Positions 1 through 64,000 of a stretch of 64,000 nucleotides of DNA are shown in pieces. Each line of letters begins with the position of its first letter. Position 1 is the first letter of the stretch. The notes under the pieces were generated by a model, which saw only the letters and a program-made list of their open reading frames with translations, was not told where the DNA came from and did not search any database. The DNA comes from Isoperla grammatica (Eukaryota; Arthropoda; Insecta; Plecoptera; Perlodidae), in contig OX246743.1 in assembly GCA_945910005.1 (NCBI GenBank), positions 8,246,673-8,310,672 on the forward strand. Reading direction: 5' to 3'. The position numbers were made by a program, and so were the translations under genes.

Positions 1-2
1 GG

Positions 3-135
3 GATAAATCTCCAGTGCGCTTAAAAAACTGGGTGACGAAAATTAAACGGGATAACTTTATACCAACTAGGTATACCCGTATATGTTCCGAACATTTCGT
101 TGAAGAAGACTACGAAATTTATGTAACTCGCAAAG
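3..135 (+). CDS. THAP zinc-finger exon (3' part, partial)
   Basis: The + strand frame starting at base 3 encodes the second half of a THAP-type C2CH DNA-binding domain: a W-V-T-K-I-K-R segment followed by RICSEHF (the C-x2-H zinc ligands of the THAP signature) and a D-Y. The first Cys pair and the AVPTY-like region lie off the left edge. The exon ends at 135 before a good 5' splice site (G|GTAAGC); if read through, the frame stops four codons later. THAP domains occur in cell-cycle and chromatin factors and in P-element-like transposases; nothing here tells which. No downstream exon was found in the next kilobases, so this may be a remnant. Confidence 0.7.
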
Positions 136-319
136 GTAAGCATTGAGTGAAACGTGTTAGAAAATGGATATGTATATTTTATTGAGTCCTGAAACTTTTC
201 ACAGCGTATTTTGATATATATGTATTGAAACTGTATACACATTAAAATAGTGGATCATGTTTTAAATAATTAGTACCGCGTATACAACTTATACATATTA
301 TACAACTCACATAGTATAT

Positions 320-863
320 TCAGTCAAAATAGTCCTCTGTCTTGCCATCGGCAACTTTAAATCCTACATAAATCCCGTCGGCAGCAGGATATTCTTCCCT
401 TATACATTTCACTACACACGATGGAATTACGATTCGATGATTTTTACCAAGCGCAGTCCATGAGTTGATCCACGCCACAAACTGCTTGTAGGCAACGTGA
501 CGCCACATTTTGCTTGACGTCTCCCGCCACTGTTGTCGATCGTTTTCGCACGTGGAGTGTAGCAACAGCTGTTGTCTTGCCGTGTTCAGGGAATGGATAT
601 TAATTATGTGTTGGAATGCGTCGTGAATAGTAATACAATCAAAATGATGGCGCACACTTGTAATTTTGTCAGACTCGTGACAACATAATGACTAAGTCCG
701 TGTCCATGGAAATACACTCGTTACAAGTACACCAGTCGATATTTCCTTTCCGACCGCTGAATGTTTTAAGCCAGACTTCTTTCTCCCCCTGTTTCCTTTG
801 ATTTTCCAATTGTTCTCCTTCTGTGTAATTTGGCTCAAAACTGTAGGGAGACAGGCCAAGCAT
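320..863 (-). pseudogene. P2X7 C-terminal-like domain protein, intronless, one frameshift
   Basis: Start ATG at 863 gives LGLSPYSFEPNYTE, then GNIDWCTCNECISM. After a frame change near 688-692 the reading continues as LCCHESDKITSV, then HDAFQ, WRHVAYKQFVAW, the PSCVVKCIREEYP segment and a GIYVGF end, with a stop at 320. This order (PY.FEP, W-C-x-C-x2-C, CC..E, WRHVAYRQF, PSC...IR..FP, G.Y.GF) matches the cysteine-rich domain known from the C-terminus of P2X7 receptors and from many solitary small proteins in marine invertebrates. The two frames need a one-base excess or two-base loss in TTAGTCATTATG. This could be true decay or a sequencing error. Both halves are otherwise well preserved, so decay would be recent. 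Total length is about 180 residues. Function of solitary copies is unknown. Confidence 0.75.
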
Positions 864-939
864 CTTGCGCTAAGGGCAGGCTTCAACTAAACAGCGCGCG
901 GGCCGCCGTTGATGCGCGAGGCAGGCACGCGGTAGCCAG

Positions 940-976
940 CCAGCTTATAGTCAGTGACGTCACGCGGGTGACGTCA
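940..976. promoter_or_regulatory. Two CRE/ATF-type palindromes in a GC-rich patch
   Basis: GTGACGTCAC at 954-963 and TGACGTCA at 969-976 are perfect CREB/ATF-type octamers five bases apart. They sit in a short CpG-rich patch (about 890-980) immediately upstream of the start of the P2X7-like gene at 863. A promoter for that gene is a reasonable inference; no TATA box is obvious. Confidence 0.45.
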
Positions 977-3900
977 TCCCGCAAATAATATTTTACAAAA
1001 TTGCTAATTACTCGGCTAAATATGGACCGATTTCTTTAACTTTTTTTTCTAAATTCCTCAAACAATTTGAGTTTGTACATATGTTACCAACAATGCCATG
1101 TGACAATATGCCTTTAATAGGATCTCCCCTCCCGTATATAACAGTATGGATTTTGTAGTGCATTTTTGTTTGTACTATGAGAAGTGCGAACATCAAAACT
1201 AAAGGTAATCAATGTGAGAAAACTTTTTGTACCCCCCCCCCGCTCGCCGCGGCCAAATAGCGATCCCGTTATTGTATTTTCCAAAGTTTGCAAAATACAT
1301 TCATGTCGGGATAACATTATACCATTTGTTATACCATTAAGGGTATTTTAAACACAATGGTCATACCCATCCATTCTTTCCTTTAGGGTTTGGACTTTCT
1401 TCTTTTCTACTGTGTTTTTATTTTACTTTTTGTTTCACATTTCTTCTTTCACAGTTTTTCTCATGCAGACCCCCCCCCCCCCCCCGTTGGCTAGTGGAGC
1501 GGCCGCTACCCTGCTCCCGTGGGGTGTGCGCCACTGGGAGAAGGCATTCACTCTAGAATACATGAATATTTATAGCCTCTATCGTGCGGTACTGTTGACA
1601 TGGCAAACCTGATCTCACACGCCGGGAGTCTTCCCCATTTCTCTTGAGGAATTTTAACCATAATTAGATAAGAGTGATGAGAAAATTATATTAACATAGC
1701 TTGAGTAAAGTCTGTAAAGATGGGATGTGATTCAGAGTCGGGTAATGGGGTTCTCTTTCATATGAATTATAGGGGTTGGTGGTTAGATAGCTATCACATT
1801 ATATGCATGCTTTAGACTTTATATTGCTCATTTGGCTTAGAGAATGTTGATACTTGATAGCTAAGAGGGTCGTCGCAGGCATTAATGAAACATTAAAGGG
1901 GAAATATTACTAATAACGCTCACAAACGGTAATATTGTTACGTTGATGGGCGCGTGGGGATATGATTGCCACCACATTGTTTGCTTTGTTCCGTCGTACA
2001 AGAAAACAAAGGGCGAAACCAATCAAAGACACGTGACACTAATCAAATGAGACACTTTTCGGGCCAGTATTAATCGCAATTCCTACGTCCTACTACTAAT
2101 TCGTTTTTCACATGCAAGGTTAAATTTCTCGACAGTTTGTCATTTATCTGCATTGCAAGTTACGGTAATTTGTGTTGAGTGTTGCATGCGATTACTATTT
2201 CGACATCAGTTTTCGTAAAAAAAAAACAAAAAAAAACGCAAATTGGAAAAGTTTTTGCTCAAGGGCATATAGTAAAAAGAGCTCGGTAAAGATAAAACGT
2301 AGCGACAAATCTATTGCACGTAATAATAAGGTACACCAATAACCACATTAACCAGACTAGATGTACCTATAGCTCGAAGAGATTACAATACAAACATAAA
2401 TTGTATGTGGATTGGTAGAATAAATCTGTTCATTGGTTTGAAGCAGATATTCATTATTTCCTCTTGTCTGACAGTCTTTAAATTTCTAAATATCCACGAC
2501 CTACAACGCACATCTCTAGAATAAATTTCCCTTCCACTTGGTATTTAATTAGCCTATATTTTTTAGTATTTCTCGGTCTCAAAACGTATCAAACTAAAAG
2601 TTCCTTCCGTCCCGTTTCAAATAGAAACTTTTCCATTTAATCTTCTTTCTTCTACGCGTAGGTAAATCAATAAGCGCGGGATAAAACTTACACAACGATG
2701 AATGACATCAATTAGCCAATACACCGCTAAACAATCGACTGTTTCCTAACTTAGTCTGGTATTAAATGGCAGAGTTTCATCGATATAATTTTGTTTTTTA
2801 ATCTATAGATCGGGAATGTGTCACGTTTCCTAACAATGCACCGCATTAAAACAAGACTGCGTCGTCGCATGGTAGAGTTCTCATCTCTCGTTCACCACTG
2901 TGAGTAATGTTTGGTTTGGAGGAAGGGTTGCCTTAATTAAAACTTGTTGAACTGAACGAAGCTACCGTTGCCATAGATACTTCCTTTAAGGTGTTTGTTT
3001 GTCTTTTGTACGCGATCCACAGGTTTAGAACAATTGGAGAAGCCTCCGCGAGTCTCTTCTGATCTTGACCTCCCCACCCCCCTCTCCCCCACCACGAAAC
3101 ACTACGTAGATGTAACCCCCATATTATGTACCCAGTCACCATATTTGTGCATAAAACGATAATTGCTCAAACCCATTAGCTGTTATGGCACAAACCATTT
3201 AGGAGCAGGGCAAGTGCATGCATGACCAAATGTTTACACAGACACTGGAATCATTACCTACTTTGCTGTCCTATAGCGATAACTGATTAGCGATTACTTT
3301 TGAAAAGCAGGAGGGGTGAGGAGGGGGGGGGGGGATTTGATATTACAACGCATATATTTCTGTTAGGCGGAAGGATATCTCACTGTAAATCCAGGCCAAT
3401 CAACGTGTTTTAGTTGTTTTGAGAACGCTACACAATATTGAAAAAGTGACAATTAAGGGGAATGTAGTTTCGTATGAACTAAAAACTGGGTAAACAAATT
3501 TCGAATATTGCTAATCATTAGGCCTACGGTTGTTATTAGGGTAGCCAATAGGTTAAAGGGGGGGGGGGGGGCGGCGTGGAATTAAGTGGCTGCGAAAATG
3601 TAACAGTAATTGCAAATATTTGAAACTTTGTTAACCAAGTTTTTATTTCTTACAAAACTACATTTCTGACATTTGTTACTTTTTTAATATTGTGTAACAA
3701 CGTTCACAATTAAGATTAATGACATGATAAAATGCTGTAGCTCTTGCTGCTCGTTTTTTACTTCTGTAAGCAAACCTATAAAATTGACATCCTCAAAAAG
3801 TAGTCAAGATGCAGTTTTTTTAGATTGGTAAATAACAGATGAACAAACAGTAACAAACTACTGGAGACATCCGCATAGGCCTTAGTAAATGAGTAGTATA

Positions 3901-4609
3901 GGCTACATCATCAGATTGGATTTGCATCATGAAAAGACTAAATAATCATTTATTACGTATCTCACAACAATGTACCACATACTGTATATTAATACTTTTT
4001 ACCACTTTTGACCAGGTAAGAGGAAAGGAATATATCTACAACATAATATATAGCTACTAATAATTAATTCTTATCATAATCTGAATAATCCTAATGAAGC
4101 TTATTGTGTTGACAGAATTGAATATGGCTTTTGTTGTGACACAACTATTAATTTCATTGAAATGTGAAACCATAGCCTACTATGGTAGTATTCAAAGTAG
4201 ACAATAGGGGCACATAATATTATATAACTACAGGAAGTATAGAAGTATAGCTTATAGCAGACTATGTAAATGACTCTAGATCGCAAAGCTGGAACAACGA
4301 TCAACGATGTCCTACGCTTCATGCATCGCAAAATTACGCTTACTGTAGCATTACAGCATTAGGTAGAAACTAAGAACGAAAATGACAATTAAGTTGTGTA
4401 TGTTGGGTGTACGTATCACCTTGAGACTACATTCAACTATCGTACACATGTTCATGCACCTCAGTTACACCCGTAATCAACCGTAGTCTACTTATTTTGT
4501 CTACACAAGATGCCTAGAACTAAACATTAAACCAAATTACTCTGTCAAATGTATAGTTAGGCATTTTGGTATCATTAGAACTTAGAAGGGTTTAAAACGC
4601 TTGGCTTAC
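977..4609. other. Intergenic stretch without recognisable genes
   Basis: No conserved coding segment was recognised on either strand; open frames are short and unlike known families. The stretch holds several long homopolymer tracts (poly-C near 1230 and 1471-1485, poly-G near 3326 and 3558) and AT-rich unique sequence. Part of it should be intron of the syntrophin gene, whose next exons lie to the left on the - strand. Confidence 0.5.
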
Positions 4610-5099
4610 CCTCAAGCTCCACCACTTTTCCAGCGCGTTTCAACGCTTTGACAGCTTCATCGTGCGTTGCATCCCGGAGATCTTCTCCATTAACCGACAG
4701 TATGGCATCACCAACGTAAAGTTGTTCCGTTTGGTCCGCTGCCATACCTTTGAAAATCTTTGATATAAGAATTGGCATTTTATTTTCTTTACCCCCCTTA
4801 ATCGATATACCTAAACCATTGTTGTCCGATTTCACTACTCGCACTAGTCTCTTCTGATTGGCTACTGACTCTGGTACATCCACAGCATCCATCAAGCCAG
4901 TACCTGTATCTACATTGTTGTTGTTGTTGTTATTGTTGTTTAATGTGCCATTTAATGTGGTAGTGTTCTCATAGCTTTCATCCAAACTAATACTTAAGTA
5001 ATCGTCTTCTAATGAGACAAATACTCTGTACCACTGTCCACGTACGTGTGTCTCTAGCACACCGGAGCGGCCGTAGCCAACCCCTGCCATCTCAACCAT
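4610..5099 (-). CDS. SNTB1: Syntrophin, beta-1 type, first coding exon (partial gene)
   Basis: Encodes the N-terminus of a syntrophin, the adaptor that binds dystrophin/utrophin and recruits channels and signalling proteins through its PDZ domain at the membrane. Residues 11-40 look like the first half of the split PH1 domain (GVLE...[18 protein letters not shown]). Residues 54-62 are nine asparagines from an AAC/AAT run. Residues 84-163 are nearly all of a PDZ domain: RLVRVVK, the ligand loop [38 protein letters not shown] and the [14 protein letters not shown] helix. As I recall the paralogues, the wording is closest to vertebrate beta-1 syntrophin, but an invertebrate pro-orthologue of alpha/beta forms is equally possible. 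The exon ends at 4610 before GTAAGC, just after VVELE, one base into a codon. Remaining exons (PH1 second half, PH2, SU) must lie off the left edge. Confidence 0.9.
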
Positions 5100-5509
5100 T
5101 GTTGAATGTATTGTTGTCTATCTACTGTGTTGATAAAGTAACTATCATACTTGCTGTCAACAATAGAGTTCACCTGTTGACTACTTCCCTTGGCGCAGCC
5201 ACGTACGTGCGATGTTCCAACTGTAGGTCTATTATATATAAAAAATTAACGGTTTATTTCCGAACAATCACAGTTACGGTTCGTTTAGGCTAAGTTAGCC
5301 TAGGTTCTTCATGTTGACATTCACAAATAACCACTTTCCCCTGGAAATTATCCACACGGCACACGAAAAGGGCCGACTGCACACACTGATAAATACACCA
5401 TTCAGACTTATCGGCACGGTGTTGTAAAAATATAATTGAACACTCGTATTTTATTAAACAATGTATTATAAATTAAGAATAAACACTTGTACGAACACTT
5501 TTAGACCGC

Positions 5510-5650
5510 TTCCATACCCAACAAGCTCGCTTCAGCGAAGTGATGTCAGCTCGACTGCTCTGTGTGTACTGAGCTCAACGCAGTTTCACCTACAGCTCGA
5601 TACAGGAGGCGGGGCTCCATTTAGGGAATGTTCGTAGAGCGGTTTATTTA
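5510..5650 (-). promoter_or_regulatory. Probable syntrophin promoter/5' flank
   Basis: About 500 bases upstream of the syntrophin ATG the sequence becomes less AT-rich and holds a GC box (GAGGCGGGGC around 5606-5615). No TATA box is seen. The assignment rests on position and composition only. Confidence 0.25.
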
Positions 5651-5734
5651 AAAACCGTGGTTAATTTATTTATTTTATTGAAATTAAAGGCCACTGTTGG
5701 GCTGATGATTGATAAATGATATTTAGGAAGAGAG

Positions 5735-5885
5735 GAGGGGAAGCCTTGTACCGGTACGTACCAAGGAGATCATCGGCTTTTCGTTTCGGAGGAGAGCGGT
5801 CACCCATCCTCCTCCTGACCACGCCCGAGGTTGCTTAATGTCGATGTTCGAATGAGAACCGGCTAAGCGACCGCGGCTAGTAGTA
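5735..5885 (-). mobile_element. 5S-rRNA-derived SINE-like copy
   Basis: Read on the - strand from 5885, the sequence follows the internal promoter order of a 5S rRNA gene: a CGAACATCGACATTAAGCAA block (the A-box/intermediate region, cf. GGAAGCTAAGCA), then CTCGGGCGTGGTCAG, then GGATGGGTGACCGC (box C, cf. GGATGGGAGACCGCC). It is too diverged to be a working 5S gene. Head-of-SINE3 type elements carry such 5S-derived promoters, which is the preferred reading. A TAG/TAA microsatellite borders it on the right. Confidence 0.5.
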
Positions 5886-6719
5886 GTAGTAATAATAGAC
5901 AGTAGTAGAAGTAGTTACATACATACATATACAATGTTATACAGTGGAACATCGAATTCACAGTTACATCAATACAAATTAAAATATATCATATAGATTG
6001 AAATATAAAGACAAACTTTAACATAATATATAAAACGAAAAGATTTCAATTTTCATTAATTACATTCAGATAGTATAGGTATTAATAACGTTGGCTTCGC
6101 GGTTAATCTTTTTACTTGATATGGCAGGTTTTAAACAAACGCATTCCTCTTAAATAATTTGTATCATTAATTTATAAGCACTTGTTCAATCGATTTGTGG
6201 ATTTTATTAAATTTTCGTTAATAAATTAGATGTGGAAAAATTTGTTCTGAGTGTCAAATTTTTCTTTCAATTACTCTGCTTGGATATTAAAAGTTTAATC
6301 CAACTTGTTGAATCTCAAATTCAAACACCTGTAATACATCACGGTTCAGTTTTACATTCAACTAGTTGCATAAAATGCTGAATTCAAGATGGTAAACTGC
6401 TGTCTGTAGGCTAATACAGGGTTAAAATTGGTATTGTATTGTACTGTAGTGTATTGTATTGTTATTGTACAGCTCACAGCTATTATATTACATCTGAGAT
6501 ATCGTAACAAGTACAGCCATCGTAAGCATATTTTATTTTTGTTATCTTATTTTATTTAGGACACATAATACTATGTATACATTTACAGGTTTAATTATGA
6601 TGCATAATATTATTTAGAACAGTTTTCACCGTGTAAACCATAAATCATTATGTGAGGTCTAAGCTATTGTTAGATTTAAACGAAATGTGTGGATGTTTAG
6701 GCCTATTTGCCTCTATTCC

Positions 6720-6896
6720 TAATGCCGGCAACACACGACTCAATACTTTCGTCAAACTTATTGAATTCAAGAACAAAAGTGAATCAAAAACAGTTTGGTA
6801 AAAACTGCAACAATATAGCTTCCATTAATGGAATGTTTTTTGTCCTTGAATTCAATAAGTTTGACGATATATTGAACCGTGTAATGTGGGCATAAT
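6720..6896. mobile_element. MITE, family A (copy 1)
   Basis: A ~177-bp element with long imperfect terminal inverted repeats. The left arm reads TAATGCC...CTCAATACTTTCGTCAAAC and then TTGAATTCAAG; the right arm is its reverse complement, ending GTGTAATGTGGGCATAA. No coding potential. A second copy lies at 57011-57187 with nearly the same centre (CAGTTTGGTAAAAACTGCAA), and a longer relative is at 35187-35465. Confidence 0.8.
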
Positions 6897-8965
6897 GTTT
6901 GTCAAATGTTTGTCAAATGTTTGAAAAGAATATACATACTTACACAGGCTCTGGCTAGGTATAAAGTAAACGACTCTACATTACAATATGTGTGAAGGCT
7001 AGTGTTAATAATAACTAAATAATAATAATCATACACTTTCTTAGGTTTCTTGGAGTTTTTTCTTGAAGCTATCTACATTGTACAAACTACAAACCCTTTT
7101 CTATTGAGTAACTGGAACTTTTCAATATTCTTTTAAACATAATCAAGCCTGTAAATTTTTTTATTTCATTGGGCAGGTAGTTGAACAGCATTTTTCATGG
7201 ATAGGGGTTTGGTCATGGACAGGGGTTTGGTCATGGACAGGGGTTTCGTCAATAATCTTCCAGTTAGTAGTTGTCGTATTGTGTTCTAAGTCCTGACGCA
7301 AATGAGACACTTCGAAATGTATTTTGTCGAGGGTTAGAGCTTGGAACACTTGACTAGGCCTGGGAAGAGCTTACACTTACCTTTTACCTTTGTACTGTCA
7401 ACGTAGTTCATTCATGGGCTACAGGCTACAGCACAGTGTACATAGACTAGTACTCTACATAAGATGCTGCTTATATTTTGGATTTTATGATTAGAATTAC
7501 AGTTACAGTTTGTAACTGTAATCCTTGTCTAACTTCTAATCTGAATTAAAAAAAGGAATAAGAATATCCGTATAGATGTCTTATCCATATAGGCATCTTA
7601 AGGGGGGACAACACTGAAAATCCTAACTTCTGCTCTATGGCAACAATTAAACTGAAACTTGTTGAACACACCAAACACTTACCTAAAGTTATTAATTTTT
7701 TTTTTTTTTATATTTACATTTCTATTGTTATTGACATTGTTGTTGTTATTACAACAATGTACACCGGGAAAACGATTACATGAGAACCAATTGAGATAAT
7801 CAACTTTTGTAAAGTGTTATTTGAAGTTATGCAGACAAGCAATGAAATGATGCATCACCACTTTGAACCTGTGTTTTTTATGGAGGCTATACATTTTTTA
7901 CTTTTAACATTTTTATAAAAATATAAAAATAAAAATGTTTTAATGAAAAAAAATACTTTTTACATAGATACAAACTTGGCCACGCATCATTTTATCTTAA
8001 TGGCATTTGAGAACATACACACAAAATATTATAAGATTTAGGTGGCCAGTTTAGAAGATATGAATTTCTCCATACTGTATTGTGTAGGAAAAATACTTCC
8101 TGCAAAATCGCAACAAAACCGGTCTTTGCTCGCATTTTAGGGAAAACACGCAGCGCATACATCCACAAGAATATAGATATGAGTATTTTCTATGAAATAT
8201 ATAATTTACTTTGTGTTTTGAATCGATTATTAATAGTTTAAACAATTAAATAAAAAAAAATTGTAGATTGAAATTTTTTGTTTTCAATAATGAGATTTTC
8301 AGTGTTATCCCGCCTTCATATATACATTTAATTGCCTTTATACCCACTCAGTTACAAGAAGTCAAGAACTTATTTTTAGTGGGGCGTTATACCATTTGCT
8401 ATGATGGCTCAAGCAAAGTTCTTTATTCTTCATATGAGTATCGTAAAAAGTTTGTAAGATTGTACAGGGTACATAATATTATTTTCTTGTTAGTATTTTA
8501 AATTCAATTCAAGTTCTTAATTATGGGTTAAGCTAAGGGCTTCAAGCATTTTATGTTTATTCAGTGTCATGTATTTAATATAATTTTAAAATAATGGTCA
8601 CACATTATTTTTCAAGTACAAGTAAAGAGCCCCGCCTTGTGAACCAACCAATGTATAAACTGCAAATATCTATAACAGCTTCTTTGGAGGCACTGGCGCA
8701 CTCTATTAACAAAGTAAAACACTAAACCGATATTTGGTATGTTGGTAGTTGTCAAACTCTGGAATCCTTATATTTCCGTGGTTGGTATTGAAATCGGCCA
8801 GCTGATCGCGCTTGGCATGTGTGTTTTTCGAAAATGCTTTGTTTTCAAAGGCATCCACATGGTAGGTAGGCCTAGGCTAGGCCTACCATAACTTTATTCA
8901 TATTATATTTAGGTCCGCCTGCTTCATGTACATTACCACGTATTGGCTACTTCTTGGTCCGAAGT
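6897..8965. other. Intergenic stretch between syntrophin and FAAP24
   Basis: AT-rich sequence without recognisable coding segments. A 16-17-bp direct repeat of GGGGTTTGGTCATGGACA type occurs at about 7204-7250 (three copies). The ~100 bases before the FAAP24 start contain no TATA box. Confidence 0.4.
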
Positions 8966-9068
8966 ATGGAGTCTCTGAAAACACCAAAACGAGGGCCGAA
9001 TGTTCCACTAGGAACTGTAGCTGTGAATGACAAGTGGCACGGAACACCACTGGGGATAGAAATCCAAA
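8966..9068 (+). CDS. FAAP24: FAAP24 exon 1
   Basis: Start codon at 8966; residues 1-34 plus one base, ending before GTAAGT. The first Met precedes the conserved VPLG...NDKWHG segment by 13 residues, as in vertebrate proteins, so this start is preferred. Confidence 0.9.
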
Positions 9069-10815
9069 GTAAGTCAAAGGGTAGGTGGTAGGCTACGCAC
9101 AGTCATACGAGGAATCGGTGAATAAGAGATTGTAGGCTAGGCTATTCAGTTGAGTTTAAGATGTGGTGGGGTGAAGGGGGCTTGAGAGCCACAAGCTCCC
9201 TTGGGCATTGGGCTTAATCCAATGTTGTTGTTGTTGTTTCCTCCTCCTCACAGTTGGCTGGTCGCCGGTGGTGAGGGTCTCTCTACTTCCTTCCTTCCTC
9301 CTGTCCCCTCCTTAGCATATTCCCTCGTTCCTCCATCATCCTCTTGCTGTTTCTTCCCATTCTTCTCAGTTTCCCTTTATCTCATCCCTTCCGTTTCTCC
9401 TCTTGCACTCATCCCTCTTCCTTCTCCATGGCCATCGCCTTTTTCTTCGCCTTCGCCTTCGCCTTTTTGTCTTGGGGTAGGTCTAGGCCTATACCTTGGG
9501 TTATCCTTGGGGTGTGGTGGTTATGGCAAGCCTAAAGTTGGGTTTATGCACGTCGGTTTCGGCAGTCGGTTTCGGTAGTCGGCAAGTAATAATCTTATGA
9601 GTTTCTTGTCCATCGTTTATGTAGTAATGTAAGCGTCTGCAAGTCGTGACCTGAAGTCGGCAAGAGATGGGCAATATTCGTTCCTTACATGACTCGGTAA
9701 GGATCTAGCCAATCACAATTCAGGAGAAGACTTTGAGCCAATGACAACTGTTTTCATGTGAGGCGCGTGTTTATTGTTTGACATTTTTAGGTTAGAGTTT
9801 CCCATTGGTCGGTAAGAATCTCTTCGGTATGCACATAAACACCAGTGAACACACTTGCACATACTGAAAAGGCTTGCCGACTACCGACTGCCTTACTCAC
9901 ACATAAACCCACCTTTAATAACATGAAACATTTGTGTCTTCTCAGAAAACATATATACAGTATTTTGCTGACTGTGTAATGCCTGTTTTAAAAAAAAAAA
10001 TAGATAGGCTAGTTCATCCTTACATACTGTGTTTCTATTTCAGAACAAAAAATTGGATTTTTCGTGGATGGAAAGGAATTTGGAGTTGTTGACTTCTTCA
10101 TCTCACAGTCAACACCGATAATCTACATATCACAATCTGATATGGCATTAGGCAACCAATATTACAAAACAAAACTTGAAAAGATCATCAAACTCTACCC
10201 TATTAGTTCAATAATCGTTATTGCGGAGCGTAATACTGTTACCATTGAAGCATACAATACGATGGTTGAATTTGCAACCTTCGAGCTTGAACTGGATGTC
10301 ATTCCAATAGGCAATCAGCTGGAACTACCTCAGTTGTTGAGCCAAATGGTAAGAGTAAGTGACGAAGCTAAGAGTATTTACCACAAATCAACAAAAACTG
10401 AATAAATCTAAGCTGTATTCTGTCTTTGACACTACGTTCGACCAGCTTAGCTGGCTGGACAAGTAAGATTTCTCAATCCCTGGCTAAGTTTATAAATTTG
10501 TTTATGCATGTGTATTAATTACTGATAACGATACATGAGCTAATACACTATTTTCAGGCATTTACGGAAGTAAGCTCGCCATCTAATCCATACAAACAAA
10601 AAAGCAAACCTGACCTGGCAGATATTCAAAAAAAATTGATCCAACAAATACCTGGAGTGGGAAGTAAAAAGATACAGCTTCTCGTTGGCAAGTTTGGCCA
10701 CATAGAGGGGATTGCGAATGCCTCTAGAGAAGATTTGTCTTCCCTAGTAGGTGAAGCCACAGCAAAAAACGTTTGGTCATTCTTCCATGAAAATATACGT
10801 TTGAGTACAACGTAG
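8966..10815 (+). CDS. FAAP24: FAAP24, Fanconi anaemia core complex-associated protein (complete, 3 exons)
   Basis: Exons 8966-9068, 10044-10348 and 10558-10815 join in phase to 221 residues (human about 215). The protein partners FANCM, binds branched or single-stranded DNA, and helps load the Fanconi core complex at stalled forks. Residues 14-29 (VPLGTVAVNDKWHGTP) match the conserved start. Residues ~35-136 form the degenerate XPF/MUS81-type nuclease fold, with IYISQSDMALGN, the IIVIAER strand and ELELDVIPI. Residues ~160-221 form a tandem helix-hairpin-helix, with IPGVGSKK at 167-174 and LVGEATAKNV near 199-208. The canonical ERKxxxD nuclease motif is not intact (only ERN remains), in line with a non-catalytic family member. 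Introns have clean GT-AG ends. The gene converges on PNP. Confidence 0.93.
9536..9912. mobile_element. MITE with GGGTTTATG termini in FAAP24 intron 1
   Basis: The left end GGGTTTATGCACGTCGG is followed by GTCGGTAGTCGGCAAG words. The right end mirrors it with CTTGCCGACTACCGACTGCC and CATAAACCC. No coding potential; target duplication not resolved. The preceding 9240-9480 is a C/T-rich tract with a CTTCGC short repeat. Confidence 0.6.
10044..10348 (+). CDS. FAAP24: FAAP24 exon 2
   Basis: Encodes the XPF-like pseudonuclease core (residues 35-136). The acceptor is TTTCTATTTCAG. The donor is ATG|GTAAGA; a second GTAAGT lies six bases further on and could be an alternative donor. Confidence 0.9.
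10558..10815 (+). CDS. FAAP24: FAAP24 exon 3
   Basis: Acceptor TATTTTCAG; residues 137-221 with the tandem helix-hairpin-helix; stop TAG at 10813-10815. Confidence 0.9.
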   Translation, partial: AFTEVSSPSNPYKQKSKPDLADIQKKLIQQIPGVGSKKIQLLVGKFGHIEGIANASREDLSSLVGEATAKNVWSFFHENIRLSTT

Positions 10816-10929
10816 CCAGAAGAGAACATATAACTTCAGGTGAAACTTTATCCAGTTAAAAATAAGCACTTCATGTGAAATGTCTACACCAGTTTCAAGT
10901 AAAGGTTTGAAACTACGTAGATAAGTTTA

Positions 10930-10989
10930 AATAAATATATTTCTGTACACATTTATATTTGTTGGACAGGTATTTTTAGTTTAAATAAA
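10930..10989 (+). terminator. FAAP24 poly(A) signals
   Basis: AATAAA at 10930-10935 and again at 10984-10989, 115-175 bases after the stop codon, in T-rich surroundings. Confidence 0.55.
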
Positions 10990-12182
10990 ATGTGATATTT
11001 AATTTTGTACATTTTTATTTTAAATAAACAAACATAACAAAACATTTTATTTTGCATATTTGTTGACACTGGAAAGCGTGTTCGATATTATTGTATTTGC
11101 CATAAAAGTTTGTGGGAGTAAAACTTATCTCATCTAGGCTAGGTAACCTACCTAACATATTGGTAATGCACATTTTTCTTTATGCATGGTGAGGCCTCTA
11201 AACATCATGATAATGCTGAATTATTAATGAAGTAGACCTACTATGTAACCTACAAGAAAATAACAATAACAGTACAAAATTAGAATTATATTACAAAATT
11301 ACAAATGGTACAAGGTAGCCTTTGCATAGGCATAATCATAAATAACAACTATGGTACATGTACAAATAAAACTTTGTTTAAACATATAAGTCTAAATAAA
11401 CTCACATGTTAACATCTAGGAAATTGTGAATTCAGAATTATTTAATATTCCTTCATAGCTTTGACAACTTGTTTAAATTACCTTTCACCTTTACCATTCA
11501 TTTACATTGTTTCATTTTCACAATCTCAAAGAAAATAATATTTGATATATATTCAATCACATGTCTTCAATATTGTATTAAAAGTAGTGGACATTAGACA
11601 GATATTTAAAATCAATAATATTTCCTCACAAAAATAAACTCAGTAGAACTGACTCTGAGCGAAATTCTGTCGGACAATACACCCATATCACATGAAATGT
11701 TACACTTGGTAACTACAATAGTCCACAGTAAATCAAACAAAACATCAGTCAACATTGCACCTACTTCGGCACCAAAAATACAGAACATTATAAGTGCTGA
11801 CCAGAAAACAAATTTTTAACGCTAACTAAAATATTCAAGTAAAAATGCTTTAAGTGGCACCTTCATGACAAGGTGAATACGATTTTCAATGTGTTTCGTC
11901 TCTGTTATTTCAATCATGCTATTCGAGATGACATGGGGTTATAGATGAAGGCGAAGGACAATTACAAAAAACTTAAAACACCATACATTACGTGGTATTC
12001 AAACCCACATACCTTGGTGGCATACGCTTAGAACCTGCGCTCCATCCGCATAAGCCACCGCGGATGGTTTCTCTTGTCATTGCTTATTGGGTTTGGCACT
12101 TATATACATATTACAAACATGTGTTTTCTGTTCAAGGAGACATAACACAGCCTCATCTTTGGTGTAGTAAATTTAGCAAAGC
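10990..12182. other. Convergent intergenic region FAAP24 / PNP
   Basis: AT-rich, no recognisable coding segments. It contains the 3' flank of both converging genes. Confidence 0.4.
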
Positions 12183-12188
12183 TTTATT
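12183..12188 (-). terminator. Candidate PNP poly(A) signal
   Basis: AATAAA on the - strand about 360 bases after the PNP stop codon; the nearest good match, but not otherwise supported. Confidence 0.35.
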
Positions 12189-12545
12189 TTACTCGCACTT
12201 CAGTGTTGTGCACACTACGTTCCCTTTATGAAAAAAATACCACCAAAAGACAACGGTGACTTATATTCCTTTGGCGGCTTTACTTCCCACTTTTATCATC
12301 GAGTGGCAATCGGATCGACCGGGATGAAGAGAGCATGAATATTGAATAGGAGATGTGTATTAAAATCGCTACTCTCTTGCACAGGTTATTGGCGCCAACC
12401 CTTCAGCCTTTCAAAGCCGTGAACGGGATTCGATATTTGTGTCCAAATTTAATCGATCTCAACCTCTACTCGTATCAAACGTAAACACCCTAAAACATTT
12501 AACCAAGCATAGGAATATTATACCCGCTGGTCGTTAATCTCGGAC

Positions 12546-12778
12546 CTATTCTTTCGCGTTCTTTGCGGAGAGTATTTTGACTCCCATCTCCGTGACCATC
12601 TGTCGAACGAGCTCTTTGAGTATTTCCTTGCGATGGTCGCCGGTGTCCATCACTTCTTGGTGGTTCGCTTCCTTCGGACTGTCGTAGTCGAGGATGCACT
12701 CGTTGGTGATGAGGCTGAAGCCAAAGACCTTCATGCCGCAGTGACGGGCCATTAATACTTCGGGTACCGTGCTCATTC
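12546..12778 (-). CDS. PNP: PNP exon 6
   Basis: Residues ~275-351 and the stop. Carries MSTVPE, the [14 protein letters not shown] block and the EANHQEV histidine of the active site. Confidence 0.93.
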
Positions 12779-15700
12779 CTGGAATATGAGATTACCAGTG
12801 TTATATGGGGTGGAATGGATAATCGTAAAACAAGCCGCAACCAAGACTCATAACTATGTCTACCACTTGCGAGAGAGTACAAAATATCTGTAGATCACTG
12901 ACAAGAGTTGTTTACTGCCCAAACATTAGCTATGAAATGATTGCTTATTAAGATTTAAAAAAAAAATCATTCATTTATTAGTACAGGCACATTAAAAATA
13001 GGTGTTAAATCAAAACTCTTGCATTTTTAACTTAAAAAGTAGTATCTACTTTTTTCTTCACCTTTGAAAACCAGCTTGAGAGGTTTTCTTGGACAGGACG
13101 GAATTTGAAGTTAATTAAAACCAGTAGCATTGAAATGTTGCCACAAAAAGGAAATAAACCATACACTGTTACCAAACGATCGCCTAATTCCACCGTACAA
13201 TATGTCAACTTACCGACAGCGTCGACGCCCAGTTTCTTCAACATCTGCAACTCTGCAACGGTTTCAAAGTTGGGGCCTCCGACGCAGGTGTAGACGCCCT
13301 CTCTTAGAATGTCGCTGATGCCCATCTTCTCCGCGATAGACTTGCATAGCTGCCTCAGCTGGCAGTCGTACGCCATGTTCATTGGCAGGAAGCGTGGACC
13401 GAACCTGTGCAGGAAGTACTTTATTTCATTTTTTATACAGTTTACTTGTGTAAAAATTCACTCACGAAAGATTTTCTTGAATAAAGATGTATTTGAATTA
13501 CGTATTTACTTGTTTCTATTTTCATATTTTGTAGAGCATAACTTGTTAAATGTATCTTGTATGACTAAAAAGAATTAAATTATTATAGATTTATTTCGAA
13601 CATATTATGTTTATTTTTATAATCTGCTATGTGTCAGCGTCCACTAAATCTACACAAGTAGGACACAGGTCTTGCCAAATAAGGTCATTTATTGAGATCC
13701 AAAAACCATTATAGATCCCACTCTATAACCAAACATGTGTTATCTTAAAATCTATCTTGTCATGATAATGTAAAATAACTTCAAGTAGATAAGATTGCAA
13801 AAATGAGAAAACGATGCATTGTTATTTTGGCTTTTTGTACCATTGGTTTGATGGATGGATCTATTCATTTCTTTTCCTCAATGATTCTCCCATTTCAATA
13901 ACATGTGATTTTTACCATAAATGGTTGCACCGACTACACTTGGGGATTCGACTAGCCTACACCAGGGGATTTAATGGATCACTGCTTTAGTTTGTCTAGG
14001 TAGCCTAATAGAACTGACCTGCCATCATTGGTTCGACTAGCCTACACCAGGGGATTTAATGGATCACTGCTTTAGTTTGTCTAGGTAATAGAACTGACCT
14101 GCCATCATTGGTTCGACTAGCCTACACCAGGGGATTTAATGGATCACTGCTTTAGTTTGTCTTGGTAATAGAACTGACTTGCCATCATTGGTTCGACTAG
14201 CCTACACCAGGGGATATAATGGAATAGAACTGACCTGCCATCATTGGTTCGACTAGCCTACACCAGGGGATTTAATGGATCACTGCTTTAGTTTGTCCAG
14301 CTAATAGAACTGACCTGCCATCATTGGTTCGACTAGCCTACACCAGGGTATTTAATGGATCACTGCTTTAGTTTGTCTAGCTAATAGAACTGTCCTGCTA
14401 TCATTGGTTCGACTATCCTACACCAGGGGATTTAATGGATCACTGCTTTAGTTTGTCCAGCTAATAGAACTGACCTGCCATCATTGGTTCGACTAGCCTA
14501 CACCAGGGGACTTAATGGATCACTGCTTTAGTTTGTCTAGGTAATAGAACTGACCTGCCATCATTGGTTCGACTAGCCTACACCAGGGGACTTAATGGAT
14601 CACTGCTTTAGTTTGTCTAAGAAATAGAACTGACCTGCCATCATTGGCGCCCTGGAGAGGGTTGTTGCCTGCGAACCCCATGAGATTGATGTGATCCTTG
14701 ATGATCATGATGTCGCCCGTCCTATAGTCTTCGTTGAGTCCGCCCGCGGCATTGGTCACGATCACATGTGTGACCCCCACCAAGTGCATCACTCGCACTG
14801 GCATGGAGCACTGTAACAACATAGTGCACATCATGTAGGAATGTTCTTCATTTCAGGCCAACAACTACCAATTTAAATTCACTATTTTCAATATAATTTA
14901 TTGTGATTCTGTTAGAAGTGTTCATTGAAAGAAAGTAAGTTATACATAGATAGTTTAGTACACAAATACAAACTTTGTTTACCTGATGCAAGGTTTTAAC
15001 TTATTTTTTGGCTTTTGCTGACAAACATACATATTATTATGCTGACTCTCACGACTAGCAAAATAATAATGATAATTTGAAACGAATTAATAGTTATTGT
15101 GTGTCTTAAATGCACATCACTTTTGCTTTAATTTATTTTTTGCCACCAGAATGTATGTCTGTTCCTAGTTGGGTAATGTTTTTCTTTTGTGGGCAGCCCT
15201 TTTCAAAAAAGCATGTAAGTATAACATTAATTCCAACTTACCTTCCAAAGAGGATATCCCTCGTATGAGTGGAAGCGACCCTGCATACACATGACTTGTA
15301 CTCCGTTCAGACAGCCAAACAGCAGCTGACCCGCGTGGCCAGGGACAGTCGATGTGGGGAAGTGGGGGATGGTCGAGTAGGGGTAGCATGTCTTGTCGGT
15401 CAAACTCTCGGCCAGGGATCCTGGGTAAACATTCATTTAAATAATTAAATATAATTTTAAAAAAAATAATGAAAAAACAAAAACAGGACATTAATTATTT
15501 CATTTACATTAGGGGATGATTTTTCATTTTAATCATACTTCTATTTACTGTCCTTGTAAATCAGTTCTATAACTGATTACGATAGACATTGAATAAATAA
15601 AATATATAAAGAAACCCACCCATAAAAAAGCCCTGAAACACGCACACACATAGCCTACTCGCGCACACTAAAAACTATTGCAAAACAATCGACTAAAGTT

Positions 15701-17770
15701 TAATTGCCATATTATGATAATAATACATTTCTCAATCGTCTCAACGAACCACAGCTCTGTTATCACATTAACGCTTTTTTCATCATGGTGATAATCCACA
15801 GTAATTCGTAATCCGACTAATATGACGTAAGCAGCTAAACTTGAAATCCCTGGCGCGGTTTTCCTTCCATTCATTAGCCAACAGTGCGGTCAGTGACACG
15901 GCCACAAGACATCACTGACGTCACGGTTGATATCTACTTTCTCCGTCAAGATCTGTACGCTACACAGCACATCTATACTCTCTACTCGCTTCGTTGTAAA
16001 GATGGCGGCCGGACGTTTTGATATGTGATTTACGCTGACAAGTGCAGTCTCAGTGCGACTATTCTCGTTTCGCCTATTCCAGTTTCGCAAACTCTCTTTT
16101 GTATATTCTAGAGTCTCGATAATACCAAACATTAATTTCTGTTTACGTGTGACAACGGGAACGCTGGCCGCCATGTTGAATCCCCCCCCACCATTTTGAA
16201 TGTTCTTCATTTAAAAAAATCATATTACAATTTCTAATAACAGCCCGTCAAACTTCCGTAATTATTTCAAAATCTGTGGTATGTACGTCACGCAGGCTTG
16301 TTTATACTAGGAAAACGCTCTGTTTGACGCGTTGATAAGCGAGCGCGTCAATATCTACGAACTTTCTGGCGAAAAGACTTCAATGCTAATACAAACAACA
16401 ATTAACAACAATTCAAGAATGCGCATTGCAAAATTTTTTCTAATTTCCATAGCTATTATACTTCCCGACATTGTTGTATGCAGTGCAATGTGCGTTGCTA
16501 AGAATTTTCGTGGTCATGTTTTCAACACGGTCCGCCACCGTTACTAACACTTATTGACAGCAATAGAAATGTAATTTCTGCCTCTAATATGTATTGGATT
16601 GCGTTTACATTAGTATATTCGTGACCGGACAAAAATTTACTATAAGATAGCCACCTCACATTTTGCCGTTACTGCGTTTTAGAAAAATATTTTCGAGTAA
16701 CTTTCGTGTAACTTTGCCAATATTTATCAGATCGCCATTACATTAACATATTCGTGACCGGAAAAATCTGTAAAAAAATCTGGCTATCTCACATTTTGCC
16801 GCCATTTTTTTTCAGAAAAATATTTTGCAGTAACTATGGTGTAACTTTGTAACTTTTCGAACGATTTTGCCTCAAAACTATACACCTTCAATCCACATCG
16901 AGGCTTGTGGATGGTCCAAATTTCAAGTTGATCGGACTTTCCGTTCGACCGCTATCGACAGACATAAAAACAAAAAAAACAAAAAAAAAACAAACAAAAA
17001 AACAGAACGAAGTGCCATAAGAGTCAAGTGGAAACGCTCGCTTCGCTCGCTTAAAAACTTAAAATAGATGTAATGGAGATTAATTGGAGGAAAACAAATT
17101 AAACTAGGAAAACGCTCTGTTTGACGCGTTGATAAGCGAGCGCGTCAATATCTACGAACTTTCTGGCGAAAAGACTTCAATGCTAATACAAACAACAATT
17201 AACAACAATTCAAGAATGCGCATTGCAAAATTTTTTCTAATTTCCATAGCTATTATACTTCCCGACATTGTTGGATGCAGTGCAATGTGCGTTGCTAAGA
17301 ATTTTTGCTGTCATGTTTTCGCCGCGGTCCGCCACCGTTACTAACACTTATTGACAGCAATAGAAATGTAATTTCTGCCTCTAATACGTATTGGATCGCG
17401 TTTACATTAGTATATTCGTGACCGGACAAAAATTTACTATAAGATAGCCACCTCACATTTTGCCGTTACTGCGTTTTAGAAAAATATTTTCGAGTAACTT
17501 TCGTGTAACTTTGCCAATATTTATCAGATCGCCATAACATTAACATATTCGTGACCGGAAAAATCTGTAGAAAAATCTGGCTATCGCCATTTTGTTTCAG
17601 AAAAATATTTTGCAGTAACTATGGTGTAACTTTGTAACTTTTCGAACGATTTTGCCTCAAAACTATACACCTTCAATCCACATCGAAGCTTGTGGATGGT
17701 CCAAATTTCAAGTTGATCGGACTTTCCGTTCGACCGCTATCGACAGACATAAAAACAAAAAAAAAACAAA

Positions 17771-17803
<33 letters not shown>

Positions 17804-20800
17804 AGAATGAAGTGCCATAAGAGTCAAGTGGAAACGCTCGCTTCGCTCGCTTAATAAATATACTCAGGTTCTATTACAAATCGCTACTATGTGTGACATT
17901 ACGTAATTTTTAATTGCAGCCCGTCAAACTTCCGAAAATTACTTCAAAATCTGTGGTATGTCACGCAGGTTTGTTTATATATACTTAAAATAGATGTAAT
18001 GTAGATTAATTGGAAGCTCAGGTTCTCTTACAAATCGCTACTATGTGTGACATTACGTAATTTTAAATTGCAGCTCATCAAACTTCTGTAATTATCTCAA
18101 AATATGTGGTATGTCACGCAGGCTTGTTTATATAAAACATATGTAGTTGAGATTAATTGGAAGGAAACAAATTACATAAATATGGTTCTCTTACAAATCG
18201 CTACTATGTGTGACATTACGTAATTTATAATTGACAGCCTGTCAAACTTCCGTTATTATCTCAAAATCTGTGGTATGTCACGCAGGTTTGTTTAAACATT
18301 CTTAAAGCAGATGTAATTGAGACGAATAATTGGAAACAATCAAATTCAATGAATGAATAGTAACTTTTTCTAATTATCAAGTTAAAAATAAAATATTCTT
18401 GTTTTCTCAAGTGACCCTTTAAATTTACAACAATGTAAAGACACAAGAAATTGGGTTTGAAATATATCAAGGTTTGTCCTTTATGCATAGCAGCCATAGG
18501 GCCTCCTAATTCAACTAATTACTTTTGTATTTGGTGTGCATTTTTGTTCTTGAAGGGGACCGTGAAGATAAACAAGGACGGAACACTAGATCATTTTTTT
18601 TTAATGGACGACTATCATAAAAGGTCTAAGGTTGACTTCGAGCTTGTCCAAATTCAAGGTCCTCTCAATGTTATGACGAAGGTTAGTAGAGTTCAACCAC
18701 CCCCAACTATACTATCACTATCAGACTCAAAGACAGTAAGATGTGACGAACTTTTTAAGTTACCATTTTTTTTTTATTAAGGATTAACGCGTAGTCGTAA
18801 AGTTGGATCATAGGAAACACGTACTGGCGTTCACACAAAGTTTTAGTTTTAAGACGTTGTTTTCATTGTTTTTAAAACAACGTCTTAAAACCTTGTGCAT
18901 TATGTCTTCAAAATCTGTGTGGACCAGCCTTTAACTGAAAACACAAAAAGTTTTGTAGTTGGTAAGTATGCCTAATAGCTATTCACTTTCATAAAATATC
19001 CATAATTTGTTTGTAACAGTTTATTATTAGTACAAAAATGAAAATGTTGAGAGTCAACAAAAAAAACACAAAGCTTTTTAAACAAAGTTTTGAAATCATT
19101 TCCGAACTGAAATCCACATGATATGCTATTTTACAGGACTGAAATTCCCTGGCCCGAAATGTTTTCTCAGTCTGACTGAACCAAAATTAGATTTTTTTTA
19201 ACGAAACCTTATTGTGATATTTTATGGAACCAGGACCCGAATCCGAAAATGTATTTAGGTTTTGAAGCCCTGACCCCAGTTACGAAAAGCCCACCCATAC
19301 ATACCACCATCGCAATATGCTTTTATTTCTAAATCTATTGTTGACAGTGTAATTAACAGCTTTGTGATCTAATCAAGACCCACAAAAATATACAGAGCCA
19401 ATAACAAACATAAATTGATCCTTATTGACATTCATAAAACTGGATTGCCAATCTAAATGCATTAATGCATTTCGAAAACAAATGAATCAGTGCTTAGAAT
19501 GAATCCATTCTATAAAGCCATTCTTCGCCACAACTCGAATGATAACCTTAATCGTATATGTAAAAAATGTGTAACGAGTTACATTTCTGTGACCTTTCTG
19601 GCGCTGTTTCAGATTAACTCTAATACATAATAATTATGTGATTAGTAAACGGATTTGTGCCACACATGAGCGGTGGCAATGGATGCCAACAAAGTGTCAT
19701 TAGTGATTTCTGGCACAACCACCTCGTTTTTAATATCACTCTACTTATTGGCAGGGGCAGGAGTTTATGGTATTAACGATAAACGCGACTTTTTTAGAAA
19801 ACACTTTTGGCACCTGTGATGCTGGAAATGTCAATCTTTCCCTGCGGTTTTGAAAGGGAGCCGCGATTTGAGCGATTTCACTCATTATTCACAAAAAAAC
19901 GTTGGAATAAAAATAAAACAATTAAAAGTTTGCGATTTTCTATTCAACTATTTGTGCTACTTCACTTACCCTACATTTAAAAAAATCATTGATTCATGCA
20001 TGTATTACCACCTAATAATTAATGTAAGTTGATAAATATGTGTTCCTGTTCTAAGCCTATGCATTGTCTACAGTCCCAATAGCCAAACATGGCAAACATT
20101 TTAACACCGGAATAAAAACGATTTTTGCCAAAATATTCACCACCAATTCACCACCTTTTTAAATCTTAAAAACGAAATTCTAAAAAAAAATTGTCACCAT
20201 AAACTCTGCTTATTTGAATGAATCTGAAAGTTCGCTGAATGTTTGTTAAATTCTATAGAATTTGGTTAATTACGCGTCACAGTTTCAAAATTTGTTTTTC
20301 TCGCCTTTTACGACAAACATTTCTATTTTGTACCGGTTTAACTTGAACGTTCATATTATTGTAGTGTTCTGAGAATTACGCTTTTATGACTGTGGATTTC
20401 TTGACTACAGGCTGTTAATAATTTCTGAGAACTTGTAAGTAGTTATGATACAAGTTACAACGCAATATATGTACGCATTAGTTATCAAGCTCTTGAACAT
20501 GGTCATGTAATTGCATCATGCAGACAAGTCAATAAAGTAATGACTGGTTGAAAGCAATCGCGAGGTTACGTACTTTCACGACATAATTATCTTAGCCAGC
20601 ATTCGGAAATGTTTGTGATTGAAGGATCGTTATTATAAGATTGACAAAAAATGATTACATAAATTATAGTACCCGGAAATTCATGATGGCTGTTATTGTG
20701 AGGTACCTAGGCTGGTCGTTGGTAGAACGTTTGGTGTGATTGAATATCTGGGTCAATAACTCCACGTGGAGTACACTAGGGGAGGGGGTGTTCAAACACG

Positions 20801-23800
20801 CAAACATAAATAAAAATAAATTAATTCAAATTTAAATGCAGCCCCCAAAAATGTTTCGGCTTCGTCTCTGGCTGCTGGGGCTTTGCCCCAGACCCCAACT
20901 GTTCCGCGCCACATTGTTGCGAGTTCACCCCCCCCCCTGACGCCCATCATCCCGGGTATTTAAATCCCTGTCCACCCCTACACGCATCGTTGTCTTTATG
21001 TGTGTACATCCTTAGGAACTGTGCAAATGCAACATTTTAGACACGTTCACTCACAAACGACCATGCAAAACACCACGTGCTAAAACTAACCGTCCTGTGC
21101 TGCCCGATAGATGTTAAAATTGTTTTCAAGCAAATAATGTCATCTCAGTGTTATAGTTCTTACGAATGTTCATTTCCTCCAATAAATATTTCCGTTTTCA
21201 AATATGTGTTTTTATTTAATGTATGTTGTTTTGCAACACACATTTTTAAGAAACGGTAAAACTTATTGGAACAAAGATTTATTAATGAGAAATAGGACTA
21301 AATTTTCTATATCACATATATTGTGTTATTTTTGGCAATTTTTTAGCAGTTTTAACCGGCAGAAATGATGGTTTCCGCAGGTCAGGTGGACCTACAGCCT
21401 GAATAGCGGGCGATTTTAATAGTGAGTTTTGACTTATGTTAGATGTACAATAACTCACCCAATCCAGATCCACAAATGATCCCAATCTTTGGCCTTATGT
21501 GGGTCCTTTCCAGTAGATAAGTAGCTATCGCCTGCAGTAATTCGTACGAGTAGCTGGAAGTAAACAAATGTTTGTTATTGTTGAGGGTCAAGATTTGTTC
21601 TATATAAGGTCAATGTCACTAAACAAACGCTATCGTCATCGCTGTTTTGCAAAAACATAATATTGGTGTATAATTGTTAATCTGTCGCAAATAAAATTCT
21701 GTATTGTGCAACCATTATGGTCCATTCCATCTAGCTTATCACCCGGAAATGATACGCCATGCCAATTATGTAAAATATTAATTAGAGAAATAAAACGTAT
21801 TTTAGTTATCAATTCCACTAGACTAGTTCATAGTTCATAGTTGATGATGAATAGTGGAAACTCAGTTAATGATATCTACGAAAATGTATTTTAGTTATCG
21901 ATTCCACTAGACTAGTTCATAGTTCATAGTTGATGATGAATAGTGGAAAGTCAATTAATGATATCTACGAAAATGTATTTTTTAAGCCGAAATGTTACGT
22001 AAAACGCGAATATCCAGTTTTAGCACCCTGACCTGATACAATGTTGCGTAGCTTCGATGCTATTTATAGGCAATGGAACTAGTACGGAAATATGTTTTTA
22101 TTATCTTTTATGATTTTTGGTAAACGAATATTTACATAAAATCCCTATGTGCATTTAGTTATTTAGTTGTAAATTTCTTTCGCAGATATTTTAGAAAAAG
22201 AAAAATAATTATATTGTTATCTATATTTAAGAATATTCGATGTCACAAGGGGTGGTTTTATTCCTACTTTATTAAAAAACTTTTTTTATGAACTTGGTAG
22301 GCTGCTATTGATTGTATCCATGATAAGTATTGGTGATAAGATATCCCTTTACCCGACAACTGTGTTGGAAAGTAGACCATTTGTTTTATATTAACACGTT
22401 TGCATACAAATTATATGATTGCACTATAACACTTACAGTTAGTCGTTACCTAACCTTTATTTGTAATATATAACTCGCACTTTTGTATTCTTAACTCACA
22501 CCATTCCTCGCCTTTACACTCTCAATTTATCAATTTCATTGTACTAATGATAAGTCATACTCCGCACTTTTTCACTGATAAGCTATAACCAACACACTTG
22601 TACTCATTACCCTGCACACCACCCACATATTTCCAAAGTGCTATGCTCGATCTAGTCTGTCCTACACCAAACTGGTTTTTGATGATAACGATATTTGAAT
22701 TTTTATCTCATATTTTGGCAACGCTGTATTCGACACCGACCAGTGAAGCTTGGCGGTTTGAGAAGGTCAATAATTAAAAAATTCCCCCTTATATATTCCG
22801 AATTGCTCTTGTATTTTATTAGTTTACATTAAATCCCTCAATAAGCGTTCATTCAATGTCGCACATGTGAATGCTTGCCTAGTTCTGGTGTTTATAGTTT
22901 CACAACCAATACAATGCAAATCCAGTTAACACGATTTGACAATTACACGTCAATGCTAATTGTTATTTTCCACTTGGCTGTCTCTATTATTTTCCCCTTC
23001 CTTTCCCCTTCATTTATATTCCTTCACAAATTACGCTGCTTTAAAACATTGTATTTTTCATGGTTCATACGAATGTGATAACGTTGGAGAAAGAACAAAC
23101 GACAAACAAACATAACTAACACAATCGTAATGTATTCTAAAGGTACGACTGACTTTCAGGCAACGTCTCAACGAGTAAGCGTGGGTCATAGATGACGATA
23201 ATATTAATAACACTCTTGTCTTAAATAGAACGAAACACGGCAATTAGGCATCAAGGTCAATGAACCCACCTGCTCACGCACTCTACGTGGGTCTAAAATA
23301 TTTATAGACATGCGTAGACTCTTTGTGTGCCCTCACTGCATTGCATTGTTGTTGGAGATTTTATTTTTTATATGGAAAATAATATCCGCGTATACCTTGG
23401 ATTTCCAATGGTTTGTGCACTAACAACAGTTATCTATCTGTGGTTTGTGGGTCGATTATGATTACGGGTTTCGTAATTACCGTTTAATGGTAATGTTTCA
23501 ATAACAGTAAACCACAATGAAGAAGTGATAACATAGCATATTGACTTTGAAGCCGTCATAACAACGAAGCACATAATGAATATTGTATGAATGTCGCACG
23601 CTATAAATCAGTTCTAATAGCGGTGTGGGTACTCAATACTCATATATGAGTACAAAATGTAAAATGTAGTGCCCTATGGTCTCGTAAGCACTAATAGTGT
23701 ATGGTAAATATTATATATAATATTAAAATCAGTTGGATAGTTATTTTGTTTATTAAATCTATTAGTAATGAAAATAACAAGCATATTGTAATATTTTATG

Positions 23801-25988
23801 TCGAGTTTGTAGAGCTTATGAAACTTATGGGTGCAACGTTATCAATAATTTGCCCCTTTTTCGATTAGTGTTGCATTCTTGAGATGTGAGTGTGACTATC
23901 AATGCATCACGTCCAGTAATTCTGTACTATTTATATTATTAGTGTTGGTTTTAGCCGGGTAACGTTGTTCTACCTCCATGTAAAGTTCAACTTGCTTATT
24001 AGAACATTTCGTCCAAATGCGAGTAATCCAAATTCTATCATCAGTAAATAATGCCCGAATATACGTCAGAGTTGAAATACCGGTAGATCAATTTACAAGA
24101 TGACAATTAACCTGAAATACATTAACAGAAATTAATGTTCCAACATCAAATTTGGGATTATCTCAATGGGGGTTATTTCCATTCCATTATGCTATCTACA
24201 ATAGGTTTTATTTTGTACAAATTGGTGATGTAATTTATTAAAAGGAAAGATATTGTTTAGATAAATTATAGACATTGGGAGATTTTTTTTGGTAGTAATG
24301 TTCACACCCAAATATACACTTTCTCAACATTCATGCATGTATATTATTGAAGTTAGGATTGTAATGATAAATATGAATTAATAATCTTGACATTTTCACA
24401 CAAAACAACGAAGTGTTCGGTGTTCCCCGTCTTTATAATAGGATGATGAAGTGATAAAACCAAAAAGAAAAATAGTAAATACATAGACACAAAAATAATA
24501 TTCTAATAATTAAAAGCAAAGTTTTAAAATCGATTTGCTTTTTCTCGAAACATGTGACATTTTGTTATATACACCACAGATTATTGAGTTTGCCCATTGT
24601 TAAATGATGCAATTACTCATTACTCATGCAACATCTTCTGAGTCTGATTGTCAACGGCTTATCAAGTGTCATGACAAATGATTCTTGGCACGCGCCATTG
24701 CATAGTTATATTACTGACATACTTATGCTCTCCACACATCATGCGGTATGCTTATGTTTTGATCTCCGTATCGTGTTCGGAATCAAAAGTAGCGTTTGAG
24801 TTGCATCATTGATTGAGAAAATAGGATCAGTCCTACCAACATTGTTAGTAAAATAATATACGGTAGGGGAGGTAAAGTTTAGGAAGGCAGGAGGTAAAGG
24901 AAAAATAACTTGGACTGAACATATTGGCATGAGGGTGGATTGCCATGTTACATAGGCGTGCGCAGAGGTTGAGCAGTGTGGGGGGGGGGGGGGCACAATA
25001 AATTCCCGACCGAAGTTCTTCCCGGTGGCGCCAATGAGGGGGATGCCCCCCACAAAAAAGCGCCGCAGGTGATTCTTTTAAAACATGCGCTTTTTAATGT
25101 GTTTTTAACCGTATTAGGAGGGGTAGGTATAGGTTGTCTGTTAAATGGGTTAATTTCACCACATTCTTTGTGGATATCTGCAGTGACATCATTGTTACAA
25201 AGTGATGGAAGTGGTCAGTCTCAAAGTCCAAATCTTGGCGAGACCCTATGAGAGAGGGTTTGAGTCACTCCTTTGCGCTTTGAGTGAGACGGAATGCCTG
25301 GTTGGGTGTAGTGTTCGAATGTTCGAAGCCAACATTTTATTTGTTATGAGAGGATAGAGATACTTAATCAAAATTTAAACGTGTTTGAGTGTAAGACGTA
25401 GAATGCAGCCGAGTGGCGAGCTGTGACAACACATAATGCAACCGTGGGCAGAAGTCGAGGCAGATACATTTCTACTGTGTTGTGACTTGTGAGCAAGACG
25501 CTACTAAATACGATTTTCCAAACTAATGCCTCATTCTGCTAAAAAAACAAACAAAAAACACACCTATCCTAATTGGGGGCAACTTCCTCCCTTGCCCCCC
25601 CCCCCCTCGCGGCGCCCATGGTTATGAATGGTTATGGGTTATCTACCCTAGCCCTCTCCCCCCTTCTTTTCGAAATACCCTCTCTAACAAAATAAACCGA
25701 GTTCTACACCTTGTAGGGAACTGATGAGTATTTCATCCATGACAAGTAAGACTACACAACTACTTCTAAAGTCAATGTATCCAAATAAAAAACAAAATGT
25801 ACTTACTGATTTTCAATGTTAGATTCAGTTCTTGGTACTAATTTCAGCTCAGCCGATCCAGACAAGACGTCCGATTTATGGTGATCTCCATTAAGATGTA
25901 CGTATCTCTTCAGATTGTTCAGGTCGCACTCGTGAATACCATTCCCGTTGGCGACTCCGTTCGCGTACCCGTTCGAGTAGCCGTTCAT
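12546..25988 (-). CDS. PNP: Purine nucleoside phosphorylase (complete, 6 exons)
   Basis: Exons 25807-25988, 21459-21553, 15242-15420, 14635-14810, 13214-13404 and 12546-12778 join in phase to 351 residues (human 289). The enzyme cleaves inosine and guanosine with phosphate to base plus ribose-1-phosphate in cytosolic purine salvage. All hallmark residues are present: phosphate-loop GSGLG, the TVPGHAG histidine, GRFHSYEGY (Arg, His, Tyr), TNAAGG, the [10 protein letters not shown] glutamate, GMSTVPE, SLITN asparagine and the EANH histidine. The N-terminal ~60 residues are extra relative to human PNP and start with an Asn-Gly-rich repeat ([16 protein letters not shown]). The trimeric, 6-oxopurine-specific class is indicated. 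A TATA box lies upstream, and introns are full of repeats. Confidence 0.95.
13214..13404 (-). CDS. PNP: PNP exon 5
   Basis: Residues ~211-275: [14 protein letters not shown] through the base-binding [10 protein letters not shown] glutamate to GVDAVG; acceptor TTCCTGCACAG, donor GTAAGT. Confidence 0.93.
13946..14646. repeat. Minisatellite of nine ~80-bp units copying the PNP exon 4 donor
   Basis: Nine near-identical units with the phase GGTTCGACTAGCC...TGCCATCATT. The period is 80 bases, with one unit shortened to about 56. On the - strand each unit ends in CCAATGATGGCAG followed by GTCAGT, which is exactly the last 13 bases of PNP exon 4 plus its splice donor. The first unit (near the true exon) merges with the exon itself. 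Confidence 0.95.
14635..14810 (-). CDS. PNP: PNP exon 4
   Basis: Residues ~153-211: [11 protein letters not shown], the [14 protein letters not shown] block and GANDG. Acceptor TTGTTACAG; donor GGCAG|GTCAGT, which is part of the adjoining minisatellite unit. Confidence 0.93.
15242..15420 (-). CDS. PNP: PNP exon 3
   Basis: Residues ~93-152: [22 protein letters not shown] and [15 protein letters not shown]; donor AAG|GTAAGT. Confidence 0.93.
15421..16214. other. PNP intron 2, unique part
   Basis: No coding similarity recognised. A short GC-richer piece at about 15,880-16,200 contains GATGGCGGCC and open frames, but nothing resembling a known protein. Confidence 0.35.
16307..17053 (+). mobile_element. 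Non-autonomous element, family B (copy 1)
   Basis: 747-bp unit starting CTAGGAAAACGCTCTG and ending in the hairpin-like GCTCGCTTCGCTCGCTTA. It shows >95% identity by eye to the unit at 17,104 and lower identity to an inverted copy at 29,832-30,532. It contains an A-rich tract near its 3' end. The internal 71-codon open frame is non-conserved between copies and is not regarded as a gene. A short 5'-end match (AGGAAACGCTCTG) stands alone near 28,378. Confidence 0.7.
17104..17853 (+). mobile_element. Non-autonomous element, family B (copy 2)
   Basis: Direct neighbour of copy 1 with the same termini, separated by 50 bases of the host tandem repeat. Poly-A tract near 17,770-17,803. Confidence 0.7.
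18331..21458. other. PNP intron 2, remaining part
   Basis: Apart from the MITE at 18825, mainly AT-rich unique DNA. Around 20,830-20,960 there is a GC-richer block (GGCTGCTGGGGCTTTGCCCC) that looks like the end of a degraded DNA transposon. No coding similarity recognised. Confidence 0.35.
18825..18932. mobile_element. Short hairpin MITE
   Basis: ~108-bp element: left end GGCGTTCACACAAAGTTTT, right end AAAATCTGTGTGGACCAGCC (mirror), and an inner hairpin with TTTTAAGACGTTGTTTT and its complement around a 5-7 base loop. Confidence 0.65.
21459..21553 (-). CDS. PNP: PNP exon 2
   Basis: Residues 61-93: [15 protein letters not shown] and the [10 protein letters not shown] phosphate loop. Acceptor TTTACTTCCAG, donor GTGAGT; phase fits both neighbours. 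Confidence 0.92.
21801..21978. repeat. Two-copy 89-bp tandem duplication
   Basis: TTTAGTTATC(A/G)ATTCCACTAG through ATATCTACGAAAATGTA occurs twice with period 89 and only a few mismatches. In PNP intron 1. Confidence 0.8.
21979..25806. other. PNP intron 1, remaining part
   Basis: Mostly AT-rich unique sequence. At 24,950-25,620 a stretch bounded by TAGGCGTGCGCAG on the left and GGCGCCCATGG on the right, with poly-G/poly-C next to each end, may be a degraded DNA element. No coding similarity recognised. Confidence 0.35.
25807..25988 (-). CDS. PNP: PNP exon 1
   Basis: Start ATG at 25988; residues 1-61. The Asn-Gly-rich N-terminal tail and linker are absent from human PNP. Donor GTAAGT at 25806-25801 splits a codon that exon 2 completes. 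Confidence 0.88.
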
Positions 25989-26069
25989 TATGACTCAAAA
26001 CAATAACTGCAGTTGGTTAGTCACTAATGCGTTCTCGCTGTGTGCCTTGCAGTCGGACACCATGGGTTG

Positions 26070-26077
26070 TTTATATA
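26070..26077 (-). promoter_or_regulatory. PNP TATA box
   Basis: TATATAAA on the - strand, 82 bases upstream of the ATG. Predicts transcription start near 26,040 and a short ~50-base leader. Confidence 0.55.
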
Positions 26078-26089
26078 CTCGTCTACGCT

Positions 26090-28059
26090 GACGAAGACGT
26101 CGGCCAATAGCAGCGCGTCCCCTGACCTTGACAGCCAATAGGAAACATTTATCGGATCGATGTAATTAGTTGGCTCTAGTTGGATATGTTATTATGCTAT
26201 GACGCGATTTTCTTATGTAACATTTGGACAGTATTGACAATATTAACATATTGAGTTTTTATTAACATTTGAGTTTTTAAAGAAAAAGAAAATTGTTGTA
26301 TATTATTAAGAATTCTGCACCACAATATGTGCCAAGTAAACAAGAAAAATATTAGTGATTATTAGCTATAAGTTTAGATTATTTTTCAGTTCGTTATTAT
26401 CATGATATATGAAGATGGATAACACGCCTTATGACATATGACCACGCTAATCTTTATATCGACGATATTATTCTTAATTGTTATTGTTATTGTTTTGATT
26501 TTTTTTCATTCTTGTAAGTTGTAACTTCTTTTTACTTAATTAAAACGTTTCCCTCATTTATTGCAAAATTGTTTTTTATGCTTTAATAGTTTTTGGCTAG
26601 TTTTAGTACGAGTCGGCTGCCACTTACTTACTTATACGTACTAGATGCAATAGTTCAACATTGAACTTTGCTGGAACGCTCTCCCGGGCTGGGCCCTCTA
26701 GAGCAGATGAAGGAATACGGAGGTAAAAACTCATAAGCCCGAGGGCTGGGGTGATAATAAGAATTAGTGTGGGGATGAATGGGGGTAGAACCTGCTACAA
26801 TAGAGTCAGTGTAAAAACGAGAAGAAAACTGAATTGGGGTGCTCAGTAGAAGCGAGGGGGGCCGTCGCAGTCTAGGGCTGAACCATCCAGGGCTCAGGGC
26901 CCTTGCTATCAATCAATCAATCAAAAATAGCTTTTATTCGTTACTCTGTTTACATTTAATTACAATATCGTATCATAAACAATAGCAGTACTAGACAGTC
27001 ATATAACATTGTGAATCAACTGTAAATGAGCAAGCGAGTACCCACATGAGCATGGTGCTTGTGTGTGGGTGCAAATTAGAAATTACATTTCATTTTAATT
27101 ATCATAGATGGCATAAGTGAATGTTCTTTGGGATCAATATTAGTTACTGGTCAGTTAAGGCATTACCATAACATGGATATGGTAATGATGATATGATTAT
27201 AAAAGATAATGATGTGGATGATAATATCTAATAACCCTATAAAGTAAACTCATGCACATAGAACAAAAATAATAAAGGTTTAAGGTCGCTAAATAAGATA
27301 ATAAAACACTGATAAAAATAGTACCGGCAATAATGGTAATATAAAATGTGAGTTATATTAAAGATGAGAAATAATAGTAAAACAGTAAAACAAGTGGATG
27401 GATGACAATTGACAACAGTAATCTATACAATCAAATACAGTAAGTGTTTGTTACAAGGTTTTTACACAGATTTACACAGATATAGACTGGGACGGATCAC
27501 GGCACTCGCCTCTTCTTTGCTGTTAGGGGGAAAACTTGTGCTTGGAGCTGTTTCAATTCCTATCAAGCCCATTTCATTGCATGTTGTCTAATAATGAATG
27601 ATTGAATATAATATATGCGATATCGTTTTGTTTTTGTTGCACGATAGCAGCATCACACAAACATGTTTTTATTTCAAATTTAGAGCAATATAACTTGTTA
27701 AAATGCTTTTCACTATCTGCCTCGATCAAAGATTTATGGGATGATGATAAAATAATATGTAAGGACGTCATTTTGAGTCGAAAGGGGTCAACGTTATTTG
27801 ACCCCAGATCGATAGCCCCAGTTTGATGTGTAGGCCTATATCAAGCATGGTGATGATACGGGATGACGTGATGTGGTGTGACATGTCAAGTTTATTGTTA
27901 CCATAGGGATCTGTTTTGAAGGGGATAATGATATAGAATGTAACATAGAGGTCAATAACATCTTGACTAAACCGTGTTACAATGTAGATTGAATTGTTTA
28001 CTTATTAGTTATGAATTATGCTTGAGAGATGCACGGTTTTAGATCATACCTGCAAATAC

Positions 28060-28132
<73 letters not shown>

Positions 28133-29831
28133 GTTGTTGTTACTATTATTTTTATAATTTCTTTCATTTTGTTTCTATCATTTTTTTCTTCTCTCTGTGG
28201 TTCAAATCGTTTCAATTTCAACCTTATATGCATTTAGTCCCACACTTATTTTATTTTTCAATTACTTATTTTCACTAGATTATAGTGGTTAGAGTATCTT
28301 ATTAGGTATCTGTTTATATAATTATAAATCACATGCATTATTCAGTTTGTATTGAATAACATGTTTATTTACTGTACTAGGAAACGCTCTGCGTTGCCAG
28401 ATGAGCGATTTTTTTCAATGTACCGGTATTAAACAAATCATTTGCATAACATATTACACTTACAAAAAAAAAATACGCTTATAATTAACATATTATAATT
28501 TTTTTACAAGATGGAAGCGTAATTTACAACCTTAGAAGTTGTGTACATTATTTCTCGATATGTTGCTAATAATTGCATGAATTACGAAATATTATTTTAA
28601 GACCTCCAAGTTGATTTTGCAATGGATTTCAGCAGAATTTCATTAATGATTCTGAATTACAAGAAATAGTTTAGATGTATTATATAATATCTTGTATTTT
28701 ACAGTGAGCGTCTACAATTCATAATATTTCGCAATCTTTCGTACAATAAGCAACCAGCGCATGAATGTAATTCGCTTATAATATCAATGCTTTCGCATAA
28801 TGCGCTGAAAATATACAATAAATTGAATGATTGCTATTTTGTATTAGAGATACCATTATAATTCTTACAATGCCCAGTAACTACTTATTCGTCGAATAGC
28901 TTGTTGTCTCCATGGCAACGACCAATCAAAACCCTTGAAATCCTTCAAATAGCTTAATTGCTACAAATAACTTTCTTATTAGGAAATTGTAAGACCGGCC
29001 TAAGATTACTACCACCATGGGTATTCATTTCTTGCTAAGAGATATGGAAAGAGCCTCCCCCCCCCCCCCACCGTATTACCCAATGACGCATGAAAACAGA
29101 ACACAAACAAATTAGTAGTATATTTTCTATTACAACCAAAACAACATGAAGTAATGCAACTAATTATGCAACATGTTGTTTGCTACACATTGACGCGTTT
29201 CATGCTTCCGAACTAGTCTTCTGATTGGTCAAGCAAAGAAACAACAATTAGAAACTAAACATTGGAAACTAGTTTTAATCAAGGGTTACATTAAAGCATT
29301 AGTCCAAACATTTTACATCTAAAGTCTAAACCAACTCTAAATCTAACGAATAATAAGTTAATAACTAAGGAAATGCGAGAGGAGGGGACTATAGTTGAGG
29401 GGTAAGAGTGGTGGCAGGATAGAAGAAGATGGAGAGGCTTATCTTCCATGCCGACCCAACGCAGAGTTGGACGTGGCAACAGATGATGATGATGATGATG
29501 ATGATTAAAAGTGACGGTAAGTATATATACGGTATCCTGTTTGGGGTAGTTCAATATCAAGGTTGAACTTACTCAAAGTTGAACGTATAAATGTTGCAAC
29601 CTATAAAGATCCGTTCATTTGTCCGTTCCGAACAGTCTAGAACAGGGAGAAAAGGAAAGATGGGCTGTTCTACTGTAAAACAATTCGGGCCTGCTGTTCA
29701 TCGATGTTTCATTCGGAACTGTTCGGAACGGTCCGACCATGTGTGTGATTGTTTTAAAATGAGTTAGAACATAAAGCGGAAAGGCGTCATTCTCATAGAA
29801 CATGAAGGGATGCGTCTCCATTAGACTTCAA
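26090..29831. other. Intergenic region with retroelement tails and microsatellites
   Basis: No gene recognised. Several 3'-tail-like short tandem runs: (TCAA)n at about 26,911-26,925 (a TTGA tail on the - strand), (TTA)n at 28,059-28,131, and (GAT)n at 29,481-29,506 preceded by GACCCAACGCAGAGTTGGACG. Such runs often mark 3' ends of non-LTR retrotransposons. Open frames over the TTA run are translated microsatellite. Confidence 0.4.
28059..28131. repeat. (TTA)n microsatellite
   Basis: About 24 uninterrupted ATT/TTA units. Confidence 0.95.
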
Positions 29832-30532
29832 TGGCACTTCGTTCTGTTTTTTTTTAAATTTTTTTTTATGTCTGTCGATAGAGGTCGAACGGAAAGTCCG
29901 ATCAACTTGAAATTTAGACCATCCACAAGCCTCACTGTGGATTGAAGGTGTATTGTTTTGAGGCAAAATCGTTCGAAAATTTACAAAGTTACACCATAGT
30001 TACTGCAAAGTATTTTTCTGAAACAAAATGGCGGCAAAATGTGAGATAGCCATATTTTGTTAAAGCGTTTTCCGGTCACAGATATGTTCATTTTATGGCG
30101 ATTTGATGAATATTGGCAAAGTTATACAAAAGTTACTCGAAAATATTTTTCTGAAACACAGTAACAGCAAAATGTGAGGTGGCTATCTTATAGTAAATTC
30201 TCGTCCGGTCACGAATATACTAATTTAAACGCGATGGAATACGTATTAGAGGCAGAAATTACATTTCAAATGCTCTCAATAACTGTTAGTAACGGTGGCG
30301 GACCGCGGCGAAAACACTAGACAGAATGACAACAAAAATTCTTTGCAACGCACATTGCACTGCATTCAACAATGTCGGGAAGTATAATAGCTATGGAAAT
30401 TAGAAAAATGTTTGCAATGCGCATTCTTGAATTGTTGTTTATTGTTAATTTTATTAGCTTTGAGATCTGTTCGCCAGAAAGTTCATAGATATGGACGCGC
30501 TTATCAACGCGTCAAACAGAGCGTTTTCTTAG
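29832..30532 (-). mobile_element. Non-autonomous element, family B (inverted copy 3)
   Basis: Reverse-orientation relative of the 16,307 and 17,104 units: starts (in + coordinates) GGCACTTCGTTCTG, ends CAAACAGAGCGTTTTCTTAG. More diverged than the other two copies. Confidence 0.7.
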
Positions 30533-31984
30533 AGTATTGAATATGACAAATTTGCGTCTGACAAGTCCAAAGTATGTCCTTAGGTAGGTAGAGCCGAAGA
30601 TTAACATTATTAATCTTAGCTAGAACTCAAGACAAGTAGCAAAGCAATATTGCTGCAGCTGCTTTAGTTAGACTGAAACAACTTGGAAGTTAGTCTGTAT
30701 GCATATATATCATAGTATGACACCAGAGATAACATTAATTAAATTGATGACACATTAAATAAAATTGTAGATAGGTATCCTAGAACACTGATAACTCAAA
30801 CGGCGCTAAATAAAACACTAGATTCAATTCCAAAGCAAAAGCTTTTATTTTCCTTCTTGGAAATTATATATTGACACAGATAACGACGTGATTTGCGTGA
30901 TTGATGGGCCTATTGCAGAATACACAGCTGTCAGAACACCCCCATATCAATATGAGAAGCAGTGGCGGGCAGGTTTTATTAGGGCCGGTGCTTGAAGCTG
31001 TCGTCGGGGGGTATACCCACTCATTGACATTGTCACGAATACCAAGTGCGAGGTCTGTGGTAGGCCTAGACCCCCAGGCGTATCGGCCGAGGCAAAAACT
31101 TTGTTTTAATATAACTATTATTATCTTTATCGGCGCTCAAAGACTACCTATACCGCTTGATGGGATCAACTCTTTTGTTTGTATTCTCGTAGTACGTCGG
31201 ATATAAAGTATTTTGTATACATCGGTCGATTCATAACCTTATACTCAAGCCACTACATCCCCTCCCCCCCAAACAACACATATATGTTTTAGCTGTAGGA
31301 ACATCTGTAATAAGTTAGTCGATATTTTGAAATATACAGACTGCCAACATTATTTTTATTTGTAATTCTAGTTTCTAATTGTTTGCACCATTTACCATTT
31401 GATGACGAGTGTTATATAGCTTGTGCTAATTGCTAGCTGTTGTTGCAGAGGCACTATCTATCTGGACTTGCCTTTAACCCGTTCCCACTCGAGAGGGGGG
31501 TGGGGAGGGCGACGCCATAGTCTGCAGGCCTTTCTAGACATTCCAAACTAGGATTCTTACCATTCATTATTGATATAAATTCAATTTCCTGCTAAAATAT
31601 TCGTGGCATGAGTGGCATTATGCTTATACTTGATTGTACAACTGTCCCTTCCTATTCAGAGTATTCAGAGCAACGGAATGTGGATAGTTGCAAAGGAAAT
31701 TCCTAATGCAGTGTGTCTTCCCTGAGGAAAACCAAAGACCCTCGATGTCTCAAGGAAAACCACAGTGCAAAGTGTTGGTATTATATTGTTGAATCATGAT
31801 ACGATACTATACAAATCACCTTTAAAAACGTAGTGAGGGGTTGGGGGTGGTTACGGTGCATCAGGGGTTAGTACTGTAGAAAATCAACTATATTAGGGTA
31901 TTAGTAGTGGGGGGTAGTTTAGAACGTATGTACTTATCGCAGCATTCTCTTCATGAAAGAGAAAAGCTGAGAAAATCATCAGTC

Positions 31985-32065
31985 GTGCATCCAGTGGATG
32001 GAATCGATCCGACAACCTCTTGAATAGAGATCCTCATGTTACCACCGCCCACTGCCTCTATTGGA
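31985..32065 (-). mobile_element. tRNA-derived SINE head
   Basis: On the - strand: AATAGAGGCAGTGGGCGGTG (A-box-like), an anticodon-arm-like middle, GGTTGTCGGATCGATTCC (B-box-like GGATCGATTCC), then CATCCACTGG. It resembles the tRNA-like head of V-type SINEs; the body probably continues toward ~31,900. Confidence 0.5.
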
Positions 32066-33113
32066 TTGTCTTATAATGATTGCAAGACATTATGCTGGTG
32101 TAGACCCATAGTACTACAATACAAGTGATTTAAGCAGAGTTCTGAAAAATCTTGTTGTCTCGCCCCCCCCCCCCCCCAAGTATCTGAAGCCACCCTAAAT
32201 AAGATCTTTCTAACTTTTCATGGGTAATGCCTACACCTTTAAGAATTGAGTTAACGTGCATAAAAATAAAGGCAATATATCTATAAAATTGCTGAGACAA
32301 AATTAAAACCAAAATTTTGTAAATTGTAAGTTGTAAATTGTGTTCAGTTTGTTCAAAAATGAAATTCACTCTATAATAAACCCATTTTTCATGGATCTAC
32401 TGCTAAGTAATTAAAACCAGAAGTTCTTTTACTCGGATGATGAGTGAACCCAATAGGAAAACGATATAAATATTGATGAGTGAACCCAAAAGGAAAACGA
32501 TATAAATATTAGTACATGCATTGATTGCATGGTGGACTATTGGCCCCTGGGGTAAAACACCATTGTGCATTCTTAACATACCATATGAAATGAATGAACC
32601 AGAAATATCCAGTTGCCGGACTTCCTAATAAATAAATCCCAATTCATCAACTCATGGTATCATGACACATTTATTTATCATGGTTGAGTGAGGCCACTAA
32701 TTGAGTTGTAGGGTAACACTCAGTGTTAGAATTATTTTAATAGTACATGATGTTCATAATCAGTGGTGCATGAAAGATGTTGCAATACTTTTATTTATTT
32801 ATTTAATGTCTATCCTATTCAGTTATAAAAACTGATTTACAAAGGAGGACCTTAAACAAAACTAAGCTGTGCAAACAATTAATAGTAATGAAATCATAAA
32901 TAACAATAACAACAAAAACAAAACAAACTACTGAACTACTATATAAAATATAATCAAGAACAAGAAAAAATAAATGAGAAATTAAATAAAATCAAATGAA
33001 GTGGAAATTCAACATATTAAAAAATAAAAATAGAAGTATGCAAATAAGAAAGAACATGAAAAAACAAAAAAAATTGTGGGAAAAAATAAATATATATATA
33101 TATATTATATAGG

Positions 33114-33155
<42 letters not shown>

Positions 33156-35186
33156 TGAAAAAGAAGAAAAAAAAGAAGAAAAAAAAAAGAAAAAAAAAAG
33201 AAAAACTGATTTGTTAACGGTCCCAGCTCAAACGAAATGAGGATTGCAAAAAATCAGAAACTGCAATCTGGGAAAAAAATTTCACGTAAAAGCAACCCGG
33301 GAAACCGCACACGCCTTCTATCTTCACTTCGAATCTTGAAAGTCAGATGGTCTTGAAAATCTTGATCCGAGAACCATTTATAAGTAGAGATCAAACTGAA
33401 TCAAGAAACTGAATCAAACTGAATAACTTTTATTTAATGAAGGCTTAATTGTGCAGTTAATATTACTGAAATGGAATGATATATATGTGACAGTTAAACA
33501 CGGTATTGGAAAAGTGGTAAAATAAACTGAATATTCACGTGAGGGACTTTTTTTATAATTACTTTTAGTCTTTTTTTTTAAATTTTGAATACTATATTTT
33601 GAGTTATAGAATTTTGATATTGTTACATTTATTAAGTCGCACGTTTTTATCGAGGTATGAATGCGAGAGAAACGGAGGGGAGTGAATGTTCACTGACAAC
33701 GAAGTGTCGTAAGACAAAGTATGAGTAAAGAAAGACAAGAAGTAGATCTCAAATGAGGTTTAAGTTGTCTCAACAGAGATCTTCATCCACCCCCACCCCT
33801 CTCATGCACCATTTCAATGAAAATCAACAGCGTAGTCTCAGCAACACATGGAGGTGGGAAAAATATCCAAAAGCAAGAGAAAACTCTATATAAAAGAGTC
33901 AGTAGTCACCACGTATTTTAAACTGGTTGAGCCTCACTACTTATAACAGGAAACATATATAGGCCCGTTGGCCCCGTCAAACGTTAAGACCAGACTGCAA
34001 TCACTGTCTTCTAGAAAATCTTCTTGGACAATGGCACCTGTGGCCATTTACCTTGAGATGTGAAGTTCACATTCAGTTGAAGTAAGTTTGTTCACATTCA
34101 GTCTTTTCTACAAAGTAAAGTAACAACAACCTAAATATGTGTATGGGGCAGCACACTCAAAAGAAAACACATTGTTAACTATGTATATTATGTATTTTTT
34201 CTTTGACTTGTTACACTTCAAATTTAGGGGAAAACTTCACAATCATTTTGAACTATTGTACAACTATTTGGGAACAAATTGTTAGATAATACAATTACAA
34301 TCTATGCAGTTCACACACCCACCAAAATATACACATTAATTGGCTTTTAGTAACAAATTGTTCTTTTGTTTTAGTTTCTTACAAAATATAATTAAACCTG
34401 TAAACTACAATATGAAAAGGTTTTGAACATGGAGCAGTTTAAAAGAACAGGGATGAACATATGTACCAATGAGTTGACTACAAGAGCTGATAGGATGAAG
34501 TGTGTACAACTAACAGGTAATTGCTTGGCGACCTTCAATGTTAATATTGCAGTATTTTACATGTACCGGTACTACAGGGACCATAGAAGTCTCCAACTAG
34601 ATTGTGGTTGAGTCCAGGATCATTAAATAATTACTATCATTAACAAATGATTGGACTTCATAGTATTGGCAACTTGCAAACATCACTTGTCTGCAGCTGG
34701 CTGGACGTTGTCGACTTACACATACATAGCTTTCTAAAAGTTACATTAATAAATATTTGGAAAGAAAGACTCGTTTTCTTTCTTATCTTTCCCATTTTTT
34801 TTTAAATACTAGATTTGTTATCACAAAAAACAAGCTGCCAAATAATTATGAAAATATTAAATTAAGCTCATTAATAAGTTATTATTTGATAATAATACAT
34901 GGGCTGCACTGCAGTACAAAACAGAACACATAAAAGCCTTTGTTACAGGCAACAATATTTACAAATGAAAAGAGGTAATAAATACAAATACTGGATATTT
35001 GTATAACTGAAGATTAAGTAAATTAAACTGGTGTAAGCTACCCAAAAGAGTCAACATAAAAGTTGGCTGTATTAATTAACTGCCTGACACAACTGCTGCA
35101 GTTATGGGCTAAAAATCACTAGCAATTAAATTACAAAATTAGTAATTTCATGAATATAACATTCAGCATTCGAAAGGAAATCTAAA
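32066..35186. other. Intergenic AT-rich region
   Basis: No coding similarity. Contains a two-copy 36-bp tandem repeat around 32,438-32,510, an A-rich low-complexity tract (32,900-33,200) with an (AT)n run at about 33,091-33,150, and short open frames without recognised relatives. Confidence 0.4.
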
Positions 35187-35465
35187 GCCCAATTTAGACG
35201 GTTCAATGTTCCGCTCAATGAGTCAATGTTCCTTGAATTCAAGTACAAAAAAAAGCATCACATAAAGTAGAGTATTGTTGTGTTTTATGGCACAAGCCAC
35301 CTCGATTCTAAAAATAGCCACGTGGTAGTGTTTTGTGTCAGACAAACATTGAATGTGCAGCAACCATAGAGCGATAGAACTTTTATTATCTATGTATATT
35401 TTGATGCTTTTTTGTCCTTGAATTCAAGGAACATTGAACGGAACATTGAACCGTCTAAATGGGGC
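35187..35465. mobile_element. MITE, family A relative (long form)
   Basis: 279-bp element with termini GCCCAATTTAGACGGTTCAA and its mirror TTGAACCGTCTAAATGGGGC, and subterminal CCTTGAATTCAAG on both sides. Shares TGATGCTTTTTTGTCCTTGA with the 57,011 MITE, so the families are related. Confidence 0.75.
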
Positions 35466-36261
35466 AATAGGTCATCATAATTCGTAACCCAAAGAGATAA
35501 GCTAAATAATTATAGTAATTGGTATGTTGGTATGGACAACAATACCAGTTATAATTGAAATGGGATTTTAATTTCCAATTGCACTTATAAAATAAAATGC
35601 CCACTAAAAAGAACAAATACACACAATTAATATAACTGTGTACGAGTATTTAAAATTTCCACCACATTATCAAAAATCAATCAAATACAAAATGCTTAGT
35701 AGAGGTTTTAGTATTTTCTACATGCCTATTAGCACTAACATATTAAACTTTCTCTTATCCTTAAATTGGTAATTTTTTTCTCACACATTGAACGATTATA
35801 TTGCAATGCCAATTCTAGCATATCACCCTACCCCATCACGAAAGGCTGTTACACAGTTGCAAGATGAGGCATGCATTCGACTGCAGAGGTCATTTTTATG
35901 TCTATCTTTTAGGATAATAGTGCAGAAGGGGTAATTTCGAATACAGTACAATCTTTACGATGGGTTGTAGTAGCAGTAGTAGTAGTAGTATCTAACTCTT
36001 TTTCACATTCTAAAATTCAAAACCAAATTTGAAATTGTCATATGAATTCATAGTTCATTATACATTAAAAGTATTACGCATACTGATAAGATAATGTGAT
36101 ACTGGTTGGACTTGCTGTAAGTCCCGACAAATGATGTACAGGTGCAATACTGCTGCAAGAACACACTCACACATTGCAACACTATGTCCACCTTGCGTTA
36201 CACAAGTATACGAGTAAGAGCACATGGTTCAACACTAACAGCAGCTACCTTGCGAGTTGTA

Positions 36262-36300
36262 CGGCAACGTTTCGTCATATACTGACCAATCATCAGGAAT
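36262..36300 (-). ncRNA. Hammerhead-ribozyme-like core (Penelope-type remnant)
   Basis: On the - strand: CTGATGA (36,290-36,296), a stem GTCA/TGAC with a short GTATA loop, then GAAAC (from 36,273). This is the CUGANGA - helix II - GAAA order of a hammerhead core, as carried in Penelope-like element terminal repeats. Helix I and the cleavage site are not clear, so activity is unproven. Confidence 0.4.
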
Positions 36301-36476
36301 TCAGCATTCTAATTTATGAGAATATAATATAAAATCATGACAAGATGAAATAAAATTATAAAACATCAATTTTAAGATAAAAATCGAGTAGATAAGATGA
36401 TAGATGGACAGACACGTGCTATGAGTATACAATGTCAAGACTTGGTATAGAGTGCACACATATTGAAACAGCTGTA

Positions 36477-36482
36477 TTTATT
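36477..36482 (-). terminator. Candidate neurabin poly(A) signal
   Basis: AATAAA on the - strand about 900 bases after the neurabin stop. Weakly supported. Confidence 0.2.
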
Positions 36483-36719
36483 AGTATTACATTTCCCATT
36501 AAAATACTGATTATAAAGATTGAATTGGTTGCCAAAGATAAATCTTACGAAATAGAACGTCGTCTTGCTACAGACGACAATAACATATAATGGCTACATA
36601 CATGTCTATGTAAATATGTACACGGTAAAATTACAATCACATTAATTACAAATCTAACAGTCGAGCCCAATAAGTCACTACTACTGTTCATTTATAAAAA
36701 GATTTCACTGGGCGCCGAC

Positions 36720-37377
36720 TAAACAAAATCGAGATAATTATTATCACATAACCTTGATCTATTGACCCATTGAGAAGAAACCTTGTCAGTGGACTCAACA
36801 TTGTGACGTTTGGGTAGCCAACAACCGAAAGTTGTCGGTAGCCTTTTCCCCCCGTCGGGGGATAACGAACGAACTAACGAAAGCAGCCGTCGCGATCGTC
36901 TAGTTAACGTGGAAACCAATCAAACGAAACCAACGAGGCGGAATGTGATTCGGAAACGTGGTAAATACAGACGATAAGATAAGGATAAATAAGTTATGTG
37001 AAGTGAGATGGTTTCCAGTTATAGACCATGTTTTCTCTCTTGGCAGCTCTTCCTCGGAGTATCCGCATCACTTTTGTTTGCTCTGTCTATTGTTTCGGCC
37101 GAAAACATCGAGACACGTTTAATATATACTTTGAAGTCGAGCTGGCATTGCAGACCGTCACTCGTATTTCCCGTACATTGATCGTTTCCAAGAGAAACGA
37201 TCTCCTACCCTACGTGGTTTTATGTCGTGGCTACTTCAAACACACATCTACGCTAAAGAGTTGTATTGTCGTGACATTAACTTGCATGACTCGGTAGGAA
37301 TTGATTAAGAGTTGAATGGTCCAAGAGTTATCATATAAATAGGAAACATTATCTAAACTAGTCCCCCAGGCCTGGAG
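36720..37377. other. Neurabin 3' flank, probable 3' UTR
   Basis: Less AT-rich sequence directly after the neurabin stop codon (- strand). Short open frames on both strands have no recognisable relatives; untranslated trailer is the simplest reading. Confidence 0.35.
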
Positions 37378-37653
37378 CTACTTTCGTTTGCTGGCCTTTT
37401 CCGCAAGTTTTTCCGCCTTTCTTTGAAGTCTTTCTTTCTCCTTGCGATCCTTCTCTAGCTGCCGCTTCTCCTTCTCCACTTGAACTTTTAACTCTTTCAG
37501 TTTCCTCTTTAGTCTGTTCTTGTCGTCTCCGTTGATCCCCAGTGTTTTGAAGTCTCGAGACTCGAGCTGCAGCAACGAAGATCCGCCGATCTGAAGCTCC
37601 AAGAACCTTGGTATGTGTTGTTCTAGCCCCAGGGCTAACAACCACTGGCAAAC
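37378..37653 (-). CDS. PPP1R9A: Neurabin last exon: SAM domain and tail
   Basis: VCQWLLALGLEQHIPRFLE, LLQLESRDFKTLGI and KNRLKRKLKELK complete the SAM domain; the Lys/Glu-rich coiled tail ends SKRK-stop. Acceptor TTTATTGCAG. Confidence 0.92.
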   Translation of the reverse strand, partial: VCQWLLALGLEQHIPRFLELQIGGSSLLQLESRDFKTLGINGDDKNRLKRKLKELKVQVEKEKRQLEKDRKEKERLQRKAEKLAEKASKRK

Positions 37654-40600
37654 CTGCAATAAAGGCATACAACTTCGATTACAAATAACACTTGATAAAG
37701 TAATCTATGGCTACAGTAGCAGTAGGACTACTGGCTACTATAATTAGTGCCAATCGGCATTATCACAAAATAAAATTCACGATAATATTGCTGCCAATAT
37801 TGCTTTGAAATTTAACAACATTGAAATTTGGGATTATAACATTGAAAAACTAAATCATACATCCAAAAGACATATTTCCGAATATTTTCAATAAATCAGT
37901 TAGGTAAATGACTGACCTGTTCTTTGGACCAGTCCGTGACGGGAGCAGTTTGCCAGACGTGAGACCCCTTCTTCTCCGCAGGTGCCCAGATCTCCTGAGA
38001 GTCCCCTAGCCGACTGGGACTGGGGTCCAGGGAGGCCCCTGGAGATATACTACCGGAGGACATGGAAGAAGGGGACGGGGGACCCATATCCCTCATCGGG
38101 GACCCTTGGGGCAGCCACGGTTGGGTCCCCGGCGACAGAGACTGACTGAGTGGCACTTTCTTCACTGTAACAAGGACGGGACAAACGATGTTAACACACA
38201 CTCGACTTAGGAGAGTTTGCGAGCGAGCCTTCTCGAAGACAAATTTCCGCGTTCCAATTTTCAGCAACCGTGTCAGGAAGTTAACAACACTATCTAACAA
38301 ACAAACACAACACACTCACAACTTGTAGGAATGATTGTAGTTATCCAAATTTCAGTTCCAATTCATTTCTTGCAATTGGTCAATTACAAAAGTCATCAAT
38401 CTGCTTGAAGTTATATATCATGGCTGCGCGGTGGAACTAGTCGCAATAATATTGGAATATGACTGTAACGCTGACTTGCTGGAGGAAAGGTAATCTACTG
38501 TGAATCATGAACATGGTCTAAGGATTACTACAACACATGCTTTGTCCATGTAAGGAAGTAAATGTTAGAACAATTGTAAGAAAGGTTGCTCTTTACGGTG
38601 GTCCAGTCAGGGGTCGAAATACTCCTTCGTTAGGGAGGCTAAATTACAATGTTAAATTACTAAAATCTTCCTCGAAACTCAAATCTGTTTTAGAAGTCTA
38701 GTTCCTATAAACTCCACACAAAAACCAGTGCATAAATGTTTATTGTATGCACGCACATGCTTGCGCAGTGTTGAAATACACAGTGCAAAGAAGCTTGAAT
38801 GAGATGCATGCAGTCAGTGCCAAGTTGTGTTAGTCTAGCTGCAGATGAGCAAAGCAAGCTCCGTAAGACCTAAAACATGAACAAACACATGATATTCCTA
38901 CAGTACAGTGATAACCCTGTTCGGACCTGGGACAGAGTAGGCCCACGAGTAGCTCTGCCTGTTGTACGAGGCAACTGAAGATCAACGTCATATGACCTTT
39001 CCGTTGAATACGAGGTTAAACTTAAGAATATTTCCTAGTTTATCTAAAAGTCAAAATCACCACATGCACCTACAAAGAAATGCAAAAAAAAAAACAAAAA
39101 AAAAAACGACAAAACAAGATTGCAACGGAAACGCACTCCACTACGGCACTACACTCCTCGTGACTCGTCGAAGCTACGTGAGTCGATTACCTCTTGCGTT
39201 GGCCTCATTGACGGCCTGACGAATCTCCTCGACTAAAGTCTGCGAGACCCCCTTGTTGAGTTCCGTGAAGTCTCCAGACCCTTCTCTCGAACTGTCCCCG
39301 CTCGATATCCGCCTCTCTCTCTCGGCCAGCACTTGCTTCAGCTGCTCCGCCAACGAAGGCGGTGGGCCCTGTAGGCCGCGCTGAGCGCCTGTTGCAGACA
39401 ACGGAAACCCTGTTGATTGAGAAGCTCTGCTTGCCACCCCAACCAACAACCGACTACGTCTATACCAGCGGTCGGCAGACTTCTTCAACACTGTCCCAAT
39501 CCTAGAAAACTTTCCGTCCCAACACCCGTAACCCCTTCCCCCTTCCAACATTTATCGCCTTCGATGAAAGAACAAGTATTGTTCTGTGCTTTAAAGATAG
39601 TGTTTTAAAATAATACGATTTGTGCAACAACTTTTTTAAAACATTTTTAAAGAAAGTAATTCTGTTGGTGTCCCAAATGAAAATCTCCATTGTCCCAAGT
39701 TTGGAACGCGACCCAGACTTTGAAAACCGCTGATCTTACACATGATTTCCTTTTCTTCCTTTCCCCTCCTTTATATTTTTTGATTTCGGGTAAAATTGAT
39801 GCACTGGGCATAGAAATGATCTAAATTTAAATTATGTTGTTTTTTTTACTCGAAAACCGGGTAGTGTTTTTTGGCCATCGAGTCAACTACTAATTACTCG
39901 AATCAAATTGTTGGGTACTCGTACACCACTAATTTAAAAAAATACCTTTCTTATGACTTTTCATGAACGAACAAATGTAGAAATAATATTTAAAGCTTTA
40001 GGATTCTTTTGAACGATGAAAAGTAATTCATATAGATGGTTGAAGAATAAGGATTCAGCAACCACATCCCCTAAACAAAGCTGTTAGTTTTAATTAGATT
40101 ATGCAAATCCAATTTATTCCATGCAATTGTTCAGTCGTCGGAGACGTCTTCATGGATATATGTACAATCACCCAAGAGCCTTGGTCCAATATCACAATGA
40201 TTAAGCCAGCAAGCAAGACTCCCAAGCAAGCAAAGACCAACAACTAGAAACTAGCATCTTTGATAACTGCTGACAGACACAAACTGGGCTTGTAGTGTAG
40301 TAATTCGGTAGTAATGTCTTAAGTACGTAGTAATGTAACACACATCTGGAATTAAATTACTTTATCTGTAATGGCTATGTATGTAACAATTTACAACCCT
40401 ATAATAAGTGGTAATTTCTCTTCATGCAAACATCTTAGTTATTATTTAATATTTGTGCACATACAGTGGAGCCTTGATTATACGTTTTCCAAGGGCCAAA
40501 CCGAAAAAAACGTATAAGTACAAAAAACGAATAACTACAATTACATTTGTTTTCATTTGTAATGAGTGGAGATTCCGAGATAGTGACTCTCGGCAGTCTC

Positions 40601-43600
40601 CTCTTTCTGCAGTACAAAAATTCCCTTCACGGTGTGTTCTAGCGCACGTAGGAGCGGGGAGAGGGGGGGGGGGGGGTTGAAATGGTGCTTAGGCCTAAAT
40701 ATATATTTTACATGTTACGTCGTGAAAATCGTCGTTTTTATTTCGAATAGTCCCGACCGAAAGTGATATCTAAATCATTTTATTCCAAATATCGTTGCTC
40801 GCCGTACCGTTTTTCAGCATCGATCGCTTTATTTTTCCCGTCCCAGATCAATATTTACCTCGATTAATCGTTTTCCGGTTATAAATGTCAACGCGGAAAC
40901 AAGTTTCAGCAACCGCTACGTAAGTGTTTTTTGGACGCGACTGTACGGCCACGCGTCACCGGGAGACCGCTATCACGAGCTGGCGGCAGCTGTCGGCTCA
41001 GCGCCCGCGAGGGATGTATCACACAGCGCCCACGCTCGGCCACAGGCCTATTATGTCGGCAAGGTCGGGGGCACGGATAATTATTTTAAATCAACAAATT
41101 GATGAAACGATCAGATCAATACGTGAAATGTTACTATAAAATCAGAGGATAGTAATAAAACAACAAATCGACAAAACAAGCCATTATGAACACGTGGTAT
41201 CAATTTAAAAACACCAACAAACTTGGAACAATCTGCATGGACAGACGCTCTGTGAGGGGCTGGCGCTATACGATGCCTCGGGGCTTGGGCTACCTGCCAA
41301 GAGCCGGACGTGAGCAAGGGTAGCGAATGGGAGGAGGGGAGGGGGGCGAGGTGGGGTGACCGCTTGACAATAACAACATTCCATTCTCGCGCATTCACAG
41401 CTTCATATCCCGAACGAGATAAAGCTTGCGCTTCCAGGAAGTGATTTCGGATGACAAATAAAACCAATTAGCATATAATCGCTACTAAGATGTCTGTGGG
41501 GAACAATTTCTGTCGCGTATAACCGAAAATAACGTATAACTAAATAACGTATAACCAAATAACGTATAATTAAATTATTTTAACACTGATTCTTATGGGA
41601 AATGGCTGGGACCATATGGAAATCACGTATAAATACGAAAAACGTATAAGTACGAAACGTATAATCGATAGGGATGTGCGAACCGGGACGAAATTCGAAC
41701 CGAACCGAACCTTGAGCCCGGTTCGGTTCGGTTCGAACAACTATTTTATGCGTCGAACCTCGAACCGAACCTTTCGAAATTCCCGCGCGCTCGAAACCCC
41801 GCCTTCCGGAGCCACGCCTACAGTCGCCACGCCTACAGTCGCGACCGATCGATATTCGATAATCGAGAGTCGAAAATATAGTTGCGAGTGACGATCGAGT
41901 GCGAGTGTGTCATTATGGCGTCATGACTAGCGAATTTGTGTGACTTCTTTAGGCGTTTTATGATGTTTTAGCGAGTTTGACAGTTTGTTTCACTTTCATT
42001 CCACCAGTGTTTAGTTCTTGCTCTTCAAAATGAAACGCCGTGTGCTGGTGTTCGATGATGATGATGATCACGCGGGCGAGGTAGTGGACGACCCAAGCCA
42101 GACTGATAGGCCTACCGGTACTGTGACTAGGCCTAGGTCCGATTGGGTCCGATGCAACGTGCGCCGTAGGCCTAGCGGATCCAGGTACTTCGCAAGACCT
42201 AGGCATTGGGTTTGAAATATAGGCCTATATTTCAAACCCAATGACCTAGGCCTAGGCCTAGGCCTGGGTACAACCCCACTTTTTAAGACACATTTTACCA
42301 AGCTTGCAGCTACGCAAAGGGAATGCAACCATTGTAAGCGGAATTTTCAGACACCGTCAGGAACCACGACTAGGCCTAGGCCTACCCTGATTCGGCATTT
42401 GATGCGGAAACATACAAAAAATACAGTGAGTTTTTAGAAGAAAAACTAAACACTAACCTAATATCACCTTTTGAAAATGGTTCGTTCGAGGTTCGAGGTT
42501 CGCGAACCTTTTTAATGCAGGTTCGAGGTTCGGTTCGAAGTTTAAAAAAACTGGTTCGCACAACCCTAATAATCGATGCTCCACTGTATTAACCACTTTC
42601 CTTATGAATTTCATTTTGTGTGTGTAAAGAACACTTTTACCTAGTTACAAAGAATTATATTTACAATAGAGCTCTCAAACGTCCAGGGTTGGGAAGGAAC
42701 AATTTCTTGACAAAATAAAATGAAAATGCTTAAGATTAATTCTAGTTCCGAAACATAGGAAACATAATACTGTAAGTGGACACAGTGGTCATTATTTCTG
42801 TATGGTAGTAAATGGCAACGTTAATGAGTTAGTAATGCACCCAAGCAATTGACAGACTTGTATTCATTATCGTTCTGCAGAACCATATCTAGTTAGTTGA
42901 AACAAGAGCAGCACACCGGAAGTCAGTTATTTTGATTCAAGCAGCAATATCCAAAGCAGCCACATGCAAAGACATTCCAATCGATGCCCAAACACAAGAC
43001 TCACGCTGTCAAATATTGGCGGTAGTCTTTCCTCTTAACCCTTTGCAGTCCAATAATTTGTTTACTTGAGAAGTAATGATTTCTTGACTCATAAGTACAT
43101 TTTAGTCTGAATTAGGTAGGTCCCATAATGACTGATTACACACGTTATACACATTATACATGACTGATTTTGCTCAGGGATCTATTTACAATAAACAACC
43201 ATTAAACCATTAAATTATTAAATGAGAAATTTAAAAAAACAAAAAACAACTTTTTTTTTAAATGAACTAGTGATGTCAAACGGTCAAGCGTATCTTGACA
43301 TAGGAGCACAAAGAGTGAAACACGTGTTACAAGCGTACTCGTACTTACTGGAGGGGAAGGTAGGCTGCGGCACCTTGCTCTTCATGCTCCATGGGTCTGT
43401 GGGCGAAGGCTGTGGTGGGTGATGCGGGTGTAGATGCAGCGGCTGTGTTGCGGGCGCGTGGGTGGCGTGGGCGTACAGCGCCTGGCCCGAGGGAGAGTGA
43501 AGAGTGGGCGGCAAGCTCTGAAAGTGGTGCGGATGTGGCTGAGACTTGGGTATCATGATGGGCTGGCTGGCGAGCTGTTGCGCGGTGGCAAACTGTGCAA

Positions 43601-46600
43601 CGAGGCTGTGCACGTGGGTGTTTGCAGCGACCGTGTTGTTCACGGTGGGGGAGAGGGTGGAGGGACGGACGGGGGGTTTAGAGTCTTCCTGGCCAGCGTA
43701 CTCGATAAAGAGGTGGCGTCTGTCTTGCTCTTCCTCGTCCGCTGAGTTCTCTATGCTGCCGTCCAGACCGTAGTCCTACAACAGACACATACAATGAGTT
43801 TACATCTACAACACTTTTTTTTAAATTTAATAAAATATATTTTTTGTATTGATTCCCTGGATCCTGTGGTCCTACAATGTTCACTGAGCAGTTAGTCATC
43901 AGTTTATTTTCCATAAACGTTGATTTTTCTTCTTTTTCACTCATGTTAGCCCCCCTTGCACAGCTCTCAATCTTTTTACTTAAAGGTGCTACAGGTGCAA
44001 TTTCTGACCCTATGTACTGTACTGTAGTCTCGTATATAAGTGACAAAATGCGGTGGAACAAGACATATTTATTTTCTAATACTGTACTATATTTATTATA
44101 CGACTTATGAAGACCTTCCTTCTTGCTCAATTGAAATTAATGAAATTCTAGTATGATGTCGCAGACCCTTAATTAGGTTAGATTTTTGTCCAGCATTTTC
44201 TTAGTGCAGCCAGAAACTTGAAACATGTTTTATGTGTTCATTTATTGATCAACCACACAGATCATTTTGCATGGTCTAGATGTTCTCGGTTCAAGCCGGA
44301 AACACGTGACATTGCAATTGGCATGTCAGTACGTAGTTTCATTTCGTCAGTAGTTTCATTTCACTGAAGGAAAACAACAAAATACCACTCAGACTGATCA
44401 CATAAATGATGCATTGAAATCAAGGATTTCAGTTGCACTGTTTTCAAAGATGTAACATCGGACTTCAACTACGCAACTATTCTTTACGTTAAAGAGATAC
44501 ATCTACTTTAAGTGTCCATCAGATGTTCATGCACACAGCTGCACTAGTGTGACGTACCAAACAGTGCAATCTGTGTACGTGTAATATCGCAGAGTGTAGG
44601 ACAAAGAGCGAACATGCACACAGCTGCACTAGTGTGACGTACCAAACAGTGCAATCTGTGTACGTGTAATATCGCATGGTGAACGTCGTAGTCTACTTAC
44701 CGAGCTGCTCGAGCTAAGTCCCCCTGCCTTCTTATTGGTCGGCAGCTGTCGGCCGGCTAGACCACCTCTCGTAGCCAGCTCGGCTTTAGCCTTGGACGCG
44801 GAAACGTCCAGAAGTTCGTGCGGAGGTACCGCCCTATCCAGCTCTTCCTTGACGGGCATCTACAATACCGCAACATGCATGGATAAGCAAGGGCTGTAAT
44901 CTACAGTGTTTTACGGCTGCACTCTACGCTTCTTGGCTGCAAACTAACTACGATTGCAACAACCGAGTGCCGGAAACTAGTGTGGAGTGAAATTTAGCTT
45001 AAAAGTAATGGTAGGCCTAAAGGATTTTCTATTCTATCAGGAGGTAACTAACAAGTTGCTAAGCTTGGCATGACTCACAGTGTTCTGGTTTTTGTCCATT
45101 ATGTATTGACTGATGAGACGAGTCCCAATAAGAAGTATTGTTCAGAACTAAGAAAGTAGGGCAACAGTACAATTATTCCTATACATTCGTTTTCAGACAT
45201 TCATAAAAAAAAAGTGCCAGATATTTGAATAACACCAGCATTGTTATTATGTACACTATGTATCATGTATTTTATGTAGCATACTCAATCTGTTAACTCT
45301 CTACTGCCCCCTTCAGTTCAGTAAAAATCATCTAGATTACCTGTTGCAAATAGTCTGCCATTACTATGCTTACCAAGTTACCATCCACTTCTACTTTCCC
45401 TTCATTACATTATTTTATACTTCCAAATGTGTCAAGGGAACTGCGCTCGTTCGTTAAGTATTTCCTCATCTGTCACTCTACCTAGTCAAGGGATCATCAA
45501 TATTCTTCAGTAACACCACTTCATATCCTTCTAAGCTATTCTTTTCTTCTAGTCTTTTGATATAGTCCCGTTCATACCCTTGCACTGTAAGGAACATTCC
45601 ATTTGCATGTTTTGTTATCTATATTTCTTCCCAGTACTGTATTAATAATATTTATACTTATCCATGAAGTTGTGTCAAGTTGTGTCTTTTGATAGAATGC
45701 CATATTGGCCTGCACTTTTGGTTCATTGCAAATGATGAGGAATATGCAATCATAAAAACTAAACTACCGTTGGGCCTACATAATCCATGTTAGTGCCACA
45801 ATGCAAGAATCACTGTCACAATTCAGAAAACGCTTAGTTCAAACATGTATGGATAGTGAATGTTATTATGTATGACGCAATACGTCAGTTTGATATTTTC
45901 GGTAAATTAATTTCCAAATTAATTAATTCAATCAAATTTTCTTACTATATGTCATTTATATTATTCATTATGAAGTGTCCTGCTACAAAAGCAATGTTGA
46001 TCAATCTATCCATACATGTGTAATGAACGAGTCAAGTAAAAACAAACGTCGGTTAGTAACGGACTTTCAATTGCGTGCCACACAAAGTCGTAACAAACAA
46101 ACATTCCGAACGAAACTACGGGAGCAAGGATCAGCTAGTACATGCGAATGGTGCGTTCCCAATATATCACAAATTGTTAGTTTCTGTATACTTTTATTGC
46201 AATAATTAGATACACACAATTCACAAAATACAGTGAAACCTTGTTATTTTAAAATGAACATTCAATATGAATTAAAATATAAAATAAGCACAATTATCAC
46301 TTAATTAAACTTAAGACCTTGGTAACGAGCAATGACCTTCTGTTTGACCAGACATTTTTATTTTTTACTGGTTTACTACTCATAAAACGGCAGACTAAGC
46401 AAAGTGTTACCGTTCTTATCAATGGCACTGACAGTTTTAGCTCTCCATTATCTAGAATGTTAACTTGTCGTTCAATATTATGCTATTGACTGATTTAAAA
46501 AATGCAACTGCCAACTACCAATAAAATACACATTGTATTTTTATTGAGAGCATTTTGACCTTTTTGTCTGACATCTTTGGGGGTAATGTCACTTAATGCG

Positions 46601-49600
46601 GCGAGACATGCAGAAAGAGATGACCTTTTAATGGTGCACGACGAGTCACGACATTCGTACAAGTTATCGGTAGAAAACCCGTGACAAACAAGATTTCCGT
46701 AATAAAAGTTTAAAAGCGATTATTTTTATTGGTTATGCTAAAGTTATTACCAATTGACAAGTCACATAGTGGTAATTGTGTGATTTTCCTACAATGTACT
46801 GCTCAAATGGATGCCAAATAAATTGAATTGAATTGAATTGATTAACTGCGGAATATTTAAATGGCATAAAGGGAAAAGATGTCCTATACATTTGTATTCA
46901 ATACATGTACATTTGTATATAATAATATATACCTTTCACTTTCACTAGACTGAATCAGTAATACGCAAGTGGACTGCTAGAAAAAAATTATTGTAACACT
47001 ATTCACGTCCCTTGCTACCGTCACGTGCTATTGTGCCTGTAGTTTCTTTATTCTATGTTATATAATATACTATATTACGGTATAATGGCACTTGTGCTAT
47101 ACTATTCGAAAACTGGCAATTAACAATACATAACTTAGGGTTGCTGTTCAATATTTGATTTTTGAAATGATTAAGTATGAGAAAACATTTACAGTTAATT
47201 GTACTCTCGCCTTGAGAACTGGTTTATACCTCCATACTTCCCCTCTACATCCGTCATTTGCAAGAAGTTTCGTAAATCTAAGAATTTGATGGAATTCTGC
47301 ATCGCGTGCATACACAATAAAAAGATAGTGTGTATATATACATATTATTTACATTTCATGTGTGCCCATTTATCATTAGAAGTGCATTCTGGGAGAAGAA
47401 TTATTAAACTCTAAATCACCCACCCCACCCTTATCTACTTACTTCTTTGTAGAATGTTTGTTTGCCTGTTTGAACTACCAACTAGTCCTATACTAGTTTG
47501 AACTGATCTGAATGGGAATTAAATTTAATGCATTGGGATTGAAAAGTTTGAGATCAATATAGACAGACACGAACGGCACATTCTTTCAACTGATGCCATA
47601 GAAACGAGGCACGTATCAAATTACACAATGTTCCCGCTGAAAATTGACACTAGTAGTCGACTGCGTTCACGATAAATACAGTTTGATTTCTTCCTGTGCA
47701 TCCCGCTTGATTTCTGATATGAAAGAGGATTGTACGTAGGCAGATGCCAAAAATCGAATAACCGTGGATTAATCTTAATCTTAATCGTACAGCAACCTTA
47801 ATAAAAAAAACAATAGCAAGATTCCTCTATATATTATATATCCATTGCTGTATCTTAATACTGTAGTACAGTATTAATTATGCATGAGATTTCTAACACA
47901 AATATTATTGTTCTTTCATTGCGAAGGCCTACCCTACGGTTTTTGATAATTGACTATTTCGTACTCTTTGTTCAAACTAACTTGCTTCATAGTATTAGAT
48001 TAAATAAGATCAACTCTTAAAGATGTGTAAGCTCCATTCTTATATACAACACTAGTGTTGATGTTACAAATAACTTTTTGATGGCTAACTAGCTGTCGTT
48101 GCTAGAAGAATGATGTCGGTGATAGGTGGAGGGGGAGGGGTGAAGGGGTTACAACCATACTTGGGAAGTTCATTTTGAAAATGAACTTTTAGAAAGTTCA
48201 GTTCACCCTCAAAAAAATGAACTTTATAAAAGTTCAAGTTCACTTTTTAAAATCGTGCAGTTCAAGTTCAAGTTCACTCCAAAAAATGAACTTGCTTTTT
48301 AAAAGTTCATTTTCGTTTTTTTTTGTAATATTTCGTAAAATATGAAATTCTCCATGCATGTTAACACCAACGTTTAATTTAAAACGTAATATATACTAAT
48401 GTATTCAATGTTTCAGTTTGTGAAATGGTAATACAAAAGACTGTATGTACGATAATAGTTAATAGTTTACTGTTCTGTTAGGATAACCTGTTAGTATCTA
48501 TCTATCGTAACACTCAACTGTTTAAAAATATATAGTGGGAGTTTTAACGACCTTCACATGCATATTATTGTGCAAACGACAATTACTGCAATTGGATCTT
48601 TAGGATGCAGTAGGCCTATGTAGAGTACTTTTAAACATCTTATCAAAGCTAACAGTAAGGTTCCAAAGCTGCAAAAAGTGTAAGTCAAACATTCATTGAC
48701 CCCACACCTGTAATAGATCAAAGTCGGCATGGAACGTTCGCTCTCAATCTCATTGGTGCTCAGTAATTTCCCCGGTCTTCTATGAACCAATCACAAATTT
48801 TGTAAAAAAAATCTAATATTCGCGTTTTGGTTCTGTGTATTTTTGTACTGCCAAATTCCGAGTTTCGCTGGTAATGTGTACTGCGCAATAGAAATATGTG
48901 AACTTTTTTAACCGTTCAAAAGTTCGCGAAAATAATGAACGTTTTCAAGTAAAAGTTCATACCAAAAATGAACGCGTTCGTTCATAAGTTCGTCATAATT
49001 CAAACGCGTTCACGTGAATGCGTTCATTTTAAAAGTTTATTCCCCAAGTTTGGTTACAACTTACACTTGAAGTGACGAACTAGGAAATGGATGGAGTGGA
49101 GGAGGGGTGTATAAGGTCTAAGGGCCTGTTTTCACAGTCAGCTCATTGAAAATCTATGGTAGCTAACCAATTATTTTATTGATGTCATAACAGTATATAC
49201 TGCTGTAGGTTGACTATGAATACGAACATAAAATTACCGGGCACTATATATTTACGGACAGTAGCCATGTCCAGCCTAGCCGTGGACAGTATTGTTAAAT
49301 TTGTAACGTCACTCATGCTTCCCATGGAATATACAGGTTAACACAGCCTTAAGACAAAGACGATTTATAGTTCCTAGTATGTGACTGTATTTATAAGAAA
49401 ACAGATCTAAAATCAGTAAATGACTAATGAGTAAGTATATGTGTATAATTTTTGAATAGTTTATCTAGGCCTACCTAATTTTTGTTTAAATATATATGTA
49501 ATTCTAAATAAACCTACATGGGCATGTAAGTTATGATGAAATGCTCTCTACGTCACTCACTACATAATTATACTATTGTTTAACTGTTAAAAACAGTGGC

Positions 49601-52600
49601 ATCTTTAACTCTCATCGGAAGACCTTGACTGTTTTCATGTTAATGATCTTTCTGATATGCTGACAGTGAATCGGAACGAATTTCAATGAATGTCGGCAGG
49701 AACATATGTCGGAACGAAAGACTTCTTTATGATTGGAATGTAAATCCATGTACGCGTTTGTCATGCGTCTATATAGTTTTCTTTTCACTTAATATGTCAG
49801 GCAGAACATCAAGATAATTACTGTAAAAAGTTGAGTGTTCACCTGAAATATGTCGAACGGTGATACATATTTAAGGCTGTCGTTATTTCTTTACGCTATG
49901 TTTTTATTTTAAGGTTTTTTTAACTTGTCGTGAACACAGCTCGTTGGGCCATCCCATTTCACACACCAACATTTAGAAATTTGTCGCGAAATGAACTTGT
50001 TGATTAAATGCCCTTCTGTGAACAGCTATAGCAAAACCTTTTGTAACTTCAAAATGAACTAAGTAAAAACTTATTTATATTCATTAAATTCCTTCTCTCT
50101 TCTATTATAGTCATGTAGTTGCACGATTGTACAGTATATCCTGCAGAAGATGCCTTCCAGCCTAGCTCTTTACGGACACGATAAGCGTACTTAACGAATC
50201 AAGACAAGTAGCAACAAGTGCACTACTCTGTATTGTCCTGTCAGGTTCTTGTAGAACCGGTTAAGATTATCTTGGGTTGAGGAGAATGTCTTTGGTCCCA
50301 ATTAAAAAGTACAGTAGGGCCTACTCTGCATAAAAATGTTTGAATTTGTTAAAGTCAACAAATCTTTCATAAATCCTATAATTTTTAAAAACTAACGTAC
50401 GAAAGCCAACGAAAAGTTGAAATTGAACATCAAGATTGAAGACAATACATTTACCCGCTACTGGGAATTACGAAGGCGATAATAGAACCATGTCAATGAC
50501 TAGGCCTAAATAACGTCAAAAATGTTTCACCGTTGGTGCTAACTGCCCCAGACCCTGTTCTTCCGCTCCGATTTTCTACTAAAAATTGCTCATCTCTTAA
50601 AAGGCTTCCTATAGGGCTTAGGATTATTTATTATCAGTTAACTAAAATGTCTTCTCCAGGATATACTGTACTCCTCATTTGGCCCTACCAACGGCGATTT
50701 TAGAATGAATTACATTAATAACATACTTGAAACTATTAAAACACACAACTGTTGTCTCAATCAATCTACTTGTCACGAAAGTAGTATCGAGTAATCATCA
50801 ATAAACATGATTTGATAAATTAGCTGGAATGTAGAACAACAATCGACTTACCCCTGCCGATTGTAGTACGGGGTCCACTCGCTAATATCTTGCAACGTGG
50901 TTTGTACTAGTCACGCACACTAGCAGTGAACTAGGCGCGTACTAATCTAACTACTCGTACAGAGTGAGAGGAAACTGTTTCACTATTGACTCTCTAACTA
51001 CCAAAAACCAGTTCATCTACCTTGTTGTAGTCGCTAACTATCTGTTAAAGGTACGGAGGTCTTTCAATATTTTATCTGGTCGTATCCATTTACTATCGTA
51101 TAGTACTATCGTACTATCGTTGGTCACACTAGAGAAAAACAGGATGCACATGTATATATATTGGGCTGAAACTCCAAGTAACATTCACGTGTTAGCGAAT
51201 TTATTCCCGAGCATCAAGGGACCACAGGCACACTACCTATACAGCTTGGATTCTCATTTTTGTATTTGTATAATACAAATAGACATTTTTGAAGCCAAGT
51301 CTATCTTCAAATTACCTACTTATTTTTGCTTAAATGCATGATGATGCAAGCTGATAGTCCAGAGGTATAAAATACCCTAATGCATGTAGGATGATATGCC
51401 AATCATAATAATCATAATTAATTAATTAATTATTATTTTGTTTTGATTTAGTTTTTTCAGCGTGATGATATTTAGTTTGTTCTCGACATTTTGCTGCCCA
51501 CGTTGACATCGGAATGTCAAGTACGAACTCGATCATTGTTCACGGGCATGATCAAATCACCCAAATACAAACACCAACACATCTAGCATCCAAAGCTTAG
51601 AATTATGACTACACGTTTCGTTAGCCTTAGAATACGATTGTCTCCAAAATGTCCGCTGTGTGGCGTATTTAAATGCCGATAGCATGACCGAAACACAGTT
51701 CTAGTTCCCTGTATTGCAGGTAAGTGCAAGTACGTAGTTGCAATTTTCAAGGTGTTGTGTGCCTATTGGAAAATCTAATCCATGCGATTTTCTACGGTGA
51801 ACTTACAAACATTGAAGTCACGATGTTCACTTTTATTAAGGTCAGTAGAAAAAAAAATACAGACATAAAACACATGCAAACTGTGCTTATATTATAATGC
51901 AATACTGTAGTAGAGATTATGTTTTAAACGACGAGTCCACCCAAAACGAGACTACCCTGATATTGTTAGATCAACTCGCGTGATACGTTACCAACTTTTT
52001 CCAATGCTGTCGTTCGTAAAGAATCGGGAGTTTTCTAATTGACTGTCCTAGATTTACAATAACTTGTTCATCACTTGGTCCAAATGCTTTCCGTTAAAAG
52101 GACGGCACATTCCACAATCCCCAATTATTCCCTGCGTACGACCTCCGACAGAAACAGGACTAAGTCTGTAACGTAACACGCACGCACACCACCTCCCAAC
52201 CGACCAATCACAATCTTCCACCCGTAAAGTCCTCACTCTGGACGCACCTTTCTCTCGACAGTTGCGGTCTTATCTCCGTCGTCGGGACTGATGTCCGATA
52301 TCTCCGTGTCCGAGAGTTCCGTCTCCAACGACTGTAATAGAGGCTTCACCGGTGGGGCCTGCTGCCTCCGCGTTAGCTGCGGTGTTAGCTGACGGAGGTT
52401 GGAGCTGTCGTACGGAAGGACGGCAGGTAAACCCGCCTTTCGCTGCGTCTCAAGAAGCTCCTGTTCCAGTTGGATTACCTGCAAAGACATTGGCAAGTTA
52501 ATCCCCTGAACATTGGAGTGAAAACACTAGCAATGATATCGATATCGTGCATACATGGAGGTTAATTTCGGTATCAATAGAGTCCCATCATATCGAAAAT

Positions 52601-55600
52601 ATCATAATATCGAACAAAAATGTAAATTATAAAAAACACTCTCATTAACTGGCACATATGTAATAAAAACACTGTAGGACTTACACAGTTAAAATATTCT
52701 TGATGTTGTTCAACATCACGTCACGCAATATTTCGACAGCTGCTCTGCTGTCATCATCAGGCACGGCTGAGGGGTAGATCAACAGTCTCCATTACCACTT
52801 TTTTTTTTACCGTTACCACTTCGAGACTGTTGATCTACCCCTCAGTCGTGCCTGATGATGACAGCAGAGCAGCTGTCGAAATATTGCGTGGCGTGATGTC
52901 GAACAACATCGAGAATATTTTAACTGTGTAAGTCCTACAGTGTTTTTATTAAAAATGTAAAATTAAAATAATGGTCAGTGATTGCAAGAATTGTGATTCT
53001 GTAGTCATCGTCGGAGAATAACTACACACACTACTAAGGGAAGTGACGGGCTGCCCGCCAGCATTCTCGATTGATAAGCATAACTGTACTGCATAGTGAA
53101 ACTTGTAAATATAGTTTTCGTGTTGCTTTATCGTTTTATTACTGCCGAAAAAAATCGGTATAGAAATAAATATCGTTTCACATTACTAAAGAACACCAGT
53201 GCTTGTAAACGGACTTGCGACTTTTAAGAACTAACGAGAGTATGAAAAACATTATAAAATATTTGAAATAATTACCCAACTATTTATAAATTACATAACA
53301 AATGTTTTTGTACTGTCTTTAGTTCAAAGCTACAAAATATGTTTATTATACAGCCTGTGCACATAGTTCTTGTAAAACCACTGAGTGGACTGTGTTCCCA
53401 TGTCTTTTATGTGGTGTAGTGTTCTTGAAATAATCTACAAAAAAAACGTAATTGTCCATGGTTTTAATACTGGGACTATCCCACCATCTTAACAAGAGCT
53501 TGATGTCGGATGAACTACTTACTTTTCCTTGAACCAGCCTACTAATCATACACTGTGACAAAACTTGATGTTTAAAAAAAATTCAACAAGCAAAAAATGA
53601 GGTCGTTGGAAACTTCGGGCATATGGTTCAAGCATGTTATCTTCCAGCAACGGGCCGTTATACTGGGTTGGACCCAATGCCGATTGCAATAAAAGTACTG
53701 TAAATCCACAGACATCATACAGCAATCGAATTTTTCCATTAAGCAATTAAACCATGGAAGTTTTTTATCCAGTGGATTCATGGGTGCCATTTAAATGCAT
53801 GGAAAACAATGTTAATGGGCACGTACATGAAACAACATCGCACAACTTGGCTCAAAGAATGCCTTATCTCTTGCCTTCTTTATTGAAGGTTGTAAAGTTA
53901 GTCTAAGTTTTTCTTTTTTCTTTTTTAGAATTAGAACATAAGATTATATCTTATGAAATGACCTGTACAATATCATCAAGAATGAATACAACTGTACGTG
54001 ACGAAATAAATAAATAAATAAATAAATACAAAAAAAAATAAATAAATAAATAAATAAAAATGTAGGTAATCTTATCTAAATCGTCAAGCAACAGTCGATT
54101 GGGTGAACATGCATGCATGTGCAAAACGGGGCCTGCTCAATACACACAATACTACAACAATACCAGCACTCTCATTGAGTTTAGTGATAGGTGAGACGTT
54201 TCTTATGTAGGAATCACACATAATCATACTAAAAACGTGCTCAGGCTGGATCAGCCGAGAAATACAATGCATAATATGTGCATCAAATACAGTTAAACCC
54301 ACTTACTATATGAAGCTGAAGGAAACTAATAATTTCTTTGCTTTACGTAGGCTGATTTTATATATATGCTGTAACATTGAAAGAGGAATGAAGTATTGTG
54401 ACTCTTGTGAGTAAAAAATAAATTCCAACAGTGGAACACATAAAGAAGATTATTAATCAACACATGAATTTTGACGATCAGCGAAGTCATTACTCAAGAG
54501 AATTCATGTGTTGTGTATATAAGTTTGTTTGTGTGATACTTAGCACTATGAAAAGTACCTAATTCCCTAAGGAAAGCTGTTTGAATCTACTGCTTACTCA
54601 TAATACATATCCAGACTTTTAGCTTCTACCAAACAACATCAAAGTACAACGGGACCTTAATTTGTCATAATTATTACTTACATTCATGTTTTGTATCTAG
54701 CAAGTCACGACGAAAAATTCTTGAAGTGCTTGAGCATGTCAATAACGTCTCATCCAAAATTATTAGGCTTTCAACCAAGAACAAGGTGCTTAGGTAAAGA
54801 TTTACACACACAATTATTGCTTGACTGTTTTAATTATTGGTATGTGGAAATTGATGTACTTAAACAAATATACCTAAATACTTGTGCAGTGTTTTACAGG
54901 AAAAATGTCTACATCCAGGTGCATAATACCAAAACTAAAACTCACAATGCAATACTACAGTGAAGATTGAAATTTGGGGCCTACATACTTTGTGCAATGG
55001 TATTCAGTATTGAAAGAAAATACTACAATGGACAAATTAGTCAAAATTCATGCTTTATTCAAGTTATCAACTCAAAATACAAACACTAGACAATAGGACT
55101 TTAACATTTGAAATACTACTACATAGTACTTTGCTACGGAACTTTACATACTGCGAGGTGAAGGAAAAAAGCAAATAACAATACTACTGGTGATAAGAAA
55201 TGAGCTATTAATATTTTGAATAAAAAGGTGGTCTTAATTTAAAAGGCAACTATTATTCTTCACTTATGCAATTAACAGGATGCAATGCAGATGCAAAAAT
55301 TGAGTATTCTGTATTATTGTGAACAGTAAAAGGTTATATCCGTCTCAAGCTGGCCTTCGAATGTTCTGTCTTGAACAAGTACTGTAATTCTATTGTGTTA
55401 TAACTTATTTGATCCCAAATTCAATAGCCAATTTAAGATTAGACCATTAAGATTAGATATTGAGACTCACTTCTTTATTTACACGGGAATAACAACAACT
55501 GCAATGCATCTTGTGAACAGAACTTGTGCTAGTCAAAAACATGCCAAGATTTTAAATGTACAACATGCTAGTATTGGTGCCTTGCTTGGGGATGCATTTC

Positions 55601-58600
55601 TACAACACAAACAGTCATTCGCACAAAACATGCGTTTCTCTTTAGGGAGATTGTTGAGATCGTCTCATGTACCGTACCGTATGGGAAATGCCAGTCAAAA
55701 GAATAGAAAAACATAGGGATTGCTCGACTTTGCATTCGGTTTCACTCCTATTTGTAGTGTATTTTTAACCCATATATACTACTATCTGTTTCTTTTTTAG
55801 GTTAACAAGTTACAAGCCAAATTGTTCCTCCATTTCATGACACTACAAGTGTACTTCAGGGGGAAATATGAAAAATACAGAGATTTTAAGTTGCCATATT
55901 AGAGAACATAACACAGCAAAACCTCGATTATCAGAGAATCTGTGTTACCAGAGATTGATTCAGCCACGATTCCCCCCAGCAACATGAATGTGTTACGTGT
56001 TCACGACATTGCGAGTCATGACTGGGAAATGCCAGGATGGCGATTGTCCCGCATGTATTTTAAGACGGCAGTGAATAGAGGCCGGACGTTAGGAGGGGAG
56101 TACACTGAGCCATGCAGCAATGTACGGAGTAGCAGTTCATCGAGCGAGACTCCAGATGTGTGGCATATTTCACTACCCTCTTTGTCTGTTTAATGTCTTC
56201 AATCCCACACTACACTAATAAAACTTAAAACTAATCAAAATCTTTTTTCAACGTTTTTTAGTAATACATTATCGACAAAATCCGAATCATCACGTGTTAT
56301 CAGAGCTGGCATCCGTCACAACTAGCTCAGATAATCGGGGTTCTCCTGTATCACACCAAACACTACTTACTATTTATGTTGGGTTCAATATGATGCAAAA
56401 AACAGTTCAGGGGGTAACGACAATAGCAATAAATCAGACAGAAAGAATTATATTCCTCGTAATATTTAGAGGAATAACTCTTCTTCGAGGTCGTTTAATC
56501 ATTTCCCAGTTTCGGACGTGACTCGGCTCAGACATATATTCAAGGGTGTTAATCGTTACAGACTCTATCTTCACAGTTTCGGACGTGTTCGCTCACACAT
56601 AGCAATAATTCCTCCTCCTGGAAACCACCGTCGAAGAAACGTCGTCTTCCAAGATCCTTACCCTGTCCTTGAGCGACTTGACCAGCGCGTTGTATTCCGT
56701 GTCCTTCTCCTGCAACAGCTGGAGGTAGAACTCTTCCCGGTGGAGCATGTCCTGTTCAACCGGAGAGACGCAACATTAGCGGTTTCATTGAAATTGGTAA
56801 TATTACCGACCATGGTAATTAACGGTTTTTTCTCCGATTTGCTATTACAAGGTCAATGGATAATCTATTTGCATTCCTATACTATTAAATGTTTATTACA
56901 TTACTACTAGTAGGCCTATAAAGTATAGGCTTACTCCTACATAATAAATATAGATTGTAAAAACATGAAGAATTGAAGCATGAAAACTGAATTGTATTGA
57001 AAGTGACGTTTAATGCCGACATTACACGACTCAATACTTTCGTCAAACTTATTGAATTCAAGAACAAAAGCGAATCCAAAACAGTTTGGTAAAAACTGCA
57101 ACGATAGAGCTTCTATTAATTGATGCTTTTTTGTCCTTGAATTCAAAAAGTTTGACGAAAGTATTGAACCGTGTAATGTGGGTATTATGGACAGGACCAT
57201 TTAAACAAAATATGACGTACAATCTTTTGGGTTGGTTGCTTAAGGGAGGACACAGCAATGGGAGCGTATCTCGTCTACCTGTTCGCGTTGTTGGAACTCT
57301 CTCAGCAGCTTCTTGGCCTTGCAGTACTTCTTCTCGAGCACGATGTACTGGCCCTGCGACTGCTCCAACATGTCTTGGTAGTTGGCCACGTCCTTCTTAG
57401 CGGCGTAGAAGTTGCGTTCCGTCTCGCGCAGCTTCATCGACGACTGTCTCAGCCGCTCGATGTATTCCTCGTTGTCAGGCGCCGAGCCCTCGAGGTCGGT
57501 GAGCTGGGGGGGGACATACACTCGGTTACACAAGCACATTTCATGGTGAGCTGTCGGGACGTGGACCAAGGTCATACACTCGGTTACACAAAGTACGGAG
57601 GGCATGTTTGATGTAAACATCTCCTGAACTGTGGGGACAAAGAAAAAGCTCCACACTCGGTTACACAATATAAGGGGGGGCACATTTCATGGTGACCTGT
57701 CGGGACGTGTGCCAAGATCATACACTAGGTTACACAAAGTACGGAGGGCATGTTTGATGTAAATATCTCCTGAACTGTGGGGACAAAGAAGAAGCTCCAC
57801 ACTCAGTTCACAGTTCTCAGTAGTAGCGACACGAAAACGGAAAAAGAGAGTATATTTGAAGAATGTCTTTCATGAATGATTGATTAATATTGTTATACAT
57901 GAACAAATGTTATAGGCCTACATGATTAGGGTTATTTAAATGTATAGGATGTGGTATCTGTGCACAAATAATTGAGTAAGTCAACAAGTTCTGTCCTAAT
58001 GAAGGATGATATGATACAAAAAGTGTTTTATGAGTGACGATGATCACTTTCAATAGATTTATTAATGCCAGATTATATGGGGATACGAGGCTAAGTTTTT
58101 AGTCTAGCCTCCCTATTTAGTTTTAGATTTCATATAGACACTTTTATCTAACACGCTGAAAGTGACAGCCGTCCAGCTACCCACAAGACTATCACAACTT
58201 GTGGGTATCACATATTGTATTGCATCACATATTGTTACTATCGTAACTTGCTTCACCATCTTATGACAAAAAGCATTGCATGCAGTTATTTATGAGCGGC
58301 AGGTAGGCCTACTATTTGACAGCAGCAGAGCAATGTGGTTAGGAAATAAATGAAAATAAAACCTAGAATTAATTCTCACCCTAGCTTTCAGCCTGGAAAT
58401 GTCACCATCTGCAAGAGCAAGTTTCATGTGACTCTGTAAAATGAAACCAAGGAAACCAAATTGTAAAATCATAAATAATAAATCATACACAATATAAATT
58501 ATAAAATAATATAACCAAATAGTTTAATAACTGTCAAAACAAAGTAAAACAATATATGTACCTAGTTAGGTTATGAAAGTAGGTGCCAATCGGCTGGAAT

Positions 58601-61538
58601 GGTATATTAAGTGAGGAAAGGATCCAACAGCTTACCTTCGTGTAGTAAGATGACGGATTTGCGAGTTTGAAGTACACATAAAGACATAATACAAAATATA
58701 ACGAGACGTTTCGACCGAGGTCTTGCTCACTCGAGAGAAGAATGGCTACTGCAACTACTCTAGTCAACTAAACAACTATAATAGACTAGACTAAAATATA
58801 TATATATATATGTACAATATTTACAAGGCGCCTTACAAGGCGCCTTCAGACGCCGCCCGAACATTGCGGACCTAGTGGTCAGGAGAGACTGCCGCATCAG
58901 GGACGCTCCTGAAAATGAACCAGCAGGTTCCTACCCTTGCCAAGGAGGTAACGGTTGCTTGACGTGCCCAATTCATCAACCTTCCACCACGTTCAGTGCC
59001 CAGGCCACCGGCAAGACATACCCAATAAGGCAACACAACACCTGCCAAACCACCAATGTAGTCTACCAACTGAACTGCAACCACTGCCCTGCCGAATATG
59101 TTGGCCTAACTAAGAACTCGCTTAGGTCACGGATGAACGGGCACAGGCAAGACACAAAAAACCTGACCATGGACAAACCGGTGGCTCAACATGCGGCATC
59201 CCATAACCTGGCATTCAATGGATGTTACAACACCAGAGTGATAAAATCACTCCCAGCCAGCTGCAACCCAGGCGAACTAAGACGGTGGGAGTTGGCCCAC
59301 CAGTGGATCACTAAATCTAGGTTGGCTCCCAACCTAAACATCCGTTAGTGATAGCCCTCTCCCCCTCTCACCTCCCTGCCACCACACCCCCCAACAGCGC
59401 CTTGTAAATATTGTACATATATATATATATATTTTAGTCTAGTCTATTATAGTTGTTTAGTTGACTAGAGTAGTTGCAGTAGCCATTCTTCTCTCGAGTG
59501 AGCAAGACCTCGGTCGAAACGTCTCGTTATATTTTGTATTATGTCTTTATGTGTACTTCAAACTCGCAAATCCGTCATCTTACTACACGAAGGTAAGCTG
59601 TTGGATCCTTTCCTCACTTAATATACTATGTACCTAGTTACATACTTAAAAGTATTATTCAAATGTAATATTTAATTGAACACAAAACTGTAATTCAAAA
59701 TCTGTTCAAACTATTGTGCCTAACCCAGTGAGTGAAAAAAATTGAATTAAAATCATAAAAATTGCATGTAGGGCATACAATATGGATTTTATTCAGGCCT
59801 AGAACTCAAAATTGAAAAATGTAAAAAAAAAACTTAACACTTAGCGTGCGGCCGGCGTAATATTACGTCGCGCGATGTCGTGCCAGGTTGGCGGGCGGCG
59901 TAATATTACGTCGGGCATATATCAAACCTTCTAGTGACTGCCGACGTTTTTCTACGCCGCTCGGATTTTGCGAGAACATTGGTACTGTTGTTTACCGTCA
60001 GATGCCATAGGTAGCCGCTTTTATTGCCTGTTGGCGCCAAAATTTCTAGATGTTTGCGTGAATAGTGCGAATGGCTTCTAGTAGGCGTTTTATTATTTTA
60101 TTGTTATTATTTTATTATTATTATCGGTACAGAGTGAAAATGTTCTAGCTTCAAAATAAATCAATAAAAAAAATTTTAAAAAAACATTTTTTAATTTTTT
60201 TTTTTTTTTATTTTTCAAAATTCCAAAATAGTCACTTTTTACAAAATTTATGCCTTATTCAGAGGAAAAAAAAAAAAAAAAAAAAAAAAAAAATCGTTTT
60301 GAAGATCAAGAGTCAAGCTTTTTTTTAGGTACAACTCCCACATACATAACTTCGATACTTCCTTCGGTACAATATCGAGAAAAGTGGCAAAAACCCCCAG
60401 CACCAGGGGAAGGACCTGCCTAAAACGTCCAGCACCCAAAGTGTTAAAGAAAAGTTATAAAAAAAACCAGAAACAAAATCTTATTCCCAAAATGTAATTC
60501 AAATTTTTGTTTTTATAACAAATCTAGAATTTAATAAATATTGTCCCCCCCCCCCCCCCCCAAAAAAAGAAAATTTTGGGGAAAAAATCAATAAATTTGT
60601 AATGAATGTGAAAAAGGAAAATGATGTCTGAATGTGTTGAGAACGCACCTCCTGCAAGAGCTGCCTTAGAGACTCGAGATCGTTGGCTGTGTTGGTGGGC
60701 TCCATCTCGAAGGCGTGGTCCGAGGGTCCGGGGGGGCTGAGGGGGGCCTCGGAGGAGGACGAGGTAGTGGGGGAGGTGCCCGTCAGGGGTAGCGTGGTGC
60801 TGCTGTCTTCCGAGCGCTGCCCGTCGGGTGACGATATGCCTCCCGGGTCCAGGTGGTGGTAGCCTAGGGACAACAGACACACTTTAGACAAGGCTGAGGT
60901 AGTGGGGGAGGTGCCCGTCAGGGGTAGAGTGGTGCTGCTGTCTTCCGAGCGCTGCCCGTCGGGTGACGATATGCCTCCTGGGTCCAGGTGGTGGTAGCCT
61001 AGAGACAACAGACACACTTTAGACAAGGCTGAGGTAGTGGGGGAGGTGCCCGTCAGGGGTAGAGTGGTGCTGCTGTCTTCCGAGCGCTGCCCGTCGGGTG
61101 ACGATATGCCTCCTGGGTCCAGGTGGTGGTAGCCTAGGGACAACAGACACACTTTAGACAAGGCTGAGGTAGTGGGGGAGGTGCCCGTCAGGGGTAGCGT
61201 GGTGCTGCTGTCTTCCGAGCGCTGCCCGTCGGGTGACGATATGCCTCCTGGGTCCAGGTGGTGGTAGCCTAGGGACAACAGACACACTTTAGACAAGGCT
61301 GAGGTAGTGGGGGAGGTGCCCGTCAGGGGTAGAGTGGTGCTGCTTTCTTCCGAGCGCTGCCCGTCGGGTGACGATATGCCTCCTGGGTCCAGGTGGTGGT
61401 AGCCTAGGGACAACAGACACACTTTAGACAAGGCTGAGGTAGTGGGGGAGGTGCCCGTCAGGGGTAGCGTGGTGCTGCTGTCTTCCGAGCGCTGCCCGTC
61501 GGGTGACGATATGCCACCTGGGTCCAGGTGGTGATAAC
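37378..61538 (-). CDS. PPP1R9A: Neurabin (PP1-regulatory actin scaffold), C-terminal ten exons, partial gene
   Basis: Exons (from 5'): 60649-61538, 58380-58433, 57279-57503, 56662-56751, 52248-52478, 44701-44859, 43349-43775, 39191-39388, 37917-38164, 37378-37653. They join in phase to 931 residues plus stop. Neurabins bind F-actin and protein phosphatase 1 and organise synaptic or junctional signalling. Visible here: a Ser/Pro-rich repeat block; coiled coil (RLRQSSMKLRETERNFYAAK, EKKYCKAKKLLREFQQRE, FYLQLLQEKDTEYNALVKSL); the ELSDTEISDISP acidic segment and TATVERK; LLDVSASKAKAEL; LAEQLKQVLAERERRIS and LVEEIRQAVNEANAR; then a SAM domain (WSKEQVCQWLLALGLEQHI) and a Lys/Glu-rich coiled tail. 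The SAM domain marks neurabin rather than spinophilin. Actin-, PP1-binding and PDZ parts must lie beyond the right edge. Confidence 0.9.
37917..38164 (-). CDS. PPP1R9A: Neurabin penultimate exon
   Basis: Ser/Pro-rich linker (SPSSMSSGSISPGASLDPSP) then GSHVWQTAPVTDWSKEQ, the beginning of the SAM domain. Acceptor CCTTGTTACAG, donor CAG|GTCAGT. Confidence 0.88.
39191..39388 (-). CDS. PPP1R9A: Neurabin exon with LAEQLKQVLAERERR
   Basis: Strongly neurabin-like helix pair: LAEQLKQVLAERERRIS...FTELN...LVEEIRQAVNEANAR. Acceptor TGCAACAG, donor GTAATC; phases match both neighbours. Confidence 0.9.
39466..39732. mobile_element. hAT-type MITE (CAGCGGT termini)
   Basis: Left end CAGCGGTCGGCAGACTT; right end GACCCAGACTTTGAAAACCGCTG, the usual Charlie/Zaphod-style hAT terminus. 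~267 bp, non-coding. Possible degenerate 8-bp target copies (GTCTATAC / ATCTTACA). Lies 77 bases from the preceding neurabin exon. Confidence 0.5.
39840..39935. mobile_element. Fragment resembling the CGAGT hAT end
   Basis: ACTACTAATTACTCGAATC...GGGTACTCGTACACCACTA resembles the right terminus of the element at 62,457-63,590 (ACTCGCACAGCCCTA). Confidence 0.3.
41669..42568 (+). mobile_element. hAT element with captured BED-finger exon (copy 1, 900 bp)
   Basis: Termini TAGGGATGTGCGAACC and GGTTCGCACAACCCTA, with an exact 8-bp target duplication ATAATCGA (41,661-68 and 42,569-76). Subterminal GGTTCGGTTCGA repeats. Inside, 42,324-42,413 encodes a BED-type zinc finger (ECNHCKRNF ... LIRHLMRKH), followed by a donor-like ACAG|TGAGT/CA|GTGAGT at ~42,426. 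This suggests the first exon of a hAT transposase without the catalytic part. A perfect 40-bp palindrome lies at 42,204-42,243. Confidence 0.85.
42204..42243. repeat. Perfect 40-bp palindrome inside the hAT element
   Basis: Arms CATTGGGTTTGAAATATAGG and its exact complement, centre AGGCCT; also perfect in the second copy (61,825-61,864). Confidence 0.95.
43349..43775 (-). CDS. PPP1R9A: Neurabin exon, His/Pro/Gln-rich linker
   Basis: Begins DYGLDGSIENSADEEEQDRR, HLFIEYAGQEDS, then a low-complexity His/Pro-rich stretch (HPHHPPQPSP). Acceptor CTGTTGTAG, donor GTAAGT one base into a codon that the next exon completes. Confidence 0.85.
44529..44676. repeat. Two-copy ~84-bp tandem duplication beside a neurabin donor
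   Basis: ATGCACACAGCTGCACTAG...GTGTAATATCGCA occurs twice; the second copy ends 24 bases before the exon at 44,701. Confidence 0.85.
44701..44859 (-). CDS. PPP1R9A: Neurabin exon LLDVSASKAKAEL
   Basis: MPVKEELDRAVPPHELLDV, SKAKAELATRGGLAGRQLP; 53 codons in phase 0. Acceptor GGTATTGTAG, donor GTAAGT. Confidence 0.85.
44860..48155. other. Neurabin intron, unique and repeat-tail sequence
   Basis: No coding similarity recognised. At 46,799-46,842 CAAATAAATTGAATTGAATT looks like the (TTGAA)n 3' tail of a non-LTR retrotransposon. At ~46,231 CAGTGAAACCTTGTTATTTT resembles a single pogo-type terminus. Confidence 0.4.
48156..49052. mobile_element. hAT element with AAGTTCA subterminal repeats
   Basis: Termini CATACTTGGGAAGTTCA and the mirror ATTCCCCAAGTTTG, with an exact 8-bp target duplication GTTACAAC (48,148-155 and 49,053-060). 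Many AAGTTCA/TGAACTT words at both ends. 897 bp; no transposase recognised. In a neurabin intron. Confidence 0.85.
49061..52247. other. Neurabin intron, no further features seen
   Basis: AT-rich sequence; short open frames lack recognisable similarity. Confidence 0.4.
52248..52478 (-). CDS. PPP1R9A: Neurabin exon with acidic ELSDTEISDISP segment
   Basis: VIQLEQELLETQRKAGLPAV, LRQLTPQLTRR, ELSDTEISDISPDDG and TATVERK; 77 codons. Acceptor TTTGCAG, donor AAG|GTGCGT. Confidence 0.9.
52661..52951. repeat. Near-perfect 129-bp inverted repeat with hammerhead-like cores
   Basis: Arms 52,661-52,789 and 52,823-52,951 mirror each other with a few mismatches around a 33-base T-rich loop. Each arm carries CTGATGATGACAGC / GCTGTCGAAAT, i.e. 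CUGAUGA - helix II (GACAGC/GCUGUC, loop AGAGCA) - GAAA. This arrangement resembles paired inverted terminal repeats of a Penelope-like element with the body missing. Confidence 0.8.
52952..55913. other. Neurabin intron
   Basis: AT-rich, with an (AAAT)n run at about 54,003-54,058. No coding similarity recognised. Confidence 0.4.
55914..56348. mobile_element. pogo/Tigger-like MITE
   Basis: Left end CAGCAAAACCTCGATTATCA, right end GATAATCGGGGTTCTCCTG followed by TA; the ends are mirror images with a few mismatches. 435 bp, no coding content. Confidence 0.6.
56662..56751 (-). CDS. PPP1R9A: Neurabin coiled-coil exon
   Basis: DMLHREEFYLQLLQEKDTEY then NALVKSLKDR, one of the best-conserved neurabin/spinophilin coiled-coil pieces. 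Donor AGG|GTAAGG. Confidence 0.92.
57011..57187. mobile_element. MITE, family A (copy 2)
   Basis: Same size and sequence plan as 6,720-6,896 (termini TAATGCC... and ...GTGTAATGTGGGTATTA). In a neurabin intron. Confidence 0.8.
57279..57503 (-). CDS. PPP1R9A: Neurabin coiled-coil exon
   Basis: 75 codons: LTDLEGSAPDNEEYIERLRQ through QYIVLEKKYCKAKKLLREF to QQREQ; long heptad-rich coiled coil. Acceptor CCCCCCCCAG, donor CAG|GTAGAC. Confidence 0.9.
57535..57826. repeat. Two-copy ~146-bp tandem duplication
   Basis: CACATTTCATGGTGA...GGGACAAAGAA(A/G)AAGCTCC occurs twice with several mismatches; includes GGTTACACAA sub-repeats. Begins 32 bases outside the 57,279-57,503 exon. Confidence 0.85.
58380..58433 (-). 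CDS. PPP1R9A: Neurabin mini-exon
   Basis: 18 codons, SHMKLALADGDISRLKAR, extending the coiled coil. Acceptor ATTTTACAG, donor AGG|GTGAGA; in phase 0 with both neighbours. Confidence 0.8.
58569..59626. mobile_element. Penelope-like element reduced to its GIY-YIG end between inverted arms
   Basis: Inverted arms 58,603-58,832 and 59,397-59,625 (about 230 bp, nearly identical) enclose a ~560-bp centre coding for a GIY-YIG domain. A 14-bp direct repeat TATGTACCTAGTTA flanks the whole (58,555-568 and 59,627-640), a good target-duplication candidate. The arms contain AGACCTCGGTCGAAACGTC, a motif like the GAAA side of Penelope hammerheads. The reverse transcriptase is absent. Confidence 0.8.
58833..59348 (+). 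CDS. GIY-YIG endonuclease domain of a Penelope-like element (3' fragment)
   Basis: The frame reads FRRRPNIADLVVRRD, PCQGGNGCLTCP (Cys pair typical of the linker), TGKTYPIRQHNTCQTTNVVY, then QLNCNHCPAEYVGLTKNSLR and MNGHR, ending at a stop at 59,348. VVYQL...EYVGLT plus SLRSRMNGHR is the GIY-YIG core of Penelope-family proteins, which nick target DNA for retrotransposition. The reverse transcriptase that should precede it is missing, so the fragment cannot act alone. Confidence 0.85.
   Translation, partial: LQGAFRRRPNIADLVVRRDCRIRDAPENEPAGSYPCQGGNGCLTCPIHQPSTTFSAQATGKTYPIRQHNTCQTTNVVYQLNCNHCPAEYVGLTKNSLRSRMNGHRQDTKNLTMDKPVAQHAASHNLAFNGCYNTRVIKSLPASCNPGELRRWELAHQWITKSRLAPNLNIR
59641..60648. 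other. Neurabin intron with A-rich tracts
   Basis: Low-complexity A/T runs (about 60,264-60,292) and a poly-C at 60,545-60,560. A GTAATATTACGTCG word is repeated at 59,857 and 59,900. No coding similarity. Confidence 0.4.
60649..61538 (-). CDS. PPP1R9A: Neurabin exon built of six 45-residue repeats
   Basis: 890 bases, open throughout, acceptor CTTACATCCAG at the 5' side and donor GAG|GTGCGT at the 3' side. It encodes six copies of GYHHLDPGGISSPDGQRSE then STTLPLTGTSPTTS. Successive copies are joined by ALSKVCLLSL, which is derived from the intron tail. A unique part follows: APLSPPGPSDHAFEMEP and NDLESLRQLLQE, the start of the coiled coil. Each internal unit contains a further acceptor-like TTGTCCCTAG, so shorter in-frame isoforms are possible. 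Confidence 0.8.
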
Positions 61539-61567
61539 CTGGATGTAAGGGAAAACAGACACACTTT
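60893..61567. repeat. 135-bp minisatellite carrying a 3' splice site
   Basis: Unit starts at 60,893, 61,028, 61,163, 61,298 and 61,433, an exact 135-base period with only one or two substitutions per unit. Each unit holds GCCTTGTCTAAAGTGTGTCT (intron tail), TTGTCCCTAG (acceptor) and ~100 bases of exon. Confidence 0.95.
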
Positions 61568-61590
61568 AGACAAGGCCGAGGACATTATAC

Positions 61591-62392
61591 TAGGGTTGTG
61601 CGAACCAGTTTTTTTAAACTTCAAACCGAACCTCGAACCTGCATTAAAAAGGTTTGCGAACCACGAACCTAACCTTTTTTAAAAGGTGTTATTAGGTTAG
61701 TGCCCACCTGACAGTATCTGAAAAATCCGCTTACAATGGTTGCATTCACTTTGCGTAGCTTCAAGCTTGGTAAAATGAGTCTTAAAAAGTGGGGTTGTAC
61801 CCAGGCCTAGGCCTAGGCCTAGGTCATTGGGTTTGAAATATAGGCCTATATTTCAAACCCAATGCCTAGGTCTTGCAAAGTACCTGGTACCGCTAGGCCT
61901 ACGGCGCACGTTGCATCGGACCCAATCGGACCTAGGCCTAGTCACAGTACCGGTAGGCCCATCAGTCTGGCTTGGGTCGTCCACTACCTCGCCCGCGTAA
62001 TCATCATCATCATCGAACACCAGCACACGGCGTTTCATTTTGAAGAGCAAGAACTAAACACTGGTGGAATGAAAGTGAAACAAACTGTCAAACTCGCTAA
62101 AACATCATAAAACGCCTAAAGAAGTCACACAAATTCGCTAGTCATGACGCCATAATGACACACTCGCACTCGATCGTCGCAGCGTCGCTCGCAACTATAT
62201 TTTCGACTCTCGATTATCGAATATCGATCTGTCGCGACTGTAGGCGTGGCTCCGGAAGGCGGGGTTTTGAGCGCGCGGGAATTTCAAAAGGTTCGGTTCG
62301 AGGTTCGACGCATAAAATAGTTGTTCGAACCGAACCGAACCGGGCTTAAGGTTCGGTTCGGTTCGAATTTCGTCCCGGTTCGCACATCCCTA
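61591..62392 (-). mobile_element. hAT element with BED remnant (copy 2, inverted, 802 bp)
   Basis: Termini TAGGGTTGTGCGAACC and GGTTCGCACATCCCTA, exact 8-bp target duplication CATTATAC (61,583-590 and 62,393-400). Same family as 41,669-42,568 in reverse orientation. A ~98-bp deletion has removed the histidine half of the BED finger and the splice donor. It sits 52 bases upstream of the repeated neurabin exon. Confidence 0.88.
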
Positions 62393-62421
62393 CATTATAC
62401 ACATCAACCAATAATAATAAT

Positions 62422-62456
62422 TAGGGATGTCAAACGATTAAATTATTATAATCGAT
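62422..62456. mobile_element. End of a further hAT-like element, split by insertion
   Basis: TAGGGATGTCAAACGATTAA followed by ATAATCGAT; matching ATTAATCGATTTTAATCG sequence continues after the nested element (63,599-63,650). Its other terminus was not placed. Confidence 0.4.
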
Positions 62457-63590
62457 TAGGGGTGTGCGAGTAGCACTTTTCCAAATCGAGTCGAGTTCGA
62501 GTTCGAGTAGTAAATAACTCGCGAGTTTCGAGTCGAGTTTCGAGTAGTGCCTGAATATAATAAAAAGATACAGGAAAGGAATAACTACTGGTAGAGGACT
62601 AGGCAGACTAGACCTAGGACCCCATCTAAGCTACCGCCGAGTTTACCTAGGCTAGGCCTTGGCCTAAAAGCTGTCCCTGGGGCCAGGCCTAAAACCATGT
62701 ACTGTAATTTGTTCAATATTATTGTCTCCCTAGGCCTAAGGCTCAAACGATGCCAAATTCTGCCAACTGGGTCTTGGGATAGGCTAGGGCTATGCTTGAA
62801 GCATGGCCAAATGCTAGGCCTAGTACTAGGCCTACACTGTACACGGGGACCTGGCACAGGAGAAAGTACTTTAAGAGAAACAATAGAACTACAGTGTAAT
62901 CTGTTTTGCAGATGGGTTGTCAGATGGCCATTTTTGTTTTTGTGAGACCATGTTGGCGAGTGTTTCCCCATTTTGAGGTTAATAATGCAAAGATTACATT
63001 TTGAACTTAAGTTGTATGGAACGTTTTAAAAATGATTCTAAATACGTGATGATCAGTAGGGAATATAATATCTTTGATGATAAGGTACTTTTAGGCCTAG
63101 GCCAGGCCTACGACCAGCGTCTAGGCCTAGGCCTAGGGCCTAGACCTAGGCTATGCTAGGCCTAGGCCTAGGCTCTTTGAACATAGTAGGCCTATGCGTC
63201 AGCGATCTCGTAGGCCTAGGTTCTCAAAGATTCCCTTCCATTTGTTTGGCTGCCACTTCTACATCATCCACACTTAGTTCACAAAAAACGCAGACACTTT
63301 TTGCGAATTTGCAGAAGTATAGGCCTAATAAGCGTCGTCTGCGTGTATCGATCTGCTCGATAATGATCGATAGGTCACTTTTTCTTCAAAGTCGATTATA
63401 AAATCGATACTTAAGCTATTTTTGGATACTAGCGCTACCTATTGGCGGTATTTTTAACCAGTTGAATACGGCGGCTCAGTCGATCAAAACTACTCGAACT
63501 CGACTCGTTTTTCATGAAAAACTCGATCACCTCGAGTCGAGTAGTAACTACTCGACCGAACTCGACTTTTCGAGTACTCGCACAGCCCTA
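62457..63590. mobile_element. hAT element with CGAGT subterminal repeats (1134 bp)
   Basis: Termini TAGGGGTGTGCGAGTAG and TACTCGCACAGCCCTA, exact 8-bp target duplication TAATCGAT (62,449-456 and 63,591-598). Subterminal CGAGT(C/T)CGAGT words. On the - strand 62,894-62,998 reads KCNLC...GHLTTHLQNRLH, a possible BED-finger remnant. No catalytic domain seen. The interior is rich in TAGGCCTA words. Confidence 0.85.
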
Positions 63591-63598
63591 TAATCGAT

Positions 63599-64000
63599 AA
63601 TCGAATTCACTTTCACCTCCATAATCGATTATTAATCGATTTTAATCGTTTTGTTAAATGTCGGTATAGTAGCAAGTTTCTTCCTAGCTTCGGTCTGGTT
63701 TCGGTTAGTTTGAATTGCCCGCGCAAGCCACGAGTTCGCAATTCGACTTCTTTTCGACTATCGATATATTTTACGTCACGGAGTATTTTTGTTATGTTCT
63801 GTCCAAAATTTCGACGATAATTTCTGTCCTAGCTAGGCCCGCAGGGCTATAGTTATTCACTTCCCGTTTTTTTTTAACCAATAAGTAATTAAGTATGCTG
63901 AATATGCGTCGTAATATTATTATTTTCATGTGCAGCGTAACTAAAATTTACGTGATGTGAACTAAAAATCGTAGCGACTTTTCTAACCTTACTTCTCTTG
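63599..64000. other. Right edge, neurabin intron or flank
   Basis: Remains of an ATCGATTA-rich element up to about 63,650, then unique AT-rich sequence. No coding similarity recognised. Confidence 0.35.

Follow-up and report, generated by a model that had tools for sequence, protein, structure and literature searches.

A gene that appears to be neurabin-like, on the minus strand of the window (the whole 64,000-nucleotide stretch of Isoperla grammatica DNA that was analyzed), carries six tandem copies of a 135-bp unit in which the end of an intron is joined to the start of the following exon. The explanation that we favor, and to which we give about an even chance, is a coding minisatellite that was seeded by a tandem duplication spanning this intron-exon junction and that is at least partly read as 45-residue repeats.

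Structure of the Repeat

Tandem Repeats Finder placed the array at 60761-61581 (period 135, 6.0 copies, 96% matches), with a score of 1502 that is beyond chance. The six copies described in the initial annotation were thus recovered, as was its view of the unit as an intron end plus an exon start: on the minus strand, the unit is composed of 104 nt of exon and a 31-nt linker derived from the intron. The interval then given, 60649..61567, corresponds roughly to the exon and some of the intron tail, not to the repeat itself, which starts 112 bases inside the exon (last base, 60649). The locus was the sole match to the array in a DNA-level search of the assembly (one candidate, counts being lower bounds), a type of search in which more distant paralogues could remain. 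The features of the region, in the order of transcription, are as follows.

60761..61581, minus strand: six-copy 135-bp tandem array, intron end plus exon start (Tandem Repeats Finder)
61539..61581, minus strand: intron tail of copy 1, 43 nt, from CCTCG to the CAG acceptor, parent of the linkers (direct reading)
61435..61538, minus strand: exon-derived part of copy 1, acceptor CAG/GTTATC, longest possible exon start (acceptor positions; pyrimidine fraction)
61404..61434, minus strand: linker 1 (31 nt), carrying a TAG acceptor, a pyrimidine tract and a candidate branch point
61300..61403, minus strand: exon-derived part of copy 2, GAC to GAA (D to E)
61269..61299, minus strand: linker 2 with acceptor
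61165..61268, minus strand: exon-derived part of copy 3
61134..61164, minus strand: linker 3 with acceptor
61030..61133, minus strand: exon-derived part of copy 4
60999..61029, minus strand: linker 4 with acceptor and an in-frame silent change, TCC to TCT
60895..60998, minus strand: exon-derived part of copy 5
60864..60894, minus strand: linker 5 with acceptor
60760..60863, minus strand: exon-derived part of copy 6, shortest possible exon start at 60863 (215 nt; aligns with P0023)
60649..60759, minus strand: single-copy remainder of the exon, SSSEAPLSPP...LRQLLQE, donor GAG/GTGCGT (GT at 60648-60647; similarity to P0023 stops here)

The predicted SKVCLLSL linker, derived from the intron, is present in frame, but five times and not six, because the intron itself precedes copy 1. 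The intron tail of copy 1 is 7 nt longer than the tails in the other copies and ends in CAG, the others ending in TAG. By direct reading, both inferred breakpoints are CCTCG, so a short-homology event is a plausible first step; the junctions between copies read CCTCA, one base off both.

Acceptors and Reading Frame

The six candidate exon starts (61538, 61403, 61268, 61133, 60998, and 60863) lie 135 nt apart and, with one common donor, give possible exons of 890, 755, 620, 485, 350, and 215 nt. As proposed earlier, each copy has an acceptor and all are in the same phase, the exon lengths to 60649 leaving a remainder of 2 on division by three. Each copy also has its own candidate branch point (TCTAA, which we take to be the branch-point motif), pyrimidine tract, and AG. 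The pyrimidine fraction at −20 to −3 is 0.83 for acceptor 1 and 0.67 for the remaining acceptors.

The array has the structural attributes expected of a coding minisatellite, namely tandem units, a length that is a multiple of three, and openness in the gene's frame. Over two units, this frame contained no stop, in line with the initial annotation, while the five other frames contained 2 to 8. As coding evidence the open frame is weak, and it is insufficient alone because a neighboring 105-bp array also has long open frames (296 and 272 codons).

Differences between Copies

Eight columns vary among the six copies, seven in the exon part and one in linker 4, the latter framed by direct reading. 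All eight fall on codon position 3; seven are silent and the other is the D to E change. The probability of at most one amino-acid change in eight was 0.0008 to 0.0023, the range being set by the weight given to transitions. In the 105-bp array, used as a control, only 9 of 19 variants were at position 3 and 5 of 19 were silent (Fisher p = 0.011 and 0.0056, respectively), with the reservation that this control is one array, picked for being open, from which 1 of 15 units was set aside for divergence or an indel. This bias, absent in the control, strengthens the in-frame coding reading and suggests that the array copies are, or were, translated, although eight differences are a small number and part of the bias could stem from the last copy alone.

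The distribution of the differences bears on the most serious alternative, a real possibility that we place somewhat short of an even chance. According to it, the array is nearly always removed as intron: the acceptor at 60863 would be used, the protein would be unchanged, and copies 1 to 5 would be spacer, open frame and common phase being by-products of a 135-bp unit derived from coding sequence. Three of the eight differences set copy 1 apart from all others and, since they separate it from the rest, may predate the multiplication, having arisen in a coding last copy; two others are private to copy 6. The coding last copy could be the source of five of the eight; only about three, D to E among them, fall within copies 2 to 5. 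The nearby 105-bp array, long open with no sign of coding constraint, also favors removal, as does the ordinary size of the 215-nt exon obtained with acceptor 6, which exon definition could favor. Against removal stand the confinement of all variation to third positions, the richest pyrimidine tract being at acceptor 1, and the comparison of copy 1 with copy 6. These two copies differ by silent changes only, five of five (P = 0.015 to 0.025 in a model where only copy 6 is constrained) or four of four without the junction codon (P = 0.035 to 0.052), a result little expected if copy 1 were free.

A Relative with a Single Copy

A comparison with the exon of a relative, of the kind proposed earlier, strengthens the initial interpretation. 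The only relative found, P0023, has a corresponding exon with one repeat copy; the similarity (62% identity over 77 residues) aligns with copy 6 and ends at the exon donor. The six-copy repeat is thus probably derived. The single-copy exon of P0023 also indicates that a short product suffices, as expected if the array is removed as intron. The full-length 297-residue exon, used as a protein query, had no relative at E ≤ 10 among 57 candidates, and in a scan of viral contigs with P0023, none of 42 pattern-matching stretches encoded a relative. Pfam comparison of the repeat returned DUF7737 (33.3 bits) and US10 (29.2 bits; cut-off 27 each, at the whole-protein level) and, below the cut-off, DUF3439; these were ascribed to composition and repetition because the matches are short and no single stretch passes alone.

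Proposed Origin and Splicing

In the coding minisatellite that we favor, a tandem duplication through the CCTCG short homology, across the intron-exon junction, would have been the first step, and each copy took with it the final stretch of the intron and the candidate splice signals there. The period is 135 and not 142 because the linker between copies is 7 nt shorter than the true intron tail; of these two periods, only 135 preserves the frame. The spliceosome may use acceptor 1, which has the richest pyrimidine tract, in some or all transcripts; the protein would then contain a 45-residue repeat, rich in Ser, Thr and Pro, whose SALSKVCLLSL linkers derive from the intron. Use of a later acceptor would shorten the isoform without loss of frame, the extreme being acceptor 6 with its probably ancestral exon. 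Since every acceptor keeps the phase, a change in the number of copies or in the acceptor used would leave the downstream coiled coil intact.

A more speculative extension, which we think rather doubtful, is that of a mutable splice-acceptor ladder. Each unit would serve as a protein repeat and would also bring a complete set of acceptor signals. Gain or loss of a unit would thereby change, in steps of 45 residues, both the maximum length of a synaptic scaffold protein and how many in-frame isoforms it has; once a 7-nt change in the copied tail of the intron had set the period at 135, selection would have kept all six units in phase. If several acceptors are used, the locus offers a natural experiment on how the spliceosome selects one of several almost identical 3' splice sites that compete at 135-nt steps, and a case of intron sequence made protein through repetition. 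If the last acceptor alone is used, the array is intronic and shows the tolerance of the gene for multiplied acceptors.

It is improbable that splicing makes use of donor-like sequences within the array, either to turn parts of it into introns, the outcome in the potato RdRp gene, or to join a unit directly to the next exon. There is a precedent in potato for a duplicated intron end and exon start (PMC4974935). AAA/GTGTGT occurs once per linker, matches the consensus at 7 of 9 positions, the same as the real donor, and is in phase 0, compatible with the exon at 57503. However, splicing from it to its own acceptor would remove a 19-nt intron, which is too short, being below workable intron size; splicing to a later copy would break the frame, as its phase differs from that of the acceptors; and splicing to 57503 would lose the exon remainder that is retained in P0023. 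CAG/GTGGCA (61517, 6 of 9 positions, phase 1) would be in frame with any later acceptor, but is found in copy 1 only and would give a 21-nt exon. An assembly artefact, with copies miscounted or the array itself created during assembly, is very improbable given that the copies differ mutually at eight columns and that the array occupies <1 kb within a 48 Mb contig, although the copy number could be off by one or two.

The Host Gene

The gene was initially annotated as neurabin, and its sequence matches agree that it is neurabin-like. They include a SAM domain and the match of a downstream exon to P0003 to P0005, for which JGI gives the name neurabin.

57282..57503, minus strand: downstream coiled-coil exon, phase-0 start LTDLEGSAPDNEEY, end approximate (acceptor CCCCCCCCAG/CTCACC; match to P0008)
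52245..52478, minus strand: downstream neurabin exon VIQLEQELLETQRKAG... (relatives up to 94% identity)
37381..37704, minus strand: SAM-domain open frame, with frame and not exon bounds (PF00536, 2.1e-07)

The coiled-coil exon at 57503 is presumably the next one after the array exon. A scan for further exons between 60648 and 57503 found only two weak overlapping candidates. The exon at 52245-52478 had matches at E ≤ 0.001 in 22 of 23 candidates; besides P0003 to P0005, P0015 and P0016 are hypothetical proteins and the rest are unnamed. The SAM frame, also matched by PF07647 (6e-07), appears from its order and strand to be part of the same gene, and a C-terminal SAM domain is typical of neurabin-I. 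Neurabin and spinophilin have a PP1-binding motif and a PDZ domain upstream; a vertebrate query found no match to either in the part of the upstream flank covered. No Pfam family was found in the two coil exons queried, and the solved structures matched by a coiled-coil exon were limited to chains of CD59 and serpin, with E of 0.11 or worse and attributable to chance. A search for the bindin family, as a pointer to the animal's identity, had no match here and none in 14 control genomes, and so carries no information.

Comparison with Known Systems

Among the titles and starts of abstracts listed in a literature search, with most subscription journals outside its scope, none named a repeat of six copies that each bring an acceptor, whether in neurabin or in any other setting. 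Zhuo et al. in 2007 reportedly described human introns from tandem arrays, where direct repeats are said to supply splice sites and alternative splicing and to provide both ends of new introns; in the neurabin array, it is mainly acceptors that are multiplied.

The single-duplication version of a junction-spanning repeat is already published for the potato RdRp gene PGSC0003DMG402000361, where one tandem duplication and a cryptic donor gave a new intron, as RNA reads showed (PMC4974935). The duplicated piece there also contains a branch site, a pyrimidine tract, an AG, and an exon start. The neurabin array differs by its six copies, its weak or ill-phased donor-like sites, and its frame-keeping period, owing to which the intron-derived part could become protein. 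MUC7 has subexonic coding repeats with a 69 bp unit and variable copy number (PMC4997351). It resembles the neurabin array in having copies within a coding exon, a unit that is a multiple of three, and a Pro/Thr/Ser-rich composition; its repeat is described there as intra-exonic, whereas the neurabin unit crosses the junction and brings an acceptor with each copy.

Structure of the Array and Identity of the Host Gene

The initial annotation had described a repeat that joins the end of an intron to the start of an exon, with a unit that is a multiple of three and holds no stop, and both points were borne out. TRF placed 6.0 copies of a 135-bp unit at 60761–61581 on the minus strand (96% matches, score 1502), and a DNA search, whose counts are lower bounds, found this array at a single place in the 874-Mb assembly. 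In the direction of the gene, each unit opens with 104 nt of exon (GYHHLDPGGISSPDGQRSEDSSTTLPLTGTSPTTS). The remaining 31 nt stem from the tail of the intron ahead of that exon, read ALSKVCLLSL, and finish in TAG, an acceptor. In every unit a TCTAA motif some 21 nt ahead of the exon is a candidate branch point and is joined by a pyrimidine tract and an AG; the richest tract is that of acceptor 1, with a pyrimidine fraction from −20 to −3 of 0.83 versus 0.67 elsewhere. Stops are absent from the array's frame and present in each of the five other frames. As the lengths of the six candidate exons leave an equal remainder, the frame is identical whichever acceptor is used.

Candidate exons of the neurabin array (minus strand, common donor at 60648)
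61538, minus, exon start at acceptor 1, 890 nt
61403, minus, exon start at acceptor 2, 755 nt
61268, minus, exon start at acceptor 3, 620 nt
61133, minus, exon start at acceptor 4, 485 nt
60998, minus, exon start at acceptor 5, 350 nt
60863, minus, exon start at acceptor 6, 215 nt

The neurabin label proposed earlier is a good one, since P0003 to P0005, protein relatives of the downstream exon at 52245–52478, carry the JGI name neurabin, and, also downstream on the same strand, a coiled-coil exon begins at 57503 and a SAM domain is present (PF00536, 2.1e-07). Of the 23 candidate relatives of the exon at 52245–52478, 22 reached E ≤ 0.001. Long open frames farther upstream presumably resemble the neurabin N-terminus; a query for the PDZ part matched nothing within the portion of the upstream flank examined. 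The same gene holds a second tandem duplication at 57512–57808 (two 129-nt copies, 146-bp spacing, 94% alike) with four copies of a 22-nt motif, the nearest at 57512–57533; the duplication stops directly ahead of the pyrimidine tract that precedes the exon starting at 57503.

Other features in the window
4578–5117, minus, open frame of another gene with a PDZ domain (PF00595), presumably syntrophin-like
13035–13457, minus, open frame of another gene with a phosphorylase-superfamily piece (PF01048)
13947–14647, 80-bp minisatellite, several copies, with mixed higher-order periods of 56, 136, and 216

In a potato gene, an intron end and the exon start next to it were duplicated once, which is reported to have created a new intron (PMC4974935), and repeats of variable number within coding exons are well known, as in MUC7 (PMC4997351). 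The neurabin array unites both, its six copies multiplying an acceptor with the frame held. Such an array was not found among the listings from searches of open-access papers, which is not proof of its being unreported.

Evidence on Translation and the Probable Use of the Acceptors

The open frame across the array is a weak sign of translation, because a 105-bp array about 40 kb away (15 units matched) is also open, over 296 and 272 codons. This control array, located upstream of the neurabin exons seen, spans L005:9113–9900 according to TRF and continues as an open frame to about L006:908. One of its units lies at a spacing shorter by 1 nt (104), and the neurabin array contains no such unit.

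The six neurabin copies vary at eight columns, seven in the exon part and one in a linker, the intron-derived piece between neighbouring copies, for which the codon position was assigned by direct reading. All eight fall at codon position 3 and seven are silent, the remaining one exchanging D for E. In the control, 1 of the 15 units was divergent or contained an indel and was left out; among the others, 9 of 19 variants were at position 3 and 5 of 19 were silent, and these differences look neutral. The two arrays differ with Fisher p values of 0.011 (position 3) and 0.0056 (silent), in a comparison with the only control scored, itself selected for being open. If the changes were random, finding no more than one amino-acid replacement among eight would have a P of 0.0008 to 0.0023.

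Most likely, acceptor 1 serves part of the transcripts and later acceptors serve others, and the protein would then carry one to six copies of a Ser/Thr/Pro-rich segment ahead of the coiled coil. The main rival, that only the last acceptor is used, is somewhat less likely but deserves consideration. What the eight differences can show is limited: three of them split copy 1 from all other copies and another two occur in copy 6 alone, so that five may have arisen in the last copy, whose coding role holds under either reading. A comparison of copies 1 and 6 with copy 1 unconstrained gave a P of 0.015 to 0.025 (five differences), or 0.035 to 0.052 without the junction codon (four differences), and thus leans towards copy 1 being coding, but not more. 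Splicing inside the array is less likely still. Joined to the acceptor of its own unit, the repeated donor-like AAA|GTGTGT would give an intron of 19 nt, and it has the wrong phase for later acceptors, but its phase matches the exon at 57503; a weaker donor-like CAG|GTGGCA at 61517 in copy 1 is in phase with later acceptors. Minor products may therefore arise through AAA|GTGTGT to 57503 or CAG|GTGGCA to later acceptors.

Origin of the Array

The sole relative of the repeat exon found was P0023, a 95-residue JGI "hypothetical protein", which holds a single copy and continues into a similar tail; identity is 62% over 77 residues, and the likeness stops at the donor. This suggests that the six-copy repeat is probably the derived state, although a single relative is no proof of direction, and its gene may hold extra copies higher up in its intron.

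CCTCG occurs at both inferred breakpoints (61581 in the intron and 60764 in the exon), and a tandem duplication in one step through this short homology would fit, although the present copy junctions are CCTCA. Ahead of copy 1, the intron tail measures 43 nt from CCTCG to AG and ends in TTTTCCCTTACATCCAG; its counterpart within the copies is shorter by 7 nt, with TTGTCCCTAG at its end. A linker including the 7 nt would give a period of 142 and place the sequence beyond it out of frame; the period of 135 is therefore what makes the array readable.
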